This document shows, one piece after another, positions 1 to 64,000 of a stretch of 64,000 nt of DNA. The position numbers and the translations under genes are program-made. How positions within the stretch are numbered: position 1 is the first letter of the stretch; each line of letters starts with the position of its first letter. This stretch comes from Stappia sp. 28M-7 (GTDB lineage Bacteria; Pseudomonadota; Alphaproteobacteria; Rhizobiales; Stappiaceae), in assembly GCF_014252955.1 (NCBI RefSeq), contig NZ_JACMIA010000001.1, forward strand, positions 496,001 through 560,000. The letters are read 5' to 3'. The notes below the pieces were generated by a model. It made no database searches. It worked only from the letters and a program-made list of their open reading frames with translations, and was not told where the DNA came from.

Positions 1-1
1 G

Positions 2-76
2 CTGCACCCGTCCTACGACCGCAGGGTCGAGGAGATGGAGCATCCCTCGCGCAAAGGTCCGGGCGGCGCGGCCTGA
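2..76 (+). CDS. C-terminal tail of an unidentified protein (partial, runs off the left edge)
   Basis: An open frame enters from the left edge and ends at TGA 74-76. Only 24 residues are visible, rich in charged residues and ending in a Gly/Ala tail. GC-rich third positions fit a coding frame, but there is too little sequence to name a family, and it could be a chance open frame. Confidence 0.35.
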   Translation: MHPSYDRRVEEMEHPSRKGPGGAA

Positions 77-92
77 ACGCGGCCCGACCGGC

Positions 93-911
93 TCAGCGCC
101 AGTCGCCCTCGGTCGGGATGTTGAGCGATATGCCGCAATGCTTGCAGTGGACGGCGTCCGGATCGTGCCGGCTCAGCCCGCATTCGGGGCATTTGTGGGC
201 GACCTTCAGCGGCCGGAAGATCGTCTGCACCAGCCGCAGGAACAGCCCGACGCCGACGATCATGATCAGGATGGTCAGCAGCCGCCCGTATTCGTCGGTC
301 ATGATGATGTCGCCGAACCCGGTCGTGGTCAGCGTCGTCACCGTGAAGTAGAGCGCGTCGAGAAAGGTATTGATGCCCGGGTTGCGGCCCTTTTCCAGCA
401 CATGCACCGCCGCCGAGACGACGAAGATGAACACCGTCAGGTTGACCAGCGCCTGGATCACCTGCTCGTTGCGGCGGAAGAACGGCATGTGCCCCTGCAG
501 CTCGCGGATCAGGTGATAGGAGCGCAGCAGCCGCAGCATGCGCACCACCAAGAGCAGGGCCAGCCCCTCCACGACCGCGCTGGCGAACAGCGAGGCGATC
601 ACCACCGCATCGGCCAGCGCCATGAAGCTGACCATCGCCTTGAGCGGCCGGCTGGCTGCGGCCAGCCGCAGCAGGTAGTCGGCCAGCATCACCGCGCCGA
701 TGACGTAGTCGAGCCGATTGTCGGTGTCGCTGAGGCCGAACAGGATCGAGGCGAAGAAATAGCCGATGGCGAGAAAGTCGAAGAGCAACAGCCCCATCCG
801 CCAGCGCCGCGAGCGGGCCGAACTGCCGAAATAGAGCCGGCGGACGGCGGATCGGAAACGGGTGAAGGGCGGGTCCTGCGGCTCGGCGTCCGGGCGTGTC
901 TCGGCGGTCAT
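93..911 (-). CDS. Six-TM voltage-gated-type potassium/ion channel with C-terminal zinc ribbon
   Basis: About 272 residues from the ATG at 911; the frame also extends to a TTG at 947, which I judge less likely. Six hydrophobic segments are visible, including an arginine-containing S4-like helix (VVRMLRLLRSYHLI). A re-entrant pore loop with selectivity filter TTTGFGDI lies between S5 and S6, as in the voltage-gated ion channel/Ion_trans_2 superfamily. This predicts a tetrameric potassium-selective channel of the inner membrane. The last ~25 residues carry two CxxC pairs (CPEC and CKHC), a zinc ribbon that may be a cytoplasmic regulatory knob. It stands alone and is convergent with the gene at the left edge. 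The family is clear; ion selectivity and gating are inferred. Confidence 0.85.
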   Translation of the reverse strand: MTAETRPDAEPQDPPFTRFRSAVRRLYFGSSARSRRWRMGLLLFDFLAIGYFFASILFGLSDTDNRLDYVIGAVMLADYLLRLAAASRPLKAMVSFMALADAVVIASLFASAVVEGLALLLVVRMLRLLRSYHLIRELQGHMPFFRRNEQVIQALVNLTVFIFVVSAAVHVLEKGRNPGINTFLDALYFTVTTLTTTGFGDIIMTDEYGRLLTILIMIVGVGLFLRLVQTIFRPLKVAHKCPECGLSRHDPDAVHCKHCGISLNIPTEGDWR

Positions 912-1044
912 GGCGCGATCATGCGCAGCGCCCCGGCCGGTGGTCAATCGTCCCGGTTCCCGCGCCGCCGGCGGGGCGGACCTGCGGGAACGCAGCGGGC
1001 ATAAGGGATTCTACACATTGGGCCTTTGGCATTGAGGCTTTTGA

Positions 1045-1084
1045 CTCCGAAGCGAATCGGAGCAAGGTTTCGTTAACCATTTAA
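1045..1084 (+). promoter_or_regulatory. Palindrome and TTAACCAT/TTAA motif upstream of the 1130 gene
   Basis: CTCCGA (1045-1050) and TCGGAG (1057-1062) form a perfect 6-bp inverted repeat with a 6-bp spacer. At 1073-1084 TTAACCAT runs into TTAA; TTAACCAT resembles the alphaproteobacterial CtrA half-site, though the spacing to the second TTAA is 4 bp rather than 7. The positions fit the promoter of the small gene at 1130. The regulator is inferred. Confidence 0.35.
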
Positions 1085-1129
1085 GCGGCGGCGGGCCCGA
1101 CCTGCCGCAGGGTATTTCCGGGGAGCGTC

Positions 1130-1420
1130 ATGTCAGCCTTTGTCCAGTCCCTGCCGACCTTGAACGACAGCCTGCGTTTTGCCGAACAGCATGTGGGGGA
1201 CATCCTGCACACGCCCAAATCCCGGGACGGCGCGGCCTATCGTTTCATCGTGCGCGGGACGGGACGCTTCGGCAACGGCGCGCGCAGCGGCAGCCCGTGC
1301 GAGGTTCTGGCCGCCACCCGCCGCGAGGCGGAGCTGCGCCGCCTGCATGCGGTCGCCACCAGCATCGCGCAGTATCTGGAAGAGCGCATCGCCGCCGAAA
1401 GCCCGCTCGGCGACGAGTGA
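1130..1420 (+). CDS. Small hypothetical protein, 96 aa
   Basis: I do not recognise this family. The 96 residues are soluble with no signal peptide. The C-terminal half is helical and arginine/alanine-rich, following a short G/R-rich stretch (RGTGRFGNGARSG). A GGGGAG Shine-Dalgarno lies 5 nt before the ATG, and third codon positions are strongly GC as in neighbouring genes, so it is very probably expressed. It is convergent with the dipeptidase gene. No function can be assigned. Confidence 0.65.
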   Translation: MSAFVQSLPTLNDSLRFAEQHVGDILHTPKSRDGAAYRFIVRGTGRFGNGARSGSPCEVLAATRREAELRRLHAVATSIAQYLEERIAAESPLGDE

Positions 1421-1436
1421 GACAGGCGCGCGCCCC

Positions 1437-2486
1437 TCAGTTCCAGGTCCGCTCCAGCACCGACAGCCAGTTCTTCCAGGCGATCTTCTCGATCAGCTCC
1501 TCGCCGTAGCCCGCCTCGCGGAAGGCCTGCAGCAGCACCGGCAGGCCGGACACGTCGCCGATGGCGCGCGGCACCATGCAGCCGTCGAAATCCGAGCCCA
1601 GCGCCACCCCGTCCTCGCCGAGCCGCGACAGCAGGTGGTCCGTGTGCCGCACCATCACCTCCAGCGGCGTGTCGGAGATGTTGGCCCCGTCCGGCCGCAG
1701 GAAGGCGACATGGAAGTTGAGCCCGGCAAGGCCGCGGCTTTCGGCGATGGCGTCTAGCTGCCGGTCGGTCAGGTTGCGGGCCGAGGGGCAGACCGCATGG
1801 GCGTTGGAATGGGAGGCGACGAGCGGCCGGTCGCTGATCGCCGCCACGTCCCAGAAGCCCTTTTCGGTCAGATGCGACAGGTCGACCATGATCTTCAGCC
1901 GGTTGCAGGCGCGCACCAGCTCCTTGCCCGCATCCGTCAGTCCCGGTCCCGTGTCGGGGGAGGAGGGGCAGGTCATCGGCACCCCGTCGCCGAAGATGTT
2001 CGGTCGGCTCCAGACCGGGCCGAGCGAGCGCAGGCCGGCGGCGTGCAGCACCTCCAGCGCGGTCATGTCGGCGTCGATCGCCTCCGCGCCTTCCACATGC
2101 ATCACCATGGCGAGCTTCTTGGCCGCCATCGCCGCGCGGATCTCGTCGGCATCGCGGCAGATTCGCACCTCGCCGGCGCTTTCCCGCTCCAGCCGCAGCG
2201 CGCGGGCGAACATGCGCAGCGTGAAGGCGAGCGCGTCCGGCTGCGCCACCTCGGCGAAGTTCGCCGGATCGTCCGGGTCGTAGCGCACCTTCAGCGCATC
2301 CCCCAGCTGCGAGGGGACATAGATGGCGAAGAGCCCGCCGGCGAAGCGGCCGTGGCGGGCGCGCGGCAGGTCGATGTGATCGCGCGCCGCGCGTTCGAAG
2401 AACGAGCGTTCGCGGGCCGTTCCGGCGCCGAGCTCCAGCTTGAGCAGCGTGTCGTTATGGCCGTCGAAGACGGGGATCTGGCTCAT
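1437..2486 (-). CDS. Membrane dipeptidase family protein (peptidase M19)
   Basis: A 349-aa protein of the renal dipeptidase (M19) family, zinc enzymes with a TIM-barrel fold that hydrolyse dipeptides, often including D-amino-acid dipeptides. Visible metal-site motifs are DGHNDT near the N-terminus (His-x-Asp ligands), HVEGAEAID (bridging Glu), SHLTEKGFWD and ASHSNAHAV (His ligands) and LGSDFDG. Length is typical. No signal peptide is evident, so it is probably cytoplasmic, as for many proteobacterial members. It lies 128 bp downstream of mtnA on the same strand and may be co-transcribed, though the two reactions have no obvious link. Substrate is unknown. Confidence 0.93.
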   Translation of the reverse strand: MSQIPVFDGHNDTLLKLELGAGTARERSFFERAARDHIDLPRARHGRFAGGLFAIYVPSQLGDALKVRYDPDDPANFAEVAQPDALAFTLRMFARALRLERESAGEVRICRDADEIRAAMAAKKLAMVMHVEGAEAIDADMTALEVLHAAGLRSLGPVWSRPNIFGDGVPMTCPSSPDTGPGLTDAGKELVRACNRLKIMVDLSHLTEKGFWDVAAISDRPLVASHSNAHAVCPSARNLTDRQLDAIAESRGLAGLNFHVAFLRPDGANISDTPLEVMVRHTDHLLSRLGEDGVALGSDFDGCMVPRAIGDVSGLPVLLQAFREAGYGEELIEKIAWKNWLSVLERTWN

Positions 2487-2614
2487 TCGGATGTCGTGTC
2501 CTGGGAGAAGGGGCGTGCGAGGCTGGCTGAAAGGCCCGGAACCGTGCCCGGGCCGTTGCCGCCAGTGTCGCCGCCCCTTGCCCGCGGCGCAAGAGGGCGT
2601 GCCCCCTTGCGCGG

Positions 2615-3718
2615 TCAGGACGCGGCGCGGCGCTCCGGGAAGAGGCTCGCGAGCCCGTCGGCGCTGGCCGCGCAGATGCCGCGCTCGGTGATCAGGCTCG
2701 TCACCAGCCGTGCCGGCGTCACGTCGAAGGCCGGGTTGGTCGCCTCCGTCGTCGGCGGCGTGATGGCGATGGTCTCGCTGCGGCCGTCTTCCGTCAGGCC
2801 GGTCAGGTGCGTCACCTCGCGGCCCGAGCGCTCCTCGATGGGGATCTCGCGCAGGCCGTCGCGGACGGTCCAGTCGATGGTCGAGGAGGGCAGGGCGACA
2901 TGGAACGGCACGCCGTTGTCATGGGCCGCGAGCGCCTTCAGATAGGTGCCGATCTTGTTGCACACATCGCCCGTCGCCGTGGTGCGGTCGGTGCCGACGA
3001 TCACCATGTCGACCAGCCCATGCTGCATCAGGTGGCCGCCGGCATTGTCGACCACCAGACGGTGCGACACCCCGTGCCGGCCCAGTTCCCAGGCGGTCAG
3101 CCCGGCGCCCTGGTTGCGCGGCCGGGTCTCGTCCACCCACACATGCACGGGGATGCCGGCATCGTGCGCCTGGTAGATCGGCGAGGTCGCCGTGCCCCAG
3201 TCGACGGTGGCCAGCCACCCGGCATTGCAATGGGTCAGGATGTTCACCAGTTCGCCTGGGGCCTTGCGCGCGGCGATCTCGCGGATCAGCGACAGCCCGT
3301 GCCGGCCGATGGCGTGGTTGACCTCCACATCCTCGTCGCAGATCTCGCCGGCCTTGGCCCAGGCGGCGGCCGCGCGCTGGTCTTCGGGCAGCGGGGCGAC
3401 GCTTGCGGTCACCGCGTCGAGCGCCCAGCGCAGGTTGATCGCTGTCGGCCGTGTCGCCGCCAGCATGGCGGCAGCCTGTGCCAGACCCGCATCGGAGGGG
3501 TCGCGCGCCAGCGCCATGGCCAGGCCATAGGCGGCGGTGGCACCGATCAGCGGCGCTCCGCGTACCCACATGTCGCGGATCGCCGTCGCGGCGGCCTCTG
3601 GCGTCGCCAGTTCGGTCGTGACGAAGCGGTGCGGCAGCTGCGTCTGGTCGATGATGTGCACCGACCGGCCATGCTCTGCCGGCCAGATGGAGCGATGGGC
3701 AACGCCGTCGATCTTCAT
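2615..3718 (-). CDS. mtnA: S-methyl-5-thioribose-1-phosphate isomerase
   Basis: A 367-aa aldose-ketose isomerase of the eIF2B-like family. It converts 5-methylthioribose-1-phosphate to 5-methylthioribulose-1-phosphate in methionine salvage. Family signatures are [25 protein letters not shown] (catalytic Cys), [18 protein letters not shown] (catalytic Asp) and NPAFDVTP. The frame stays open far upstream, but the ATG at 3718 has a GGAG Shine-Dalgarno 5 nt before it and gives the family's usual N-terminus. No other mtn genes lie nearby, so the salvage pathway must be completed elsewhere. Identification is firm. Confidence 0.96.
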
Positions 3719-3847
3719 GACATCTCCGTTTCGATGGGCCGGCCGGGCAGGGGCACCCGCCTTCCGGTCGCCTTTCTTTCGGGGAGCTAAAGCATCTTTC
3801 TCGCCGCTTTGCCACCCGCGCACGGCGAAGCGGCGGTGCGGGGAGGG

Positions 3848-3887
3848 GAAAACGGAACGGGGCAGGCCCCTTGCGGAACCTGCCCCT
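3848..3887 (-). terminator. Probable terminator of the haem-locus unit
   Basis: Read on the minus strand, GGGGCAGG and CCTGCCCC (3859-3866 with 3879-3886) form an 8-bp GC stem followed by GTTCCGTTTT. It lies just downstream of the HmuQ-like gene stop at 3925. Confidence 0.5.
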
Positions 3888-3924
3888 GAAAGGACACCGA
3901 ACCCGTGTCTGCGGAACGGGCTCG

Positions 3925-4239
3925 TCAGGCCTTTTCGGCCAGCACCGTCTCGAAACCCTCGAATTCCGGATGGCCGAGATACAGCGGCTTGTTGTCGCCC
4001 GCGCCCTTGTGGGCATCGCGGAAGGCCTGGCTCTTGGTCCAGGCAACGAAGGCATCCTTGTCCCGCCAGATCGTGTGCGAGGCATAGAGCGTATGGTCCT
4101 CGCGGTCCGGTCCCTTCAGCAGGTGGAACTCGACGAAGCCGTCCATCGTGCCCAGATGCCGGTCGCGGTTGCGCCACACCTCCTCGAAGGCATCCTCGTT
4201 GCCGGACTTCACGCGAAAGCGGTTCATAGCAATGTACAT
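3925..4239 (-). CDS. HmuQ/BhuQ-like haem-degrading monooxygenase (ABM domain)
   Basis: A 104-aa protein with the antibiotic-biosynthesis-monooxygenase fold of IsdG/HmuQ-type haem oxygenases. It opens [13 protein letters not shown] and ends [11 protein letters not shown]; the His of the GHPEFEG segment corresponds to the haem-ligand position in HmuQ-type enzymes as I recall them. Its likely role is opening haem to release iron in the cytoplasm. Its ATG overlaps the stop of the upstream DUF2325 gene by one base (TGATG), so the two are translationally coupled. hemP is divergent across the same promoter region, which supports a haem-iron role. Haem cleavage itself is inferred from family and context. 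Confidence 0.85.
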
Positions 4240-5567
4240 CAGGCGGTTTCTCCCTCTTCTGACACTGGCCCCTGCAGGGCAAACTGTGCCGCCGACCGCT
4301 CGCCGACAAGGTCCTGCAGGGCCTTGCGGAACGCGGTCTGGCCTGTGCTGCGCAGCGGCACGAAAGGCTTGTTGAGCTTCTGGCAGATCTTCTTGGCCCG
4401 CAGGCAGGCGTCATGGCTGACGCAGTTGACCGGGCAGAAGACGCAGTCGACGGACGGCAACAGGTGGTCGAGGCGCTGCGGTGCGTCCTCCACCCCGCCG
4501 TCGTGGTGGACGAATGTGGTGTTGAAGGCCTCGGCAATGCCGCGCAGCCGGTCGCGGTGGCCGTGCATGCCGCCGACATAAAGGATCGCCTTGGGCCGGG
4601 CCGTCGCCTCGCCCTGTCCTGGGAGCGTGCCGACCGCAGAGCCGACGACGGCGAAAGGGGCCGGGCTTGCGGCGAGGCCCGCCATCGGCCGCGCCTGCCG
4701 TGGCATGAGCTGGGGCGCGGGGCGCCGGGTCTCGTCGTCGATCTCGCGCAGCCGCGCTTCCGCCTGGCGTGCGCGCACCCGTGCCGATTGCAGGGCACGT
4801 CCGGCCTTGTCGAGCCGGCGGCGCAGGGAGGCTGCGTCCGGTGCCGTCTCAGCCGTCTCCGGCTGGCGCGCCTCGTCCGCCGCCCGTCCGGCCTTCAGCT
4901 TGGCCAGCGCCGCGCGCAGCTCGATCAGTTCCCGGTCGCGCTGGGCCAATGCCTCGCGCAGCCCGCTTTCCACGCGCCGTGCCCGGTCCTCGGCCTCCTG
5001 CAGCTGGTCGCGCAGGGTTGCGGCCTCCTCGTTCTTCTGGCGGAACGAGGCTCCGGCCAGATGCGACCACATGTGTACCTCGCCGAAGATGCGCGCTCGC
5101 AAGGCGCCCGGCACGTGCTGGTGCGTCATGAACGCCCAATAGGCGGGGCCGACCTGACCCCGGTCGCACATGTCGCGCCACAGGGCTTCCAGCTCCGCCG
5201 CCGTGCGCGCCCGGCCGACCCGGCGCAGCGCGCCCTCGAAGCGGCCGTCGAGCAGTTTCTGAAAGGCGCGGGAGAAGGCGCAATCGGTGGTCGACAGGCG
5301 CACGAAATGGCCGTGCACGTCGTAGTCGGGCGTGTCGGGGGAAACGTCGATGCCGGTCTTTTTTGCGGTCCGGCGCAGGTCGGCGACGCTGGCGCAGGTG
5401 CCGACGATGGAACAGTGGACGCTGTCGGCCTGCTCCCACAGCGCGATGCGCTTGCGTGCGGCCTGGGCATCGCTCCCGATCTCCTCGCAGGCGAGCGGGG
5501 CGCGTCCCGAATGCGCGGCGACCGCGGTCTCGATCGCCTTTCGCAGCTTGTCATCCCTGGCGCACAT
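4239..5567 (-). CDS. DUF2325 domain protein in haem locus
   Basis: About 442 aa from the ATG at 5567, which has GGGG 9 nt upstream; the longer open frame lacks comparable support. Three regions are visible. Residues ~1-190 are helical with many His/Cys ([21 protein letters not shown]). Residues ~190-300 are a Glu/Arg/Ala-rich coiled coil. The C-terminal ~100 residues are the DUF2325 domain ([32 protein letters not shown]). It is the first gene of a unit with the HmuQ-like enzyme and is divergent from hemP. The family has no firmly known biochemical role. The His/Cys-rich N-terminal domain suggests haem or metal handling, which is inference from context. Confidence 0.8.
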
Positions 5568-5758
5568 GGAGCCGTGCCCCTTCCTGAAACAGGTTGAAAA
5601 CGCTTGGTCACGATTCGGCTGGTCAAGAGCGTGGCTTGCTGTCCGTCGAGGGAGTGGACGGGTAGCTGGCTGGCGCTTGGATCTCCGTCTGCCGTCTCCG
5701 GGCACAGCGAGAGGCGAAACGGACATTGCCTTTCGTATAAAACATGAGTATTTCAGTC

Positions 5759-5803
5759 AAGAATATTCTTGCGAACGGTTCGCAAGTTTAGAGCTATTCC
5801 AAA
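5759..5803. promoter_or_regulatory. Stacked palindromes including an Irr-box-like site between hemP and the DUF2325 unit
   Basis: Three adjoining symmetric elements occupy 45 bp. AAGAATATTCTT (5759-5770) is a perfect 12-bp palindrome. CTTGCGAACGGTTCGCAAG (5768-5786) is a perfect 9-bp inverted repeat around one base. TTTAGAGCTATTCCAAA (5787-5803) resembles the iron control element recognised by Irr (consensus close to TTTAGAA-N3-TTCTAAA). The site sits in the divergent promoter region, so iron control of both units is a reasonable inference. The binding proteins are not shown by the sequence. Confidence 0.6.
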
Positions 5804-5875
5804 CCACGGACGGCTGAACCGGAGTTTCCGGCCATTCTCGTCCAGGGCCCAAGCGATCGAAGGAGCAAGTCGATC

Positions 5876-6106
5876 ATGTCCCAGTCTGCGAACCCCGCCT
5901 CTCAGGCCCAGGCCGCCGCCTGCCGGCGGCCGCGCACCCAACAGCGCACCCTGACCCTGCCGAAAACGGCGAAAGTCTCGCAGGAGCCGCTGGAACTGGA
6001 CAGCTCCGCCCTGTTCCAGGGTGCCCGCGAGGTCCATATCCGCCACAAGGACATGGTCTACCGGCTGTCGATCACCCGCTTCGAAAAGCTGCTCCTGACC
6101 AAATAG
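5876..6106 (+). CDS. hemP: Haemin uptake protein HemP
   Basis: A 76-aa protein whose last ~40 residues carry the HemP signature: LDSSALFQGAREVHIRHKD followed by YRLSITRFEKLLLTK, ending in lysine as is typical. HemP proteins are small cytoplasmic factors linked to haem uptake and, in some bacteria, to activating haem-transporter expression. The N-terminal ~35 residues are low-complexity and less conserved. GGAG lies 10 nt before the ATG. It is preceded by the candidate Irr box and divergent from the DUF2325-HmuQ unit. No haem transporter genes follow it here. Confidence 0.9.
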   Translation: MSQSANPASQAQAAACRRPRTQQRTLTLPKTAKVSQEPLELDSSALFQGAREVHIRHKDMVYRLSITRFEKLLLTK

Positions 6107-6613
6107 GTCTGCGGCGGGGCCTGCCCCGCCCTCCCGTCTCCTGCCGCGAGCCTCCCCCGCGAGAGCTGCCGGAGCCGGCGCCGGATGCGTGCCTTGGTGC
6201 GCTTCCGGCGCTTGCCTTCCGCCCACCGATCTGCGAAGGAAAGAGCCTTCGAACGGCAACCCGGCAGGACCAGACGTGGCTCTCGGTTACACTCCGGCCG
6301 CCCTTTCCGCGGCACCGACGTGCCGGCCTTCATCGGCCGGCCGCGATCTGCTGCCGGGCGAACGTCTCCATGCCGCACGTTTCCGCATCCTGCAGTCCCG
6401 CCTGATGCATCAGGGCCCGGCCTGCGGTCGATTTAGGCGGCTGCCGAGCTGACCCCTGTGCCGGGTTCCGTGTCCGGTTCCCGGCCCGTTCCTGTTGCCG
6501 GTCTTCGCTCCGCCGCTGGAAAGCGGCCGAAAGTCTGGTAAAAGACCCCCGAATTTCCCTTCACACGTGCCGCGCCGGCATGCCGGCCGCGCGCCGCCAG
6601 TCACGACGGTGCC
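6107..6613. other. Long intergenic region between hemP and pheS
   Basis: I see no convincing gene in this ~500-bp stretch. Just after hemP, GGCGGGG and CCCCGCC (6113-6119 with 6124-6130) make a strong stem-loop without a T-run, a possible weak terminator. The rest must hold the pheS promoter and leader. I could not find a Phe-rich leader peptide or a T-box. Confidence 0.5.
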
Positions 6614-7696
6614 ATGTCCGAACTGCAATCCCTTGAAACTGCGATCCTCGCGGCCATCGCGTCCGCGTCGAACGAGGCCGAGCTGGAAGAGGTGCGCATC
6701 GCCGCCCTCGGCAAGAAAGGGTCCGTGTCCGAGAAGCTGAAGACCCTGGGCTCCCTGTCGCCGGACGAGCGGCGCGAGATGGGCCCGGCGATCAACGGCC
6801 TCAAGACCCGGGTCACCGATGCGCTCGCCGCCCGCCGCGAGCTGCTGCAGGATGCCGCGCTCGACGCGCGCCTGGAGACCGAGCGGGTCGACGTCACCCT
6901 GCCGTTGCGCGCCGCTCCGGCCGAGGCCGGGCGCATCCACCCGGTCAGCCAGGTGATCGACGAGCTGACCGCGATCTTCGCCGACATGGGCTTTTCCATC
7001 GCCGAAGGCCCGGATATCGAGACCGACCACCTCAACTTCACCCAGCTGAACTTCCCGCCCGACCATCCGGCGCGCGAGATGCACGACACGTTCTTCCTGC
7101 CCGAGAAGGCGGACGGCGAGCGCATGCTGCTGCGCACCCACACCTCGCCCGTGCAGATCCGCACCATGATGTCGCAGGAGCCGCCGATCCGGGTGATCAT
7201 CCCGGGCCGCACCTATCGCTGCGACAGCGACCAGACCCATACGCCGATGTTCCACCAGGTCGAGGGCCTGGTCATCGACAAGAGCAGCCATATCGGCCAC
7301 CTGAAATGGGTGCTCGAGGAGTTCTGCAAGGCCTTCTTCGAGGTCGACGAGGTGCGCATGCGCTTCCGCCCGTCCTACTTCCCCTTCACCGAGCCGTCGA
7401 TGGAGGTCGATATCGGCTGCGACCGCTCAGGCAACGAGGTGAAGATCGGCGAGGGCAACGACTGGCTGGAAATCCTCGGCTGCGGCATGGTCCATCCCAA
7501 TGTCATCCGCAATTGCGGCCTAGACCCGGACGTCTACCAGGGCTTCGCCTGGGGCATGGGCATCGACCGCATCGCCATGCTGAAATACGGTATGCCGGAC
7601 CTGCGCGCCTTCTTCGACGCGGATGTCCGCTGGATCGAGCATTACGGCTTCCGCCCGCTCGACCTGCCGACCCTGTTCGGAGGCCTGTCGCGATGA
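6614..7696 (+). CDS. pheS: Phenylalanine-tRNA ligase alpha subunit
   Basis: A 360-aa class II aminoacyl-tRNA synthetase catalytic subunit; with PheT it forms an alpha2-beta2 enzyme charging tRNA-Phe. Residues ~1-90 are the coiled-coil tRNA-binding arm. The catalytic core shows [12 protein letters not shown], the motif 2 region [21 protein letters not shown] and the motif 3 region [18 protein letters not shown]. Length is standard. Its TGA overlaps the ATG of the next gene (ATGA), so that gene is translationally coupled, and pheT follows it rather than pheS directly. Confidence 0.97.
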
Positions 7697-8367
7697 TCGC
7701 CCGTACCCTCGTTTCGCGCCTTCGTGCGCTCGTGCTGCCGCTGCTGGCGCTCGCCGTGCTGGTCCAGGGGCTTGCTGCGCCCCTGACCGCGGCTGCCCAG
7801 ACGGCCCAGCCCGTCTCCTTCGTCGAGGCCTGCGCCGGCAAGTCGCAGGAGCGCGGACGGCTGCGCTATTGCGACGACTATTTCCGCGAGTCGCTCGGCC
7901 CTCAGGCGGACACGATCCTGTATCTGCGCGACCGCATCACCACCTTGCGCGCCAGCCAGGAAGTGAATGCGGAGAGCAATTACGAGAGCTTCCTCACCGC
8001 CGTTGCCATCGTCGCCTTCCTGTCGATCGCGACCATGGTTCTGGTCACCGCCGAGCGCCGCATTTCCGGCATCGCCAAGTGGTCGTCGGTCACCTCGGCC
8101 GCCGGCGTGCTGGTGATGGTGGCGATCCTGACGCTCGGCTGGCTCGACAAGTACCGGGCCGAGGATGCGGCGATGCTCGAGCTCGGCCTGCTGCGCGACC
8201 AGGTGGAGGTCGAGGCCTCCCACGCCATCGCCACCGGGCGCGGCATCGACGAGGCGACGATCCATCGCTGGACCGACCGCCTGCACGAGATCGGCATCCG
8301 CTTCGCCAACAATTACGGCAGCGCCTCCATCGTCCCGGACCTGGACCGCTTCACGCCGCAGAACTGA
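7693..8367 (+). CDS. Hypothetical membrane protein between pheS and pheT, 224 aa
   Basis: I do not recognise the family. The start overlaps the pheS stop by 4 nt (ATGA). Residues ~9-36 are a signal peptide or signal anchor ending AAAQTAQP, with a periplasmic stretch containing two Cys ([15 protein letters not shown]). Two further hydrophobic helices lie at ~98-116 and ~133-150, followed by a soluble ~75-residue tail. Codon use matches neighbours. Its position inside the pheST unit is unusual, because the two synthetase genes are normally adjacent. Nothing in the sequence suggests a translational role. Confidence 0.8.
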
Positions 8368-8437
8368 CGCGACACGCACCGGCGCGCGGAGCCCCGCCGC
8401 GCCGGTCCCGCCAAGACATTCGAAGAGACGCAAGACC

Positions 8438-10858
8438 ATGAAGTTCACCCTGTCCTGGCTGAAGGAACACCTGGAGACCGACGCCACCCTCGACGAGATC
8501 GTCGAGGCGCTGACCCGCGTCGGTCTGGAGGTCGAGGATGTCGCCAACCCGGCCGACCGCCTCAAGCCCTTCACCATCGCCAAGGTGCTGGAGGCCCGCC
8601 AGCACCCCAATGCCGACCGCCTGCGCGTGCTCACCGTCGATGCCGGCGACGGCCAGCCGCCGCTGCAGATCGTCTGCGGTGCGCCCAATGCCCGCACCGG
8701 CCTCGTCGGCGTGCTTGCCCGCCCGGGCGACTATGTGCCCGGCATCGACGTGACCCTGTCCGTCGGCAAGATCCGCGATGTCGAGAGCTTCGGCATGATG
8801 TGTTCCGAGCGCGAGCTGGAGCTGTCCGACGCCCATGACGGCATCATCGACCTTCCCGACGACGCCCCGGTCGGCACCTCCTACGCCGCCTATGCCGGGC
8901 TCGACGATCCGGTCATCGAGATCGGCCTGACGCCGAACCGCCCGGACTGCACCGGCGTGTCCGGCATCGCCCGCGATCTTGCGGCCGTCGGCCTCGGCAA
9001 GCTGAAGGAAAACCGCCCGGCCCAGATCCCGGGCCAGGGCCCATGCCCGGTCGACGTGCGGCTGGAATTCGGCGACACGCCCCCGCTCTGCCCGACCTTC
9101 GCCCTGCGCCTCGTGCGCGGCGTGAAGAACGGCCCCTCGCCGGAGTGGATGCAGAAGCGGCTGAAGGCCATCGGCCTGCGCCCGATCAACGCGCTGGTCG
9201 ACATCACCAACTACGTCACCTTCGACCGGGGTCGCCCGCTGCACGTCTTCGACGCGGCCAAGGTCAAGGGCGACCTCGTCGTGCGGCGCGGCCGCGAGGG
9301 CGAGGAGCTGCTCGCACTCGACGGACGCACCTACAAGGTGGACGACGGCATCTGCGTCATCGCCGACGACAACGGCCTGGAATCGCTGGCCGGCATCATG
9401 GGCGGCGAGCTGTCCGGCTGCACCGACGAGACCACCGACGTCCTCATCGAATCGGCCCTGTGGGACGAGACCAACATCGCCCGCACCGGCCGCCGGCTCG
9501 GCATCAACACCGATGCCCGCTACCGGTTCGAGCGCGGCGTCGATCCCGCCTTCTGCGTGCCGGGCCTCGAGCTTGCCACCCGCCTGGTCATGGACCTGTG
9601 CGGCGGCACGCCGAGCGAGGTGAAGCTCGCCGGCGCCGTGCCGGAGACGGACCGCAGCATCGAGTTCCCCTATGCCGAGGTGAAGCGCCTGTCCGGTCTC
9701 AAGCTCTCCGAGGCCGAGATCAAGGGCGTGCTCACCCGTCTCGGCTTCTGGGTCACCGGCACGGGAGACACCGTGCGCGTCGCCCCGCCGTCCTGGCGCC
9801 CGGATGTCCACGGCAAGGCCGATCTGGTCGAGGAGGTCGTGCGCATCGTCGGCCTCGATTCGGTTGCCTCCACGCCGCTGCCGCGCGGGGCTACCGTTGC
9901 CGGCCGCATGCTCACCCCGGCGCAGGTCCGCCGCTCGCAGGCCCGCCGGGCGCTGGCCGTGCGCGGCATGAAGGAAGCAGTCACCTGGTCCTTCATTCCG
10001 CAGGATCAGGCCGAGGCCTTCGGCGGCGGCTCGTCCGTCCTGCGCCTTGCCAACCCGATCTCCGCCGACATGTCGGACATGCGCCCCAGCCTCGTGCCGG
10101 GTCTGGCCACGGCGGCGCAGCGTAATGCCGATCGCGGCTATCCGGACGTCGCCCTGTTCGAGGTCGGCCAGGTCTTTGCCGATGACACGCCGCAGGGACA
10201 GTCGATGGTCGCCGCCGGCCTGCGCCGCGGCACCGCGGTGATGACCGGTGCCGACCGCCACTGGGCCGGCAACGCGCCCCAGGTCGGCGTGTTCGACGCG
10301 CGCGCGGATGCCGAGGCGGTCCTGGCCGCCATCGGCGCGCCGGTCGACAAGCTGATGGTCTTCTCCGAAAGCGCGCCCTGGCTGCATCCGGGCCGCTCCG
10401 GCGAGCTGCGCCTCGGCCCCAAGACGGTGCTGGCCCGCTTCGGCGAGCTGCACCCGCGCATCGCCCGGGCGCTCGATCTCGACGGCCGGCTCGCGGTGTT
10501 CGAGGTCTATCTCGACGCGGTGCCGCTGCCCAAGGGCAAGGCCAGCCGTTCCAAGGGCGCCTTCGCCGCCTCGGACCTGATGCCGGTGCGCCGCGACTTC
10601 GCCTTCGTAGTCGAGGAGGCGGTCACCGCCGACCGGCTGCTCAAGGCCGCGCGCGGCGCCGAGAAGACCCTGATCAGCGATGTCACGCTGTTCGACGTCT
10701 ATCGCGGTGCCGGCGTTGCCGAGGGCCACAAGTCGCTGGCCATCGACGTGACGCTGCAGCCGCGCGAGCGCACCCTCACCGAGGAGGAGATCGACGCGGT
10801 CGGCGCCAAGATCCGCGCCGCGGTGGAAAAGGCGACCGGCGGCACCCTGCGCGGCTGA
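8438..10858 (+). CDS. pheT: Phenylalanine-tRNA ligase beta subunit
   Basis: 806 aa from the ATG at 8438, which gives the standard PheT N-terminus [20 protein letters not shown]. Domains in order are the N-terminal EMAP/tRNA-binding fold (~40-150, with [18 protein letters not shown] and CGAPNART), the B3/B4 editing domain (~215-400), the B5 domain, the class II-like core, and the C-terminal ferredoxin-fold anticodon-binding domain (~715-805, [10 protein letters not shown]). It lies 70 bp after the intervening membrane-protein gene and is very probably in the same transcript as pheS. Confidence 0.96.
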
Positions 10859-11048
10859 CGTCGGCGCCTGCCGCTTGTGCTGCCGCCCCGGATCGGGCGG
10901 CGGCCATCACGGGACTTGCGCCGCGCGGGCGTGCCCTTCATCCTTGCGGGCAAGGGGGCGACGCGCGGCGTATTCGCCTGCGGCGATCGGCGTGCGCGTG
11001 CATTGCCGTCGGCGCGAGACTGCCTGCGCATCAGGAGAGGGTCATGCG

Positions 11049-12155
11049 ATGAAGCCGGCGCATGCCGTGCCTCCCGCCCTTGGCCAGGGCCTTGCCTTCG
11101 GGCGCACCACGCTGGGCGATCCCTCGCTGACGGGCGAGGACGACCGCAGGCGGATCCTGGAGCTCATCCTGCGCACCGATCCGGTGGTGATGCGGGTGCT
11201 GCGGATCGCTCGCGGCCTTGCCCTGCCGGACTGGCGTCTGGCCAGCGGCGCCATCTACCAGACCGTCTGGAACGCGCTGACCGGCCGTCCCGCCGGCCAT
11301 GGCATCCGCGATTTCGATCTGCTCTATTTCGACGGCGCCGACACCAGCTACGAGGCCGAGGACCGGGTGATCACCCGTGCCCGCCCGCGCTTTTCCGCCC
11401 TGCCGGCCCCGGTGGAGATCCGCAACCAGGCGCGCGTGCCCCTGTGGTTCCGGCAAAAGCACGGCATCGACTATCCGCCGCTCTCCTGCACCGACGAGGC
11501 GCTGGTCAACTATGCCGCGCGCACCCATTCGGTCGCCGTGCGGCTGGAGGCGGACGGCCGTCTGTCGCTCGCCGCCCCGTTCGGCCTCGCCGACATCTTC
11601 GCCATGCGGCTGGTGCCGAACCCGGTGCTCGACAATGCCTCGACCTACATGGACAAGGCGCTGCGGATGAAGGCCGCCTGGCCGGAACTGGAGATCCTGC
11701 CCTGGCCCTCCGCCTCCAGGTCGCGCGATCCGGCGGAGTCCGCCGCACGGCCCGTGCCGGAGAGCACGCCGGCAGACAGCCGGGACGAAGTGCAGGTCGA
11801 AACGCGAGATGAAATGCGGGACGAAATGCGGGACGAAAGTCAGGGGGAGGCCGATGCGCCGGCCCCGGCACTGTCCCACCGCGAGGCGCTGCTGCGGCAA
11901 AGCCCGTTCCGCCGCCATCTGGCCGGCGACCGGTATGCCCGCCTCGTGAAAGGCGACTTCCGGCCACAGATCGTGCGGGGCGAGCCTGCGGATGCGGACG
12001 GGCGCGAAGGCAGGGGCGAAGGCAAAGGCGCGGATGCGGCACCAGCCCCGGACCGGGACCCGGCCGGGCCCGTGATCCGTGATCAGCCGGCGGCCAGCGT
12101 TGCCCGCGACTGGATCCGCGTCTCCACCAGCCCGCGCAGCGAATTCCCCAGATAG
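11049..12155 (+). CDS. Nucleotidyltransferase family protein (NTP_transf_6-like) with charged C-terminal extension
   Basis: 368 aa from the ATG at 11049. Residues ~1-220 look like the nucleotidyltransferase_6 (DUF925) family: PDWRLASGAIYQTVWNAL, then GIRDFDLLYFD with the acidic pair expected to bind metal. The remaining ~150 residues are low-complexity and highly charged, containing three near-copies of the unit RDEM/RDE (around 11806-11840), and are probably disordered. The 3' end overlaps the convergent pabBC gene by 73 bp, so the very end may be an over-extension. Substrate is unknown. Confidence 0.75.
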   Translation: MKPAHAVPPALGQGLAFGRTTLGDPSLTGEDDRRRILELILRTDPVVMRVLRIARGLALPDWRLASGAIYQTVWNALTGRPAGHGIRDFDLLYFDGADTSYEAEDRVITRARPRFSALPAPVEIRNQARVPLWFRQKHGIDYPPLSCTDEALVNYAARTHSVAVRLEADGRLSLAAPFGLADIFAMRLVPNPVLDNASTYMDKALRMKAAWPELEILPWPSASRSRDPAESAARPVPESTPADSRDEVQVETRDEMRDEMRDESQGEADAPAPALSHREALLRQSPFRRHLAGDRYARLVKGDFRPQIVRGEPADADGREGRGEGKGADAAPAPDRDPAGPVIRDQPAASVARDWIRVSTSPRSEFPR

Positions 12156-13969
12156 ATCTTGTCCGCGCGGGCCAGGTCCTCGGGCCGCAGGTCCGCTTCC
12201 ACCGCGCGCCCGGTGTCCAGCAGCGCCTGCCGCAGCGTGCCCGGCAGCAGCCCGTGCCGCAGCGCCGGCGTCAGCAGCCGGCCGCCGCGCGCGAGGAAGA
12301 GGTTCGTGAAGCTTCCTTCGGTCAGAAAACCCTCGGCATTGGCGAAGATCACCTCGTCGCAGCCGGTGGCGGCGCAAAGCCGCGCCCGCGTGCCGTCATA
12401 GGTCTCGCGCCGCGTCGTCTTGTGCAGCAGCAGCGGATCATCGGCCGCCATCGTCACGTCGGCGAGCACCGCCGTCCAGCGCGAGACAGCCGGCGGCAGC
12501 TCCCGGTCTTCCAGTGACAGCTTTCCGCTGCCGGCCAGCTCCAGCCGCACCCGCCGCGGCCCTTCGAAAGCGCCGGCCCGGCCTGCCAGCAGCGCCCGCC
12601 CGGCCTCCACATCGAGCGGAAAGCCGAGCCGCGCGGCGCTGTTGATGAGCCGGCTAAGATGTCGCTCCAGCAGCAGATATCCGCCCAGCGGATCGCCGGT
12701 CTCCGCCGGGTGCCAGGCCATCGTCTCGAACAGCGAGAAGTCCGGCGCCCGTCGCTCCAGGAAGGCGAGTTTCAGCCGGCACTCGTCGTATTCCGGTGTG
12801 CTGGCGGAATCGAACACCAGCCCCGATCCCGCGCCGGCCTCGAACCGGCCGTCCGCCTCCACCGCCAGGGTGCGGATCGCCACGTTGAAGCGGAAGTCGC
12901 CGGAGGGCTCCAGATGGCCGATGCCGCCGGTATAGATCCCGCGCGGACCGCTCTCCAGCCTATGGATGATCTGCATCGCCGACAGTTTCGGTGCTCCGGT
13001 GATCGAGCCGCAGGGAAACAGCTCGCGCATGCAGGCGGCGAACCCGGTCTCTGCCGGGACCTCGCCCTCCACGGTCGAGGTCATCTGGAACAGCGTCGCA
13101 TAGGGCTCGACCTCGAACAGGCGCGGCACCTCGACGCTTCCCGTTTCCGCGATGCGCGACAGGTCGTTGCGCATCAGGTCGACGATCATCACGTTCTCGG
13201 CCCTTGACTTCGGGTCGCTCGCGAGCGCCCGCGCGATCCGCCGGTCTTCCTCGTCCGCCCGCCCGCGCGGTGCCGTGCCCTTCATCGGCCGCGTGGCGAT
13301 GCGCGTGCCGCGTCGCTCCAGGAAGAGCTCGGGCGACAGCGACAGCACGGTATGGGTGTCTGTGCGCAGGTATGCCGCATGGCCGACCGGCTGCGACAGC
13401 AGCAACCGGGCGAACAGCCGCGCCGGCTCGCCGGTGATCTGCCCGCGCGCCCGCATGGTCAGGTTGGCCTGGTAGATATCGCCCTTGGCGAGATGACCGC
13501 GCACGGCGGCAAAGGCCGCATCGTACTCCTCGCGCGTCAGCTCGAAGCCGTCGACACGGGCATCCGTTCGCCCGCATCCCTCTTGCGCGATGCCGCCGGC
13601 ACCGATCCGCTCGAGCGCCTCGCCCATACCCAGCTGCTCGGCCGCCTCATAGACGCCGAAGCGCACGAGCTCCAGCGCCGGGTCCTTCGGCGCCAGCGGC
13701 CGCAGCTTGTCCTCGAAGGCGAAGCCCGCCTCATAGGCGATGTATCCGGCAACGTGGAAGCCCGCGCGCGCGGCCGCTTCGGCCTCGGCGAGTGCGGCTT
13801 CGACCTCGCTTACCTGCCGGCAGGCGATGATCCGCCGCGGCCGGTCGAACAGCAGCGCCGTTCCCGCCTGCGCATCGAAAAGCGCCAGCGTGCCGGGAGC
13901 TGGTTGGGGAGCTGTATCGGGAGCCGTTGCGGGGGTTCCCGCCGCGCCCGTGTCGCCGCTCTCGTCCAT
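12083..13969 (-). CDS. pabB: PabB-PabC fusion: aminodeoxychorismate synthase component I / aminodeoxychorismate lyase
   Basis: A 628-aa fusion for p-aminobenzoate synthesis in the folate pathway. Residues ~20-390 are the chorismate-binding domain (TRPMKGTAPRG, VDLMRNDLSRIAETGSV, ELFPCGSITGAPKLSAM, IYTGGIGHL, GSGLVFDSASTPEYDECRLK). Residues ~400-628 are a class IV PLP aminotransferase-like lyase (SLFETMAWHP, HKTTRRETYDG with the PLP lysine, EGFLTEGSFTNLF). One chain thus converts chorismate to ADC, with glutamine amidotransferase PabA supplied elsewhere, and ADC to PABA plus pyruvate. Such fusions are common in proteobacteria. Confidence 0.93.
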   Translation of the reverse strand: MDESGDTGAAGTPATAPDTAPQPAPGTLALFDAQAGTALLFDRPRRIIACRQVSEVEAALAEAEAAARAGFHVAGYIAYEAGFAFEDKLRPLAPKDPALELVRFGVYEAAEQLGMGEALERIGAGGIAQEGCGRTDARVDGFELTREEYDAAFAAVRGHLAKGDIYQANLTMRARGQITGEPARLFARLLLSQPVGHAAYLRTDTHTVLSLSPELFLERRGTRIATRPMKGTAPRGRADEEDRRIARALASDPKSRAENVMIVDLMRNDLSRIAETGSVEVPRLFEVEPYATLFQMTSTVEGEVPAETGFAACMRELFPCGSITGAPKLSAMQIIHRLESGPRGIYTGGIGHLEPSGDFRFNVAIRTLAVEADGRFEAGAGSGLVFDSASTPEYDECRLKLAFLERRAPDFSLFETMAWHPAETGDPLGGYLLLERHLSRLINSAARLGFPLDVEAGRALLAGRAGAFEGPRRVRLELAGSGKLSLEDRELPPAVSRWTAVLADVTMAADDPLLLHKTTRRETYDGTRARLCAATGCDEVIFANAEGFLTEGSFTNLFLARGGRLLTPALRHGLLPGTLRQALLDTGRAVEADLRPEDLARADKIYLGNSLRGLVETRIQSRATLAAG

Positions 13970-14084
13970 GTTCTGCCGGCCTCGTCCTGTCAGCCCGTCC
14001 CTCCGCTGGCCCTCTTAAGTCAGTTGCCCCGCGTTGCATAGCCGCCGGCGCGACACGGGACCCGCCCGTTTGCGCCGTCCGGCC

Positions 14085-15098
14085 TCACACGGCGGCGATG
14101 ACGAAGGTCATCAAGGTGCCGTAGGTCTCGCACATGCGCGCGTGCACCTTGTCGAGGATGCGGCGCGGTGAGCCCATCAGCCGGCCCATCAGGTGGTCGC
14201 GCGGATAGCGGTAGAGCTTGCCCAGCAGCCGGACGATGCCGCGCTTGCCGGTCACATGCGCAACGCCCGCATGCTCCGCCGTCAGCGTCTTCCACAGCAT
14301 CTCGTAGTTCGCCGGTATCGGGCGCGGCATGTCGCAGAACGCCGCCCCCGTCTTGCGGGCGATCAGCGTCGTGCTGCTGCTGCTTTCGGGCAGGATCTCG
14401 AAGCCCGCCTTCAGCACCATCGCCTTCAACGTCTCGTGGCTGAAATTGTGGATATGGGCGTAGTGGAAGCGGGTCCAGGGCGCGTGGCTGGCCTGGGAGA
14501 TGTCGGGCACGGCAACGCACAGGATGCCTTGCGGCCGCAGCAGCGTGTTGAGGAAGCGCAGCGAGGCGAGCGGGTCCGGCAGGTGCTCCAGAACGTGGTT
14601 CAGGTTGAGAATGTCGAAATGCTCGCGCGGCAGGTCGGCCTGCTCGTAGTTGCAGTTCTGGACCGGCAGGCCGAGTTCTTCGCGCGTGTAGTCCGCATAG
14701 CCGGTGTTCGGCTCCACGCCCGCCACCTCGAAGCCCGCCTTGCGCGCCATGTAGAGGATCTCGCCGCTGCCCGAGCCGATGTCGAGGAAGCGGCGCTGCT
14801 GCGGGCCGACCAGCGCGGCCAGCTGCGCCACCCGCTGATACGCGCCCGGGGCGTAGCGGTAGACATGCTTGAGCTTCGGCTTGTGGGTGCCCTTGTAGGC
14901 CTTGCGGTAGTCGTCGGCGTAGAACCGCTGCAGCTCCTCGGGCGAGGGGATCGGATGGCTGTGCACCAGGCCGCAGCCGGTGCAGATCACGGTGGTCAGC
15001 TTCTGGAACCCGCGCCCCACCAGCGAGACGATCCGTCGTTCGCGCGTGCCGCAGATCGCGCAGTCGCATCCGGCCTTCAGCTTCTGGCCGGTCTTCAT
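14085..15098 (-). CDS. Class I SAM-dependent methyltransferase with N-terminal zinc ribbon
   Basis: 337 aa from the ATG at 15098; a longer open frame upstream reads as non-coding. The N-terminus carries a CxC-x-x-C and CxxC pair (CDCAICG and CTGCGL), the zinc-binding module found before methyltransferases acting on sugars and cell-surface products. Residues ~90-190 hold the Rossmann SAM site (FLDIGSGSGEILYMARKAG, acidic VEPN) and LNHVLEHLPDP. The family often works on nucleotide-sugar or lipid head groups, but the acceptor cannot be read here. It stands alone, divergent from the SLC13 permease. Confidence 0.85.
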   Translation of the reverse strand: MKTGQKLKAGCDCAICGTRERRIVSLVGRGFQKLTTVICTGCGLVHSHPIPSPEELQRFYADDYRKAYKGTHKPKLKHVYRYAPGAYQRVAQLAALVGPQQRRFLDIGSGSGEILYMARKAGFEVAGVEPNTGYADYTREELGLPVQNCNYEQADLPREHFDILNLNHVLEHLPDPLASLRFLNTLLRPQGILCVAVPDISQASHAPWTRFHYAHIHNFSHETLKAMVLKAGFEILPESSSSTTLIARKTGAAFCDMPRPIPANYEMLWKTLTAEHAGVAHVTGKRGIVRLLGKLYRYPRDHLMGRLMGSPRRILDKVHARMCETYGTLMTFVIAAV

Positions 15099-15297
15099 CG
15101 TATCCCTCACCTTGCCTCCCGCACTGTTCTCCCCAACGAGAGGGGGCGATGGATCCCTCCCGGTGCTTTTGCGGAAGAAAACTAGTAATTCTGACGAGCT
15201 TGTAAAGCCTCCCTGACGCGGCGTCACGACTTCCCGTGTTTCCGTGCAACCTTCGGGCCGCTAAACAGTTTTCTGGAGCAACCCTTCGGAGCAGCCC

Positions 15298-17298
15298 ATG
15301 ACCGGCGACCAGATCGCGATCCTTGTTATCCTCGCTCTTGCGATGGCCGCCTTCCTGTCCGGCCGTCTGCGTCACGACATGGTGGCGATGGGCGCGCTCA
15401 TCGCCTGTGTCGCCGCCGGCCTGGTTCCTTCCGAGGAGGCCTTCTCCGGTTTCGGCCATCCGGCGGTAATCACGGTCGCCTGCGTGCTGGTGCTCAGCCG
15501 CGGCCTGCAGACCTCCGGCGCGGTCGATGTGCTGGCCCGCACCGTGCTGCCGGACAGCGCCGGGCGCACGCTCAGCCTTGCCGCGTTGACCGGCCTCGGC
15601 GCCGCGCTCTCCGGCTTCATGAACAATGTCGGCGCCATGGCCCTTTTGATGCCGGTGGCGCTGCAGCTCGCCCGCCGGCTCGACATGACGCCCGGCCGCA
15701 TGCTGATGCCGCTCGCTTTCGGCACCATTCTCGGCGGCATGACGACGCTGATCGGCACCCCGCCGAACCTGATCGTCTCGGGCTTCCGTGCCTCCGCCGG
15801 CGGGGGCGGCGGCAGCTTTTCGATGTTCGACTTCGCGCCTGTCGGCCTTGCCGTGGCGCTGGCCGGCCTTGCCTTCATCGTCACGGTCGGCTGGCGCCTG
15901 GTGCCGGTCACCCGCGCGGCCGCCGGCGAGGCCTTCGAGGTCGGCTCCTACCTGACGGAAGTGCGGGTGGAGGAAAAGGGCAAGGCCGACGGCATGAACC
16001 TGCACCAGATCGAGGCCGAGCTGGACAAGGCCGATGCCCAGATCGTCGGCCTGGTGCGCGGCGGCCTCAGGGTCAGCGCCCCGCGCGGCAACCGCCGCGT
16101 CCAGGGCGGCGACGTCCTGGTGCTCGAGGCGGATGTCGAGGGCATCGCCGAGGCGCTGTCCAAGCTCGACCTCAAGCTGGAGGAGCAGGTCAAGGCGCGC
16201 GACGAGGAACTGGAGAAGAAGGAGCGCGTGCGCGAGAAGGAGGCCCGGCGCGAGGAAGACGAGCAACGCCGCCGCGAGATCGACGAGGCCGCGAGCCTCG
16301 GCGACGTGGCGCTGGAGCCGGAGCCCGAACCGGTCGAGCCGGAAAGCCCGCAGGAGAGCGAGACGGACGCGGACAAGAGCGAGGCGAGCGAGGGCTCCGC
16401 TGAATCGGACGCGCGCGAGGTCCGCCGCGACACGGAAGCCGAGGAAGTGGTGCTGCGCGAGCTGGTGGTGCGGCCCGAATCGCCGCTGGTCGGCCGCTCC
16501 GCCCGCGACCTTGCCCTGCGCAGCCGCTTCGGCGTCAACCTGCTCGGCGTTTCGCGCAACGGCCGCCGCTCCACCTCGCGCCTGCGCACCCTGCAGCTGC
16601 AGTCGGGCGACCTGCTCTTGATGCAGGGACCGGCCGACGTGCTGGCCGAATTCGCGGCGGAGACCGGCTGCGTGCCGCTGGCCGAGCGCGAGCTGCGCAT
16701 TCCCGACAAGCGCAAGGCGCTGCTCGCCGCCGGCATTCTCGGCCTGTCGATCCTCGCCACGGTCATCGGCCTGCTGCCTGCGGCCGTGTCCTTCGCCGCC
16801 GGCGTGCTGGCCTCCATGCTGCTGCGCACGGTGCCGCTGCGCTCGGTCTACACCGCCGTCGACTGGCCGGTGGTGGTGCTCCTCGCCGCCCTCATTCCCG
16901 TTGCCGGGGCGATGGAGGCGACCGGCACGGCCGAGCTCATCGCCACCTTCCTGGTCGGCACCCTGGCGCAGGGCCACCCCGTCGCAGCGCTGGCGATGGT
17001 GCTGGTCGTCACCATGTTCCTGTCGGATGTCATGAACAACGCGGCGACGGCGGCCGTCATGTGCCCCATCGCCATCGGCATCGCGGCGACGCTCGGCGTC
17101 AACCCGGATGCCTTCCTGATGTCGGTGGCCATCGGCGCCTCCTGCGCCTTCCTCACCCCCATCGGCCACCAGAACAACACGCTGATCCTGGGGCCGGGCG
17201 GCTTCGGCTTCGGCGATTACTGGCGCCTCGGCCTGCCGCTGGAGCTGATCGTGGCGGCGGTGGCCGTGCCGACGCTGCTCCTCGTCTGGCCTTTGTAA
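15298..17298 (+). CDS. SLC13/CitT-type permease with two RCK-C (TrkA-C) domains and a long acidic linker
   Basis: A 666-aa inner-membrane transporter of the divalent-anion:Na+ symporter family. Two membrane blocks (~1-205 and ~475-666) each contain the hairpin motif typical of the family (GFMNNVGAMALLMP, SDVMNNAATAAVMCP). Between them lie two TrkA-C-like regulatory domains (~215-290 and ~385-465). They are separated by ~85 residues (~295-380) of almost purely charged sequence, first Glu/Arg coiled coil and then Pro/Glu/Ser acidic. The substrate could be sulfate or a dicarboxylate. The linker is longer than I expect for the family. Confidence 0.9.
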   Translation: MTGDQIAILVILALAMAAFLSGRLRHDMVAMGALIACVAAGLVPSEEAFSGFGHPAVITVACVLVLSRGLQTSGAVDVLARTVLPDSAGRTLSLAALTGLGAALSGFMNNVGAMALLMPVALQLARRLDMTPGRMLMPLAFGTILGGMTTLIGTPPNLIVSGFRASAGGGGGSFSMFDFAPVGLAVALAGLAFIVTVGWRLVPVTRAAAGEAFEVGSYLTEVRVEEKGKADGMNLHQIEAELDKADAQIVGLVRGGLRVSAPRGNRRVQGGDVLVLEADVEGIAEALSKLDLKLEEQVKARDEELEKKERVREKEARREEDEQRRREIDEAASLGDVALEPEPEPVEPESPQESETDADKSEASEGSAESDAREVRRDTEAEEVVLRELVVRPESPLVGRSARDLALRSRFGVNLLGVSRNGRRSTSRLRTLQLQSGDLLLMQGPADVLAEFAAETGCVPLAERELRIPDKRKALLAAGILGLSILATVIGLLPAAVSFAAGVLASMLLRTVPLRSVYTAVDWPVVVLLAALIPVAGAMEATGTAELIATFLVGTLAQGHPVAALAMVLVVTMFLSDVMNNAATAAVMCPIAIGIAATLGVNPDAFLMSVAIGASCAFLTPIGHQNNTLILGPGGFGFGDYWRLGLPLELIVAAVAVPTLLLVWPL

Positions 17299-17334
17299 GG
17301 TCGGCGAGGAGCAGGGCGGGCGGGATCGCAGGTC

Positions 17335-17934
17335 TCAGGCGCGCTTGCGGCCCGTGAACATCGCTGCCACCAGGTTTTCCCGGTGCTCGAAACTGGCCAG
17401 CAGCACGCCGGCCACATGCAGGAAGATCAGCGCAAGCGTGCCGTTCGCCAGCACCTCGTGCAGCTCTTCCAGCCACCTCGCGTCGCGATAGGCCAGCGTC
17501 TCCATCATGTAGCCGGTGACGCAGATGCCGGCGATGGCCGCGATCAGCGCCAGAACCATGGCTCCCCCGGCCGGATTGTGGCCCAGGTGCCGCCGCGCCT
17601 TCAGCCGCAGGCTGTCGGCGAGAAACCGCAGCACCTCGCCCGGCGGGCGCACGAAGTCGGCAAAGCGCGCATGCTGCGGGCCGGCAAAGCCCCAGATGAT
17701 GCGCAGGGCCAGCAGCGCGGCGATGGTGTAGCCGGCGATCTCGTGCACCTGCTGCACCTCTTCCGCCGTCGCATAGGCGAGGGCGAAAGCCCCCACCAGC
17801 GACCAGTGGAACAGGCGCACCAGCGGATCCCAGACCCGCACGGTCCCGCCTGCTTCCGGGGCCGCATCCGCGCCAGCCGGCGTGACGGACGGCATCGCGC
17901 CGTCCGTTTCCGCCTGGTTCAGGGGGCTGTTCAT
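17335..17934 (-). CDS. Cytochrome b561-family di-haem membrane protein
   Basis: About 199 aa with four hydrophobic helices and the paired His of a b561-type cytochrome: LFHWSLVGAF, VHEIAGYTIAALLALRIIWGF, LEELHEVLANG and FLHVAGVLL. The protein would carry electrons between membrane quinols and a periplasmic or soluble partner. The ATG at 17934 overlaps the stop of the upstream PepSY gene by 4 nt (ATGA), indicating coupled translation. The first ~30 residues are a soluble acidic tail. The PepSY/cytochrome pairing recurs in proteobacteria next to two-component systems, as here. Confidence 0.9.
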   Translation of the reverse strand: MNSPLNQAETDGAMPSVTPAGADAAPEAGGTVRVWDPLVRLFHWSLVGAFALAYATAEEVQQVHEIAGYTIAALLALRIIWGFAGPQHARFADFVRPPGEVLRFLADSLRLKARRHLGHNPAGGAMVLALIAAIAGICVTGYMMETLAYRDARWLEELHEVLANGTLALIFLHVAGVLLASFEHRENLVAAMFTGRKRA

Positions 17935-18233
17935 CCCCGCTTGCCGCGCGTGTCGTCCCGGCGCAGGATCTCGCCGGTCACCGGATGCACGTCGGCCTCG
18001 ATGCGCACGCCGTTGGCGTCGTGGCCCTCGACCTCGTAGACGCCGTCGTCGATCTCGACCTCGCGGATCGTGTAGCCGGCGGCTTCCATCTTGGCGGTGA
18101 CGTCGGCAAGGCTCATCCACTGGTCGCGCGGGGCGTCGATGCCCCAGCGGTTGCGGCCGTCGTCGTCGCCGGCCAGGGCCAGGCCCGGGGCGGCGGCAAG
18201 GGCGATGAGGGCGATGGCAAGGGTCTTCTTCAT
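17931..18233 (-). CDS. Periplasmic PepSY-domain protein
   Basis: A 100-aa protein with a clear signal peptide (KKTLAIALIALAAAPGLALA) and one PepSY domain (SLADVTAKMEAAGYTIREVE through VHPVTGEILRRDD). PepSY domains are small periplasmic modules thought to bind or inhibit partner proteins. Gene order (PepSY then cytochrome b561, divergent from PepSY-RR-HK) suggests a redox or envelope-stress circuit. The actual ligand is unknown. Confidence 0.85.
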   Translation of the reverse strand: MKKTLAIALIALAAAPGLALAGDDDGRNRWGIDAPRDQWMSLADVTAKMEAAGYTIREVEIDDGVYEVEGHDANGVRIEADVHPVTGEILRRDDTRGKRG

Positions 18234-18305
18234 GATGGTCTTCCTGTCTTTGCGGTGCCGCGGCCCGCTGTCGAACCGCGAATGTCGCCATCATGCCCGG
18301 GCCGC

Positions 18306-18346
18306 CCTGACGCCTCGCCGATGCGCCTCGTCAGGCAATTGTCAGG
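18306..18346. promoter_or_regulatory. Repeated GTCAGG elements in the PepSY/PepSY divergent promoter
   Basis: GTCAGG occurs at 18330-18335 and again at 18341-18346, a direct repeat with 11-bp period, and its inverse CCTGAC lies at 18306-18311. Two half-sites one helical turn apart are the usual target of OmpR/PhoB-type response regulators, and such a regulator is encoded immediately downstream. Autoregulation is inferred. Confidence 0.5.
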
Positions 18347-18371
18347 ATCGTTGCGCTACAGGGGGAAGGTC

Positions 18372-18704
18372 ATGACCGCACATCCCACCCGCCGCCGTTT
18401 CCTCCTTGCCCTTGCCGCAGCGCTGCCCGTTCTGGCCGCCGGCGCATGGCCGGTCGTCTCGATCGCCGACGACGACGATCACGAGCGCGCCCGCCGCCTG
18501 CTGCGCTCCGGCGAGATCCGCCCCTTGTCTGAAATTCTCGCCAGCGTCGAAAGCAGCATAGGCGGCCGGGTGCTGGATGTTGACTTCGAGCGCGACGACG
18601 GCCGCTATGTCTACGAGCTCAAGATGGTGATGCCGTCCGGGCGCGTGCGCGAGGTCACCGTGGACGCGGCCACCGCCCGCATCATCGAGATCGAGGACGA
18701 TTGA
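18372..18704 (+). CDS. PepSY-domain protein with Tat/Sec-like signal, first gene of a two-component operon
   Basis: 110 aa from the ATG at 18372 (GGGGGAAGG just upstream). The N-terminus HPTRRRFLLALAAALPVLAA resembles a twin-arginine signal, though the motif is imperfect. After it comes a PepSY domain (IRPLSEILASVESSIGGRVLDV through RVREVTVDAATARIIEIED). Its TGA overlaps the response-regulator ATG by one base. It probably monitors or modulates the sensor kinase encoded two genes downstream. That role is inference from gene order. Confidence 0.85.
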   Translation: MTAHPTRRRFLLALAAALPVLAAGAWPVVSIADDDDHERARRLLRSGEIRPLSEILASVESSIGGRVLDVDFERDDGRYVYELKMVMPSGRVREVTVDAATARIIEIEDD

Positions 18705-19369
18705 TGCGGCTTCTGCTGGTGGAGGACGACGAGCGCATCGCCCGCGATGTCGCGGCCGCGCTGACGGCCGCCGGCTATGTGGTCGAGCGTGCCGCCGACG
18801 GCGAGGACGCCTGGTTCCTCGGCGACACGGAGGATTTCGACCTCGTCGTGCTCGATCTCGGCCTTCCCGTTCTCGACGGACTGTCGGTGCTCAAGCGCTG
18901 GCGCGGCGCCGGGCGCACCATGCCCGTGCTGGTGCTGACCGCCCGCGGCGCCTGGGCCGAGCGGGTCGAGGGCATCGATGCCGGCGCCGACGACTATCTC
19001 GCCAAGCCCTTCCGCATGGAGGAGCTGGTCGCCCGCGTCCGCGCGCTCATCCGCCGCTCCGTCGGGGTTGCCACCCCCGCCATTGCCGCCGGCCCCTTGA
19101 TGCTCGACACGCGGCAGATGCGGGTTGCCCGCGATGGCGTGCCGCTCGCCCTGTCGCCGCTCGAATACCGCCTCACCGCCTATCTCATGCACCACAAGGG
19201 CCGGGTCGTGCCGCCGACCGAGCTGCTGGAGCATCTTTACGGCGACGACGATGCCCGCGACGTCAACGCGCTGGAAGCGGTGGTGGCGCGGCTGCGCCGC
19301 AAGCTCGGGCCGGATGCCATCGAGACCCGGCGCGGCTTCGGCTATCTCGTTTCGGACGCGCCCGCGTGA
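18704..19369 (+). CDS. OmpR-family response regulator
   Basis: A 221-aa protein starting at ATG 18704. The receiver domain (~1-118) has the acidic pocket EDD, phospho-acceptor Asp in LVVLDLGLPVLDG, conserved Thr in VLTARG and Lys in DYLAKPF. A winged-helix DNA-binding domain (~128-220) follows (LSPLEYRLTAYLMHHKGRVV, RRGFGYLVSD). It is coupled to both neighbours by 1-nt and 4-nt overlaps. It resembles QseB/PhoP-type regulators; the stimulus is not known. Confidence 0.95.
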   Translation: MRLLLVEDDERIARDVAAALTAAGYVVERAADGEDAWFLGDTEDFDLVVLDLGLPVLDGLSVLKRWRGAGRTMPVLVLTARGAWAERVEGIDAGADDYLAKPFRMEELVARVRALIRRSVGVATPAIAAGPLMLDTRQMRVARDGVPLALSPLEYRLTAYLMHHKGRVVPPTELLEHLYGDDDARDVNALEAVVARLRRKLGPDAIETRRGFGYLVSDAPA

Positions 19370-20790
19370 CGCCGCCTTCCCGCTCGCGGGGCGCAAGACG
19401 GCGCGGCTCGCTGCGCCTGCGCCTCATCCTGGCCGGCGCCGTCTCTGTGCTCGCCGCGCTGGCGCTCGCCGCCGCCGGTCTCCTGGTGCTGTTCGAACGT
19501 CATGTCGAGCGGCGCATCGACCAGGAGCTGTCCGTCCATCTTGACCAGTTGGTTGCCGGCCTCGACCGCGCTCCCGACGGCGCGCTGGTTCTCGTGCGCC
19601 CGCCCGGCGATCCGCGCTTTGCCGTGCCGCTTTCCGGCCTCTACTGGCAGTATCAGGGCCAAGATGCGGGCCAGGGGGTGCTTCAGGGCTCCATCCAGCG
19701 CTCGCGCTCGCTCTGGGATGTCGAGTTGGCCTTGCCGGCGGAGGAGAAGGGCGATCCGCTGCCCCATCGCCACACGATTGCCGGTCCCGGCGACACCCAG
19801 CTCCTGCTGCTGGAGCGGGTGGTCGAACTGCGCGGTACCCCGGTTCGTGTCGCCGTTGCCATCGACCGGCGCGAGATCGACGAGGCGACGCGCGCCTTCG
19901 GCCTCGATCTTGCGCCCTATCTTGCCGTGCTCGCCCTGTTCCTGATGGCCGCTGCGGTCGCGCAGGTTTCCGTCGGCCTGCGGCCGCTTGCGGCCGTGCG
20001 CGACGGACTGGCCGCCATCCGCTCCGGTCGCCGCGCGCGTCTGGGCGACGATTTTCCCGACGAGATCCGCCCGCTCGCCGGCGAGCTGGACGGCCTGCTT
20101 GCCGCCCGCGAGGCGCAGGTGGAGAGCGCCCGCGCCCGGGCCGGCGACCTTGCCCATGGCCTGCGCACCCCGCTGCAGGTGCTTGCCGGCGATGTCGAGC
20201 GCTTGCAGGCGCGGGGTGAGACCGAGATCGCCGCCGAGATCGAAACCGTCGCGCTGTCGATGCGCCGTCATGTGGAGCGAGAGCTTGCCCGTGCCCGCCT
20301 CGCCTCCGGCCGGGGTACGGCAACGGCCGCCCCTGCCGCTGTGGCACGCGCCGTCGTTGCCGTCGTCTCGCGCACGCCGGCCGGTTCCCGGCTCGACTGG
20401 CAGGTGGAGATTGCCGAGGATGCGCGCCTTGCCATCGATCCCGACGATCTGGCCGAGGCGCTCGGCAATTTGGCCGAAAACGCCGCCCGCCACGCTGTCG
20501 CCCGGGTGCGCTTCACCCTGGACGAGGCTCCGGGCGAGCAGGGCGGGGAGGCGCCTGGCCTTGTCCGGCTCGCCGTGCGGGACGACGGGCCGGGCATTCC
20601 GGCGGACCTGATCGGCGGGCTCACCGCACGCGGGGGCCGGCTCGATCTTGCCGGCGGCAGCGGCGCGGGTCTCGGCCTTGCCATCGTCTCGGAGATCGCC
20701 GAGGCTTGGGGCGGCAGTCTCCTCATCGAGAATCGCGCCCCAGGCCTTGAAGCGGCCCTGTGCCTGCGTCCCGCGCCGTCCGGCACCTGA
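19366..20790 (+). CDS. Sensor histidine kinase (PhoQ/QseC-like)
   Basis: 474 aa from a GTG that overlaps the regulator's stop (GTGA). Two transmembrane helices (~18-42 and ~184-204) bracket a ~140-residue periplasmic sensor region. A HAMP-like stretch leads to the dimerisation helix with the phospho-accepting His in GDLAHGLRTPLQVL. The ATPase domain has N-box NLAENAARHA, G1 DDGPGIP and G2 GGSGAGLGLAIV. It should autophosphorylate and pass phosphate to the adjacent OmpR-type regulator. The PepSY protein upstream is a candidate sensory partner. Confidence 0.94.
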   Translation: MTPPSRSRGARRRGSLRLRLILAGAVSVLAALALAAAGLLVLFERHVERRIDQELSVHLDQLVAGLDRAPDGALVLVRPPGDPRFAVPLSGLYWQYQGQDAGQGVLQGSIQRSRSLWDVELALPAEEKGDPLPHRHTIAGPGDTQLLLLERVVELRGTPVRVAVAIDRREIDEATRAFGLDLAPYLAVLALFLMAAAVAQVSVGLRPLAAVRDGLAAIRSGRRARLGDDFPDEIRPLAGELDGLLAAREAQVESARARAGDLAHGLRTPLQVLAGDVERLQARGETEIAAEIETVALSMRRHVERELARARLASGRGTATAAPAAVARAVVAVVSRTPAGSRLDWQVEIAEDARLAIDPDDLAEALGNLAENAARHAVARVRFTLDEAPGEQGGEAPGLVRLAVRDDGPGIPADLIGGLTARGGRLDLAGGSGAGLGLAIVSEIAEAWGGSLLIENRAPGLEAALCLRPAPSGT

Positions 20791-20818
20791 GGACGGCGGG
20801 CCTCAGACCTGATGCGCG

Positions 20819-21283
20819 TCAGGCCGGCGGCGGCAGGATGGTCATGCCGGTCGCGCCGGCCACCTGCATCACCTTCGCCACATCCGGCGGTCCGTCCATC
20901 GGCGCGGGCGCTGCCGTCCCCTCGGCCACCGGTGTGCCCAGTTCCGTGAAGAACCGCTCGTGCATGTGGCCCGGCGCGTTCAGGATCAGCACCCGTGCCG
21001 GCGTCGTGCCGCGTGCCGTGAAGGCATGCACCGCCCCGTCGGGAATCGGCACATGGCTGCCCGGCCCGGCGACGCGCGTCTCGCCCGCCACCATGAATTC
21101 GATCTCGCCTTCCAGCACGTAGAAGGCTTCCGTCTCGCCGGCATGATGGTTCGGCGGGGCGCCCAGTCCCGGCGGCACCACGGCTTCCACCAGACAGTAC
21201 TTGCCCAGCGTGTCGCCGGGAAAGGCATGAAATTTCATTAAGATGCCGAGTGTCTCATACGTTCTGGCGCGAGTGTCTGCCAC
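20819..21283 (-). CDS. Cupin-domain protein
   Basis: 154 aa from a GTG at 21283 with GGAGG 7 nt upstream; a second possible start is the Met at 21238. A single cupin barrel is visible: NHHAGETEAFYVLEGEIEF (metal-ligand His/Glu motif) and GSHVPIPDGAVHAF. Such small cupins include dioxygenases and sugar isomerases, and the substrate cannot be told. It is divergent from a TetR regulator with palindromes between them, so it is the likely regulated target. Confidence 0.85.
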   Translation of the reverse strand: MADTRARTYETLGILMKFHAFPGDTLGKYCLVEAVVPPGLGAPPNHHAGETEAFYVLEGEIEFMVAGETRVAGPGSHVPIPDGAVHAFTARGTTPARVLILNAPGHMHERFFTELGTPVAEGTAAPAPMDGPPDVAKVMQVAGATGMTILPPPA

Positions 21284-21318
21284 GGCCTGTCCTCCACTTG
21301 TGAGAGAGTTGGAATGGC

Positions 21319-21358
21319 CTTATGATACATAAGTCTTTTTATGAGACAAGTGTCTTAT
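21319..21358. promoter_or_regulatory. Two palindromes in the cupin/tetR divergent promoter (likely TetR operators)
   Basis: CTTATG-ATA-CATAAG (21319-21333) is a perfect 15-bp inverted repeat. ATGAGACA-AG-TGTCTTAT (21341-21358) is an inverted repeat matching at 7 of 8 arm positions. Both lie in the short AT-rich gap upstream of both starts, where a TetR repressor would block both promoters. Confidence 0.55.
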
Positions 21359-21372
21359 TATGAGGAATCAGA

Positions 21373-21966
21373 GTGGCAACTCGTGAACGCACGTCCCAGA
21401 AGAACCGCACCCGCGAGGCGATCCTTGCCGGTGCGCGTGCCCTGATCGAGCGCGGCGAAGCGGTGACGGTCACGGCCGCGGCGGCCGAGAGCGGCATCTC
21501 CAAGGCGACGGCCTATCGCTACTTCTCCGATCCGGCGGTGCTGGCGGCCGAGGCGGGCCTTGCGGTCGAGGTGCGCGACTATGCGGAGATCGTGCAGGGC
21601 TGCGACACCCCGCGTGCGAAGGTGCTGGCCGTCAGCCTCTACATGTTCGATCTGGCGCTTGCCCATGAGGCGGCCTTCCGCCAGTTCCTGGCGCGCAATC
21701 TCGATTGCTGGCTGGCCGAAGGGGGCGGGGAGGCGACGCGTCGCGGGGCCCGCCGTGTCGCCATGTACCGGCAGGCCCTGTCCGAGGTCCGGCCCGCCCT
21801 GCCGGCGGACCGTCTTGCCGTTCTGGTCGGCGCGCTGTCGGCGGCAACCGGCACCGAGGCGATGATCGCGCTCGACGACGTTGCCCGCCTGTCGCCGGAC
21901 ATGGCCCGTCAGGCCGTGCGCGAGACCACCGAGGCGCTGCTCGACCGGTTTCTCGGCGCGCCGTGA
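21373..21966 (+). CDS. TetR-family transcriptional regulator
   Basis: 197 aa from a GTG with AGGA upstream. The N-terminal helix-turn-helix is clear (VTAAAAESGISKATAYRYFSD), followed by an all-helical ligand-binding domain with DMARQAVRETTEALLDRFLG at its end. It probably represses the divergent cupin gene and itself. The last ~25 codons lie in a 75-bp segment perfectly repeated ~800 bp downstream beyond an AT-rich insert, so the present 3' end may be native or may have arrived with that insert. Confidence 0.92.
   Translation: MATRERTSQKNRTREAILAGARALIERGEAVTVTAAAAESGISKATAYRYFSDPAVLAAEAGLAVEVRDYAEIVQGCDTPRAKVLAVSLYMFDLALAHEAAFRQFLARNLDCWLAEGGGEATRRGARRVAMYRQALSEVRPALPADRLAVLVGALSAATGTEAMIALDDVARLSPDMARQAVRETTEALLDRFLGAP
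21883..21957. repeat. 75-bp direct repeat, copy 1 (3' end of tetR)
   Basis: Positions 21883-21957 are identical to 22679-22753 in the same orientation, with no mismatch in 75 bp. Sequence just outside the repeat differs between copies (tetR ends FLGAP here, FLGTV at copy 2). It forms the left boundary of the AT-rich insert. Confidence 0.95.
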
Positions 21967-22053
21967 GGAGGAGCGATCTGGTTCGAGATCATCGACGAAA
22001 TGCAGAAGGGACTTGAGTTCTAGTAATGACTACTCTGCAGAAATCTCAAAAGA

Positions 22054-22611
22054 TCAATTCTGTACGGGCCTTAGATAAAGAGAGATCCCTGGATTTTTTT
22101 GAGCGAATTCATTTATATTTGTAAGAAGATGGTGCATTATTTTTCGGATAAGATCCATTGCTTCAAGACGGTCCCGGAAATCGTGAAAAACCAATCCTTC
22201 ATCAAACTGTAGATGCGGAATATGGTACGTAAATTCATTAGTGTTACGCTTGTGAATATCCAGGCGGACATGCGCGAAGTTCTCGTCTGAGTGTGCGTAC
22301 ACCTTGTTTCTAAGGTCAATTATTCGTCTGTGCATTATTTTTTCATTGTCAGAAATTTTTACGCCAATTCTTTTCAACGGAAGATTTTGGTAGCGCCCTT
22401 TACTGTTTGTGAATGCTCGCCCATATGAAATAATAAAAGCAGTCTCAAAACATTTAATCTTTCGGAGTTCGATTTTTGAATATTTTGCGCCATCATCAAC
22501 TTCGTCATTCAAAAAGGTAATCGCACTCAGGGCGGTTTGCAAATCGGCGTGCGCGATTACAAGCCTCTTTAAGAGATCGATATTTTCTTCGGAACTCAAT
22601 TTCGCCCCCAC
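22054..22611 (-). CDS. HEPN-motif protein in AT-rich insert, candidate ribonuclease
   Basis: 185 aa from a GTG at 22611; a TTG a few codons later is also possible. The protein is mainly helical and charged, with no signal or membrane segment. RRIIDLRNKVYAHSDENF contains RNKVYAH, which fits the HEPN catalytic pattern R-N-x4-H of RNA-cleaving toxins and abortive-infection proteins. Family membership beyond the motif is inferred. Base composition is strikingly AT-rich against high-GC neighbours, indicating recent acquisition. It lies antisense to tetR between two copies of the tetR 3' end. No partner nucleotidyltransferase or antitoxin is encoded in the insert. It could act alone in phage defence or be the remnant of a larger module. 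Confidence 0.75.
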   Translation of the reverse strand: MGAKLSSEENIDLLKRLVIAHADLQTALSAITFLNDEVDDGAKYSKIELRKIKCFETAFIISYGRAFTNSKGRYQNLPLKRIGVKISDNEKIMHRRIIDLRNKVYAHSDENFAHVRLDIHKRNTNEFTYHIPHLQFDEGLVFHDFRDRLEAMDLIRKIMHHLLTNINEFAQKNPGISLYLRPVQN

Positions 22612-22660
22612 CGAACGAACTGCCTCAATTCCATATCATGCTTGGGGTGCGTCATTCCAC

Positions 22661-22762
22661 GTTGCCCTGCTCGACATCGCCCGCCTGTCGCCGGACATGG
22701 CCCGTCAGGCCGTGCGCGAGACCACCGAGGCGCTGCTCGACCGGTTTCTCGGCACCGTTTAG
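22661..22762 (+). pseudogene. Orphan duplicated 3' end of a tetR gene
   Basis: An in-frame 33-codon fragment (beginning VALLDIARLSPDMARQ and ending FLGTV then TAG) matches the end of the intact regulator at 21373. It has no start or DNA-binding region. The ends differ slightly from the intact copy (LLDIAR against LDDVAR; TV against AP), so it comes from a related but non-identical allele, or is the displaced native end. Confidence 0.8.
22679..22753. repeat. 75-bp direct repeat, copy 2
   Basis: Perfect copy of 21883-21957. With copy 1 it brackets the AT-rich HEPN gene, giving a ~796-bp period. The arrangement resembles attL/attR flanks at a gene's 3' end, but no integrase is present. Confidence 0.95.
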
Positions 22763-22777
22763 GGCGCGCTTTGCGCC

Positions 22778-23416
22778 TCAGACCTTCCGTGCCACCAGGA
22801 ACCGCGCCTTGCGCGAGGCCGGGTGCAGGTCGGCCTCCAGGATCTCGAAGCCGGCATCGACCACCGCCTTGTCCAGCTCGGCGATGGTGAAGAAGCCGAC
22901 ATGCGGCGCCTTGCCGACCAGCTGCATCGCCTTGATCAGCGGCAGCATGTACCAGCCCCAGCTCTTCAGGCAGACGGTCTTGGAGATCAGCAGTCCGCCG
23001 GGCTTCAGCCGTGCTTTCAACGCGGCGAGCGCCTTCGGCAGATCCTCCGCCATATGCAGCATGTTGAAGGCCAGCACCGCGTCGAAGGGCGGGGCGCCGG
23101 CGTCCAGCTCCGCCTGTCCGGCCTCCATGACGCTGGCCTTGCGGAAGAAGAGGTTTCCGGCCCCTGCGGCCGCCGCCTTCTCGTTTGCGATGGCGATCAT
23201 CTGCGCCGAAATGTCGGTGCCGAGATAGCTGCCCGTGCCTGCGGCCAGCTGCAAGGCCGTCGTGCCCGTGCCGCAGCCGACCTCCAGCACACGGTCCTGC
23301 GGCATCAGCCGCGCGGCCGTCGCCTCCAGCGTCCGCCGGTAGGACGCCTCGTCCTTGATCGGGTCGGCGGCATATTTGCGGGCCGCCTTGTCCCAGAAGT
23401 CGTCCTGCCTGCGCAT
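22778..23416 (-). CDS. Class I SAM-dependent methyltransferase (UbiE-like)
   Basis: 212 aa from the ATG at 23416, which has GGAG 7 nt upstream. The SAM-binding Rossmann core shows VLEVGCGTGTTALQLAAG, acidic GTDISAQM and DAVLAFNMLHM. The second half has LKPGGLLISKTVCLKSWGWYMLP, typical of small-molecule methyltransferases. It is divergent from a LysR regulator that probably controls it. The substrate is not identifiable. Confidence 0.88.
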   Translation of the reverse strand: MRRQDDFWDKAARKYAADPIKDEASYRRTLEATAARLMPQDRVLEVGCGTGTTALQLAAGTGSYLGTDISAQMIAIANEKAAAAGAGNLFFRKASVMEAGQAELDAGAPPFDAVLAFNMLHMAEDLPKALAALKARLKPGGLLISKTVCLKSWGWYMLPLIKAMQLVGKAPHVGFFTIAELDKAVVDAGFEILEADLHPASRKARFLVARKV

Positions 23417-23492
23417 CTCGTGGCTCCGCTGGTGCCGGGGCGGCCCCTTGCCGCCCGGCTTTCGATGTAGCGCGGCCAAAAACCAAATGAAA

Positions 23493-23528
23493 TTGCATAA
23501 AAACGCAGCGTCGTTATACGTTTTTGCA
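23493..23528. promoter_or_regulatory. Inverted repeat in the methyltransferase/lysR divergent promoter
   Basis: TTGCATAAAAACG (23493-23505) and CGTTTTTGCA (23519-23528) form an interrupted inverted repeat, allowing one bulged base. The right arm touches the lysR start codon. This is the expected position for an autoregulatory LysR site. Confidence 0.4.
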
Positions 23529-24418
23529 TGAATTCACGCGCCAACTTCGACTGGAACCGCCTGCGCGCCTTTCTCGTCACCGCCGAGGAAGGCTCGCTTT
23601 CCGCCGCCGCCCGCATCCTCGGGCTGACCCAGCCGACGCTGGGTCGCCAGGTCGCCGCGCTGGAGCAGGAGCTCGGCGTTGCCCTGTTCGAGCGGGTCGG
23701 CCGCTCCCTCAGCCTGACGCGCTCGGGGCTGGAGCTGCTGGAGCACGCCCGCGCCATGGGCGCGGCAGCGGGCCGCGTCTCGCTTGCCGCCTCCGGGCGG
23801 GTCGAGGCGGTGGCAGGGGAGGTTTCCGTCACCGCCAGCGACGTCATCTCCGCCTGGTTGCTGCCGCCGGTGCTGGAGCGCCTGCGCGAGGCCGCGCCCG
23901 GCCTGTCGCTGGAGATCGTCGCCACCAACAGCCTGCGCGACATCCGTCGCCGCGAGGCCGACATCGCCATCCGTCATGTCGAGCCGCAGGACGGCGAACT
24001 GATCGCCCGCCGGATGCCCGACATGCAGGCCCGGCTCTACGCGTCGCGCGATCTCATCGCCCGCCGGGGCGGGCCGCCGCGCGATGCCGCCGCGCTGTCC
24101 GCCTGGCCCTTCGTCGGCTTCGAGCGCTCCGAGCGCTTTCGCCTGGCGCTCAACGCCCAGGGCCTGTCGCTGACCCAGGACAGCTTCCCGCTCGTCAGCG
24201 AGAACGGCGTTGTCGCCTGGCACTACGTTCGCGCCGGGCTCGGGGTCGGCGCCATGATCGAGGAGGTCGCCCGCCTCGCGCCGGAGGTCGAGTGCCTGCT
24301 GCCCGAGCTTCCCGCGATTCCCGTTCCGGTCTTCCTGGTCACCCACCGCGAGCTGCACACCAGCCGGCGCATCCGGATCGTCTTCGACCATATCACGGCG
24401 ATGCTGGCCGGGGATTAG
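23528..24418 (+). CDS. LysR-family transcriptional regulator
   Basis: 296 aa. The N-terminal winged HTH (FLVTAEEGSLSAAARILGLTQPTLGRQVAALEQ, read across ~15-47) is classic LysR. The effector domain (~93-296) has the two Rossmann-like lobes with DIRRREADIAIRHV. It is divergent from the methyltransferase gene at 22778, its likely target. The inducer is unknown. Confidence 0.93.
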   Translation: MNSRANFDWNRLRAFLVTAEEGSLSAAARILGLTQPTLGRQVAALEQELGVALFERVGRSLSLTRSGLELLEHARAMGAAAGRVSLAASGRVEAVAGEVSVTASDVISAWLLPPVLERLREAAPGLSLEIVATNSLRDIRRREADIAIRHVEPQDGELIARRMPDMQARLYASRDLIARRGGPPRDAAALSAWPFVGFERSERFRLALNAQGLSLTQDSFPLVSENGVVAWHYVRAGLGVGAMIEEVARLAPEVECLLPELPAIPVPVFLVTHRELHTSRRIRIVFDHITAMLAGD

Positions 24419-24724
24419 CGACGCGGCGCGCGGGGATATAGGCGAGGCGGGCACCCGGCCCGGCAGGCAGGCCCGGGCGGTGCCCCCAGCGCCCGCCGCG
24501 CGCACTTGTCCCCGCCCTATCCCCGTTTGCGCAGACGCGGGCGATTTGGCGAGATTGCGACGATTGAGACGCGGAACGCCGATATTGAGACGGGATTTTG
24601 CAAAATCCGTCTCGCAATTTCTCAAGTTCCGGCACGCCGTCCGGGCATACAAAAAGGGCGCGCCGTTGGCCGGCGCGCCCTTCGAAACCGTGTGGTCTGC
24701 GCGGTGCAGACGAACGCTCGCGCC
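24419..24724. other. Intergenic region with an unexplained long palindrome
   Basis: No gene is seen. At 24587-24613 GAGACGGGATTTTG is followed by CAAAATCCGTCTC, a near-perfect 27-nt palindrome with one extra G. ATTGAGACG occurs twice just upstream, within ~20 bp. The rplT terminator lies at 24651-24682. The palindrome is not a terminator (no T-run in place) and sits after both flanking genes, so an operator role is unlikely. Confidence 0.6.
24651..24682 (-). terminator. Rho-independent terminator after rplT
   Basis: On the minus strand GGGCGCGCC and GGCGCGCCC (24672-24680 with 24656-24664) form a 9-bp stem with a 7-nt loop, followed by TTTTT (24655-24651). It lies 43 bp beyond the rplT stop. 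Confidence 0.85.
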
Positions 24725-25084
24725 TTAGGCTGCGAGGGCGCCCTTCGCCTTCTCGGTCAGCTCCTTGAACGCATCCGGCTCACGGATGGCGATGTCGGAG
24801 AGGACCTTGCGGTCGATCTCGATGCCGGCCTTGTTGAGGCCGTCGATGAAGCGCCCGTAGGTCAGGCCGTGCTCACGGACAGCGGCGTTGATGCGCTGGA
24901 TCCAGAGCGAACGGAAGTTCCGCTTGCGAACCTTGCGGTCGCGATAGGCGTACTGTCCGGCCTTCTCGACAGCCTGCTTGGCGACGCGGATCGTGTTCTT
25001 GCGACGACCGTAGTAACCCTTGGCGGCCTTGAGGACCTTCTTGTGCTTTGCGTGGGCGGTAACGCCCCTTTTGACACGCGACAT
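24725..25084 (-). CDS. rplT: 50S ribosomal protein L20
   Basis: 119 aa, full length, opening with the L20 signature [18 protein letters not shown] and containing [20 protein letters not shown]. It binds 23S rRNA early in large-subunit assembly and in many bacteria represses its own operon. It follows rpmI by 39 bp and is followed by a strong terminator, not by pheS as in the common bacterial order. Confidence 0.98.
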
Positions 25085-25123
25085 GGGATTTAACTCCTTG
25101 AAAAGTCTAGAACGCCGTCAGGC

Positions 25124-25321
25124 TCAGCCGTAGGGCAGGAACTTCTTGACGATGCGGGCATCGGGCTCGGCCAGAGTGGTCGTGCCGCGCGCGTTGCGGA
25201 TGAACTTGGTGGAACGCTTGATCATCCCGTGACGCTTGCCCGCCTGAGCGGTCTTGACCTTGCCGGTCGCGGTCAGTTTGAAGCGCTTCTTGGCGCCGGA
25301 CTTCGTCTTCAGCTTGGGCAT
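25124..25321 (-). CDS. rpmI: 50S ribosomal protein L35
   Basis: 65 aa, full length: [39 protein letters not shown] and KKFLPYG at the end. AGGA lies upstream of the ATG. It is a basic large-subunit protein encoded between infC and rplT, as usual. Confidence 0.98.
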
Positions 25322-25629
25322 TTTGCATCCTTTCTCGACCCGGCAGTGCTGATCCGCCGGTTGTTGTTGGAAGCCGTTTTATGAGCCGCCACGGCATGCC
25401 CTTTTGTCGCGGGCTCCGGTCGTAACACGACCGGTCCCGTGAAGCCGGGCGGCTCGGGACAGGGGCTTATAGGCAAAGCCGCCGGGAAACGCAAGCGCTC
25501 CGGAGGCCTGTGGCGGCCCTGCACGGTTCCGGCGCAGGACTGCCCCCTGAAACTGCAGAACCCGGCCCCTTTCGAGGCCGGGTTCCGCGAAAAACTGCCG
25601 CTTGTCGCGGCCGCGTCGGATGGCAGGCT
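25322..25629. other. infC-rpmI spacer with two hairpins (possible leader of rpmI-rplT)
   Basis: About 300 bp without a gene. CCGGTCGT-AAC-ACGACCGG (25416-25434) is a perfect 8-bp hairpin, and AACCCGGCC pairs with GGCCGGGTT (25559-25567 with 25576-25584), the latter close behind infC but without a T-run. The region probably carries an own promoter and 5' leader for rpmI-rplT. Control by L20 is known in other bacteria but is not demonstrated by these structures. Confidence 0.5.
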
Positions 25630-26172
25630 TCAGCGCGCGATCGGCGCCAGCACCATCACCATCTGGCGGCCTTCCAGACGCGGGTGGGATTCGACCTTGG
25701 CGAATTCCGCCGTCTCGTCCCGCACCTTGTTGAGCAGCGCGATGCCCAGGTCCTGGTGCGCCATTTCGCGTCCGCGGAACCGCAGGGTGACCTTCACCTT
25801 GTCGCCCTCGTCGAAGAAACGCTTCATGTTCCGCATCTTCACCTCATAATCATGGGTGTCGATGTTCGGACGCATCTTGATTTCCTTGACCTCGACGATC
25901 TTCTGGTTCTTGCGCGCCTCTGCTGCCTTCTTCTGGCTCAGGTACTTGTACCTGCCATAGTCAAGGATCTTGCAGACGGGCGGCGAAGAGTTCGGAGAAA
26001 TCTCGACAAGGTCCAGACCGGCCTCTTCGGCCATCCTCAAGGCGTCTTCCGTGGGCGTGACACCGAGGTTCTGTCCATCCTGATCGATGAGCTGGACTTC
26101 CCGAACGCGGATCTCTTGGTTTGTGCGCGGGCCTTCCTTGGTCGGCGGCGGTGCGCGGTATGGACGGCGAAT
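25630..26172 (-). CDS. infC: Translation initiation factor IF-3 with AUU start codon
   Basis: 180 aa. No ATG, GTG or TTG gives the complete protein; the first in-frame ATG is internal at 26040 and would remove the IF3 N-domain. The conserved N-terminus (RRPYRAPP, then [20 protein letters not shown]) begins at ATT 26172, 9 nt after AGGAG (26186-26182). An AUU start is the hallmark of infC in enterics, where IF3 represses its own translation by rejecting it. The C-domain shows [21 protein letters not shown] and [16 protein letters not shown]. It is the first gene of infC-rpmI-rplT. Confidence 0.95.
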
Positions 26173-26603
26173 GGTCGCAATCTCCTCTAACGTTTCAACG
26201 ACTTGGCTAAACCGGCCGCAGCCGGCGACTTGCCCTGCAACACGAATACCCCGAACGCCGGGCGTCGGGGAAGCCTGTGTGCGCCGCAGGACGCCATCAC
26301 CGGAAAATCCAGTGAAAACGGCCCTGAGTCAACCGCTTTCACGCAGCGGCCGCGGGCGGCAACCCGCATCCTGCCTATTGTCACTCCAGGTTGATTGTCT
26401 TCGTGACGTATACTTTCCCGATAAATTTAGCCAACATTGAACTTTTTAAGTAATAAAATCAGAAGTTGTGCCTCTGTCCAGTATTAACGTCATGTTCAAT
26501 TCTGTCTGCAATGAACTGCATGGGGGAATGAAAAGACTGTCCGGACGTCCGCGTGCAGGAGCGCGTCACCGACAGATCATCCGTCGTTGCAGGAGAGTGT
26601 ACT
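26173..26603. other. Divergent intergenic region between infC and the chemoreceptor gene
   Basis: About 430 bp. The left part, next to infC, contains its Shine-Dalgarno and GC-rich leader. The middle (~26400-26470) is markedly AT-rich and probably holds promoters for both directions. I see no gene or clear regulator site. Confidence 0.5.
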
Positions 26604-28580
26604 GTGTCCTTCCCGTTCTTTCGCTCTGGCGTGCCGATGGCCGCCCGTGTCGGCGTGCTTGCGGCAATCGCGGTGATTGCCGTCGCCGTCCTCTCCTTCA
26701 CCCACTACGCCGGCGACAGGGGCATGAGCACGGCGCTCGACCGGCTTTCGGACAACCGTGCTCTGCAGTCGCTGGCCGCCAGCGTCGCCAACGAGACGCT
26801 GCAGATGCGCCGCCGCGAAAAGGACTTCCTGCTGCGCCGGGACGAGGCGGACGTGGCCCGCTACAACGCGTCCGTCGCAACCGCGCTCGAGGAACTGGAT
26901 GCCATGACCCGGCTCGATGCGGCCGCCCCCGTGCTCGACCGTATCGATACGGTCCGCAGCGAGGTCGAGGCCCATCGCGACCAGTTCGCCAAGGTCGTCG
27001 AGGCGTATCGCGTCATGGGCTTCGACGAGAAGAGCGGCCTGCAGGGTGAACTGCGCGGTGCCGTGCATGCGGCCGAAACGCAGCTGAAGGCGGCCGACCT
27101 CGACACGCTGACGGTCAAGATGCTGATGATGCGCCGGCACGAGAAGGACCTCATGCTGCGCGGCGACATGAAATATGTCGGCGAGGTCGAGGCCCGCCGT
27201 GCCGAGTTCGATGCGCTGCTTGCCGCCTCGCCGCTCGCGGCTGCCGAGCAGGGTGAGATCGCCAAACTGATGGATGCCTATGTCGGCGGCTTCAAGGCCT
27301 ATGCGACGATCAACGCGACCATCGGTGCCGAGACCGGCGTCCTGGCTGAGATCTTCGCGCGGCTGACGCCCGAGGTGGAAGCCGTCGAACAGGCGGCGGA
27401 GGACGGGCTTGCGGCAGCGGAAGCCGATCTTGAGGCAACCCGCGGCACGGTCTCGATCGTCTTCGTCGCCAGTGCTGTCGCCACGCTGGTCATCGCCCTT
27501 GGTCTTGCCTGGTTCCTGGGCCGTGGCATCACCCGCCCGGTGATCGGCCTCACCGGCGCAATGCGCTCGCTCGCCGATGGCGACACCTCGGTCGAGATTC
27601 CCGATGCCTCGCGGCACCTGGAGATCGGCGCGATGGCCCGCGCGGTGGAAGTGTTCCGCGCCAACGCGATCCGCAACCGCGAGCTGGAGGCCCAGCAGGC
27701 GGAAAACGAGAAGCGTGCCGCAGCCGAAAAGCGCGAGGCGATGGAGCAGCTTGCCCGCGACTTCGACGCCAGCGTCGGCCGCATCGTCGGCATGATTTCG
27801 CGGGCCTCGCACGACCTGTCGACCGCCTCGCACACCATGGCCTCCCTGTCGGAAGACGTCGACACGCGCTCGGCCAACGTCGCGGCGGCCTCCGAACAGA
27901 CCGCGGCCAATGTTCACACGGTCGCTGCTGCAACCGAGGAGATGAGCGCTTCGATCTCCGAGATCAGCGCCCAGATCCTGCGCACCTCGGACTCCACCCA
28001 GCAGGCGGCGAACGAGATCCAGCGCACGAGCGGGCAGATGGAAGCGCTTGCATCCGTTGCCAACCGCATCGGTGAGGTCGTGTCGATGATTTCCGGCATC
28101 GCCGCCCAGACCAATCTTCTGGCGCTCAACGCCACGATCGAGTCGGCCCGCGCGGGCGAAGCGGGCAAGGGCTTTGCGGTGGTCGCGGGCGAGGTCAAGG
28201 CCCTGGCCGGCGAGACCGCGAGGGCAACCGACGGCATTTCCGGGCTGGTCGCCGAGATCCAGGCCGAAACCCGCACCGCGGTTGCCGCCATCGACGGAAT
28301 CGGCCGCCTGATCTCCGACATCAACGGCACGGCAACGGCCATCGCCGCGGCGATGGAAGAGCAGGGCGCCGCCACCCGCGAGGTGTCACGCAATGTGGTC
28401 GAGGCCGCCTCGGGCAGCCGCGCGGTCTCCGATGGCATCTCGGGCGTCAGCACCGCCTCGCGCGAGAATCGTCACGCGGTGACCACGGTGACGGCCGCCG
28501 CCGAGACGCTGTCGGGTCAGTCGGAAGAGATGCGCCGGGAGGTCGAGCGCTTCCTCGCCCATATCCGAAACGCCGCCTGA
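26604..28580 (+). CDS. Methyl-accepting chemotaxis protein with HBM-like sensor domain
   Basis: 658 aa from the GTG at 26604 (GGAG 8 nt upstream). A TM helix (~13-33) is followed by a ~240-residue periplasmic helical region with two repeated motifs, [13 protein letters not shown] and [13 protein letters not shown], the mark of helical bimodular (HBM) sensors that bind organic acids in McpS-like receptors. A second TM (~285-308), HAMP and a methyl-accepting/signalling coiled coil with hairpin tip [20 protein letters not shown] follow. It binds CheA/CheW in a membrane array. The ligand is inferred only by family. It stands as a single gene. Confidence 0.93.
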
Positions 28581-28592
28581 CGCATGCACTCT

Positions 28593-28618
28593 CCCGCTGG
28601 CGCTTGCGCGTCAGCGGG
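28593..28618. terminator. Hairpin between convergent chemoreceptor and glycosyltransferase genes
   Basis: CCCGCTG (28593-28599) and CAGCGGG (28612-28618) can pair around a GC-rich 12-nt loop. The right arm includes the glycosyltransferase stop codon. There is no T-run on either strand, so it is only a possible bidirectional terminator. Confidence 0.3.
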
Positions 28619-29783
28619 TCTTCGCCAGCCTGTCGTAGACGGCGAGCGTTGCCTCGCACATCGCCTCGACCGTGAAGTCGCGCCGCACATGGGCGAGCGC
28701 CCGTGCGGCCAGCGCCTCGCGCGCCTGCGGCGCGAGCGCCAGCATTTCGGCGAGCGCCGCGGCCAGTGCGGCGGGATCGTTCGCCGGCACGCGCCAGCCG
28801 GTGCGTTCGTCCTCGGCGACATCGGGCGGCGCCAGTACCGTCTCGGGCACGGCGCCAAGGTTCGTCGCGACCACCGGCACGCCGGCGGCCTGCGCCTCGA
28901 CGGCAGCCCGACCGAAGGCTTCCGGCTCGATCGAGGCGACCACCGCGACATCGGCCATTGCAAGGCCGGCGGCAACATCCGCACAGTGGCCGACCAGGCG
29001 CACCCGGTCTGAAAGGCCGGCGTTGGCGATTCGCGTCTTCAGCTCCGCCACATAGGTTTCCCGGCCCTGGGCATCGCCGGCCAGGATCGCCGTCCAGCCG
29101 GCGGGCGCCCCGGGCGAGGCGGCGAGCCGCGCCAGCGCGTCGATCAGCACCGTCTGGCCCTTCCAGTGGGTGAGGCGGGCAAGGTTGAGGATCACCCGCT
29201 CGCCGTCCTGAAGCCCCCAGGCGTCGGCGAGCGCCTGCCGGCGCTCGGTCGAGACCGAGGCCGGATCGAGCGCGGCAAGGTCGGAGCCGCGGTGAATGAC
29301 GGTGATGCGCTCTTTCACGAAAGGATGCCGCTCGGCGATCAGCGCGGCCGTGTAGCGGGAGTTGGCGATCACCGCATCCCCTCGGGCCATCACGGAATTA
29401 TAGAGGCCTTTCAAGGCGTTCGTCTGATTGTAGATGCCGTGATAGGTGGTGACGAAGGGAAGTTCCAGCCGCCGCGCCGCGATCAGCGCTGCCCAGGCCG
29501 GCGCCCGCGAGCGGGCATGGATCAGGTCCACCCCTTCCTTGCGGGCAAGGCGCGTCAGCGCGCCGGCATTGCGCCAGATCCACAGCGGCGACTTTCGCGC
29601 CACCGGCAGGGTCACATGCTCGCCGCCGACAGCCTCCAGCTCCGCCACCAGACGGCCGCCGCGGCTGGCGACGATGGCCCGGTGCCCGGCCGCCACGAGC
29701 GCCCGCGCCACGTCCACTGTCGTGCGTTCGGCGCCGCCCGTCTGAAGGTCCGGAATGACTTGCAGCACGGTTCGGCGGGTCAC
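28611..29783 (-). CDS. GT4-type glycosyltransferase
   Basis: 390 aa from a GTG at 29783 with AGGAG 6 nt upstream. It has a GT-B fold: the N-terminal domain with LQVIPDLQTGGAERTTVDVA and the C-terminal donor-binding half with LARLTHWKGQTVLIDALARL and EPEAFGRAAVEAQAAGVPVV. Such enzymes add sugars to lipopolysaccharide, exopolysaccharide or lipids using nucleotide sugars. It stands alone, divergent from the alpha/beta hydrolase, with no polysaccharide cluster around it, so donor and acceptor are unknown. Confidence 0.92.
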   Translation of the reverse strand: MTRRTVLQVIPDLQTGGAERTTVDVARALVAAGHRAIVASRGGRLVAELEAVGGEHVTLPVARKSPLWIWRNAGALTRLARKEGVDLIHARSRAPAWAALIAARRLELPFVTTYHGIYNQTNALKGLYNSVMARGDAVIANSRYTAALIAERHPFVKERITVIHRGSDLAALDPASVSTERRQALADAWGLQDGERVILNLARLTHWKGQTVLIDALARLAASPGAPAGWTAILAGDAQGRETYVAELKTRIANAGLSDRVRLVGHCADVAAGLAMADVAVVASIEPEAFGRAAVEAQAAGVPVVATNLGAVPETVLAPPDVAEDERTGWRVPANDPAALAAALAEMLALAPQAREALAARALAHVRRDFTVEAMCEATLAVYDRLAKTR

Positions 29784-29916
29784 GAGGGCTCCTATCGGAT
29801 GGGGCAAGCGAAAGCCCGGCGCGGACTTTTCAAGGCACGCGAGCTGTGCCACATCGGGCGGCAATCAGGCAAGACACTCAGACCAAGACACTCAGGCAAG
29901 GCAGGCGGAGGCAGCA

Positions 29917-30735
29917 ATGGACGGGCAGGCTCAGGATCAGGTGCGCCATATCGAGGTCGGCGCCGACAGGCGGCGCATCGCCGTGCTGCGCGAGGAGGGC
30001 GAACCCGGCCGCTGCGGCGTCCTGTGGCTTTCCGGCTTCAAGTCGGACATGGCCGGCACGAAGGCCGAAGAACTGGCCGCATGGGCCCGCTCGACGGGCC
30101 GCGCCGTGACCCGTCTCGACTATTCCGGCCACGGCGTCTCGGACGGCGAGTTCGAGGACGGCACGATCTCGCGCTGGGCCGAGGAGGCGCTGGCCGTGCA
30201 TGCCGCCTTCTGCCGCGAGCCGACCATCGTTGTCGGCTCGTCCATGGGCGGCTGGATCGCCCTGCTGCTGGCCCGGGCGCTGGTCGCCCGGCCGGTTGAG
30301 GCCGCGCCGCTTGCCGGCATGGTGCTGATCGCCCCGGCGCCGGACTTCACCGAAGAGCTGATGTGGAAGCACGAGTTCACCGACGAGATCCGCGAGACGA
30401 TCCTGCGCGAGGGCCGTTTCGAGCGCCCGTCCGAATATGACGACAGCCCGTATGTGATCACCCGCGCCCTGATCGAGGACGGCCGCGACAACCTGCTGCT
30501 CGGCGGCCTCATCGAGACCGGTTGCCCCGTCACCATACTGCAGGGCCAGCGCGACGATGCCGTGCCCTGGCGCCATGCGCTGCGGCTGACCGAATGCTTG
30601 GCGCTGGACGATGTGGTGCTGACCCTGATCAAGGACGGCGACCACCGGCTCTCGCGTCCGCAGGACATCGAGCGGCTGATCGCTGCTGTCGAGGTGCGGG
30701 CGAGCGAAGCCGAGGCCGGCGCCGGCGGCGCCTGA
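29917..30735 (+). CDS. Alpha/beta hydrolase
   Basis: 272 aa from the ATG at 29917 (GGCGGAGG upstream). The catalytic triad is visible: Ser in VVGSSMGGWIAL, Asp in ILQGQRDDAVPW and His in KDGDHRLSRPQD; the oxyanion region is LSGFKSDMAGTKA with LDYSGHGVSDG. The pattern resembles carboxylesterase or thioesterase members of the ABHD10/BioH-like group. It is cytoplasmic, and its substrate is unknown. Confidence 0.9.
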   Translation: MDGQAQDQVRHIEVGADRRRIAVLREEGEPGRCGVLWLSGFKSDMAGTKAEELAAWARSTGRAVTRLDYSGHGVSDGEFEDGTISRWAEEALAVHAAFCREPTIVVGSSMGGWIALLLARALVARPVEAAPLAGMVLIAPAPDFTEELMWKHEFTDEIRETILREGRFERPSEYDDSPYVITRALIEDGRDNLLLGGLIETGCPVTILQGQRDDAVPWRHALRLTECLALDDVVLTLIKDGDHRLSRPQDIERLIAAVEVRASEAEAGAGGA

Positions 30736-30918
30736 CCCGGACGGACGGGTGAGGGCAGGGCTGCTGCATTGCTATGCCTGTTCTTTTTGCAGGACGGGTC
30801 ATCGCTTTGTCTTATTTCGCGCAAAGGCTTGAGCAGGCATGATCGGTCCTGCGCAGCCGGCCGGGGAGCGCCCCGCGGGTGAACGCGCGGGCGGACAGCA
30901 AGCGGAGGCACGCAATCC

Positions 30919-31956
30919 ATGGCAGCAGCACGCAGGCGTTTCATCCTGGCGATCGACGGAGGCGGCATTCGCGGACTGATCCCGCTGCGGATCCTCGAGA
31001 CGCTGGAAGCGCGGCTGCGCATGCTGGGCAAGACCGAACCGCTCCATCGCTATTTCGACATGATCGGCGGCAGTTCCACGGGCGGGCTCATTGCCGCGGG
31101 CCTTGCCGCACCGCGTCCGGACGACACCAGCGGTGCGCCGGCGGCCAGCATTTCGGACCTGCGCCGCTTCTTCGAGGTGGAGGCGCGCGAGGTCTTCCGC
31201 CGCAAGAGCCTGTTCGAGCGGTTCGTTGCCAACCCGCGTGCGATTCTCGACGAACGCTACGACGAACGGCCGCTGGAACGCATCCTCAAGGAGCAGCTCG
31301 GCTGGACCTCGCTGCAGTCGGCGCTGACCCGCGTGGTGCTGACGGCCTACGATCTCGGCCGCCGCGAGGCGGTGTTCATGACGAACGGGCGCCAGAGCGA
31401 CGGCAGCCGGCCGGACGACTACTATTTCTGGCAGGCGGTGCGGGCGACCACGGCCGCTCCGGTCTATTTCGAGCCGATGCGCGCGGAAAACCTGACCCAT
31501 GGCGACGAGCGCACGCTGATCGACGGCGGCGTGGTGATGAACAACCCGGTGCTGGCGGTCTGGCTGGAGGCGATGAAGCTCGGCTGGAAGCCGGAGGAGA
31601 TCACCATCCTGTCGCTGGGAACCGGCGCCGATACCCGACGCTCCTGGAGCTTCCGCGAGGCCGCGTCCTGGGGGCCTCTCGGCTGGCTGCTGCCGGCGAA
31701 CGGCGTGCCGCTGCTCTCCGTTCTCTCGCACGGCCAGGCGACCACCGCCGCCTATCAGGCGCAGCGCCTGCTGCCGGCCGCCGGTATCGGCGAGGTGGTG
31801 CGTCTCGACGGCGACCTGCCGGCGGGGGCGGAAGCGATCGACAACACCCGTCCGGGCAACATCATCGAGCTGAACGGCGTTGCCGACCGGATCATCCGCG
31901 ACAACACGCTGCTGCTCGACCGGTTGGCGCAGGAGATGAGCGAGTGGCCGGAATAG
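30919..31956 (+). CDS. Patatin-like phospholipase
   Basis: 345 aa with the patatin Ser-Asp dyad: oxyanion hole DGGGIRGLIPL near the N-terminus, nucleophile Ser in GGSSTGGL and Asp in LIDGGVVMNNP. Patatins hydrolyse acyl groups of lipids. There is no signal peptide, so it acts in the cytoplasm or at the inner membrane face. It stands alone between the hydrolase and mepA. Patatin effectors occur in CBASS defence, but no cyclase or cap gene lies nearby, so a housekeeping lipid role is more likely. Confidence 0.92.
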   Translation: MAAARRRFILAIDGGGIRGLIPLRILETLEARLRMLGKTEPLHRYFDMIGGSSTGGLIAAGLAAPRPDDTSGAPAASISDLRRFFEVEAREVFRRKSLFERFVANPRAILDERYDERPLERILKEQLGWTSLQSALTRVVLTAYDLGRREAVFMTNGRQSDGSRPDDYYFWQAVRATTAAPVYFEPMRAENLTHGDERTLIDGGVVMNNPVLAVWLEAMKLGWKPEEITILSLGTGADTRRSWSFREAASWGPLGWLLPANGVPLLSVLSHGQATTAAYQAQRLLPAAGIGEVVRLDGDLPAGAEAIDNTRPGNIIELNGVADRIIRDNTLLLDRLAQEMSEWPE

Positions 31957-31996
31957 CGAGTGTTCGCCCCGCACCGCGTCCTTTTTGGATTTATGG

Positions 31997-32012
31997 TTAA
32001 CCGTTCGTAAAC
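31997..32012 (+). promoter_or_regulatory. Candidate CtrA box upstream of mepA
   Basis: TTAA-CCGTTCG-TAAAC matches the alphaproteobacterial CtrA full site TTAA-N7-TTAAC with one mismatch. It lies 80 bp before the mepA start. Cell-cycle control of a murein endopeptidase would make sense, but binding is inferred. Confidence 0.45.
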
Positions 32013-32091
32013 GCTCCGGCGCGAGACTGGATATGACCCTCGGCGCAGTGTGCCGGCGGGCAGGGCCAGCGCGGAACGAAAGGAGCCGGCC

Positions 32092-33396
32092 ATGACACGC
32101 ATGCGTGCATCAGCCATGTCCTCGAGCAACCGGTCTTGCGGAGCTACGCCGCACCGCGACCGCCGACCGCTCCTGCTCGCGCTCCTGGCCTCCGCCTCCA
32201 TCGCGGGCCTTGCTCTCCTCTTGCCGGCGCCCGCGGGCGCTGCTCCCCTGCCGCGCGAGAAGCCGGCGAGCCTGATCGCCGCCGAGGCCATGTCGCGGCT
32301 TGAGGAACGGCGGGTCACGACGACGCGCGTCCTGCCGGCGACCGATATCGGCGGCCTCGTCGATGCGCGAACCGGCGCCGTCGCGCCGGCTGCCCCGTCC
32401 GGCGAGGTCTATTCCAGCTTCGCATCTCCGCCTTTGCCGCGTCCGGCCCCGGCGGAGCGTCCTGTGGCGGTTGCCGCCGCGCCCATGCAGCTGCTCTCCG
32501 CCCCGCCTTCCGCTTCGCAGGCGGCCGTGTCGCAGCCCGCCCTGTCGCCCGCCGCCGTGCGGCCGACCGCCGTTGCCAAGGAGCTTTTCGGCGCCATGCG
32601 CGCGCCCGCGCCGCTGGCCGCCCGGTCCATCGGCTCCTATGCCAAGGGCTGCCTTGCCGGGGCGACGGCGCTCGCCGTCGACGGGCCGGCCTGGCAGGTC
32701 ATGCGCCTGTCGCGCAACCGCAACTGGGGCCACCCGCAGCTGATCGACATGTTGCAGCGCCTGGCCGGCGACGCGCCGGCGCTCGGCTGGAACGGCCTGC
32801 TCGTCGGCGATCTCGCTCAGCCGCGCGGCGGGCCGATGATCTCCGGCCATGCCAGCCACCAGATCGGTCTCGATGCGGACATCTGGCTGACGCCGATGCC
32901 GGACCGCACGCTGTCGCGCGAGGAGCGCGAGAGCATGTCGGCCGTCTCCATGCTGAAAGGTTCGTCCGAACTGCCGGGCGCCGACCGGGGCGTCGATCCG
33001 GCGAAATGGAGCGCCTCGCGCGCGCGGCTCATCCGCCGTGCCGCGCAGGACCCGCGCGTCTCGCGCATCTTCGTCCATCCCGGCATCAAGCAGGCGCTGT
33101 GCCGCTTCGAGACCGGCGAGCGCGGCTGGCTGCGCAAGGTCCGGCCCTGGTGGGGGCACCACTATCACTTCCATGTGCGCATCGCCTGTCCCGAGGGCAG
33201 CATCGGCTGCAAGGACCAGGACGCACCGCCGCCGGGAGACGGCTGCGGCCAGGAACTGGCCTGGTGGCTGTCCGACGAGCCCTGGGTGCCGAAAAAGCCG
33301 AAAAAGACCGACAAGCCGGCCGCACCCGCGAAGAAGAAGCAGATGACGCTGGCGGCCCTGCCCAAGGCCTGCACCGAGGTTCTGGTGGCGCGGTAG
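32092..33396 (+). CDS. mepA: Penicillin-insensitive murein endopeptidase
   Basis: 434 aa from the ATG at 32092 with AGGAG 6 nt upstream. A signal peptide (RRPLLLALLASASIAGLALL then PAPAGA) is followed by a ~120-residue Pro/Ala-rich stalk. The MepA domain (~185-395) has zinc motifs SGHASHQIGLDADIW and WWGHHYHFHVRIACP. It cuts D-Ala-meso-DAP cross-links in peptidoglycan in the periplasm. A Lys/Pro tail ends the protein. A candidate CtrA box lies upstream. Confidence 0.95.
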   Translation: MTRMRASAMSSSNRSCGATPHRDRRPLLLALLASASIAGLALLLPAPAGAAPLPREKPASLIAAEAMSRLEERRVTTTRVLPATDIGGLVDARTGAVAPAAPSGEVYSSFASPPLPRPAPAERPVAVAAAPMQLLSAPPSASQAAVSQPALSPAAVRPTAVAKELFGAMRAPAPLAARSIGSYAKGCLAGATALAVDGPAWQVMRLSRNRNWGHPQLIDMLQRLAGDAPALGWNGLLVGDLAQPRGGPMISGHASHQIGLDADIWLTPMPDRTLSREERESMSAVSMLKGSSELPGADRGVDPAKWSASRARLIRRAAQDPRVSRIFVHPGIKQALCRFETGERGWLRKVRPWWGHHYHFHVRIACPEGSIGCKDQDAPPPGDGCGQELAWWLSDEPWVPKKPKKTDKPAAPAKKKQMTLAALPKACTEVLVAR

Positions 33397-33519
33397 ACGG
33401 ACCCGCGCGCCGCTCTTCGGCATCTTGTCCGTGGCGGCGTGGACCCGTCCTTGTCTTTTTCGATGATGCGCCGCGCAATCCGCTTTGCCGGCGCATCCGG
33501 CGATGGTAAATGGGCGCGC

Positions 33520-35325
33520 ATGAGCACGCAGAAAATCTCCGACATCCGCAACTTTTCCATCGTGGCGCATATCGACCACGGCAAGTCGACGCTGGCCGAC
33601 CGTCTGATCCAGATGACGGGCACGCTGACCGAGCGTGAGATGAAGGAGCAGGTGCTCGATTCGATGGACATCGAGCGCGAGCGCGGCATCACCATCAAGG
33701 CGCAGACCGTGCGCCTGATCTACAACGCCAAGGACGGCAAGCAGTACAAGCTGAACCTCATCGACACGCCGGGTCACGTCGACTTCGCCTATGAGGTCTC
33801 GCGCTCGCTGGCCGCCTGCGAGGGATCGCTGCTGGTCGTCGATGCCAGCCAGGGCGTCGAGGCGCAGACGCTCGCCAACGTCTACCAGGCCATCGACAAC
33901 GATCACGAGATCGTGCCGGTGCTCAATAAGGTCGACCTGCCGGCGGCCGAGCCCGAGCGCGTCAAGGAGCAGATCGAGGACGTGATCGGCCTCGACGCCT
34001 CCGAAGCGGTGATGATTTCGGCCAAGACGGGCCTCGGCGTCGAGAACGTGCTGGAGGCGATCGTCAACCGCCTGCCCGCGCCGGAAGGCGATCCGGGTGC
34101 GCCGCTGAAGGCGCTGCTGGTCGACAGCTGGTACGACGCCTATCTCGGCGTGATGGTGCTGGTGCGCATCATCGACGGCTCGATGAAGAAGGGCCAGAAG
34201 GTCAAGATGATGGGCACGGGCGCGGCCTACGAGATCGACCGGGTCGGCGTCATGACGCCGAAATTCCTGTCGGTCGACGGCCTTGGCCCCGGCGAGATCG
34301 GCGTCATCACTGCCTCGATCAAGGAAGTGGCGGACACGCGCGTCGGCGACACGATCACCGACGACCGTAAGCCCTGCGCGCAGGCGCTGCCCGGCTTCAA
34401 GCCGGCGCAGCCGGTGGTGTTCTGCGGTCTCTTCCCGGTCGATGCCAACGACTTCGAGGACCTGCGCGCGGCGATGGGCAAGCTGCGCCTGAACGATGCC
34501 AGCTTCTCTTTCGAGATGGAGACCTCGGCGGCGCTCGGCTTCGGCTTCCGCTGCGGCTTCCTCGGCCTGTTGCATCTGGAAATCGTCCAGGAGCGTCTGG
34601 AGCGCGAATTCGATCTCGACCTGATCGCCACCGCGCCTTCGGTCGTCTATCGCATGCACCTGACCGACGGCACGCTGAAGGAACTGCACAACCCGGCCGA
34701 CATGCCGGATCCGGTGAAGATCGACACGATCGAGGAGCCGTGGATCCGCGCCACGATCATGACGCCGGACGAGTATCTCGGCGCGATCCTGACGCTCTGC
34801 CAGGAGCGGCGCGGCGTGCAGGTCGACCTCAACTATGTCGGCAGCCGCGCCATGGTCACCTACGACCTGCCGCTGAACGAGGTGGTGTTCGACTTCTACG
34901 ACCGGCTGAAGTCGATCTCGAAGGGCTACGCCTCCTTCGACTACCAGATTACCGACTATCGCGAGGGCGACCTCGTGCGCATGTCGATCCTGGTCAATGC
35001 CGAGCCGGTCGATGCGCTTTCCGTGCTGGTCCACCGCTCGCAGGCCGAGCGGCGCGGCCGCGCCATGTGCGAGAAACTCAAGGATCTGATCCCGCGGCAC
35101 ATGTTCAAGATCCCGATCCAGGCGGCCATCGGCGCCAGGGTCATCGCCCGCGAGACCATCGCGGCCCTTCGCAAGGACGTGACCGCCAAGTGCTATGGCG
35201 GCGACGCGACGCGCAAGCGCAAGCTTCTGGAAAAGCAGAAGGAAGGCAAGAAGCGCATGCGTCAGTTCGGCAAGGTGGAGATCCCGCAGGAAGCCTTCAT
35301 CAAGGCCCTGAAGATGGATTCCTGA
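33520..35325 (+). CDS. lepA: Elongation factor 4 (LepA)
   Basis: 601 aa from the ATG at 33520, which gives the standard EF4 N-terminus ([20 protein letters not shown]). GTPase motifs are AHIDHGKST (G1), RGITIKAQT (G2), DTPGHVDF (G3) and NKVDLP (G4). Domains II, III, V and the EF4-specific C-terminal domain follow, including [20 protein letters not shown]. It is a ribosome-associated GTPase that aids initiation or back-translocation. The frame is open further upstream but without a better start. Confidence 0.97.
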
Positions 35326-35344
35326 TCCCGCGTCCCGTCGCCGC

Positions 35345-36952
35345 CTACTCGGCGGCGACGAGGGCCGGCTGCTCCCAGTTGCCTTCCTCGATCTCTGCGA
35401 TCTGCTCGTCGATGCGCTGCAGGACGAAGCGCGAGAACGGGCCGAGGTGCACGTAGAGTGCCACCATCTGCAGCATCGGGTTGAGCGCCCGCGGATTGTG
35501 CCGCAGCGTGTAGGCGATCATGCGCCACAGATGGCCGCGATGCTCGGGCTTGTGCAGGGTGATCGACCAGACCAGCCGGCCCAGCTTCTTCAGGTCGCTG
35601 AAAAGCCGCGCATTCATCACGTCGCCGTTCGGCCCGCTCATGTCGAGCATCGAGACCATTTTGCGCAGCCGGGCGAAATAGGCGCCGGGCGAGTAGACCC
35701 GCTCGATGACGCGCCGGTAGTCGGCCAGGATCTGGGCGCGCGGGCGCAGGGTCTCGAAATTGAGCCCGGCCGTGCACTGGTCGCCCTTGATGTCTTCGGC
35801 ATCGGCGATGTCGAACTCGGCATGCAGCCGCCCCTGGGCTGCCAGGCGCCGGGTGAGCTGGGTGTTCGGCAGGGCGTAGAGCAGGCCCGTCATCGCGACG
35901 GGAATGGCGGCCTCGTCGATCAGGCCGGCGATCTCGTCCGCCACCCGGTCGCTCTCCTCGTCGAAGCCGACGATGAAGCCGCCGATGACGAAGATGCCCG
36001 CTTCGTAGATCTTGTGCACGCTGGCGGCGATGTCGCGGCGCGTGTTCTGCTTCTTGCGGGTGGCGACCAGCACGTCCGGGTCCGGGCTTTCGATGCCGAC
36101 GAAGACGACGAAGAAGCCGGCCTGCTGCATCATCTTGAGCAGCTCCGTATCGTCCGCCAGATTGAGCGAGGCTTCGGTGGACAGCTCGAACGGGCGTCCA
36201 TGCGCCTCCTGCCAGGCGATGAGGTCCGGCAGGAACGCTTTCACCGCCTTCTTGTTGCCGATCAGGTTGTCGTCGACGAAATCGACATGGCCGCGATAGC
36301 CGAGGTCGTAGAGTGCCTGCAGTTCCGCCAGGATCTGGGCGCTGCCCTTGGTGCGCGGCTTGCGGCCGTAGAGCTCGATGATGTCGCAGAATTCGCAGGT
36401 GAACGGACAGCCGCGCGAGAACTGCACGTTGACCTGGACGTAGTCGGAAAACTTCAGCAGGTCGAAGCGCGGGACCGGCGTGGTGGTGACATCGGCCTTG
36501 AATTTCTCAGCCTCGAAGGTGCCGTGCCGCTCGCCGCGCTCGAACGCCGCGACGAAGTCGCCGAAGATGCCCTCCGCCTCGCCGACGACGCGAAAGTCGG
36601 CCTGGGCGTAGTGGTCCGGGCTGGAGGTAACGTCCGGCCCGCCGACGACGACGGGAATGCCGGCCGCCTGGCACAGCGCGATGATCGCCAGCGTGTCGCG
36701 CTGCTGCGGCAGCATCCCGCCGGTGAAGACGACATCGGCCCAGGCAAGGTCCTCGTCGCGCAGTTCCGTCGTGTTGCGGTCGACCAGCCGTGGCTCCCAG
36801 CTTGCCGGCAGCATGGCCGCGACGGTGATCAGGCCGAGCGGCGGGGCCGGGTACTTGGCGCCGACCAACGTGCAGGTTTCCTGGTAGTTCCAGAAAGAGC
36901 CCGCCTGAAAGCGCGGGTACAGAAGCAGGACGTTGATGGCCGGTCGCGACAT
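35345..36952 (-). CDS. B12-binding radical SAM protein (DUF4070, HpnP-like)
   Basis: 535 aa. Residues ~1-145 form a cobalamin-binding fold (LLLYPRFQAGSFW, PPLGLITVAAMLP, VVGGPDVTSSPDH). The radical SAM core follows with the cluster motif FSRGCPFTCEFCDIIELYGR. The C-terminal ~150 residues look like DUF4070. Relatives include the hopanoid C-2 methylase HpnP and other methyltransferases acting on unactivated carbon. No hopanoid (hpn/shc) genes lie nearby, so the substrate is open. It is convergent with lepA. Confidence 0.88.
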   Translation of the reverse strand: MSRPAINVLLLYPRFQAGSFWNYQETCTLVGAKYPAPPLGLITVAAMLPASWEPRLVDRNTTELRDEDLAWADVVFTGGMLPQQRDTLAIIALCQAAGIPVVVGGPDVTSSPDHYAQADFRVVGEAEGIFGDFVAAFERGERHGTFEAEKFKADVTTTPVPRFDLLKFSDYVQVNVQFSRGCPFTCEFCDIIELYGRKPRTKGSAQILAELQALYDLGYRGHVDFVDDNLIGNKKAVKAFLPDLIAWQEAHGRPFELSTEASLNLADDTELLKMMQQAGFFVVFVGIESPDPDVLVATRKKQNTRRDIAASVHKIYEAGIFVIGGFIVGFDEESDRVADEIAGLIDEAAIPVAMTGLLYALPNTQLTRRLAAQGRLHAEFDIADAEDIKGDQCTAGLNFETLRPRAQILADYRRVIERVYSPGAYFARLRKMVSMLDMSGPNGDVMNARLFSDLKKLGRLVWSITLHKPEHRGHLWRMIAYTLRHNPRALNPMLQMVALYVHLGPFSRFVLQRIDEQIAEIEEGNWEQPALVAAE

Positions 36953-37391
36953 GGATCCCTCAAGGATGATGCGGAGCTTTGGTCTTCTCGGTGCAGACTA
37001 TCAGACCCGGCGAGGTTTGTTGTGTCCTAACGGCATCTGGTCAGGGGATTTGGCGCTCTCTTTCGCTGCCCGGTGCGATGCTCCGGCGGAAGACCTTGCA
37101 AAATGGAATTCGCTCACCATTTGTTAACAGTGCCTGTTCATGATTGATTGACGATCACGCGCGCCGAACGGTGTCGCAAGCCTGTCACCCTCTCATTGCA
37201 TAAGGAGGGTAGGGCGTTTTCGAAAAACGACCCGAAACGACGTTGGCGCAACTCGTCATGCGTCGGTGCGACACGTTCCGCACCGCGATGGACCTTTCGC
37301 AGCCCGGCACTTCGCGATGGCGAAGGCGAGCGCGAGGCACTCGCACCGATTGGTGCAAGGTAAAACAAGAACGATAAGAAAGAGACTGACT
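36953..37391. other. Long leader and promoter region upstream of the cold-shock-like gene
   Basis: No gene is seen in ~440 bp. It begins as the upstream region of the radical SAM gene and ends as a likely long 5' leader of the cold-shock-like gene. GTTAAC lies near 37125, in an AT-rich patch that may be the promoter. Long leaders are common for csp genes. Confidence 0.45.
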
Positions 37392-37592
37392 ATGGAACTT
37401 GGTAATGTGAAGTGGTTCGACATCAAGGCCGGTATCGGCGCGATCGAGCCCAACGAAGGCGACTATGTTCACGTGGACATGGCGGCGCTGCGCAAGTCGG
37501 GTGTCCCGAGCCTTAGCGAAGGCCAGCTGGTGGTCTATGACCTCGCCTATCTTCGCGGCCACACGGTCGCCGAGAACTTGCGCGTCCTGTAA
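37392..37592 (+). CDS. Cold-shock-domain-like small protein with altered RNA-binding motif
   Basis: 66 aa. The outline of a cold-shock domain is recognisable: GNVKWFDIKAGIGAIEP aligns with the family's GxVKWFNxxKGFGFIxP, then YVHVDMAALRKSG and LSEGQLVVYDL. Both RNP1 phenylalanines are replaced (GFGFI becomes GIGAI), while the KWF aromatic pair and a Y-V-H version of RNP2 remain. It may bind nucleic acid weakly or serve another purpose. The ATG has only a weak purine-rich Shine-Dalgarno, and a good terminator follows. Confidence 0.8.
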   Translation: MELGNVKWFDIKAGIGAIEPNEGDYVHVDMAALRKSGVPSLSEGQLVVYDLAYLRGHTVAENLRVL

Positions 37593-37657
37593 CGCGCCCG
37601 GCGGCCGGGAGGACCCGGCCGAAGACGACCTTTCACGCAAGGCTTGCGTGATGCGCG

Positions 37658-37692
37658 AAGCGCCGATGCCCGGACAAGGCACGGCGCTTTTT
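37658..37692 (+). terminator. Rho-independent terminator after the cold-shock-like gene
   Basis: AAGCGCCG (37658-37665) pairs with CGGCGCTT (37682-37689), followed by TTTTT ending at 37692. It lies 65 bp downstream of the stop. Confidence 0.75.
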
Positions 37693-37708
37693 GCGTTTCA
37701 GGGGCGGC

Positions 37709-38905
37709 TCAGATCTCCTTCGTCCGCGACAGGCGCCGCAGCCGCAGCATCGCGATCAGCCCGGCCGCCGGCCCCAGCGCCAGCAGGGCCAGAAGCACCG
37801 CCCAGCCCGAGTGCTCGGCGATCACCGGCGCGGCCTGTACCGTGACGAAGGTCAGCGCGAAGCCGATGGCCGTCTGCAGGGTCATCAGGCTGCCGGCCTG
37901 TTCCGGCGGGGCGAAGTCGGCGACGAGGGCCGAGAACTGCGGCGAGTCCGGGATGATCGAGGCGCCCCAGAGCAGAAAGATCGCTGCCAGCAGCCAGACC
38001 GGCCCGCCGAAGCAAAGCGCTGCGGCTATCGCGCTGGCGAAACTGACCGCGAGCGCGATGATCGCCACCGTGTCCTTGCCGATCCTGTCGGCGAACCAGC
38101 CGCCGACGATGCAGCCGAGACCGCCGAGCGCGATGGCGGCGAAGGTGACGATGCGGGCGAGCGCCAGCCCTTCGCCTTCGCCGAGCACGGGCACGAAGGC
38201 GGCGGCCATCGTCACCCCGGCCCAGGTCCACATGGCATAGAGCTCCCACATATGGCCGAAATAGCCGGCATAGGCGAGGCGGATGCGCCGGTCCGTCCAG
38301 GCGCGGCGGATCACCGCCGGATCGAAGCGCGGGGAGGTCGCATGATGCGGCCCGAGCCGTACGGCGAGCGCAAGGCCTGCCGCTATGAGCGAGGCGGCGG
38401 AGGCGATCAGCACGGTCGCCCGCCAGTCGGCGCCGCCGCCAAGTGCGATCACATGCGGCAGAGCCGAGCCGAGCGTCACGGCGCCGACCAGCAGGCCGAC
38501 GAGAAAGCCGCGATCCCTCAATCCCCAGCCGACGGCGATCTTCATGCCCACCGGATAGACGCCGGCAAGCAGCGCACCGGTGGCGACCCGCGCCAGGATC
38601 GCCCCCGTGCCGCCGATGGGCAGGATCAGCAGAGCCGCATTGACCAGGGCCGCAAGCGCGGCGCAGGCAGCGAAGAGGCGCCCGGGATGCAGCCGGTCGG
38701 GCAGGCCGAGAATGGCGGAGGCGAGCGCGCCGATCACGAAGCCGATCTGTACCGCGCTCGACAGCAAGGCCTGGCGCACCGGCGTGATCGGATGCTCGGC
38801 CAGCATCTCGGGCAGGATCGCGGCGGAGACGAACCACAGCGACAGCGCCGCGATGACCGCCAGGGCCAGGAGCAAGAGCGAGCGTGTCTTGGGCGCAAGG
38901 AACAT
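37709..38905 (-). CDS. Major facilitator superfamily transporter
   Basis: 398 aa from the ATG at 38905. About twelve hydrophobic helices are visible, with the MFS loop signature after TM2 (LPDRLHPGRLFAACA) and a second-half equivalent (GGWFADRIGKDTVAIIAL). The frame continues upstream but reads as a non-coding shadow. It belongs to a cyanate/CynX- or drug-efflux-like group. It is divergent from glpK, which need not imply glycerol transport. Confidence 0.88.
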   Translation of the reverse strand: MFLAPKTRSLLLLALAVIAALSLWFVSAAILPEMLAEHPITPVRQALLSSAVQIGFVIGALASAILGLPDRLHPGRLFAACAALAALVNAALLILPIGGTGAILARVATGALLAGVYPVGMKIAVGWGLRDRGFLVGLLVGAVTLGSALPHVIALGGGADWRATVLIASAASLIAAGLALAVRLGPHHATSPRFDPAVIRRAWTDRRIRLAYAGYFGHMWELYAMWTWAGVTMAAAFVPVLGEGEGLALARIVTFAAIALGGLGCIVGGWFADRIGKDTVAIIALAVSFASAIAAALCFGGPVWLLAAIFLLWGASIIPDSPQFSALVADFAPPEQAGSLMTLQTAIGFALTFVTVQAAPVIAEHSGWAVLLALLALGPAAGLIAMLRLRRLSRTKEI

Positions 38906-39117
38906 GGCGGAGCGGCGGCTGGTCGGAAGACTTGCCGGCGATCCGGCGGGGCGGCAGTCTGGCGACAGTAACAGCGGCCGGGCCTTGCGTCGATGCACCG
39001 CCGCGCCTGACACGACGCCGGCGGGAGATGGCGGGTTTTCGGGTTGTCGGTTTTCTGCTTCGTTTGACTGTCGATTTGGGGCAATAAGGAAAGAAAGCGA
39101 ACATTTGGAGGAAACGC

Positions 39118-40614
39118 GTGAGCGGCGCATACATACTCGCGATCGACCAGGGCACCACCTCGAGCCGGGCGATTGTCTTTGATGGCGCATTCCGGTCTGT
39201 TGCCGTCGGGCAGCAGGAATTCGTCCAGCATTTCCCGCGTTCCGGCTGGGTCGAGCATGAGCCGGAGGACCTGTGGACCTCGACGCTTGCCGTCTGCCGC
39301 GAGGCGCTTGCCGGCATCGACGGCGGGGCTTCGGTCATCGCCGGCGTCGGCATCACCAACCAGCGCGAGACGACGCTGGTGTGGAGCCGCAAGACGGGCG
39401 AGGCGGTGTGCCGCGCCATCGTCTGGCAGGACCGCCGCACGGCCGAGACCTGCGCTGCGCTGAAGCGCGAGGGCCACGAGGAACTCTTCACCCGCAAGAC
39501 CGGCCTTTTGCTCGACCCCTACTTCTCCGGCACCAAGCTGGCCTGGATCCTCGACAATGTGGACGGCGCGCGGGAACGCGCGGAAAGCGGCGAACTGCTG
39601 TTCGGCACGGTCGACAGCTGGCTGATCTGGAAGCTGACGGGCGGCCGGTCGCACGTCACCGACGCGACCAATGCCTCGCGCACGCTGCTCTACAACATCG
39701 ACGAGAACCGTTGGGACGAGGAGCTCTGCGGCCTGCTCGGCGTGCCCATGTCGATGCTGCCGGAGGTGAAGGACAGCGCGGACGAGTTCGGCACGGTCGA
39801 TCCGGAGCATTTCGGCGCGGAGTTGAAGATCCTCGGCGTTGCCGGCGACCAGCAGGCGGCAACCGTTGGCCAGGCCTGCTTCCGACCCGGCATGATCAAG
39901 TCGACCTACGGCACGGGCTGCTTCGCGCTGCTCAACACCGGCGAGACCCGGGTGGCCTCGCAGAACCGGCTGCTGTCGACCATCGCCTACCGTCTTGACG
40001 GGCAGACCACCTACGCGCTGGAAGGCTCGATCTTCGTCGCCGGCAGTGCCGTGCAGTGGCTGCGCGACGGGCTCGGCATCATCGGGGCGGCGGCAGAGAG
40101 CCAGAAGCTGGCCGAAGCTTCCGACCCGGCGAACCGCCTCTATCTCGTGCCGGCCTTCGTTGGGCTCGGTGCGCCCTATTGGGACCCGGATGCACGCGGG
40201 GCGATCTTCGGCCTGACCCGGGCAAGCGGTCCGGCCGACTTCTGCCGCGCGGCGCTGGAGAGCGTCGGCTACCAGACCCTGGACCTCATCGAGGCGATGC
40301 GGGCCGATGCGGCGGACATGGACACCGACGACATCGTACTGCGCGTCGATGGTGGCATGACTGCCTCGGATTGGACGATGCAGTTCCTCTCCGATCTGCT
40401 TGCCGCGCCGGTCGACCGGCCGCAAGTGCTGGAGACGACCGCGCTGGGGGCGGCTTGGCTTGCCGGCTACAAGGCGGGCGTGTGGCCGGGAATGGAGGAG
40501 TTTTCACGCTCCTGGCACCTCGACCGCCGCTTCGAGCCGCAGATGGAGGAAGGCGAGCGGGCGCGCCTCCATGCCGGCTGGCAGGACGCGGTGCGCAGAA
40601 CCCGCAGCACCTGA
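39118..40614 (+). CDS. glpK: Glycerol kinase
   Basis: 498 aa from a GTG with GGAGG upstream. It is an FGGY-family kinase: [15 protein letters not shown] at the N-terminus, [31 protein letters not shown] and [19 protein letters not shown]. It phosphorylates glycerol to sn-glycerol-3-phosphate in the cytoplasm. No glpF, glpD or glp ABC transporter genes are adjacent, so the pathway is split. A strong terminator follows. Confidence 0.96.
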
Positions 40615-40654
40615 CGCGAGGCTGGTCGCCCAGCCTGAGAACCGACAGGAAACG

Positions 40655-40684
40655 ACGCGCAGTCCCTAAGGCTGCGCGTTTTTC
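40655..40684 (+). terminator. Rho-independent terminator after glpK
   Basis: ACGCGCAG (40655-40662) and CTGCGCGT (40672-40679) form an 8-bp stem with a 9-nt loop, followed by TTTTT. Confidence 0.85.
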
Positions 40685-40775
40685 GTTCTGCGTAATTCCG
40701 CCACGGCCATTTCCGTTGACCAACGCATGCGATCCGATATCTTGACTGAAGCAACACTATTGAGAGATCGGCAAC

Positions 40776-41714
40776 ATGTTGGACTCTGCCGTGCGCGACG
40801 AGGACGTCGCTGCCGTCCGTCAGTTCAATCGCTTCCACACAAGGCTGGTGGGCGCGCTGAACGAGCGCATGCTCGCCACCGACTATACGCTTGCCCAGGT
40901 ACGCATTCTCCATGAACTCGCCTGCGCCCGCCCCGATGCGCCGCCTTCGGCGCGCGAGTTGGGAGATGTCCTGCAGATGGATGCCGGTTATCTCAGCCGG
41001 CTGCTGTCGGGACTGGAGAGCGACGGGCTGCTGGTCCGTACGCCTTCGCCGGAGAACGCCAAGCGGCTGGCGCTGGCCTTGAGCGATCGCGGGCGCGAGG
41101 TCTATGCCGGGCTCAACGAGGCATCGACCAGGGAAGTCGGGGTGCTGCTGGCGCCGCTGTCGCAGGAAGAGCGCAGCCAGGTCACCGGCGCCATGGCCCG
41201 CATCCGCCGGCTGCTGGGCGACACGCCGGACACCCGCACCTTCATCCTGCGCGATCCGCGCCCCGGCGATCTCGGCTGGATCGTCCACCGGCAGGCCGCT
41301 CTGTATGCCAAGGAATACGGCTTCGACTGGACCTTCGAGGGGCTAGTCTCGGAAATCGCCGGCAAGTTCATCGCTGAGTTCGATCCGGCCCATGAGCGCT
41401 GCTGGATCGCCGAGATGGAAGGCGAGATCGTCGGCTCGGTCTTCGTCGTGCGCCAGGACGAGGAGGTCGCCAAGCTGCGCATGCTCTATGTCGACCCGGC
41501 AGCGCGCGGACGCGGGCTGGGCCGGGCGCTCGTCGATGAGTGTCTGCGCTTTGCCCGCAGCGCCGGCTACCGGCGCATGGTGCTGTGGACCAACGACATT
41601 CTGGTGTCCGCGCGGCGCATCTACGAGGCGGCCGGGTTCGAACTGCTGGAGGAGGAGCGGCACCGCAGCTTCGGCAAGGACCTTGTTGGCCAGATCTGGG
41701 GGCGCAACCTGTGA
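40776..41714 (+). CDS. MarR-family regulator fused to GNAT acetyltransferase
   Basis: 312 aa in two parts. Residues ~1-150 are a MarR winged helix (TLAQVRILHELACARP, SARELGDVLQMDAGYLSRLL, LALALSDRGREVY). Residues ~160-310 are a GNAT N-acetyltransferase (LRMLYVDPAARGRGLGRALVDECL with the acetyl-CoA P-loop, and ARRIYEAAGFELLEEE). Such fusions are a known architecture with poorly defined substrates. The stop overlaps the GTG of a downstream exporter (GTGA), suggesting the pair handles or reports one metabolite. Confidence 0.92.
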   Translation: MLDSAVRDEDVAAVRQFNRFHTRLVGALNERMLATDYTLAQVRILHELACARPDAPPSARELGDVLQMDAGYLSRLLSGLESDGLLVRTPSPENAKRLALALSDRGREVYAGLNEASTREVGVLLAPLSQEERSQVTGAMARIRRLLGDTPDTRTFILRDPRPGDLGWIVHRQAALYAKEYGFDWTFEGLVSEIAGKFIAEFDPAHERCWIAEMEGEIVGSVFVVRQDEEVAKLRMLYVDPAARGRGLGRALVDECLRFARSAGYRRMVLWTNDILVSARRIYEAAGFELLEEERHRSFGKDLVGQIWGRNL

Positions 41715-42625
41715 ACGGGCCGATCTTCGCCTCGATCTTCACCGGCCTGCAGGTCGGAGCCACGCTGGTGGCGAGCGAGGCGGTGGTCGCCGAAGTCGGC
41801 GCCGGGCGGCTGGGTTTCCTGCGCTATGCCATCGCGTTGCTGATCCTGGTGCCGGTCGCGCTGCTCTCGTCCGGCACGCCGGTCTCGCGGCGCGACATGC
41901 TTCCCGTGGCGCTGATTGGCATCGGCCAGTTCGGCGTCCTAGTGGCCCTGCTCAACGTGGCGGTGTTGCATACCGGCTCGCCGCGGGTGGCGCTGGTGTT
42001 CGCGACCCTGCCCATTGTCACGCTGGCGCTGGGGCTGCGCTTTGCATCGGGGCGCGTTTCGCCGCTGGAGCTCGCCTCCATCGTGCTGTCGGTGATCGGC
42101 GTCGTCTTCCTGCTGGCGGGCGAGGCCCTGACTGGCCGCATGCTCGCCTCCGACTGGATCGGCGTCGGCTGCGCGGCGCTGGCGACGCTGACCGGTGCGC
42201 TGTGTTCCCATCTCTACCGGCCGTATCTGCAGCGCTGCGGCGTCGCCAAGGTCAGCGTCATCGCCATGCTTGCCTCGCTGGTGCCGCTCGGTGTCATGGC
42301 GCTTTTCGAAGGGCAGGGCCTGCCGATGGCCGACTGGTCGCGGCAGACGCTGGTTCTGGTCGGTTTTGTCGGCCTGTCGAGCGGCGTTGGTTTCCTGCTC
42401 TGGCTCTATGCGCTGAGCCGGCTGCAGGCCGCGGTGGTGACGGCCTTTCTCGGTCTCAGCCCAGTGACGGCGGTGATCCTGTCGGTGGTGTTCCTGGGGG
42501 CGGCGCCAACGCTGACGCTCGCCGTGGCCATGGTGCTGGTGGTCGGCAGCCTTGCCACGACGGCCTTCGCGCAGCGCCGTGGGCGAAAGATGCCGCCCCT
42601 GCCGGCAGGAGGCGGCGGAGGTTAG
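41711..42625 (+). CDS. EamA/DMT-family transporter
   Basis: 304 aa from a GTG overlapping the preceding stop by 4 nt. Ten hydrophobic helices in two EamA halves are visible (ALLNVAVLHTGSPRVALVFATLP and WLYALSRLQAAVVTAFLGLSP read across). It is probably an exporter of amino acids or small metabolites. Coupling with the MarR-GNAT gene suggests the regulator senses, or the acetyltransferase modifies, the exported molecule. Confidence 0.9.
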   Translation: MNGPIFASIFTGLQVGATLVASEAVVAEVGAGRLGFLRYAIALLILVPVALLSSGTPVSRRDMLPVALIGIGQFGVLVALLNVAVLHTGSPRVALVFATLPIVTLALGLRFASGRVSPLELASIVLSVIGVVFLLAGEALTGRMLASDWIGVGCAALATLTGALCSHLYRPYLQRCGVAKVSVIAMLASLVPLGVMALFEGQGLPMADWSRQTLVLVGFVGLSSGVGFLLWLYALSRLQAAVVTAFLGLSPVTAVILSVVFLGAAPTLTLAVAMVLVVGSLATTAFAQRRGRKMPPLPAGGGGG

Positions 42626-42771
42626 GGTGTTTTGCACTCATTGAGGGCATTACCTAGAGTAAAATTCGTCTCCTGATTGAAAATAGCTCGTGATCGGGAT
42701 TGAATGCCTCCCGGGGTTTCGCTTGCAGAGACCCCAGGGTGCTTCATTCATGCATTTTTCAGGAGACGATC

Positions 42772-43494
42772 ATGTCCGCGACCAGCCATTCCTTGCATGC
42801 GTTGCCGCTTCCCTACGCCGGACTGCCCTATGTCGACGATGTCGAGCGTTTCGATGAGACGGGAGATGGGCATCTGTTTTCGAAGATTGCCGACATTCTT
42901 GTCGAGGCTGGCCTCGAAAACACGTTCGGCGTCAGTCTGCTTCATGTTCACTTCACGCTCGGAGCCGGCGAAGTGGTCTGGGAAAGCCACGACAGGCGCG
43001 CCAATACTCTCTCGACCGGGGTGTGTGCGCAGGCCTCCGTTCTCTCCCGTGGCGGCCTGCCGACCTCGTGGCGGTTTCTGGACGGCCGCTGGCTGCCGCT
43101 TGCCTTCGCGCGTCACGGGCTGGGCGAGGCGGACCTGTCGCGGGCTGCGGCCGCGATGGAGCGGATCGGGCGCGTGCTGGAAGAGACCGGGCAGGCGGGG
43201 CGGTTCGGCCTTTGTCTGGCACAGGGCGGGCTTCGCTCCTGGCCGCTGCGCATCCATGTGGAGCGCACCGACGAGGCCGGGCGGCGCCAGGTCCTGGCGC
43301 CCGAATGGCTGCCGCTGCGCGACCGCGGGCAGGATCTCGACACATCCTGGACGTTCCGGCCGTCGTTGCTGGCGCGGGCCGGCATTGTCCGCAACTCCGG
43401 CAAGCGGTGCCGCACCAAGTGCAAGACCACATGCCTTGTCGGGAGCGTCCACGGCCCCTGGCACGAGGGAAAGACGCATGAATCCGGTGCGTGA
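42772..43494 (+). CDS. Unrecognised 240-aa protein with C-terminal cysteine cluster
   Basis: 240 aa from the ATG at 42772 with AGGAG 6 nt upstream. I do not recognise the family. An N-terminal region has TGDGHLFSKIADILVEAG and SLLHVHFTLGAGEVVWE, suggesting a small alpha/beta domain with two His. The C-terminus carries four Cys close together (KRCRTKCKTTCLVG) and several His (VHGPWHEGKTHE), a plausible metal site. No signal peptide is present. It is a single gene with its own spacer on both sides. Confidence 0.75.
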   Translation: MSATSHSLHALPLPYAGLPYVDDVERFDETGDGHLFSKIADILVEAGLENTFGVSLLHVHFTLGAGEVVWESHDRRANTLSTGVCAQASVLSRGGLPTSWRFLDGRWLPLAFARHGLGEADLSRAAAAMERIGRVLEETGQAGRFGLCLAQGGLRSWPLRIHVERTDEAGRRQVLAPEWLPLRDRGQDLDTSWTFRPSLLARAGIVRNSGKRCRTKCKTTCLVGSVHGPWHEGKTHESGA

Positions 43495-43637
43495 CCCAGG
43501 CGCCAAGGCGGCTGACCTTTGCTAGCCACAGCCGGCTCGGGCTGGCGATAATGTGAAGGGCTGCCGATTGTTTGGCCTTTCGGCTCCGCCGCGGGCCGTG
43601 TTTGACTGAAGGTCCCGGACGTTCAGGAGACACGGCC

Positions 43638-44414
43638 ATGCGCGCATTCGCCTGCCTTGCCCTTTCCCTCCTCGTGGCGCTCGCCGCGCCGGTCCACCGG
43701 GCAGGTGCCGAGGAGCTCGACCTGGAACTGGTGCTGCTCGCCGATTCCACCGGCTCCATCGATGATGCGGAGATCCGGTTCCAGCGGCAGGGCTATGCCG
43801 ACGCGATCACCGACCCGATGGTGCTCTCCGCGATCCTCGACAACGTCTACGGCAAGATCGCGGTGACCTATGTCGAATGGGGCAACGACGTCTCGCAGGA
43901 CGTGGTGGTCGCGTGGACGGTCATCGACGGACCGCAGGCGGCGCAAGACTTCGCGCAGAAGCTGATGGCTGCGCCGCGGCGCGCCTTCGGCCGCAATGCC
44001 ATCGGCTCGGCCCTGCTGAAGGGCAAGCAGCTGATCGAGGGCAACGACTACACGGGCCTGCGCCGTGTGATCGACGTTTCCGCCGACAGCGCGAACAGCT
44101 GGAGCGGGCCGCCGCTGGAAACGGCCCGCGCCGAGGTGGTTGCCTCGGGCATCGTTATCAACGGTCTCGCCGTGCTGTGTCGCCACTGCTCCGGCCGGCC
44201 GGTCTCCTACGATCTGGAGGCGGCCTTCGCCGAGCGCATCATCGGGGGGCCGGGTTCCTTCGTCGTCTCGGCCGATTCCACCGCGACCTTCGCCGATGCG
44301 GTCCGCAAGAAGCTCATCCTGGAAATCGCCGCCATCCCGCCTCGGCGCAATCTTGCAGCACTCGAGGGACCGAAGGTGCGCTTCGGCGCGGCAGGCGAGA
44401 CGGCGGTGGACTGA
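43638..44414 (+). CDS. Secreted DUF1194 (vWFA-like) protein
   Basis: 258 aa from the ATG at 43638, with AGGAGA upstream. A signal peptide (residues ~1-24, ending HRAGA) precedes a von Willebrand A-like fold: LVLLADSTGSIDDAEI has the MIDAS-type D-x-(T)-G-S pattern, then YVEWGN, RVIDVSADSANSW and VINGLAVL. DUF1194 proteins are common in alphaproteobacteria and have no established role; metal-dependent protein binding in the periplasm is likely by fold. It is convergent with the SDR gene, with a 9-bp gap. Confidence 0.9.
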   Translation: MRAFACLALSLLVALAAPVHRAGAEELDLELVLLADSTGSIDDAEIRFQRQGYADAITDPMVLSAILDNVYGKIAVTYVEWGNDVSQDVVVAWTVIDGPQAAQDFAQKLMAAPRRAFGRNAIGSALLKGKQLIEGNDYTGLRRVIDVSADSANSWSGPPLETARAEVVASGIVINGLAVLCRHCSGRPVSYDLEAAFAERIIGGPGSFVVSADSTATFADAVRKKLILEIAAIPPRRNLAALEGPKVRFGAAGETAVD

Positions 44415-44423
44415 CGCGGCGGC

Positions 44424-45290
44424 TCAGCGCCAGCCGTCGCGGTGGAGGGCGTCAAGCGCGGTCCGGTAGTCGGGATAGCGGAACGTGTAGCCGAGCTCCC
44501 GCTTCACGCGCTCATTGGAGACGCGCTTGTTCTCGCCATAGAAGGAGCGGGCCATCGGCGACAGGTCGGCGGTCTCGAAATCCTGCTCCGGCGGCGGCGC
44601 AACGCCCAACAGCTTCGCCGCATAGGTGATCACGTCCTGGGGCGGCGCCGGTTCGTCGTCGGTGACGTTGAAGATACGCGTCGCCGGGGTGGCATGGACC
44701 GCCGCCTCCAGCGCACCGGCAATGTCTTCCACATGGATCCGGTTGAACACCTGGCCCGGCTTGATCAGCCGGCGGGCGGTGCCCTTCTCGAAATTCATGA
44801 AGGCATTGCGGCCCGGACCGTAAATGCCAGACAGGCGGAAGATCTGGACCGGAACGTCATGTTCCGCTGCAAAGGCGAGCCAAGCCTCTTCCGCCTCGAC
44901 CCGCTGGCGGGAGCGCCGCGATACTGGCCGGCAGGGCGTTTCCTCGTCGACCCAGCCCCCGTCGTGATTGCCGTAGACGCCGACGGTGGAGAGGTAGCCC
45001 ACCCAGTTCGGGCGCGCGGCGGCAAGGTCGGCGGCGTGATGGGCAAGCACCGGATCGCCGGCCTCGCCCGGCGCGATGGAGACGAGCACATGGGTGGCAT
45101 CGGCAAGCGCCTCGCGCACTGCCTCGCTGGGCGCAGTGCCGTCGAAAAGGACGGGCACAATGCCCCGCTCGGCAAGCCGCGCGGCCTTCTCCTCGCTTCG
45201 CGTAGTCGCCGTGATCGTCTCGCAGCGGCTGGAGACGCGTCGGACGAAAGCATCCGCCGAATAGCCGAGGCCGAAGACGAAAAGGCGCAT
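44424..45290 (-). CDS. SDR-family NAD(P)-dependent epimerase/dehydratase (YeeZ-like)
   Basis: 288 aa. The N-terminal Rossmann motif is the short form FVFGLGYSADAFVRR (GxGYxA), and the active-site region contains YLSTVGVYGNHDGGWVDE. RLSGIYGPGRNA and NRIHVEDIAGAL are typical of extended SDRs. It is the last gene of a three-gene unit with two methyltransferases, 25 bp after the TrmH-like gene. Substrate is unknown; this subgroup is annotated only as epimerase-like. Confidence 0.88.
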   Translation of the reverse strand: MRLFVFGLGYSADAFVRRVSSRCETITATTRSEEKAARLAERGIVPVLFDGTAPSEAVREALADATHVLVSIAPGEAGDPVLAHHAADLAAARPNWVGYLSTVGVYGNHDGGWVDEETPCRPVSRRSRQRVEAEEAWLAFAAEHDVPVQIFRLSGIYGPGRNAFMNFEKGTARRLIKPGQVFNRIHVEDIAGALEAAVHATPATRIFNVTDDEPAPPQDVITYAAKLLGVAPPPEQDFETADLSPMARSFYGENKRVSNERVKRELGYTFRYPDYRTALDALHRDGWR

Positions 45291-45315
45291 GGTTCAGGCT
45301 CCCGAAAAGGTCTGA

Positions 45316-46164
45316 TCAGGTGAGTGAGAGGTCGCCGCGACGGATCTCGTAGAGCATCACGGCAGTCGCGACCGCCAGATTGAGGCTGTCGGCCTGGCCT
45401 GTCTGCGGAATGCGAGCGAGCGCGCTGCAGGCCTCCGCCATCTCCTGCGGCAGGCCGGACTGCTCGTTGCCCATCAGCAGCAGCGACGGGCGGCGATAGT
45501 CGATGGTGCGATAGTCGGACGAGCCCTTGAGATGGGTGCCGACGACCGTGCCCGGCCAGCGTGCGGCGAGCTCGCGAAAGCCCTCGCGGGTGAGGCGGGC
45601 CAGCGGCACATGGAACAGCGATCCCATGGTGGCGCGCACCGCCTCGACGGCGAAGGGATCCGTGGTGTCGCCGACCAGGATGACACCGGATGCCCCGACC
45701 GCGTCTGCGGTGCGGATGATGGTGCCGAGATTGCCAGGGTCGCGCACCTGGTCGAGCGCCACCCACACGCCCTGCGGCGCAGCGGCGAAGGCTTTCTCCA
45801 GCGCGGAAGCGGAGAGCAGGCGCTGCCCGTAGACGCCGACGACCATCTGCGGATTGTCGCGCCGGGTCATCGCGGCCAGTACGGCGGTGGAGACCTCCAG
45901 GATCGTGGCGCCGCGCGCCCTTGCGGTCGCTGCGACCTCGCGCGCCGGGGCGCTGTCGCGCGCCTCCGGGCCGAGCACCAGCATGTCGACCTCCCAGCCG
46001 GCAGCCAGCGCGTCGGTGGCAAGCTTCAGCCCTTCGGCGACGAAGCGCCCGCTCTTCTGGCGGTGCTTGCGCTGGGCGATCAGCGCCTTGATGTCCTTGA
46101 CCAGCGGATTGGAGAAGGAGGTGACCTGCTTGACCTGTCCGGGACGCGGGAGGTTCGTGCTCAT
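45316..46164 (-). CDS. TrmH/SpoU-family RNA 2'-O-methyltransferase
   Basis: 282 aa. An N-terminal substrate-binding domain (SNPLVKDIKALIAQRKHRQK) is followed by the knotted SPOUT domain with motif 1 LDQVRDPGNLGTIIRTADAVG (read from LDQV to ADAVG), motif 2 LLMGNEQSGLP and motif 3 IPQTGQADSLNLAVATAVML. It methylates ribose in rRNA or tRNA; the exact nucleotide cannot be told. The ATG overlaps the stop of the upstream methyltransferase (ATGA). Confidence 0.93.
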   Translation of the reverse strand: MSTNLPRPGQVKQVTSFSNPLVKDIKALIAQRKHRQKSGRFVAEGLKLATDALAAGWEVDMLVLGPEARDSAPAREVAATARARGATILEVSTAVLAAMTRRDNPQMVVGVYGQRLLSASALEKAFAAAPQGVWVALDQVRDPGNLGTIIRTADAVGASGVILVGDTTDPFAVEAVRATMGSLFHVPLARLTREGFRELAARWPGTVVGTHLKGSSDYRTIDYRRPSLLLMGNEQSGLPQEMAEACSALARIPQTGQADSLNLAVATAVMLYEIRRGDLSLT

Positions 46165-47105
46165 GAGGCGCTCCAGCGGCTGTAGAGCGAGGTGGAGAGC
46201 GCGCGGCTGCCGCCTTCCTCGCGCAGCACCAGCTCGCCGGAGGCAAGCACGCCGCCGCGCCGCGACAGGGTTTCGGCCATCAGCTCGTGCAGCGACAGGA
46301 AGCTCGCGCGGATCGCATAGGCCGTCAGCACCAGGAAGTCGGCTTCCGGCGACAGGATCTCCTCGATCATCGGCATCAATGCGGGCAGGCTTTCATAGAG
46401 GTCCCAGACCTCGCCCTTCGGGCCGCGGCCGTATTTCGGCGGATCGAGCAGGATGCCGTCGTAGCGGTTGCCGCGCTTGACCTCGCGGGCGACGAATTTC
46501 ACCGCGTCCTCGCAGATCCAGCGCACCGGCAGGTCGTCCAGCCCGGACATCGCCTGGTTCTCGCGCGCCCAGCCGATCGCCTTCTTGGAGGCATCGATAT
46601 GGGTGACCTCGGCCCCGGCCGCGGCCGGTACCAGCGAGGCAAGGCCGGTATAGCCGAACAGGTTGAGGATGCGCATCGGCTTGCCGCCGGCCGCCTTGCG
46701 GGCGGCCACCCGCTCGGCCATCCACTGCCAGTGCGCGGCCTGCTCGGGAAACACGCCGACATGGCGGAACGACATGAACCGGCCGAGGAAGTGGACGTCG
46801 TGAAAGCGCATCGGCCAGGTTTCGGGCAGGTCGCGGTTCAGCCGCCAGCGGCCCGGGCCGTCGTCCTCGTCATTGCCGGTGAACACGGCATCGGCCGACA
46901 GCCAGCGCTTTTCCGGCAGGCGCGGTGCGCCCATCGCCTGGGGCTCCGGCCGGTCGACGACGATGCGGCCGTAGCGCTCCAGCTTGCGTCCGTGCCCGAA
47001 GTCGAGCAGCGCGTAGTCCTCCCAGCCGCGTGTTTCCAGCATCAGCGGCCAGCATGCGGCCGGCGGCTTGCCGGCAGGGGCGGGAGCGGGATCGGAGCCG
47101 GGCAT
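46161..47105 (-). CDS. Class I SAM-dependent rRNA methyltransferase (RlmI/RlmL-like)
   Basis: 314 aa from the ATG at 47105; TTG 47168 and a later Met at 47042 are alternatives, and the start is uncertain. The core shows ILNLFGYTGLASLVPAAAG, THIDASKKAIGWARENQ and the catalytic-type ILLDPPKYGRGPKGEVW. This matches the COG1092-type family of rRNA cytosine-C5 methyltransferases, though the N-terminal PUA domain is absent. It is the first gene of a coupled unit with a TrmH-type enzyme. Confidence 0.88.
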   Translation of the reverse strand: MPGSDPAPAPAGKPPAACWPLMLETRGWEDYALLDFGHGRKLERYGRIVVDRPEPQAMGAPRLPEKRWLSADAVFTGNDEDDGPGRWRLNRDLPETWPMRFHDVHFLGRFMSFRHVGVFPEQAAHWQWMAERVAARKAAGGKPMRILNLFGYTGLASLVPAAAGAEVTHIDASKKAIGWARENQAMSGLDDLPVRWICEDAVKFVAREVKRGNRYDGILLDPPKYGRGPKGEVWDLYESLPALMPMIEEILSPEADFLVLTAYAIRASFLSLHELMAETLSRRGGVLASGELVLREEGGSRALSTSLYSRWSAS

Positions 47106-47296
47106 GGCGGAGCGAGCGGACACGGGAACGAACTGCCTTTTCGTACGGCCCGGCGCCGCGCCGGGCAAGATCTGGCGCCCACCGTCGCGCGGGTGCCGTT
47201 TCCGTTGGCCTTAGGGCGGTTCATGGCGCGGGTCAATCTCCTCGCGTCGCCCGCGCACTGCTGCGCTGCACCAAAGAGAAGTTTGTAGCTGATTTT

Positions 47297-47335
47297 CTTT
47301 CAAGCACTTGAAAGGTGTGATCGGCTTGGCCAAGC
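47297..47335. promoter_or_regulatory. Two palindromes upstream of the cox operon
   Basis: CTTTCAAG-CA-CTTGAAAG (47297-47314) is a perfect 18-bp palindrome. GCTTGGCCAAGC (47324-47335) is a perfect 12-bp palindrome, with centres 24 bp apart. They lie 60-100 bp before coxG, where a dimeric regulator would act. No regulator gene is adjacent. Confidence 0.5.
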
Positions 47336-47393
47336 TTAGGGAAAGGGTCGGCGTTCCGCAGGGCGCGCGCCGAAGAGAGGGATTGGCGTTTCC

Positions 47394-48131
47394 ATGGATT
47401 TGGTTGGCGAGTATCGGATTTTGGCGGGTCGCGGGGCGGTTTGGGCCGCGCTGAACGATGCGGATGTTCTGCGTCGGTGCATTCCCGGTTGCGAGGAGCT
47501 TGAGAAGGTTTCGGATCGGGAGATGACGGCGACGGTCGTTGCGAAGATCGGGCCTGTGAAGGCGACGTTCAAGGGCGCGGTGACGCTTGAGAACCTGAAC
47601 CCGCCTGAGAGCTACACGATTGTCGGCGAGGGCAAGGGCGGGGTTGCCGGCTTTGCCAAGGGCGCGGCGGATGTGTCGCTGGCCGAGGACGGGGCCGAGA
47701 CGGTGCTGAGCTACACGGTGAAGGCGCAGGTCGGCGGCAAGCTGGCGCAGCTTGGCAGCCGTCTGATCGTGTCGACGTCGCGCAAGATGGCGGACGAGTT
47801 CTTCGGCAAGTTCAAGGAGATCGTGGAGGGCGGCGCGGCGTCGGGCGAGACTGGTGCTGCTGCTGGCGCTGGTGCTGCGGCGTTTGCGGACGAGCCGGAT
47901 GCGGGCGAGATCGAGGCGGCGAAGAGCGCGGCTTTGTCGCGGCTTCCCGGCGATGTCGGCGAGGCGGTCTCTGATGCGGTGCACGAGGCGGAGGAGCGGG
48001 TCGTGAAGACGGCGCGCGAGGTCGAGACCGAGGTCGAGGCGGCGGCGGGCCGGGGTTTTCTCGGCGGCCCGATGGTGTGGGGGCTTGCGGCGCTTGCGGT
48101 GGTGATCGTGATCCTGGCGCTGACACGGTGA
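47394..48131 (+). CDS. coxG: CoxG-like protein (CO dehydrogenase subunit G, SRPBCC fold)
   Basis: 245 aa. Residues ~1-150 are the CoxG/SRPBCC domain ([55 protein letters not shown]). A charged, Ala-rich spacer is followed by a C-terminal membrane anchor ([20 protein letters not shown]). CoxG proteins recruit or support the CO-dehydrogenase enzyme at the membrane, and recent work links the family to quinone delivery. It is the first gene of coxG-S-L-M. Confidence 0.9.
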
Positions 48132-48256
48132 GGTTGGCGCGCTGAGTTTGGCGCGCCGGTGTTGGCGCGCACTGGTTTGGGCAACAGGTTTGAAGATGGC
48201 CGGCCGGGTCCTGAAGGGGCGTTGGAACAGGCCTTTTGGAACGAGGGAGGATTTGC

Positions 48257-48748
48257 ATGGCCGAAGTGAGCATGGTCGTGAACGGGCGGACGGTGACGCG
48301 GACGGTCGAGGACCGGACGCTTCTCGTTGAGTTCCTGCGCGAGGGTCTTGGCCTGACGGGGACGCATGTGGGCTGCGACACGTCGCAATGCGGGGCGTGC
48401 GTGGTGCATGTGGACGGCAAGGCGGTGAAGTCCTGCACGATGCTTGCGGCGCAGGCCTCGGGGTCGGACGTGACGACGATCGAGGGTCTTGCGTCCGGGG
48501 GTGAGCTGCACCCGGTGCAGGCGGCGTTCAAGGAGCATCACGGGCTGCAGTGCGGCTTCTGCACGCCGGGGATGATCATGGCGGCGGTGGACATGATCGC
48601 GCGCCATGGCGGGGGACCGCTGGACGAGGCGACGATCCGGGCCGAGCTGGAAGGCAACATCTGTCGCTGCACGGGCTACCACAACATCGTCAAGGCGATC
48701 GCGGCCGCGAGCCAGACGATGGCCGGGATGAAGACGGCGGCCGAATAG
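48257..48748 (+). CDS. coxS: CO-dehydrogenase-like small subunit, [2Fe-2S]
   Basis: 163 aa from the ATG at 48257, with GGAGG 7 nt before it. It carries two [2Fe-2S] clusters: the plant-type ferredoxin set [21 protein letters not shown] spread over ~41-62, and the C-terminal set CGFCTPGM with [10 protein letters not shown]. It passes electrons from the molybdenum subunit to the FAD subunit. It belongs to the xanthine-oxidase superfamily. Confidence 0.95.
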
Positions 48749-48974
48749 GGCGCTGAAGCCGCCCTGCCGGTGCAAGGCCCGCGGCCGTTCTGGGGCGTTC
48801 TGGGGGGAACGGCCCTGCGGCGGGCCTGCCGGGCAGGGTGTCCGGGCGCATCGTCCGGATCAGGGCTTCGGGCCAGAACTTCGGGCAAGGACAGTTCGAG
48901 CAAGGACAATGTCGAAGCGGAGTGCGGCGCGGCGAGGAGGCCGGCGGCCGCGGGCATCCGCGAGGGAGGACGAG

Positions 48975-51344
<2,370 letters not shown>

Positions 51345-51481
51345 GGCAGCGGAGCAGCACGGCGGAACAGACGCCCACGCAATCCTTGAGGACGGCGCTC
51401 CCGGACGGCCCTAGGCCCCGGGGGCGCCTCACCAGACGAGCAAGAGGCCCGGTCGGAACTGCCGGGCGAGGGAGAACCGGG

Positions 51482-52282
51482 ATGTACGAGACGACCTATC
51501 ACCGGGCGACGAGCGTCGCCGATGCGGCGGCGAAGATCGCCGGCAGCGAGGACGGCAAGATCCTGTCTGGCGGCATGACCTTGCTGCCGACGATGAAGCA
51601 GCGGCTGGCGGCGCCGTCCGATCTTGTCGACGTGACGCATGTCGCCGACCTGAAGGGGATCGCGGAGACGGGCGGTGCCTTGCGGATCGGGGCGGCGACG
51701 ACCCATGCGGAGGTTGCCGGCTCGCAGAGCGTGCGGCGGCTGGCGCCGGGGCTTGCGGAGCTTGCCGGCCATATCGGCGATCCGCATGTGCGCCACCGCG
51801 GGACGATCGGCGGATCGATCGCCAACAACGACCCGGCGGCGGACTATCCTTCGGCGATGCTGGCCTTGGGGGCGACGATCGTCACCGACAAGCGCCGGCT
51901 TGCGGCTGAGGAGTTCTTCACCGGCCTGTTCGAGACGGCGCTGGAGGAGGGGGAGATCGTGACGGCGGTAGAAATCCCCGCCTGCGCGGCCTGCGCCTAT
52001 GCCAAGTATCCGAACCCGGCCTCGCGCTATGCGATGGCCGGCGTGTTCATTGCCCGCACCGAGGACGGGGTACGGGTCGCGGTGACGGGCGCCGGGTCGA
52101 ACGGCGTCTTCCGCCACGAGGGGCTGGAACAGGCGCTGTCGCAGAGCTTCACGCCGGAGGCCGCGGCCGCCGTCGCAACCGAGGCCGACGACCTCATCTC
52201 AGACATCCACGGCTCGGCCGAATACCGCGCAAACCTCATCGCCGTCATGGCCAAACGAGCAGTCGCTAAACTCGCAGGCTGA
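51482..52282 (+). CDS. coxM: CO-dehydrogenase-like FAD subunit
   Basis: 266 aa, last gene of the cluster, with a good GGGAG before the ATG. FAD-binding motifs are SGGMTLLPTMKQRL near the N-terminus and HRGTIGGSIANNDPAADYP. It takes electrons from CoxS to FAD. None of the maturation genes coxD, coxE, coxF is within the window. A strong terminator follows. Confidence 0.94.
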   Translation: MYETTYHRATSVADAAAKIAGSEDGKILSGGMTLLPTMKQRLAAPSDLVDVTHVADLKGIAETGGALRIGAATTHAEVAGSQSVRRLAPGLAELAGHIGDPHVRHRGTIGGSIANNDPAADYPSAMLALGATIVTDKRRLAAEEFFTGLFETALEEGEIVTAVEIPACAACAYAKYPNPASRYAMAGVFIARTEDGVRVAVTGAGSNGVFRHEGLEQALSQSFTPEAAAAVATEADDLISDIHGSAEYRANLIAVMAKRAVAKLAG

Positions 52283-52318
52283 CAAACCACGCCGCACGTC
52301 GACGGGGCTACCCAAAGC

Positions 52319-52357
52319 AAACAGCCCGGGTGGATAAACCGCCCGGGCTGTTTTTTG
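52319..52357 (+). terminator. Rho-independent terminator after coxM
   Basis: ACAGCCCGGG (52321-52330) and CCCGGGCTGT (52342-52351) form a 10-bp stem, followed by TTTTTT. It lies between convergent genes and could also slow minus-strand transcription, which would see only a short T-run. Confidence 0.9.
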
Positions 52358-52385
52358 TTCTCAAGCCGCTATCGGCTGACCGGGA

Positions 52386-54821
52386 TCAGGCCGCTGCGAC
52401 GTCGTTCAGGAAGCGGTCGATCTGGGCGCGCAGCTGACGCGTCTTCTCGCCGACATCGCTGGAAGCGACGAGAACCATGTCCGCCGAAGCGTTGGTTTCG
52501 GCGACCGCATTGGCCAGTTCGCCCATGTTGCTGGTGACCGACGTGGTCCCCTCGGCCGCGTTCTGGACGTTGCGCGAGATCTCGTTGGTCGCCGCACCCT
52601 GCTGCTCGACGGCAGCGGCGATGGCGGAGGTGTAGCTGTCGACCTCCTGCATCGTCTGGGTGATCGCGGCGATGGCCTCGACGGCCTCCTTGGTCTCGCC
52701 CTGGATCGCGGCGATCTGGGCGCCGATCTCCTCGGTTGCCTTGGAGGTCTGGTTGGCCAGTTCCTTCACTTCGGCCGCGACCACGGCGAAGCCCTTGCCG
52801 GCTTCACCGGCACGCGCTGCCTCGATGGTGGCATTGAGAGCCAGCAGGTTGGTCTGCTCGGCAATCGCCTGGATCAGGGTCACGACCTCGCCGATCTTCT
52901 GCGCGGCGGCTGCAAGACCCGAGATCTTCTCGTTGGTCTGGCGGGTGCCATGGCTCGCCTGGTTGACGACCTCGGTGGTCTGGCCGACCTGGCGGGCGAT
53001 CTCGGCGATGGACGCGGCGAGTTCCTCCGCGGCGGTGGCGACGCTTTCCACATTGTGCGTGGCCGCGCCGCTTGCCTGGGTGGTCTCTTCCGCGCGCCCG
53101 GCGCTTTCGCCGGCAATGCGCGTCAGGTCACGAGCGGTTGCTTCCATGCCGGCGGCGGTGTCGCCGACGGACGACAGCAGTTCCTGGACCTGCGCCCGGA
53201 AGGAGCCGATCAGCTCGTCGACGCGTGCCTGACGAGCGGCGGCGGCCTGCTGCTCGAGTTCCTGCTCTTCCCGCATGCGGGCACGCTCGCGGGCATTGTC
53301 GCGGAACACCTCGACCGTGCGGCTCATCGCGCCGATCTCGTCGCCGCGCTCGGTGCCGTCGATTTCCACATCGGTATCGCCTTCGGCAAGCCGGCCCATG
53401 ATCTCGGTCAGGCGGCGCGTCGGGCGGGTGATGGCGAGCGACAGGACGATGGCGACGGCAATGCCGAGGCCGACGACGCTGGCCAGCGTGACCACGATGG
53501 TCCAGAAGCTGGCAGTGCCCGAGCCGGCAGCCCGCTCGGCCTGCTCGCTGGCGAGCGAGGTGATCTGGCGGCGCATGTCGGCGGTGACGCCCGCGAGCTG
53601 CTGCGAGGACGTACGGACGGCCTCGAGGCTCTTGAGCATGTTCTCGAAAGACGTGCGGTAACCGTCGATCTCGGTCTGCGCCAGCTGCACCTTCTCGGCG
53701 ACCCCCGGGAACTGGCTGGCCGAGGCGGCGAGCGTTCCGGCAACGAAGCTGAGTTCGGAGATGTCGCGCATCACGACTTCGGCATTGGTGTCGCCGAAGC
53801 CGGACAGGAAGCCGAGCGTCGTCGACTTGACCGCAAGGGCCTGCCGCGACAGGTCGCTGGCATTGGCCGAGACGAGGTCGACCTTGATCAAGGCGATGTC
53901 GCGGGACTGGACATCCTGCTGGATCGCATCGATGGCCTTGTAGGCGGACGTCTGGACATCCTTGGCCGCCGCGACGATGTCTTCCAGCGTCTTGTTGACC
54001 TGGCCGCGCAGCTTGTGAACATCGGCGAAGGACGTGGTGCCGGCCAGCGTGGTGAACTGCTCCTGCAGTTCGGCGGAGCGGCTCGCCAGCAACTCGACGC
54101 TTGCCTGGTCGACGCCGTCGACGCGAGCATTGGTCAGCGCACGCGCATTGTCGCGAAGCTTCTGGGCTTCGGCCATTGCCTCTTCCAGCAGGCCGTCGGC
54201 GGTCGAGGTGGTTGAACGCAGGAACATGTACTGGGTGCGCAGCGCCTCTTCGCGCAGTGCCACGACGAAGCGGATGATGTCATCCGCCTTGCGCCGGGTG
54301 GCGGCAGCCCGCAGGCTCTCGCGCTTGGCATCGCGGCGGACGATCTGCATGTCGCCGTTGATCTGCTTGGACAACTCGCCGAGGCGGGCAATCGAGGCGG
54401 CCAGTTCGCCGTTCAGTTCCTGCTGGCGGCTGGTCTCCGAGCCTACATCGGCGAAGTTGTTGCGCATGACCGAGACGGCCTCGATGGCGGCAGACACTTC
54501 GCTGCTGGCGGTCGCATCGCTGGCGACGGACGCCTTCAGTGCCTCGAGCTCCTTGGCGAGATCGCTCACGGCGGCTTCGGTCTTTTCAGCGTCCTCCGCC
54601 TTGCGGCTCTGGAGGAAGGTCTCGCGAGCGGCGGAGACCTCCTGCAGGCTGGCGACGACACCGGTTGCGATTCTCGACGTGTTCATCTGGCTGGTCAGGC
54701 CGCCGATGGCCATGGTGCCGACACCGCCGAGAACAGCCGCAAGAAGCAGTACGATTGCAAAGCCGCCACCGATCTTGGCGGCAAATCCGAGATTGCCAAT
54801 CAGGCCCAACAGCCGGGACAT
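52386..54821 (-). CDS. Methyl-accepting chemotaxis protein, large helical sensor domain
   Basis: 811 aa. TM1 (~13-39) is followed by a long ~400-residue periplasmic helical region with no recognised motif. TM2 (~437-460) leads to HAMP ([20 protein letters not shown]) and a cytoplasmic signalling domain with the hairpin tip [20 protein letters not shown]. No CheR-binding pentapeptide is visible; the chain ends FLNDVAAA. Its signalling region is very similar to that of the tandem gene at 55022, so they are paralogues. The ligand is unknown. Confidence 0.93.
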
Positions 54822-54935
54822 AAACTACCCTCCACACCCGTTCGTTGTGGAACCCTAGGCGTGCGTCGGTGAATCTTCGGTAAAATCCGGGGGAATTTTC
54901 TCCGGAAAACAACTTAAGCGATTCCAAGGGCTTGA

Positions 54936-54968
54936 AAAGAAACGGCGCGCCTACGGAGAGGCGCGCCG
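54936..54968 (-). terminator. Rho-independent terminator after the 55022 chemoreceptor
   Basis: On the minus strand CGGCGCGCC and GGCGCGCCG (54968-54960 with 54951-54943) pair as a 9-bp stem, followed by TTTCTTTT. It separates the two tandem chemoreceptor genes, so each is a separate unit. Confidence 0.8.
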
Positions 54969-55021
54969 CATGTCGTTGGACAAAATCGCCGGTTGTCGCC
55001 CGTCGACGGCGAAACCTGTGC

Positions 55022-56737
55022 CTATGCAGCGGCCACGCGGGCCAGGAACCGGTCGATTTCGCCGCGCAGGGCGTCGGTGTTGCGGCTCATGGCGCCGGAG
55101 GCGTCGAGGACGTTGTCGGCGGCGGCCGACGTGCTGTCGACGGTGTGGGCGAGCATCTCCATGTTGCGGGTCACGGCGCCGGTGCCTTCGGCCGCCTGCT
55201 GCACCGAGCGGGAGATGTCGCTGGTGGCGGCACCCTGCTGCTCGACGGCGGAGGCGATGGAGGCGGTGTAGCCGTTCACTTCCTGCATGATCTGGGCGAT
55301 CTCGCCGATGGCGGCGACCGCCTCGCCGGTCGAGCCCTGGATCGCGGCGATCTGGGCGCCGATCTCCTCGGTCGCCTTGGAGGTCTGGTTGGCCAGCTCC
55401 TTGACCTCGGCGGCGACGACGGCAAAGCCCTTGCCGGCCTCGCCGGCACGGGCCGCCTCGATGGTGGCGTTCAGCGCGAGAAGGTTGGTCTGCTCGGCGA
55501 TGGCCTGGATCAGCGAGACGACCTCGCCGATCTTGTGGGCGGCGGCGGCAAGGCCCGCGACCTTCTCGTTGGTGGAGTGGGTGCCCTGGGTGGCCTGGTT
55601 GACGACCTGTGTGGTCTGGCCGACCTGGCGGGAGATCTCGGCGATGGAGGCGGAGAGCTCCTCGGCGGCGCTGGCCACGGTCTGGACGTTGCCGGTGGCG
55701 GCGGAGCTGGCCTGCGAGGTCTCGCTGGCGCGCTCGGCGCTTTCCTGGGCGGAGGCGGACAGGGCGCGGGCGGTCTCGTCCAGCCCGCTGGCCGTTTCGC
55801 TCACCGTGCCGATCAGCGCCTGCACCTTGTCGCGGAAGTCCGCGATGAGCTCGTCGACTTCGCTCTGGCGGCGGCGGCTCTCGCCGACGAACGTCTCGCG
55901 GTCGGCCGCCAGCTTTTGCCGGTCGAGGGCGCGAGCCTTCAGCACGTCGATGGCCGAGCCGAGCTGGCCGATCTCGTCCTTGCGGGCGGTATAGGGCACT
56001 TCGACGGCGAGATCGTCATCGGCGATCCGATGGGCGACCTCGGCGAGCTGCGGGATCGGCTTCAGCAACCGGCGTGTCAGCAGTGCCATGCCGCCAACCG
56101 CAACGACAATGATCGGCAGGAAGGCGAGAGCCAGCTTGCTGGTGACCGCATCCATCAGCGCGTTGATCGTCGCCTTGCGCACGCCCGCATAGAGAATGCC
56201 GGAGATCTCGCCGGACGGCGCATAGATCGGCGCATAGATCGTGTAATAGGGCGTGCCGAGGATCACCGCTTCGCCGCGGAAGGTCTGCCCCTTGGTGACA
56301 ACCGGATAGACCGCACCGTTCTGGCCGAGCGGGGTGCCGACGGCACGGTTGCCGTCCGGCTTGATGATGTTCGTGGTCTTGCGCCAGAAATCGCGGCTTT
56401 CAGGGTCCCACTTGAAGACCGTGACGGTTTCGCCGGTCATGCGTCCGATCTTGTCGATCATCGAGTGATCGGAAATCTCGTCGGGAATGCTCTCCATCAC
56501 GACGCGATCGACATTGCCGTCCGCTCTCCAGGTGACGGTCGTGCCGGGCATGTCGCCGGAGACGATGGTCGCGGCAACGCGCAAGCTCGCATCCTGCCGG
56601 GTGACGGCATCGTGCGTGATGCGGTCAGAGATCACCATGTACATGACCGTACCGACCGTACCTAGAGCGAGCACGATCATAAGCGCGGCGGCCATCGATA
56701 CGATGGAGACCAGATTGAGGCGCGAAAGCAGGCCCAT
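55022..56737 (-). CDS. Methyl-accepting chemotaxis protein with single Cache domain
   Basis: 571 aa from the ATG at 56737; a GTG one codon earlier is also possible. TM1 (~12-38) and TM2 (~195-220) flank a ~150-residue periplasmic domain with [23 protein letters not shown] and [20 protein letters not shown], which fits a Cache (sCache_2/Cache_3) ligand-binding fold. HAMP and the signalling domain follow ([20 protein letters not shown]). The cytoplasmic part is highly similar to that of the neighbour at 52386, while the sensor domains are unrelated. This suggests duplication followed by sensor exchange. Confidence 0.93.
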
Positions 56738-57261
56738 CACCGTTCTTCCCTTCCTTGCAGGATCATTTCCGTTTCTCTAGGGAAAGAGTTATGGGCGGGA
56801 AGTGTAAAATTGTTGTTATTGTCTTGAGCGGTTGAATTGACAGGAAAAACGCCCCGAAATGGTGTTGCGTTGCAGCAAGAGGCGTCCTTTCCCGCATGCG
56901 CATGCCGCAAGGTCCCGGCCTTGTCGAACCGGTCAGGGCGCGCGTCGAGCGCGGTTAGCGGGAGGTCTATATTGATCTCATTCTACGCAAATGGATCTGC
57001 GGGGAAGGAAACCTGCGGGGGCGGTGCATGAGGCGGTCGCTGCACCGCTGGGTCGAGCCAGACTGTTGATGCCATTGGAAGAAATTGTGCGTTGCGAACG
57101 CCTCGAAGCAAATGATGTCGTGACAGCGGGACGGCATCGCGACATCGTATTTCGACATGCGCAAGGCAACGGGTTTGCATCGCGTCGGAGCGTCCCATAT
57201 GTAGTGTCGAAAGTTCAACTTTACGAAGAGGGCCGGTCGGAGAGGCTGGCCGGGATCCAAC
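56738..57261. other. Intergenic region upstream of bfd, with a palindrome
   Basis: No convincing gene is seen in this ~520-bp stretch. The left part is AT-rich promoter-like sequence for the minus-strand chemoreceptor. AAAGTT-C-AACTTT (57210-57222) is a perfect 13-bp palindrome about 40 bp before bfd. This is a suitable position for an iron regulator such as Irr, RirA or Fur, though it does not match their consensus well. Confidence 0.45.
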
Positions 57262-57495
57262 GTGATCGTCTGTTCCTGCAATGTCCTGACGGACAAGGAG
57301 TTGCGCAAGGCCGCGCGCGAGCTGCAATCGGGTCCCGACCGCGTGGTCGTGACGCCCGGCGCAGTGTTCCGTGCGCTCGGCAAGCGCCCGCGTTGCGGCA
57401 GCTGTTTCAGCACCGTCATACCGATCATTCACGAGGAAGCACCGGCGGACAAGGGCACGCCGCCGGCAGCGGGGGAGAACCGCGATGAAGGGTGA
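57262..57495 (+). CDS. bfd: Bacterioferritin-associated ferredoxin
   Basis: 77 aa from a GTG. The [2Fe-2S] cysteines are CSC near the N-terminus (VCSCNVLTD) and CGSC later (RPRCGSCFS). Bfd binds bacterioferritin and reduces its stored ferric iron for release. The C-terminus is a Pro/Glu tail. The gene overlaps bfr by 11 bp, so the pair is co-translated. Iron control is expected. Confidence 0.93.
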
Positions 57496-57970
57496 TGCCA
57501 GGGTAATCGAGTATCTCAACAAGGCCCTTCGGCATGAGCTGACCGCCGTCAACCAGTACTGGCTGCATCATCGCATGCTGGAAGACTGGGGCTACGGCAA
57601 GTTGGCGGCAAAGGAACTTGAGGAGTCGATGGAGGAGCGTGCGCATGCCGACCAGCTCATCGAGCGGATCCTTTTCCTGGGCGGCTTTCCCAACATGCAG
57701 AGCCTCGATCCGCTGCGCATCGGTCAGTCGCTGAAGGATGTGATGGAGGCGGATCTCGCCGGCGAGTATTCGGCCCGTGCGCTCTACAAGGAGGCGCGCG
57801 AGGTGACGCTTGCGGCCGGCGACTACGTCTCGAAGCTTCTCTTCGAAGAGCTGTTGGCCGAAGAGGAAGCCCATATCGACTACCTGGAGACGCAGCTCCA
57901 GCTGATCGAGCAGATCGGCATCGAGCGCTACGGCCTGTTGCAGTCTGCGCCTGCCGAAGCGGCAAGCTGA
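57485..57970 (+). CDS. bfr: Bacterioferritin
   Basis: 161 aa from the ATG at 57485. It is a four-helix ferritin with di-iron ligands ([53 protein letters not shown]) and the haem-ligand Met in [11 protein letters not shown]. Twenty-four subunits form an iron-storage shell with haem at two-fold interfaces. It directly follows bfd with overlap and is convergent with the ABC importer genes (14 bp gap). Confidence 0.96.
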
Positions 57971-57984
57971 CCGCAAGGCCCGTC

Positions 57985-58620
57985 TCAGCCGTAGTCGACG
58001 ACCGGACCGGCGGCGGCCTCCGCATCCGCCCGGTCGTGGGTGACGAGAAGTACGGGCAGGCCGCGCTCGCGCGCCTTGGCGAAGACGAGCTGACGGATCT
58101 GATCGCGCAGCGCTGCATCCAGCCGGGAGAACGGTTCGTCGAGCAGCAGCGCTCGCGGCTGCGATTCCAGCACGCGCATGAGGGCGACGCGAGCCTTCTG
58201 GCCGCCTGAGAGAGTGGCCGGGTCGCGGGCTTCAAAGCCGGCAAGTTCGACATCGGCAAGCGCGGCAGCCACGGCCTGCCGCCGGCTCACACGCCCGTGC
58301 AGCGCAGCCGGCAAGGAGAAGGCGATGTTCTCGCCGACGCTCATATGCGGAAACAGCAAGGGATCCTGAAACAGCAGCCCCAGCCGGCGCTGGTGCGGCG
58401 GCAGGCCGGTAAGCTCGGTCTCGCCGGACAACACCCGGCCGCAGGCGCTGAAGGCCGGATCGAGGAAGCCGGCCGCGTGGGCAAGCAGCGTCGACTTGCC
58501 GATGCCGGAGGGGCCCATCACCGTCAGCACTTCGCCCGGCGCAATCGCGCGGTCGAGCGAGATGAGATCGCGCCCCGCGAGCGTGATCCGGACCTTGTCG
58601 AAGATGAGGGCATCGGTCAT
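57985..58620 (-). CDS. ABC transporter ATP-binding protein (YnjD-like)
   Basis: 211 aa from the ATG at 58620, overlapping the permease stop by 4 nt (ATGA). Walker A is GPSGIGKST, Q-loop LLFQDPLLFPH, signature TLSGGQKARVAL, Walker B ALLLDEPFSRLD, and the switch His is in VTHDR. The short length and partners match YnjD of the ynjBCD system. It energises import by the fused permease upstream. Confidence 0.92.
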   Translation of the reverse strand: MTDALIFDKVRITLAGRDLISLDRAIAPGEVLTVMGPSGIGKSTLLAHAAGFLDPAFSACGRVLSGETELTGLPPHQRRLGLLFQDPLLFPHMSVGENIAFSLPAALHGRVSRRQAVAAALADVELAGFEARDPATLSGGQKARVALMRVLESQPRALLLDEPFSRLDAALRDQIRQLVFAKARERGLPVLLVTHDRADAEAAAGPVVDYG

Positions 58621-60299
58621 GCGGTGGTCTCGTTCTCCCGCCGGCGCCGATGGGCGACACCGGGAACTGCCGCTGCCAGCAGGAAGGCGGCGAAGGGAAG
58701 CAGCATCTGCAAAAGCGCGTAAATGCCGACCAGCTGCCGGTTGCCGCCGGCGGCCAGCGCCACGGCCTCGCTCGTGACTGTCGACACCCGCCCCCCGCCG
58801 ATCAGCAGCGTCGGCAGATACTGTGCGACGGAAACGGCAAAGCCGAGTGCGGTGGCGGTCGCCACCGCCTTGCGCGCCAGTGGCAGGCGGACCCTCCAGA
58901 AGGTGCGGGCGGGCGAGGCGCCGAGCGCCCCGGCCATATGGCCGTAACGGGGGTCGACCGCGCGCCAGGGGTCTGACAGCGCGAGAAAGACATACGGGAG
59001 CACGAAGACCATATGGCCGAGCGCGACGGCAAGGAGGGTGTCGTGCAGCCCCGCCATCAGGAACAGGACCTGCAGGCCGAAGACGAAGGCGATCTGCGGC
59101 ACGATCAGCGGCAGGTAGAGCAGCGGCAGCGACCGGTGACGGATGGTGCGGCCGTCGCGCGTTTCGCCCTCCAGGCATGCGAGCGCGAGCGCGATCGCCA
59201 CGATGACCACCGGCAGCGCGATGGCGATGGTGGTGGCGATGGCGTTTCCCGCCGCGCTCGCGTGCATCGTCCAGGCGCGAAGCGTCAGGACGTCGGGCAG
59301 GGGATCGGGAAACCGCCAGGGGCCGGCCACCGACCACAGCGCCAGAAGCGCAAGGCCCGAGAGCATCGCTGCGGCGAGCAGCGCCATGGCGCTTCCGGAA
59401 ACGGCGGCCGCCAGATGCTCCGCCGCGCTGCGTCGGCCGCTCTCGATCCAGCGGCGGCCGAGACTTGCGGCAAGCCGCTCGCCGATCATCCACAGCAGGA
59501 TGGCAAGGAGGCTGAGGCTGAGCTGCGCCAGAGCACCGGCCGAGGCCATGAAGCGCAGCGACAGGTCGGGGTCGTTCATCCATCCGGTCAGGCGCACGGC
59601 CAGCGGCGGCGGTGTGGTCGGTCCGAGGATCAGCGCCACGTCGACGACGGACGTGGCGTAGGCAAGCACGGCGAAGACCGGCAGGCGGATCTGCGGATAG
59701 ATGCGCGGCAGCACGGTGGTGAGCCAAGCAGCAACCGGCGCATAGCCGAGGCTCGCCGCCACCCGCCGGCTGCGCACAGGGTCTGCCTGCGGCAGGGCGG
59801 CAAGAAGCATCAGGAACAGGAACGGGATTTCCTTCGCCATCAGTCCGAGCGTCATCGTCAGCCCGAGTGGGTCGCCGACGATCAGCACGTCGGGCGGGCG
59901 CTGGAACCCGGTTGCCCAGGGCGACAGCAGCCGCATGACGAAGCCGGAAGGGGCGATGAGGAAGGCTAGGCCGAAGGCGGCGGCCGCATGCGGCACGGCC
60001 ATCAGCGGCGACAGAAGCCGGCGTATTATGCAGAAGAAGCGGGTGCCCTCGAAGGCGGCAGTGAACAGGACAACGGCCGCGAAGGCGCCGAATGTCGCCG
60101 CCAGCCCCGTGCCGAGCGACAGGGCCGCAGACAGGCCAATGCCGGGTTGGGCGAGGAACATGCGCAGCGGCGCGAGCGACACGGTGTCGCTGCCGAGCGC
60201 CGGCACATAGCCGGCAGCCGGCAGCAAGGTGCCGAAGAGCCCGGCCGCCACCGGCCCCAGCATCAGCGTCAGCGCCAGGACGGGTGCCAGCCTCAACAT
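58617..60299 (-). CDS. ABC transporter permease, two fused domains (YnjC-like)
   Basis: 560 aa with about twelve hydrophobic helices in two halves, each with an EAA-type loop (SLGYAPVAAWLTTVLPRIYP and GALGASPARTFWRVRLPLAR). The layout is that of YnjC or ThiP-type double permeases. It lies 31 bp downstream of the binding-protein gene and is coupled to the ATPase. Substrate is unproven; relatives carry thiamine, iron or polyamines. Confidence 0.9.
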   Translation of the reverse strand: MLRLAPVLALTLMLGPVAAGLFGTLLPAAGYVPALGSDTVSLAPLRMFLAQPGIGLSAALSLGTGLAATFGAFAAVVLFTAAFEGTRFFCIIRRLLSPLMAVPHAAAAFGLAFLIAPSGFVMRLLSPWATGFQRPPDVLIVGDPLGLTMTLGLMAKEIPFLFLMLLAALPQADPVRSRRVAASLGYAPVAAWLTTVLPRIYPQIRLPVFAVLAYATSVVDVALILGPTTPPPLAVRLTGWMNDPDLSLRFMASAGALAQLSLSLLAILLWMIGERLAASLGRRWIESGRRSAAEHLAAAVSGSAMALLAAAMLSGLALLALWSVAGPWRFPDPLPDVLTLRAWTMHASAAGNAIATTIAIALPVVIVAIALALACLEGETRDGRTIRHRSLPLLYLPLIVPQIAFVFGLQVLFLMAGLHDTLLAVALGHMVFVLPYVFLALSDPWRAVDPRYGHMAGALGASPARTFWRVRLPLARKAVATATALGFAVSVAQYLPTLLIGGGRVSTVTSEAVALAAGGNRQLVGIYALLQMLLPFAAFLLAAAVPGVAHRRRRENETTA

Positions 60300-60330
60300 G
60301 ACCGGCCGGGCCTTTCAGTCGGCTGCCGAC

Positions 60331-61578
60331 TCACTGCGAGGCGTAGCGAGCGGTCCAGGCGCGCTCCAGCTCCACCATCCAGCTGGCGTGCGGCTCCTCG
60401 ATCACCGGCCCGAGCTCCTCTGGAGACAGGGTGGCGATGCCGAGATCCAGCGCTGCGAAGCGCTCGCGCTCCGCTGTCTCCAGCCGTTCGACCGCGAGCA
60501 CGGTCGGGTCGCCCCAGATCGCCGGGTCCTGCTTGCGCGCCTGTGCTTCCGGCGACAGCAGGAAGTCGGCAAGGACGAGGGCGCCGGCCTTGGCGCTAGC
60601 ATTGAAGGGGATGGCGAGGAAATGGGCGTTGCCGATGGTGCCCCCGTCCAGCACGAAGGTGCGCACCGTGTCGGGCAGTTCTCCGGCGGCGATGGCCGCG
60701 GAGGCGCCTGCCGGATTGAAGGTGAAGGCGATGTCGATCTCGCCGTCGGCCAGCAGCTGGCGCAGGGCCGGTTGGTTCTGCGGGAAGGCCCGGCCCTGCC
60801 GCCACATGTTGGGATGCAGCGCATCGAGATAGGCGAAGAGCGGGGCGACATCGGCCTCGAAGCTTGCCGGGTCGACGGGGCGCGACAGCTTCGCCCTGTC
60901 GGCGATGGTGGTGGCCAGCACCTGCTTCAGGAAGGTGGAGCCGTGGAAGTTGGGCGGCTGCGGATAGGTGAAGCGGCCCGGATTGGCCTTCACATGCTCA
61001 GCCAACGCGTCCAGCGTCTTCGGCGGCTCCGCCAGTGTTGCCGTGTCATGCATGAAGACGAGCTTGGCCATGCCCCACGGGCTTTCCTGGCCGTCGGTCG
61101 GTTCGGTGAAGTCGGTGACGACCGCCGGCTTGTTCTCCACGTCGACCAGCGGCCAGTTCTGGAGCTTTGTCGCCCAGCCCGGCGACATGAGCAGGCCCGC
61201 CTTCTTCAGCGAAGCGAAGTTCTCGCCGTTGATCCAGACGAGGTCGACGGCACCGCCGCTGTCCTGGCCGGCGGCCTTCTCGGCGACGATGCGCGCGACC
61301 ACATTGGCGGTGTCGTCGACCTTCACCTGCTCCACCGTGATGCCGTGGCGCTGCTGCAGCTGTTCGCCCGCCCAGGCGATATAGGCGTTGATGCGCGGCT
61401 CTCCGCCCCAGGCGTGAAAGTAGACGGTCTGCCCTTTTGCCTTTGCCAGCACATCGGTCCAGTCGGCCGGATCCACGGCCTCGTCGGCGCGGCTTGCGAA
61501 AGGTGCGAGCGGCAGGGTCAGCGCTGCGGCCAGCAGGGCGCCGCGCACAGGCCGCGACAGCAGGCGGATGATGGTCAT
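60331..61578 (-). CDS. ABC transporter substrate-binding protein (YnjB-like)
   Basis: 415 aa from the ATG at 61578 (GGGGAA upstream). A signal peptide (residues ~1-31, RGALLAAALTLPLAPFASRA) precedes a family 1-type periplasmic binding protein: GQTVYFHAWGGEPRINAYI, DLVWINGENFASLKKAG and NAHFLAIPFNASAKAGALV. This is the YnjB family by length and motif. It delivers the substrate to the YnjC-like permease. The three genes form one operon. Confidence 0.92.
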   Translation of the reverse strand: MTIIRLLSRPVRGALLAAALTLPLAPFASRADEAVDPADWTDVLAKAKGQTVYFHAWGGEPRINAYIAWAGEQLQQRHGITVEQVKVDDTANVVARIVAEKAAGQDSGGAVDLVWINGENFASLKKAGLLMSPGWATKLQNWPLVDVENKPAVVTDFTEPTDGQESPWGMAKLVFMHDTATLAEPPKTLDALAEHVKANPGRFTYPQPPNFHGSTFLKQVLATTIADRAKLSRPVDPASFEADVAPLFAYLDALHPNMWRQGRAFPQNQPALRQLLADGEIDIAFTFNPAGASAAIAAGELPDTVRTFVLDGGTIGNAHFLAIPFNASAKAGALVLADFLLSPEAQARKQDPAIWGDPTVLAVERLETAERERFAALDLGIATLSPEELGPVIEEPHASWMVELERAWTARYASQ

Positions 61579-61682
61579 CTGGAGTTCCCCTTCCCGTTTC
61601 GCATGGTGTCGCAAGCGCTTGCGATGACGGTCAACACACGGCTTCGTGACGCCGCCGTGCCTGCTTCCGACGTCGCCGGCAG

Positions 61683-62168
61683 CTACAGGGGCAGCACGTG
61701 CGTGTCCTTGATCTCTTCCATCACCGCATAGGTATGCGTCTCGCGAACGCCGGGAAGATCCAGTACCGCATCCGCCAGCAGCTTGCGATAGGCGGCCATG
61801 TCGGAGACGCGCGCCTTCACCAGATAGTCGAAGCCGCCGGCCACCATGTGGCACTCCAGCACCTGCGGCACGCGCTTCACCGCCCGCGCGAAGGCGTCGA
61901 AAACGTCCGGCGTCGTCCGGTCGAGCTTGACCTGCAGGAACACCAGGAGCCCCTGGCCGAGGCGCAAGGGGTCGAGCTCGGCGGAAAAGCGCAGGATGTA
62001 TCCCTCGCGGATCAGCCGCTTCATCCGTTCGGCCGTGGCGGTCGGGGAAAGGTTCACCTTGGCGGCAAGGTCCGTGGTGGTGATGCGCCCGTCGACCTGC
62101 AGCACTTCGAGGATACGGCGGTCGATCCGGTCAAGTTCCGTGGATTGTGCGGCAGTTTCCGATTTCAC
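61683..62168 (-). CDS. putR: Lrp/AsnC-family regulator (probable PutR)
   Basis: 161 aa from a GTG. The N-terminal HTH (LDRIDRRILEVLQVDGRITT, SPTATAERMKRL) and C-terminal RAM domain (VLECHMVAGGFDYLVKARVS) are typical of Lrp/AsnC. It is divergent from putA, the arrangement of proline-responsive PutR activators in alphaproteobacteria. It probably binds proline and activates putA. Confidence 0.9.
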   Translation of the reverse strand: MKSETAAQSTELDRIDRRILEVLQVDGRITTTDLAAKVNLSPTATAERMKRLIREGYILRFSAELDPLRLGQGLLVFLQVKLDRTTPDVFDAFARAVKRVPQVLECHMVAGGFDYLVKARVSDMAAYRKLLADAVLDLPGVRETHTYAVMEEIKDTHVLPL

Positions 62169-62174
62169 GGGTTA

Positions 62175-62237
62175 TATTCCATTATGAATGCCAATCTTTG
62201 CCGGAATTCACGGCATATACGGCAGTATAATGGGATA
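62175..62237. promoter_or_regulatory. Inverted repeat in the putR/putA promoter
   Basis: TATTCCATTAT (62175-62185) and ATAATGGGATA (62227-62237) form a 10-of-11 inverted repeat with 41 bp between. Inside lies a second short dyad, TGCCG (62200-62204) and CGGCA (62211-62215). Spaced AT-rich dyads suit an Lrp-family oligomer. Confidence 0.5.
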
Positions 62238-62326
62238 AATCCCCGGGAGGCGAGCGTTTCTTCGGGGGTAAAGCGGCCGGACGGATCGTCCGCCGCCTGC
62301 GTGTCCTCCCTTGTCCTGGAGCCGTC

Positions 62327-64000
62327 ATGAGCCCTGCCCCGGAACGTGCGCCTGCCGCGCTGTCGCAGACCGATCTGTCCCCCTTCCGCGCAACCTTCGC
62401 GCCGTCTGACGAGAGTGCCGTTCGCGGCCTGCTCGGCAAGGTCGCCTTCGACGAGGCCACCGAGGCTCGGGTCGACGACATCGCCTCCGGCTACATACAG
62501 TCGATCCGGTCGGCCATCGGCGGTCTCGGCGGCGTCGAGGACTTCCTGCGCGAATACGGCCTGTCGACCCGTGAGGGCCTGGCGCTGATGGTGCTGGCCG
62601 AGGCGCTGCTGCGCGTGCCGGATGCGGCCACCGCCGACAAGCTGATCGAGGACAAGCTGGCCGCCGCCCGGTTCGACGAGTCCGAGGGTGGCCCATCCGA
62701 CACCTGGCTGGTGTCCGCCTCGTCCTGGGCGCTTGGCGTCACCTCGCGCCTGCTGCATCCAGGCGAGCAGCCCAACACGATCCTCGCCTCGCTGGTCAAG
62801 CGCATGGGCATGCCAGCGGTGCGTGCGGCGACGCGACAGGCGATGCGCATCCTCGGCCACCAGTTCGTGCTCGGCGAGACCATCAAGGGCGCCTTGTCGC
62901 GGGCGAAGGGGCAGGAAGCCAAAGGCTACCGCTATTCCTACGACATGCTGGGCGAGGGCGCCCGCACGGCCGGCGACGCCGAGCGCTACTTCCGATCCTA
63001 TGCGGATGCGATCGAGGCCATCGGTGCGGCCGCCGGCAAGGGCGAACTGCCCGCCCGTCCCGGCATTTCGGTCAAGCTCTCCGCGCTGCATCCGCGCTAC
63101 GAGGCGGTGAAGGGCACGCGGGTGCGCGATGAACTGGTGCCGCAGCTGCTCAAGCTCGCCCAGGCGGCCAAGCGCCACAATCTGAACTTCACCGTCGATG
63201 CGGAAGAGGCCGATCGGCTGGAGATCTCGCTCGACATCTTCGCGGCTGTCGCGGCCGATCCCTCGCTCGCTGGTTGGGACGGCTTCGGCCTTGCAATCCA
63301 GGCCTACCAGAAGCGGGCACTGGAGGTGGTGAATTGGATCATCAGCCTCGCCGAGCGGCTGGATCGCCGCTTCATGGTGCGCCTCGTCAAGGGCGCCTAT
63401 TGGGACACCGAGATCAAGCGTGCCCAAGAGCGCGGCCTGGAGGACTTCCCGGTCTTCACCCGCAAGGCGGCAACGGACCTCTCCTATCTCGCCTGCGCCC
63501 GGGCGATGCTCGGCGCGCGGCCGCGCATCTATCCGCAATTCGCCACCCACAACGCGCTGTCGGTTGCCCAGATCATCGCCATGGCGGGCAACGAGGGCGG
63601 CTTCGAGTTCCAGCGCCTGCATGGCATGGGCGAGAGCCTGTACAAGGCCGTGACCGAGCGTGACGGGCACCCCTGCCGCATCTACGCACCGGTTGGCGGC
63701 CACCGCGACCTGCTCGCCTATCTGGTTCGCCGCCTGCTGGAAAACGGCGCCAACTCGTCCTTCGTCTCGGCGGTGGGCGATTCCTCCGTGCCGATCTCGC
63801 GGCTGCTGGCCCGCCCGCATGACCTCTTGGCCGGCGGCACCCGCGCCCGCAACCCGCGGATCCCGATGCCGGCCGCGCTCTACGGCGACAGCCGCAACAA
63901 CTCGAAGGGCCTGGAATTCGGCCTTGCCCGCGACCGCTCCCGGCTGGTCGAGGACATGGCAAAGGCCCCGCGTCAGGTCGAGGGCGCAGGCCCGCTCTAT
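62327..64000 (+). CDS. putA: Bifunctional proline dehydrogenase / P5C dehydrogenase, N-terminal part (runs off the right edge)
   Basis: 558 codons are visible from the ATG at 62327 (GGAG 5 nt upstream), continuing beyond 64000. The N-terminal arm and proline dehydrogenase barrel are present: RPGISVKLSALHPRYE, FMVRLVKGAYWDTEIKRAQE, YPQFATHNALSVAQI and RIYAPVGGHRDLLAYLVRRLLENGANSS (read as adjoining motifs). The visible end is the linker toward the aldehyde dehydrogenase domain. It oxidises proline to P5C using FAD and then to glutamate. It appears to lack an N-terminal DNA-binding RHH domain, so PutR regulates it. Confidence 0.95.
   Translation, partial: MSPAPERAPAALSQTDLSPFRATFAPSDESAVRGLLGKVAFDEATEARVDDIASGYIQSIRSAIGGLGGVEDFLREYGLSTREGLALMVLAEALLRVPDAATADKLIEDKLAAARFDESEGGPSDTWLVSASSWALGVTSRLLHPGEQPNTILASLVKRMGMPAVRAATRQAMRILGHQFVLGETIKGALSRAKGQEAKGYRYSYDMLGEGARTAGDAERYFRSYADAIEAIGAAAGKGELPARPGISVKLSALHPRYEAVKGTRVRDELVPQLLKLAQAAKRHNLNFTVDAEEADRLEISLDIFAAVAADPSLAGWDGFGLAIQAYQKRALEVVNWIISLAERLDRRFMVRLVKGAYWDTEIKRAQERGLEDFPVFTRKAATDLSYLACARAMLGARPRIYPQFATHNALSVAQIIAMAGNEGGFEFQRLHGMGESLYKAVTERDGHPCRIYAPVGGHRDLLAYLVRRLLENGANSSFVSAVGDSSVPISRLLARPHDLLAGGTRARNPRIPMPAALYGDSRNNSKGLEFGLARDRSRLVEDMAKAPRQVEGAGPLY

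Follow-up and report, generated by a model that had tools for sequence, protein, structure and literature searches.

The DUF2325 gene of Stappia sp. 28M-7 is located between a haem-degradation gene and hemP. The window, which is the whole 64-kb stretch of DNA analysed here, encodes a 442-aa DUF2325 protein on the minus strand that is composed of an N-terminal helical domain (N-domain), a coiled coil and a C-terminal DUF2325 domain (Table 1). The Pfam model PF10087 covers residues 328-419 with 79.2 bits against a gathering cut-off of 33.6. The open frame reaches upstream to 5726, and the Met-Cys at 5567 is common to the Stappia loci aligned. A preliminary description of this locus had claimed a one-base overlap with hmuQ, and this is correct: the DUF2325 stop codon (4241-4239) and the HmuQ ATG have base 4239 in common (TGATG). 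HmuQ matches the NF053649 equivalog model at 171.4 bits (cut-off 130) and possesses N6, W67 and H77, which presumably stand at the expected positions of the IsdG catalytic residues. The hemP product matches PF10636 at 49.2 bits (gathering cut-off 25). The description of a DUF2325 gene that faces hemP is also borne out. No HmuQ model matched the DUF2325 protein, which is an extra gene within the operon. The next genes, mtnA and pheS, are ordinary.

Table 1. Features of the DUF2325-hmuQ-hemP locus, in window positions
Feature	Position	Strand	Basis
DUF2325 gene, 442 aa: N-terminal His/Cys helical domain, coiled coil and C-terminal DUF2325 domain	4239..5567	-	
Coding part of the N-terminal domain, residues 36-178: H51 C52 G56 T57 C58, H85, W130, H149, H165 M166 S168 H169	5034..5462	-	alignment, predicted fold
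Long-helix (coiled-coil) region, residues 154-281	4725..5108	-	predicted model; coiled-coil Protein Data Bank profile matches by name
DUF2325 domain, residues 328-419: H355 D356 G G, C378 P379, C382, H385, C388, C395	4311..4586	-	PF10087, conservation
hmuQ, predicted IsdG-type haem-degrading protein	3925..4239	-	NF053649; overlaps DUF2325 stop
Putative promoter/operator motif (plus strand TATAAAACATGAGTATTTCAGTCAAG), -35-like TTGACT and -10-like element towards DUF2325	5736..5761	-	promoter by eye; 13/13 loci
RirA-type IRO box TGA-N9-TCA within the promoter	5745..5759	.	13/13 loci; definition PMC6386902
Irr-like box TTTAGAGCTATTCCAAA, hemP side	5787..5803	+	2 mismatches; 8/13 Stappia
hemP	5876..6106	+	PF10636

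The intergenic region contains a conserved putative promoter. When 13 DUF2325-hemP intergenic regions are aligned, a single block is kept in all of them, TATAAAA..TGA-N9-TCAAG. Towards DUF2325, this block can be read by eye as a -35/-10 pair (TTGACT...TTTTATA). The TGA-N9-TCA element is the IRO box bound by RirA, as defined in PMC6386902. The exact element occurs in 13/13 Stappia DUF2325 promoter regions, with a second copy in 4. At one mismatch or fewer, the promoter pattern has three sites in the window genome, and the reversed-pattern control has none. The first site lies before DUF2325-hmuQ. The second lies between hmuS (PF05171, 276.7 bits) and a gene for a TonB-dependent receptor with plug and barrel domains, and is oriented towards the receptor. 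Because hmuS adjoins it, this is probably a haem receptor. The third (L203, G000:C1:3212051-3212076) is near a methyltransferase gene and a hypothetical gene, without a known iron role. Among 13 further Stappia genomes, the DUF2325 promoter site is present in all 12 that bear the gene, and the receptor site in six (G001, G002, G003, G004, G006 and G012), flanked in each by HmuS and the receptor; with the window genome this makes seven. A second site at one mismatch or fewer was not found in the other seven of the 13, and the reversed control pattern matched once in two of these. Since the promoter carries a RirA-type operator and a copy of the motif stands before the TonB receptor beside hmuS, the DUF2325 gene looks like a member of a haem-iron regulon.

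The regulators are in part recognizable. The Irr-like box of the preliminary description is present on the hemP side, two mismatches from TTTAGAANNNTTCTAAA, which we take to be the Irr/ICE box consensus and against which it was scored. It is the sole site at three mismatches or fewer in the window, where 0.05 are expected. The box is kept at two mismatches in only 8/13 Stappia regions (the best match in the other five has 5 or 6), compared with 13/13 for the RirA-type operator. Irr is present in the window genome at 173.7 bits (cut-off 150), together with a RirA-like Rrf2 protein whose 192.8 bits fall 0.2 bits short of the cut-off of 193. A different protein, the top Rrf2 match of the genome, was rejected as RirA, since it does equally well as NsrR (131.0 and 130.1 bits) and overlaps a frame that looks by eye like a globin. 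In Rhodobacter, the iron-uptake genes that go up under iron limitation include hemP (PMC3413700). Between the DUF2325 promoter and the Irr-like box, two overlapping perfect palindromes were seen by eye, 5758-5771 (CAAGAATATTCTTG) and 5768-5786 (CTTGCGAACGGTTCGCAAG). L096 and L098 retain part of the latter, whereas it is missing from L093, L094, L095, L097 and L099. Together, 5758-5786 could be the operator of another regulator.

DUF2325 is present in 13/14 Stappia genomes searched, the exception (G001) being 89% complete, and was not found in 11 genomes of other genera of the same family. In an order-wide sample of 397 genomes, PF10087 occurs in 45, HmuQ in 239 and hemP in 143. Presence barely correlates, with HmuQ in 31/45 DUF2325-positive vs 208/352 negative genomes, and co-occurrence by presence and absence was dropped as uninformative. 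HmuQ lies within 4 kb of DUF2325 in 13/45 loci of this sample and directly downstream on the same strand in 11/45, from four families; in one of the 11 (L086) the DUF2325 frame is a fragment of 50 aa. Both HmuQ and hemP lie near DUF2325 in 8 of the 45. Outside the order sample, HmuQ is downstream of DUF2325 in L117, L121 and L145, and in the gammaproteobacterial loci L148 and L154 hemP is ~1 kb upstream of DUF2325. One Stappia genome has a second HmuQ copy away from DUF2325 (G008:C1:2108863-2109159).

One reading along the lines of the preliminary description, which saw a haem- or metal-handling partner, is that the protein binds haem or donates electrons and serves HmuQ alone. The overlapping genes and the four families with HmuQ directly downstream are consistent with such a partner, but in the Stappia genomes G009 and G013 DUF2325 faces hemP and a HmuQ match was not found anywhere in the genome. 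These two genomes speak against dedication to HmuQ. HmuQ was likewise not found near the short-form DUF2325 genes of L066 and L070 (family f24) or near L057.

The wider family was collected from 144 loci (L046-L189), which gave 132 long open frames with a DUF2325 domain. The long form is defined here as an N-domain with C-x3-G-T-C, H85 and HMxSH, followed by DUF2325, and the Stappia protein has this composition. Removal of frames >85% identical to a kept one left 94 non-redundant rows; 12 short forms were excluded. The N-domain is found in 132/132 long frames at E 0.001 or better, and C-x3-G-T-C is present throughout, with the last Cys replaced by Ser in two. Alpha-, Beta- and Gammaproteobacteria supplied the rows, along with a few further named lineages, among them a Methylomirabilis bin and a contig whose label, Mycobacterium, may be wrong. 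The N-domain occurs in 9 of 398 phylum genomes, so the family is sporadic. In this phylum sample, DUF2325 accompanies 10/10 N-domain matches, nine in the same frame and one in the next open frame. In that one (L266:760-2001), the separate frames are either a split gene or a sequencing error. In another long-form gene (L049:4711-7274), a transposase gene (HTH_38 and rve domains) apparently interrupts the coding sequence.

Several His and Cys residues are invariant in the long form. C52, H85, W130, H165, H169, H355 and H385 are found in 94/94 rows, at a mean column identity of 30%, and C58 (93/94), C395 (92/94) and C382 (90/94) are nearly invariant. H51 and H149 are each found in 79/94. A peptide-pattern scan, with patterns including FG[ED]VHM[LMW]S and [CF]P[VI][DNS]C[VI][SN]HxA, supplied 56 of the 94 rows, and because these patterns contain H165, C382 and H385, those residues were partly selected for. 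In the 38 rows outside the scan, C52, H85, W130, H165, H169, H355, H385 and C395 are present in 38/38, C58 in 37 and C382 in 35. Among the residues named in the preliminary description, C52, C58, H149, H165 and H169 are conserved, but the second His of MTHQH is not. Homologues without the His/Cys positions had been named as evidence against its reading. All 94 long forms keep C52, H85, H165 and H169, but the haem-linked short forms (f24 and Sinorhizobium meliloti) lack the N-domain. Eight of the 12 short frames belong to family f24 and one to S. meliloti, and the N-domain is absent throughout these nine loci. The remaining three are L049 (the split gene, with the N-domain in its own frame), L086, which is a fragment, and L109, a form from a nif cluster.

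The conserved residues are retained in long-form relatives beside molybdenum, nickel and ferric-iron genes, and this counts against a haem-specific role. All 11 molybdenum-linked rows keep C52, C58, H85, H165 and H169, which also weakens the case for a HmuQ partner. The Cys-Pro at 378-379, present in 34/36 haem/iron rows, would suit that partner, but P379 is invariant in alignment A2, so the pair need not be a haem motif. A haem-binding or electron-donating protein dedicated to HmuQ is considered quite unlikely. C378 and C388 are both Cys in 32/36 haem/iron rows, 0/11 molybdenum rows, 2/3 nickel rows and 26/44 others, and both are replaced in 11/11 molybdenum rows. As a statistical claim this signature was dropped, with only 3 independent pairs on the tree.

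The genes around the family repeatedly handle metals. Of 29 gene models run over L046-L189, 17 were used as metal markers; the models were seeded from the window, from neighbours named by Pfam or record annotation and from three unnamed recurrent neighbours. The haem contexts are HmuQ, hemP and hmuS. The iron contexts are imelysin, a di-haem oxidoreductase, a BFD-like domain, an SBP_bac_6 protein read as fbpA and FecCD-type uptake. Nickel contexts comprise NikR, DUF4198 and CbiM/CbiQ, and molybdenum contexts modABC, DUF2478, wHTH genes, NifQ and glp. A haem, iron, nickel or molybdenum marker lies within 4 kb in 50/94 rows and in 0/40 control regions, which were 9.3 kb each and were placed at round-number positions across 23 genomes of the order that have DUF2325. 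In the first count the controls were limited to whole genes and a stricter E-value scale. Under matched rules the controls stay at 0/40, with the scale loosened to the level of the rows or below, and the rows give 49/94 with whole genes only. Rows from loci that gave no seed (L110-L189) have a marker in 23/56, or 22/56 with whole genes only. The Fisher values of 7e-11 (94 rows) and 4e-7 (56 no-seed rows) overstate the evidence because the family's own loci seeded the models, all loci went into their retraining, and the rows are related. In the phylum sample, with loci of ~3 kb, a wHTH (ModE-like) gene is present in 3/9 matches outside the window genome, one of them also with NifQ; L263, among these three, is the same locus as L085.

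A quick tree of the long-form rows, with SH-aLRT support only and a weak root, places all 11 molybdenum rows in one 20-row clade (SH-aLRT 95) that has no haem, iron or nickel rows. By our own count, haem-labelled rows fall in nine places and nickel in two. At least 11 context changes are needed to account for the 50 labelled rows; in 200 label shuffles the mean was 24.7 and the minimum 19. Context is thus passed on within clades, yet it has been swapped repeatedly.

These counts bear on another explanation, in which the DUF2325 gene is a co-regulated passenger that shares an iron-responsive promoter and acts in general oxidative-stress repair without a direct metal ligand. The relative in L104 adjoins msrB, and 44/94 rows are without a metal marker within 4 kb, as a passenger might be. 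This is nevertheless very improbable, as several His/Cys residues are fully invariant in so divergent an alignment and none of the control regions has a marker.

Three unnamed gene clusters recur at these loci. Cluster c20 (~180 aa) is found near DUF2325 in mostly iron loci (L046, L047, L049, L051, L053, L067, L068, L128, L131, L132, L136 and L137); its L046 member has no Pfam match and its L053 member no NCBIfam match. Cluster c22, Cys-rich and ~170-180 aa, is upstream of DUF2325 in L059-L060, L065 and L071-L078 and precedes it in the Pleomorphomonas nickel loci; the L071 member has no Pfam match. Cluster c30, mostly 70-90 aa, comes directly after short-form DUF2325, and before HmuQ where that is present (L057, L058, L061, L063, L066, L070 and L106); the L058 member has no Pfam match.

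The predicted structure agrees with the helical N-terminal domain and coiled coil of the preliminary description. The full-length model (87 rows) has a mean pLDDT of 84.1 and a pTM of 0.50. Residues 41-170 are at pLDDT 94-98, long helices run through 154-281, and an alternating strand-helix C-domain occupies 327-431. Modelled alone, the N-domain has eight helices, with pLDDT 93.0 and pTM 0.87. A sequence search with the full 442-aa protein for a solved relative gave one match, at E 0.45. Among the 60 matches listed of 149, the family profile against the Protein Data Bank matches mostly coiled coils by name, and the N-domain profile finds nothing below E 0.12 among solved structures. In the fold search with the full model, the best E is 0.009 and none is under 0.001. 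For the N-domain alone, Foldseek gave a best E of 2.1, and a second structural comparison gave a best Z of 3.7, with 0/344 chains at Z >= 5. The N-domain is a confidently predicted helical fold without a clear Protein Data Bank match; this is a statement about the search, and novelty of the fold does not follow from it.

Structural matches of the C-domain, none better than E 0.009, are led by Rossmann-like and receiver-like folds. A further explanation is a metal or redox sensor or adaptor, whose His/Cys sites would read a common signal (iron, an Fe-S cluster or thiol state) and which would adjust the neighbouring uptake system without carrying its metal. The invariant residues do not vary with what the neighbours handle (haem, iron, nickel or molybdenum), as would fit a single constant ligand. 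In Campylobacter jejuni, Cj1384, a 104-aa protein with a DUF2325 domain, is encoded near katA and was induced 352-fold by damaging light (PMC9426514). The likeness to receiver domains, however, is that of a general Rossmann-like fold, and Pfam finds no DNA-binding domain in the DUF2325 protein. Such a sensor is considered unlikely.

The DUF2325 gene is tied to haem-iron assimilation by its position, by the shared promoter motif and by the habit of its family. In this respect the preliminary description was right that it is not an unrelated neighbour: the promoter motif recurs at the TonB receptor beside hmuS, the gene is upstream of HmuQ in several families, and the His/Cys residues are nearly invariant. 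A haem-specific, HmuQ-dedicated role is supported no better than a general role in metal handling. Judged from sequence, the Stappia protein is probably (a probability of about 0.55) a metal-handling accessory of haem-iron assimilation, from a three-part family that is plugged into different metal-uptake loci. Gene order, the shared motif, the invariant residues and the repeated metal context were computed directly. The steps that we infer include metal binding, dimerisation, a direction of transfer, a response to iron and contact with HmuQ. The protein would be made at low iron, from a promoter of the same kind as that of the TonB receptor, and would dimerise through its coiled coil. A transition metal would be bound at the invariant His/Cys residues, and in Stappia this may be iron or haem itself. 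The protein could then receive, buffer or pass on the metal brought in by the neighbouring system; in Stappia, that metal would be iron released from haem by HmuQ and HmuS.

A broader and more tentative proposal concerns all long-form DUF2325 proteins. These may be metal-assimilation accessories with a new metal-binding helical fold, a module reused beside haem-degradation, ferric-iron, nickel and molybdenum/nitrogenase loci. The C-terminal Cys set would differ between the molybdenum and the haem/iron branches, and the Stappia gene would be the haem version. If so, an unstudied domain family gains a testable role as a shared accessory of transition-metal uptake in many Pseudomonadota, and one protein occurs in variants at haem, iron, nickel and molybdenum loci. 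Comparison of these variants would let the fate of a metal just after uptake be asked. The Stappia haem regulon would also gain a candidate gene, and the residues to mutate are named above. In the open-licence literature on DUF2325, PF10087 and Cj1384, to which the search was limited, a description of this pattern was not found in the text available.

Known systems share parts of this arrangement. Cj1384 has the DUF2325 domain in common with the Stappia protein, but is too short for an N-domain and coiled coil; it is compared here by description, not sequence. It has 7 Cys and adjoins katA and cj1386, a haem-trafficking gene (PMC9426514). Among the HmuQ/IsdG enzymes (NF053649, PF03992), the Stappia downstream gene product is a full-scoring member. 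The S. meliloti pSymB haem locus (L106) contains haem ABC transporter genes, a hemin-degrading factor and hemP. On the divergent side are tonB, DUF2325, the gene of a small protein and a monooxygenase gene whose product matches the HmuQ model. Unlike in Stappia, hemP is separated from DUF2325 by a hypothetical gene and tonB, and neither N-domain nor coiled coil is present in the DUF2325 protein (137 aa as annotated). The molybdenum loci of Methylorubrum extorquens pCMU01 (modABC, glp and a wHTH gene) and Caballeronia sp. Lep1P3 (NifQ and a molybdenum-dependent oxidoreductase) encode the three-part protein with the invariant His/Cys residues as in Stappia, but differ from it, like all the molybdenum long forms, at C378 and C388.

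DUF2325 is also reported as a possible secondary cargo of encapsulins (PMC6934571); in Ensifer adhaerens the expression of a DUF2325 gene is described (PMC6637203), and a filamentous phage has a DUF2325 protein (PMC10534721). Elsewhere in the window, the BFD-like marker model matches a frame at 57262-57495 (E 2.5e-17), possibly a bacterioferritin-associated ferredoxin.
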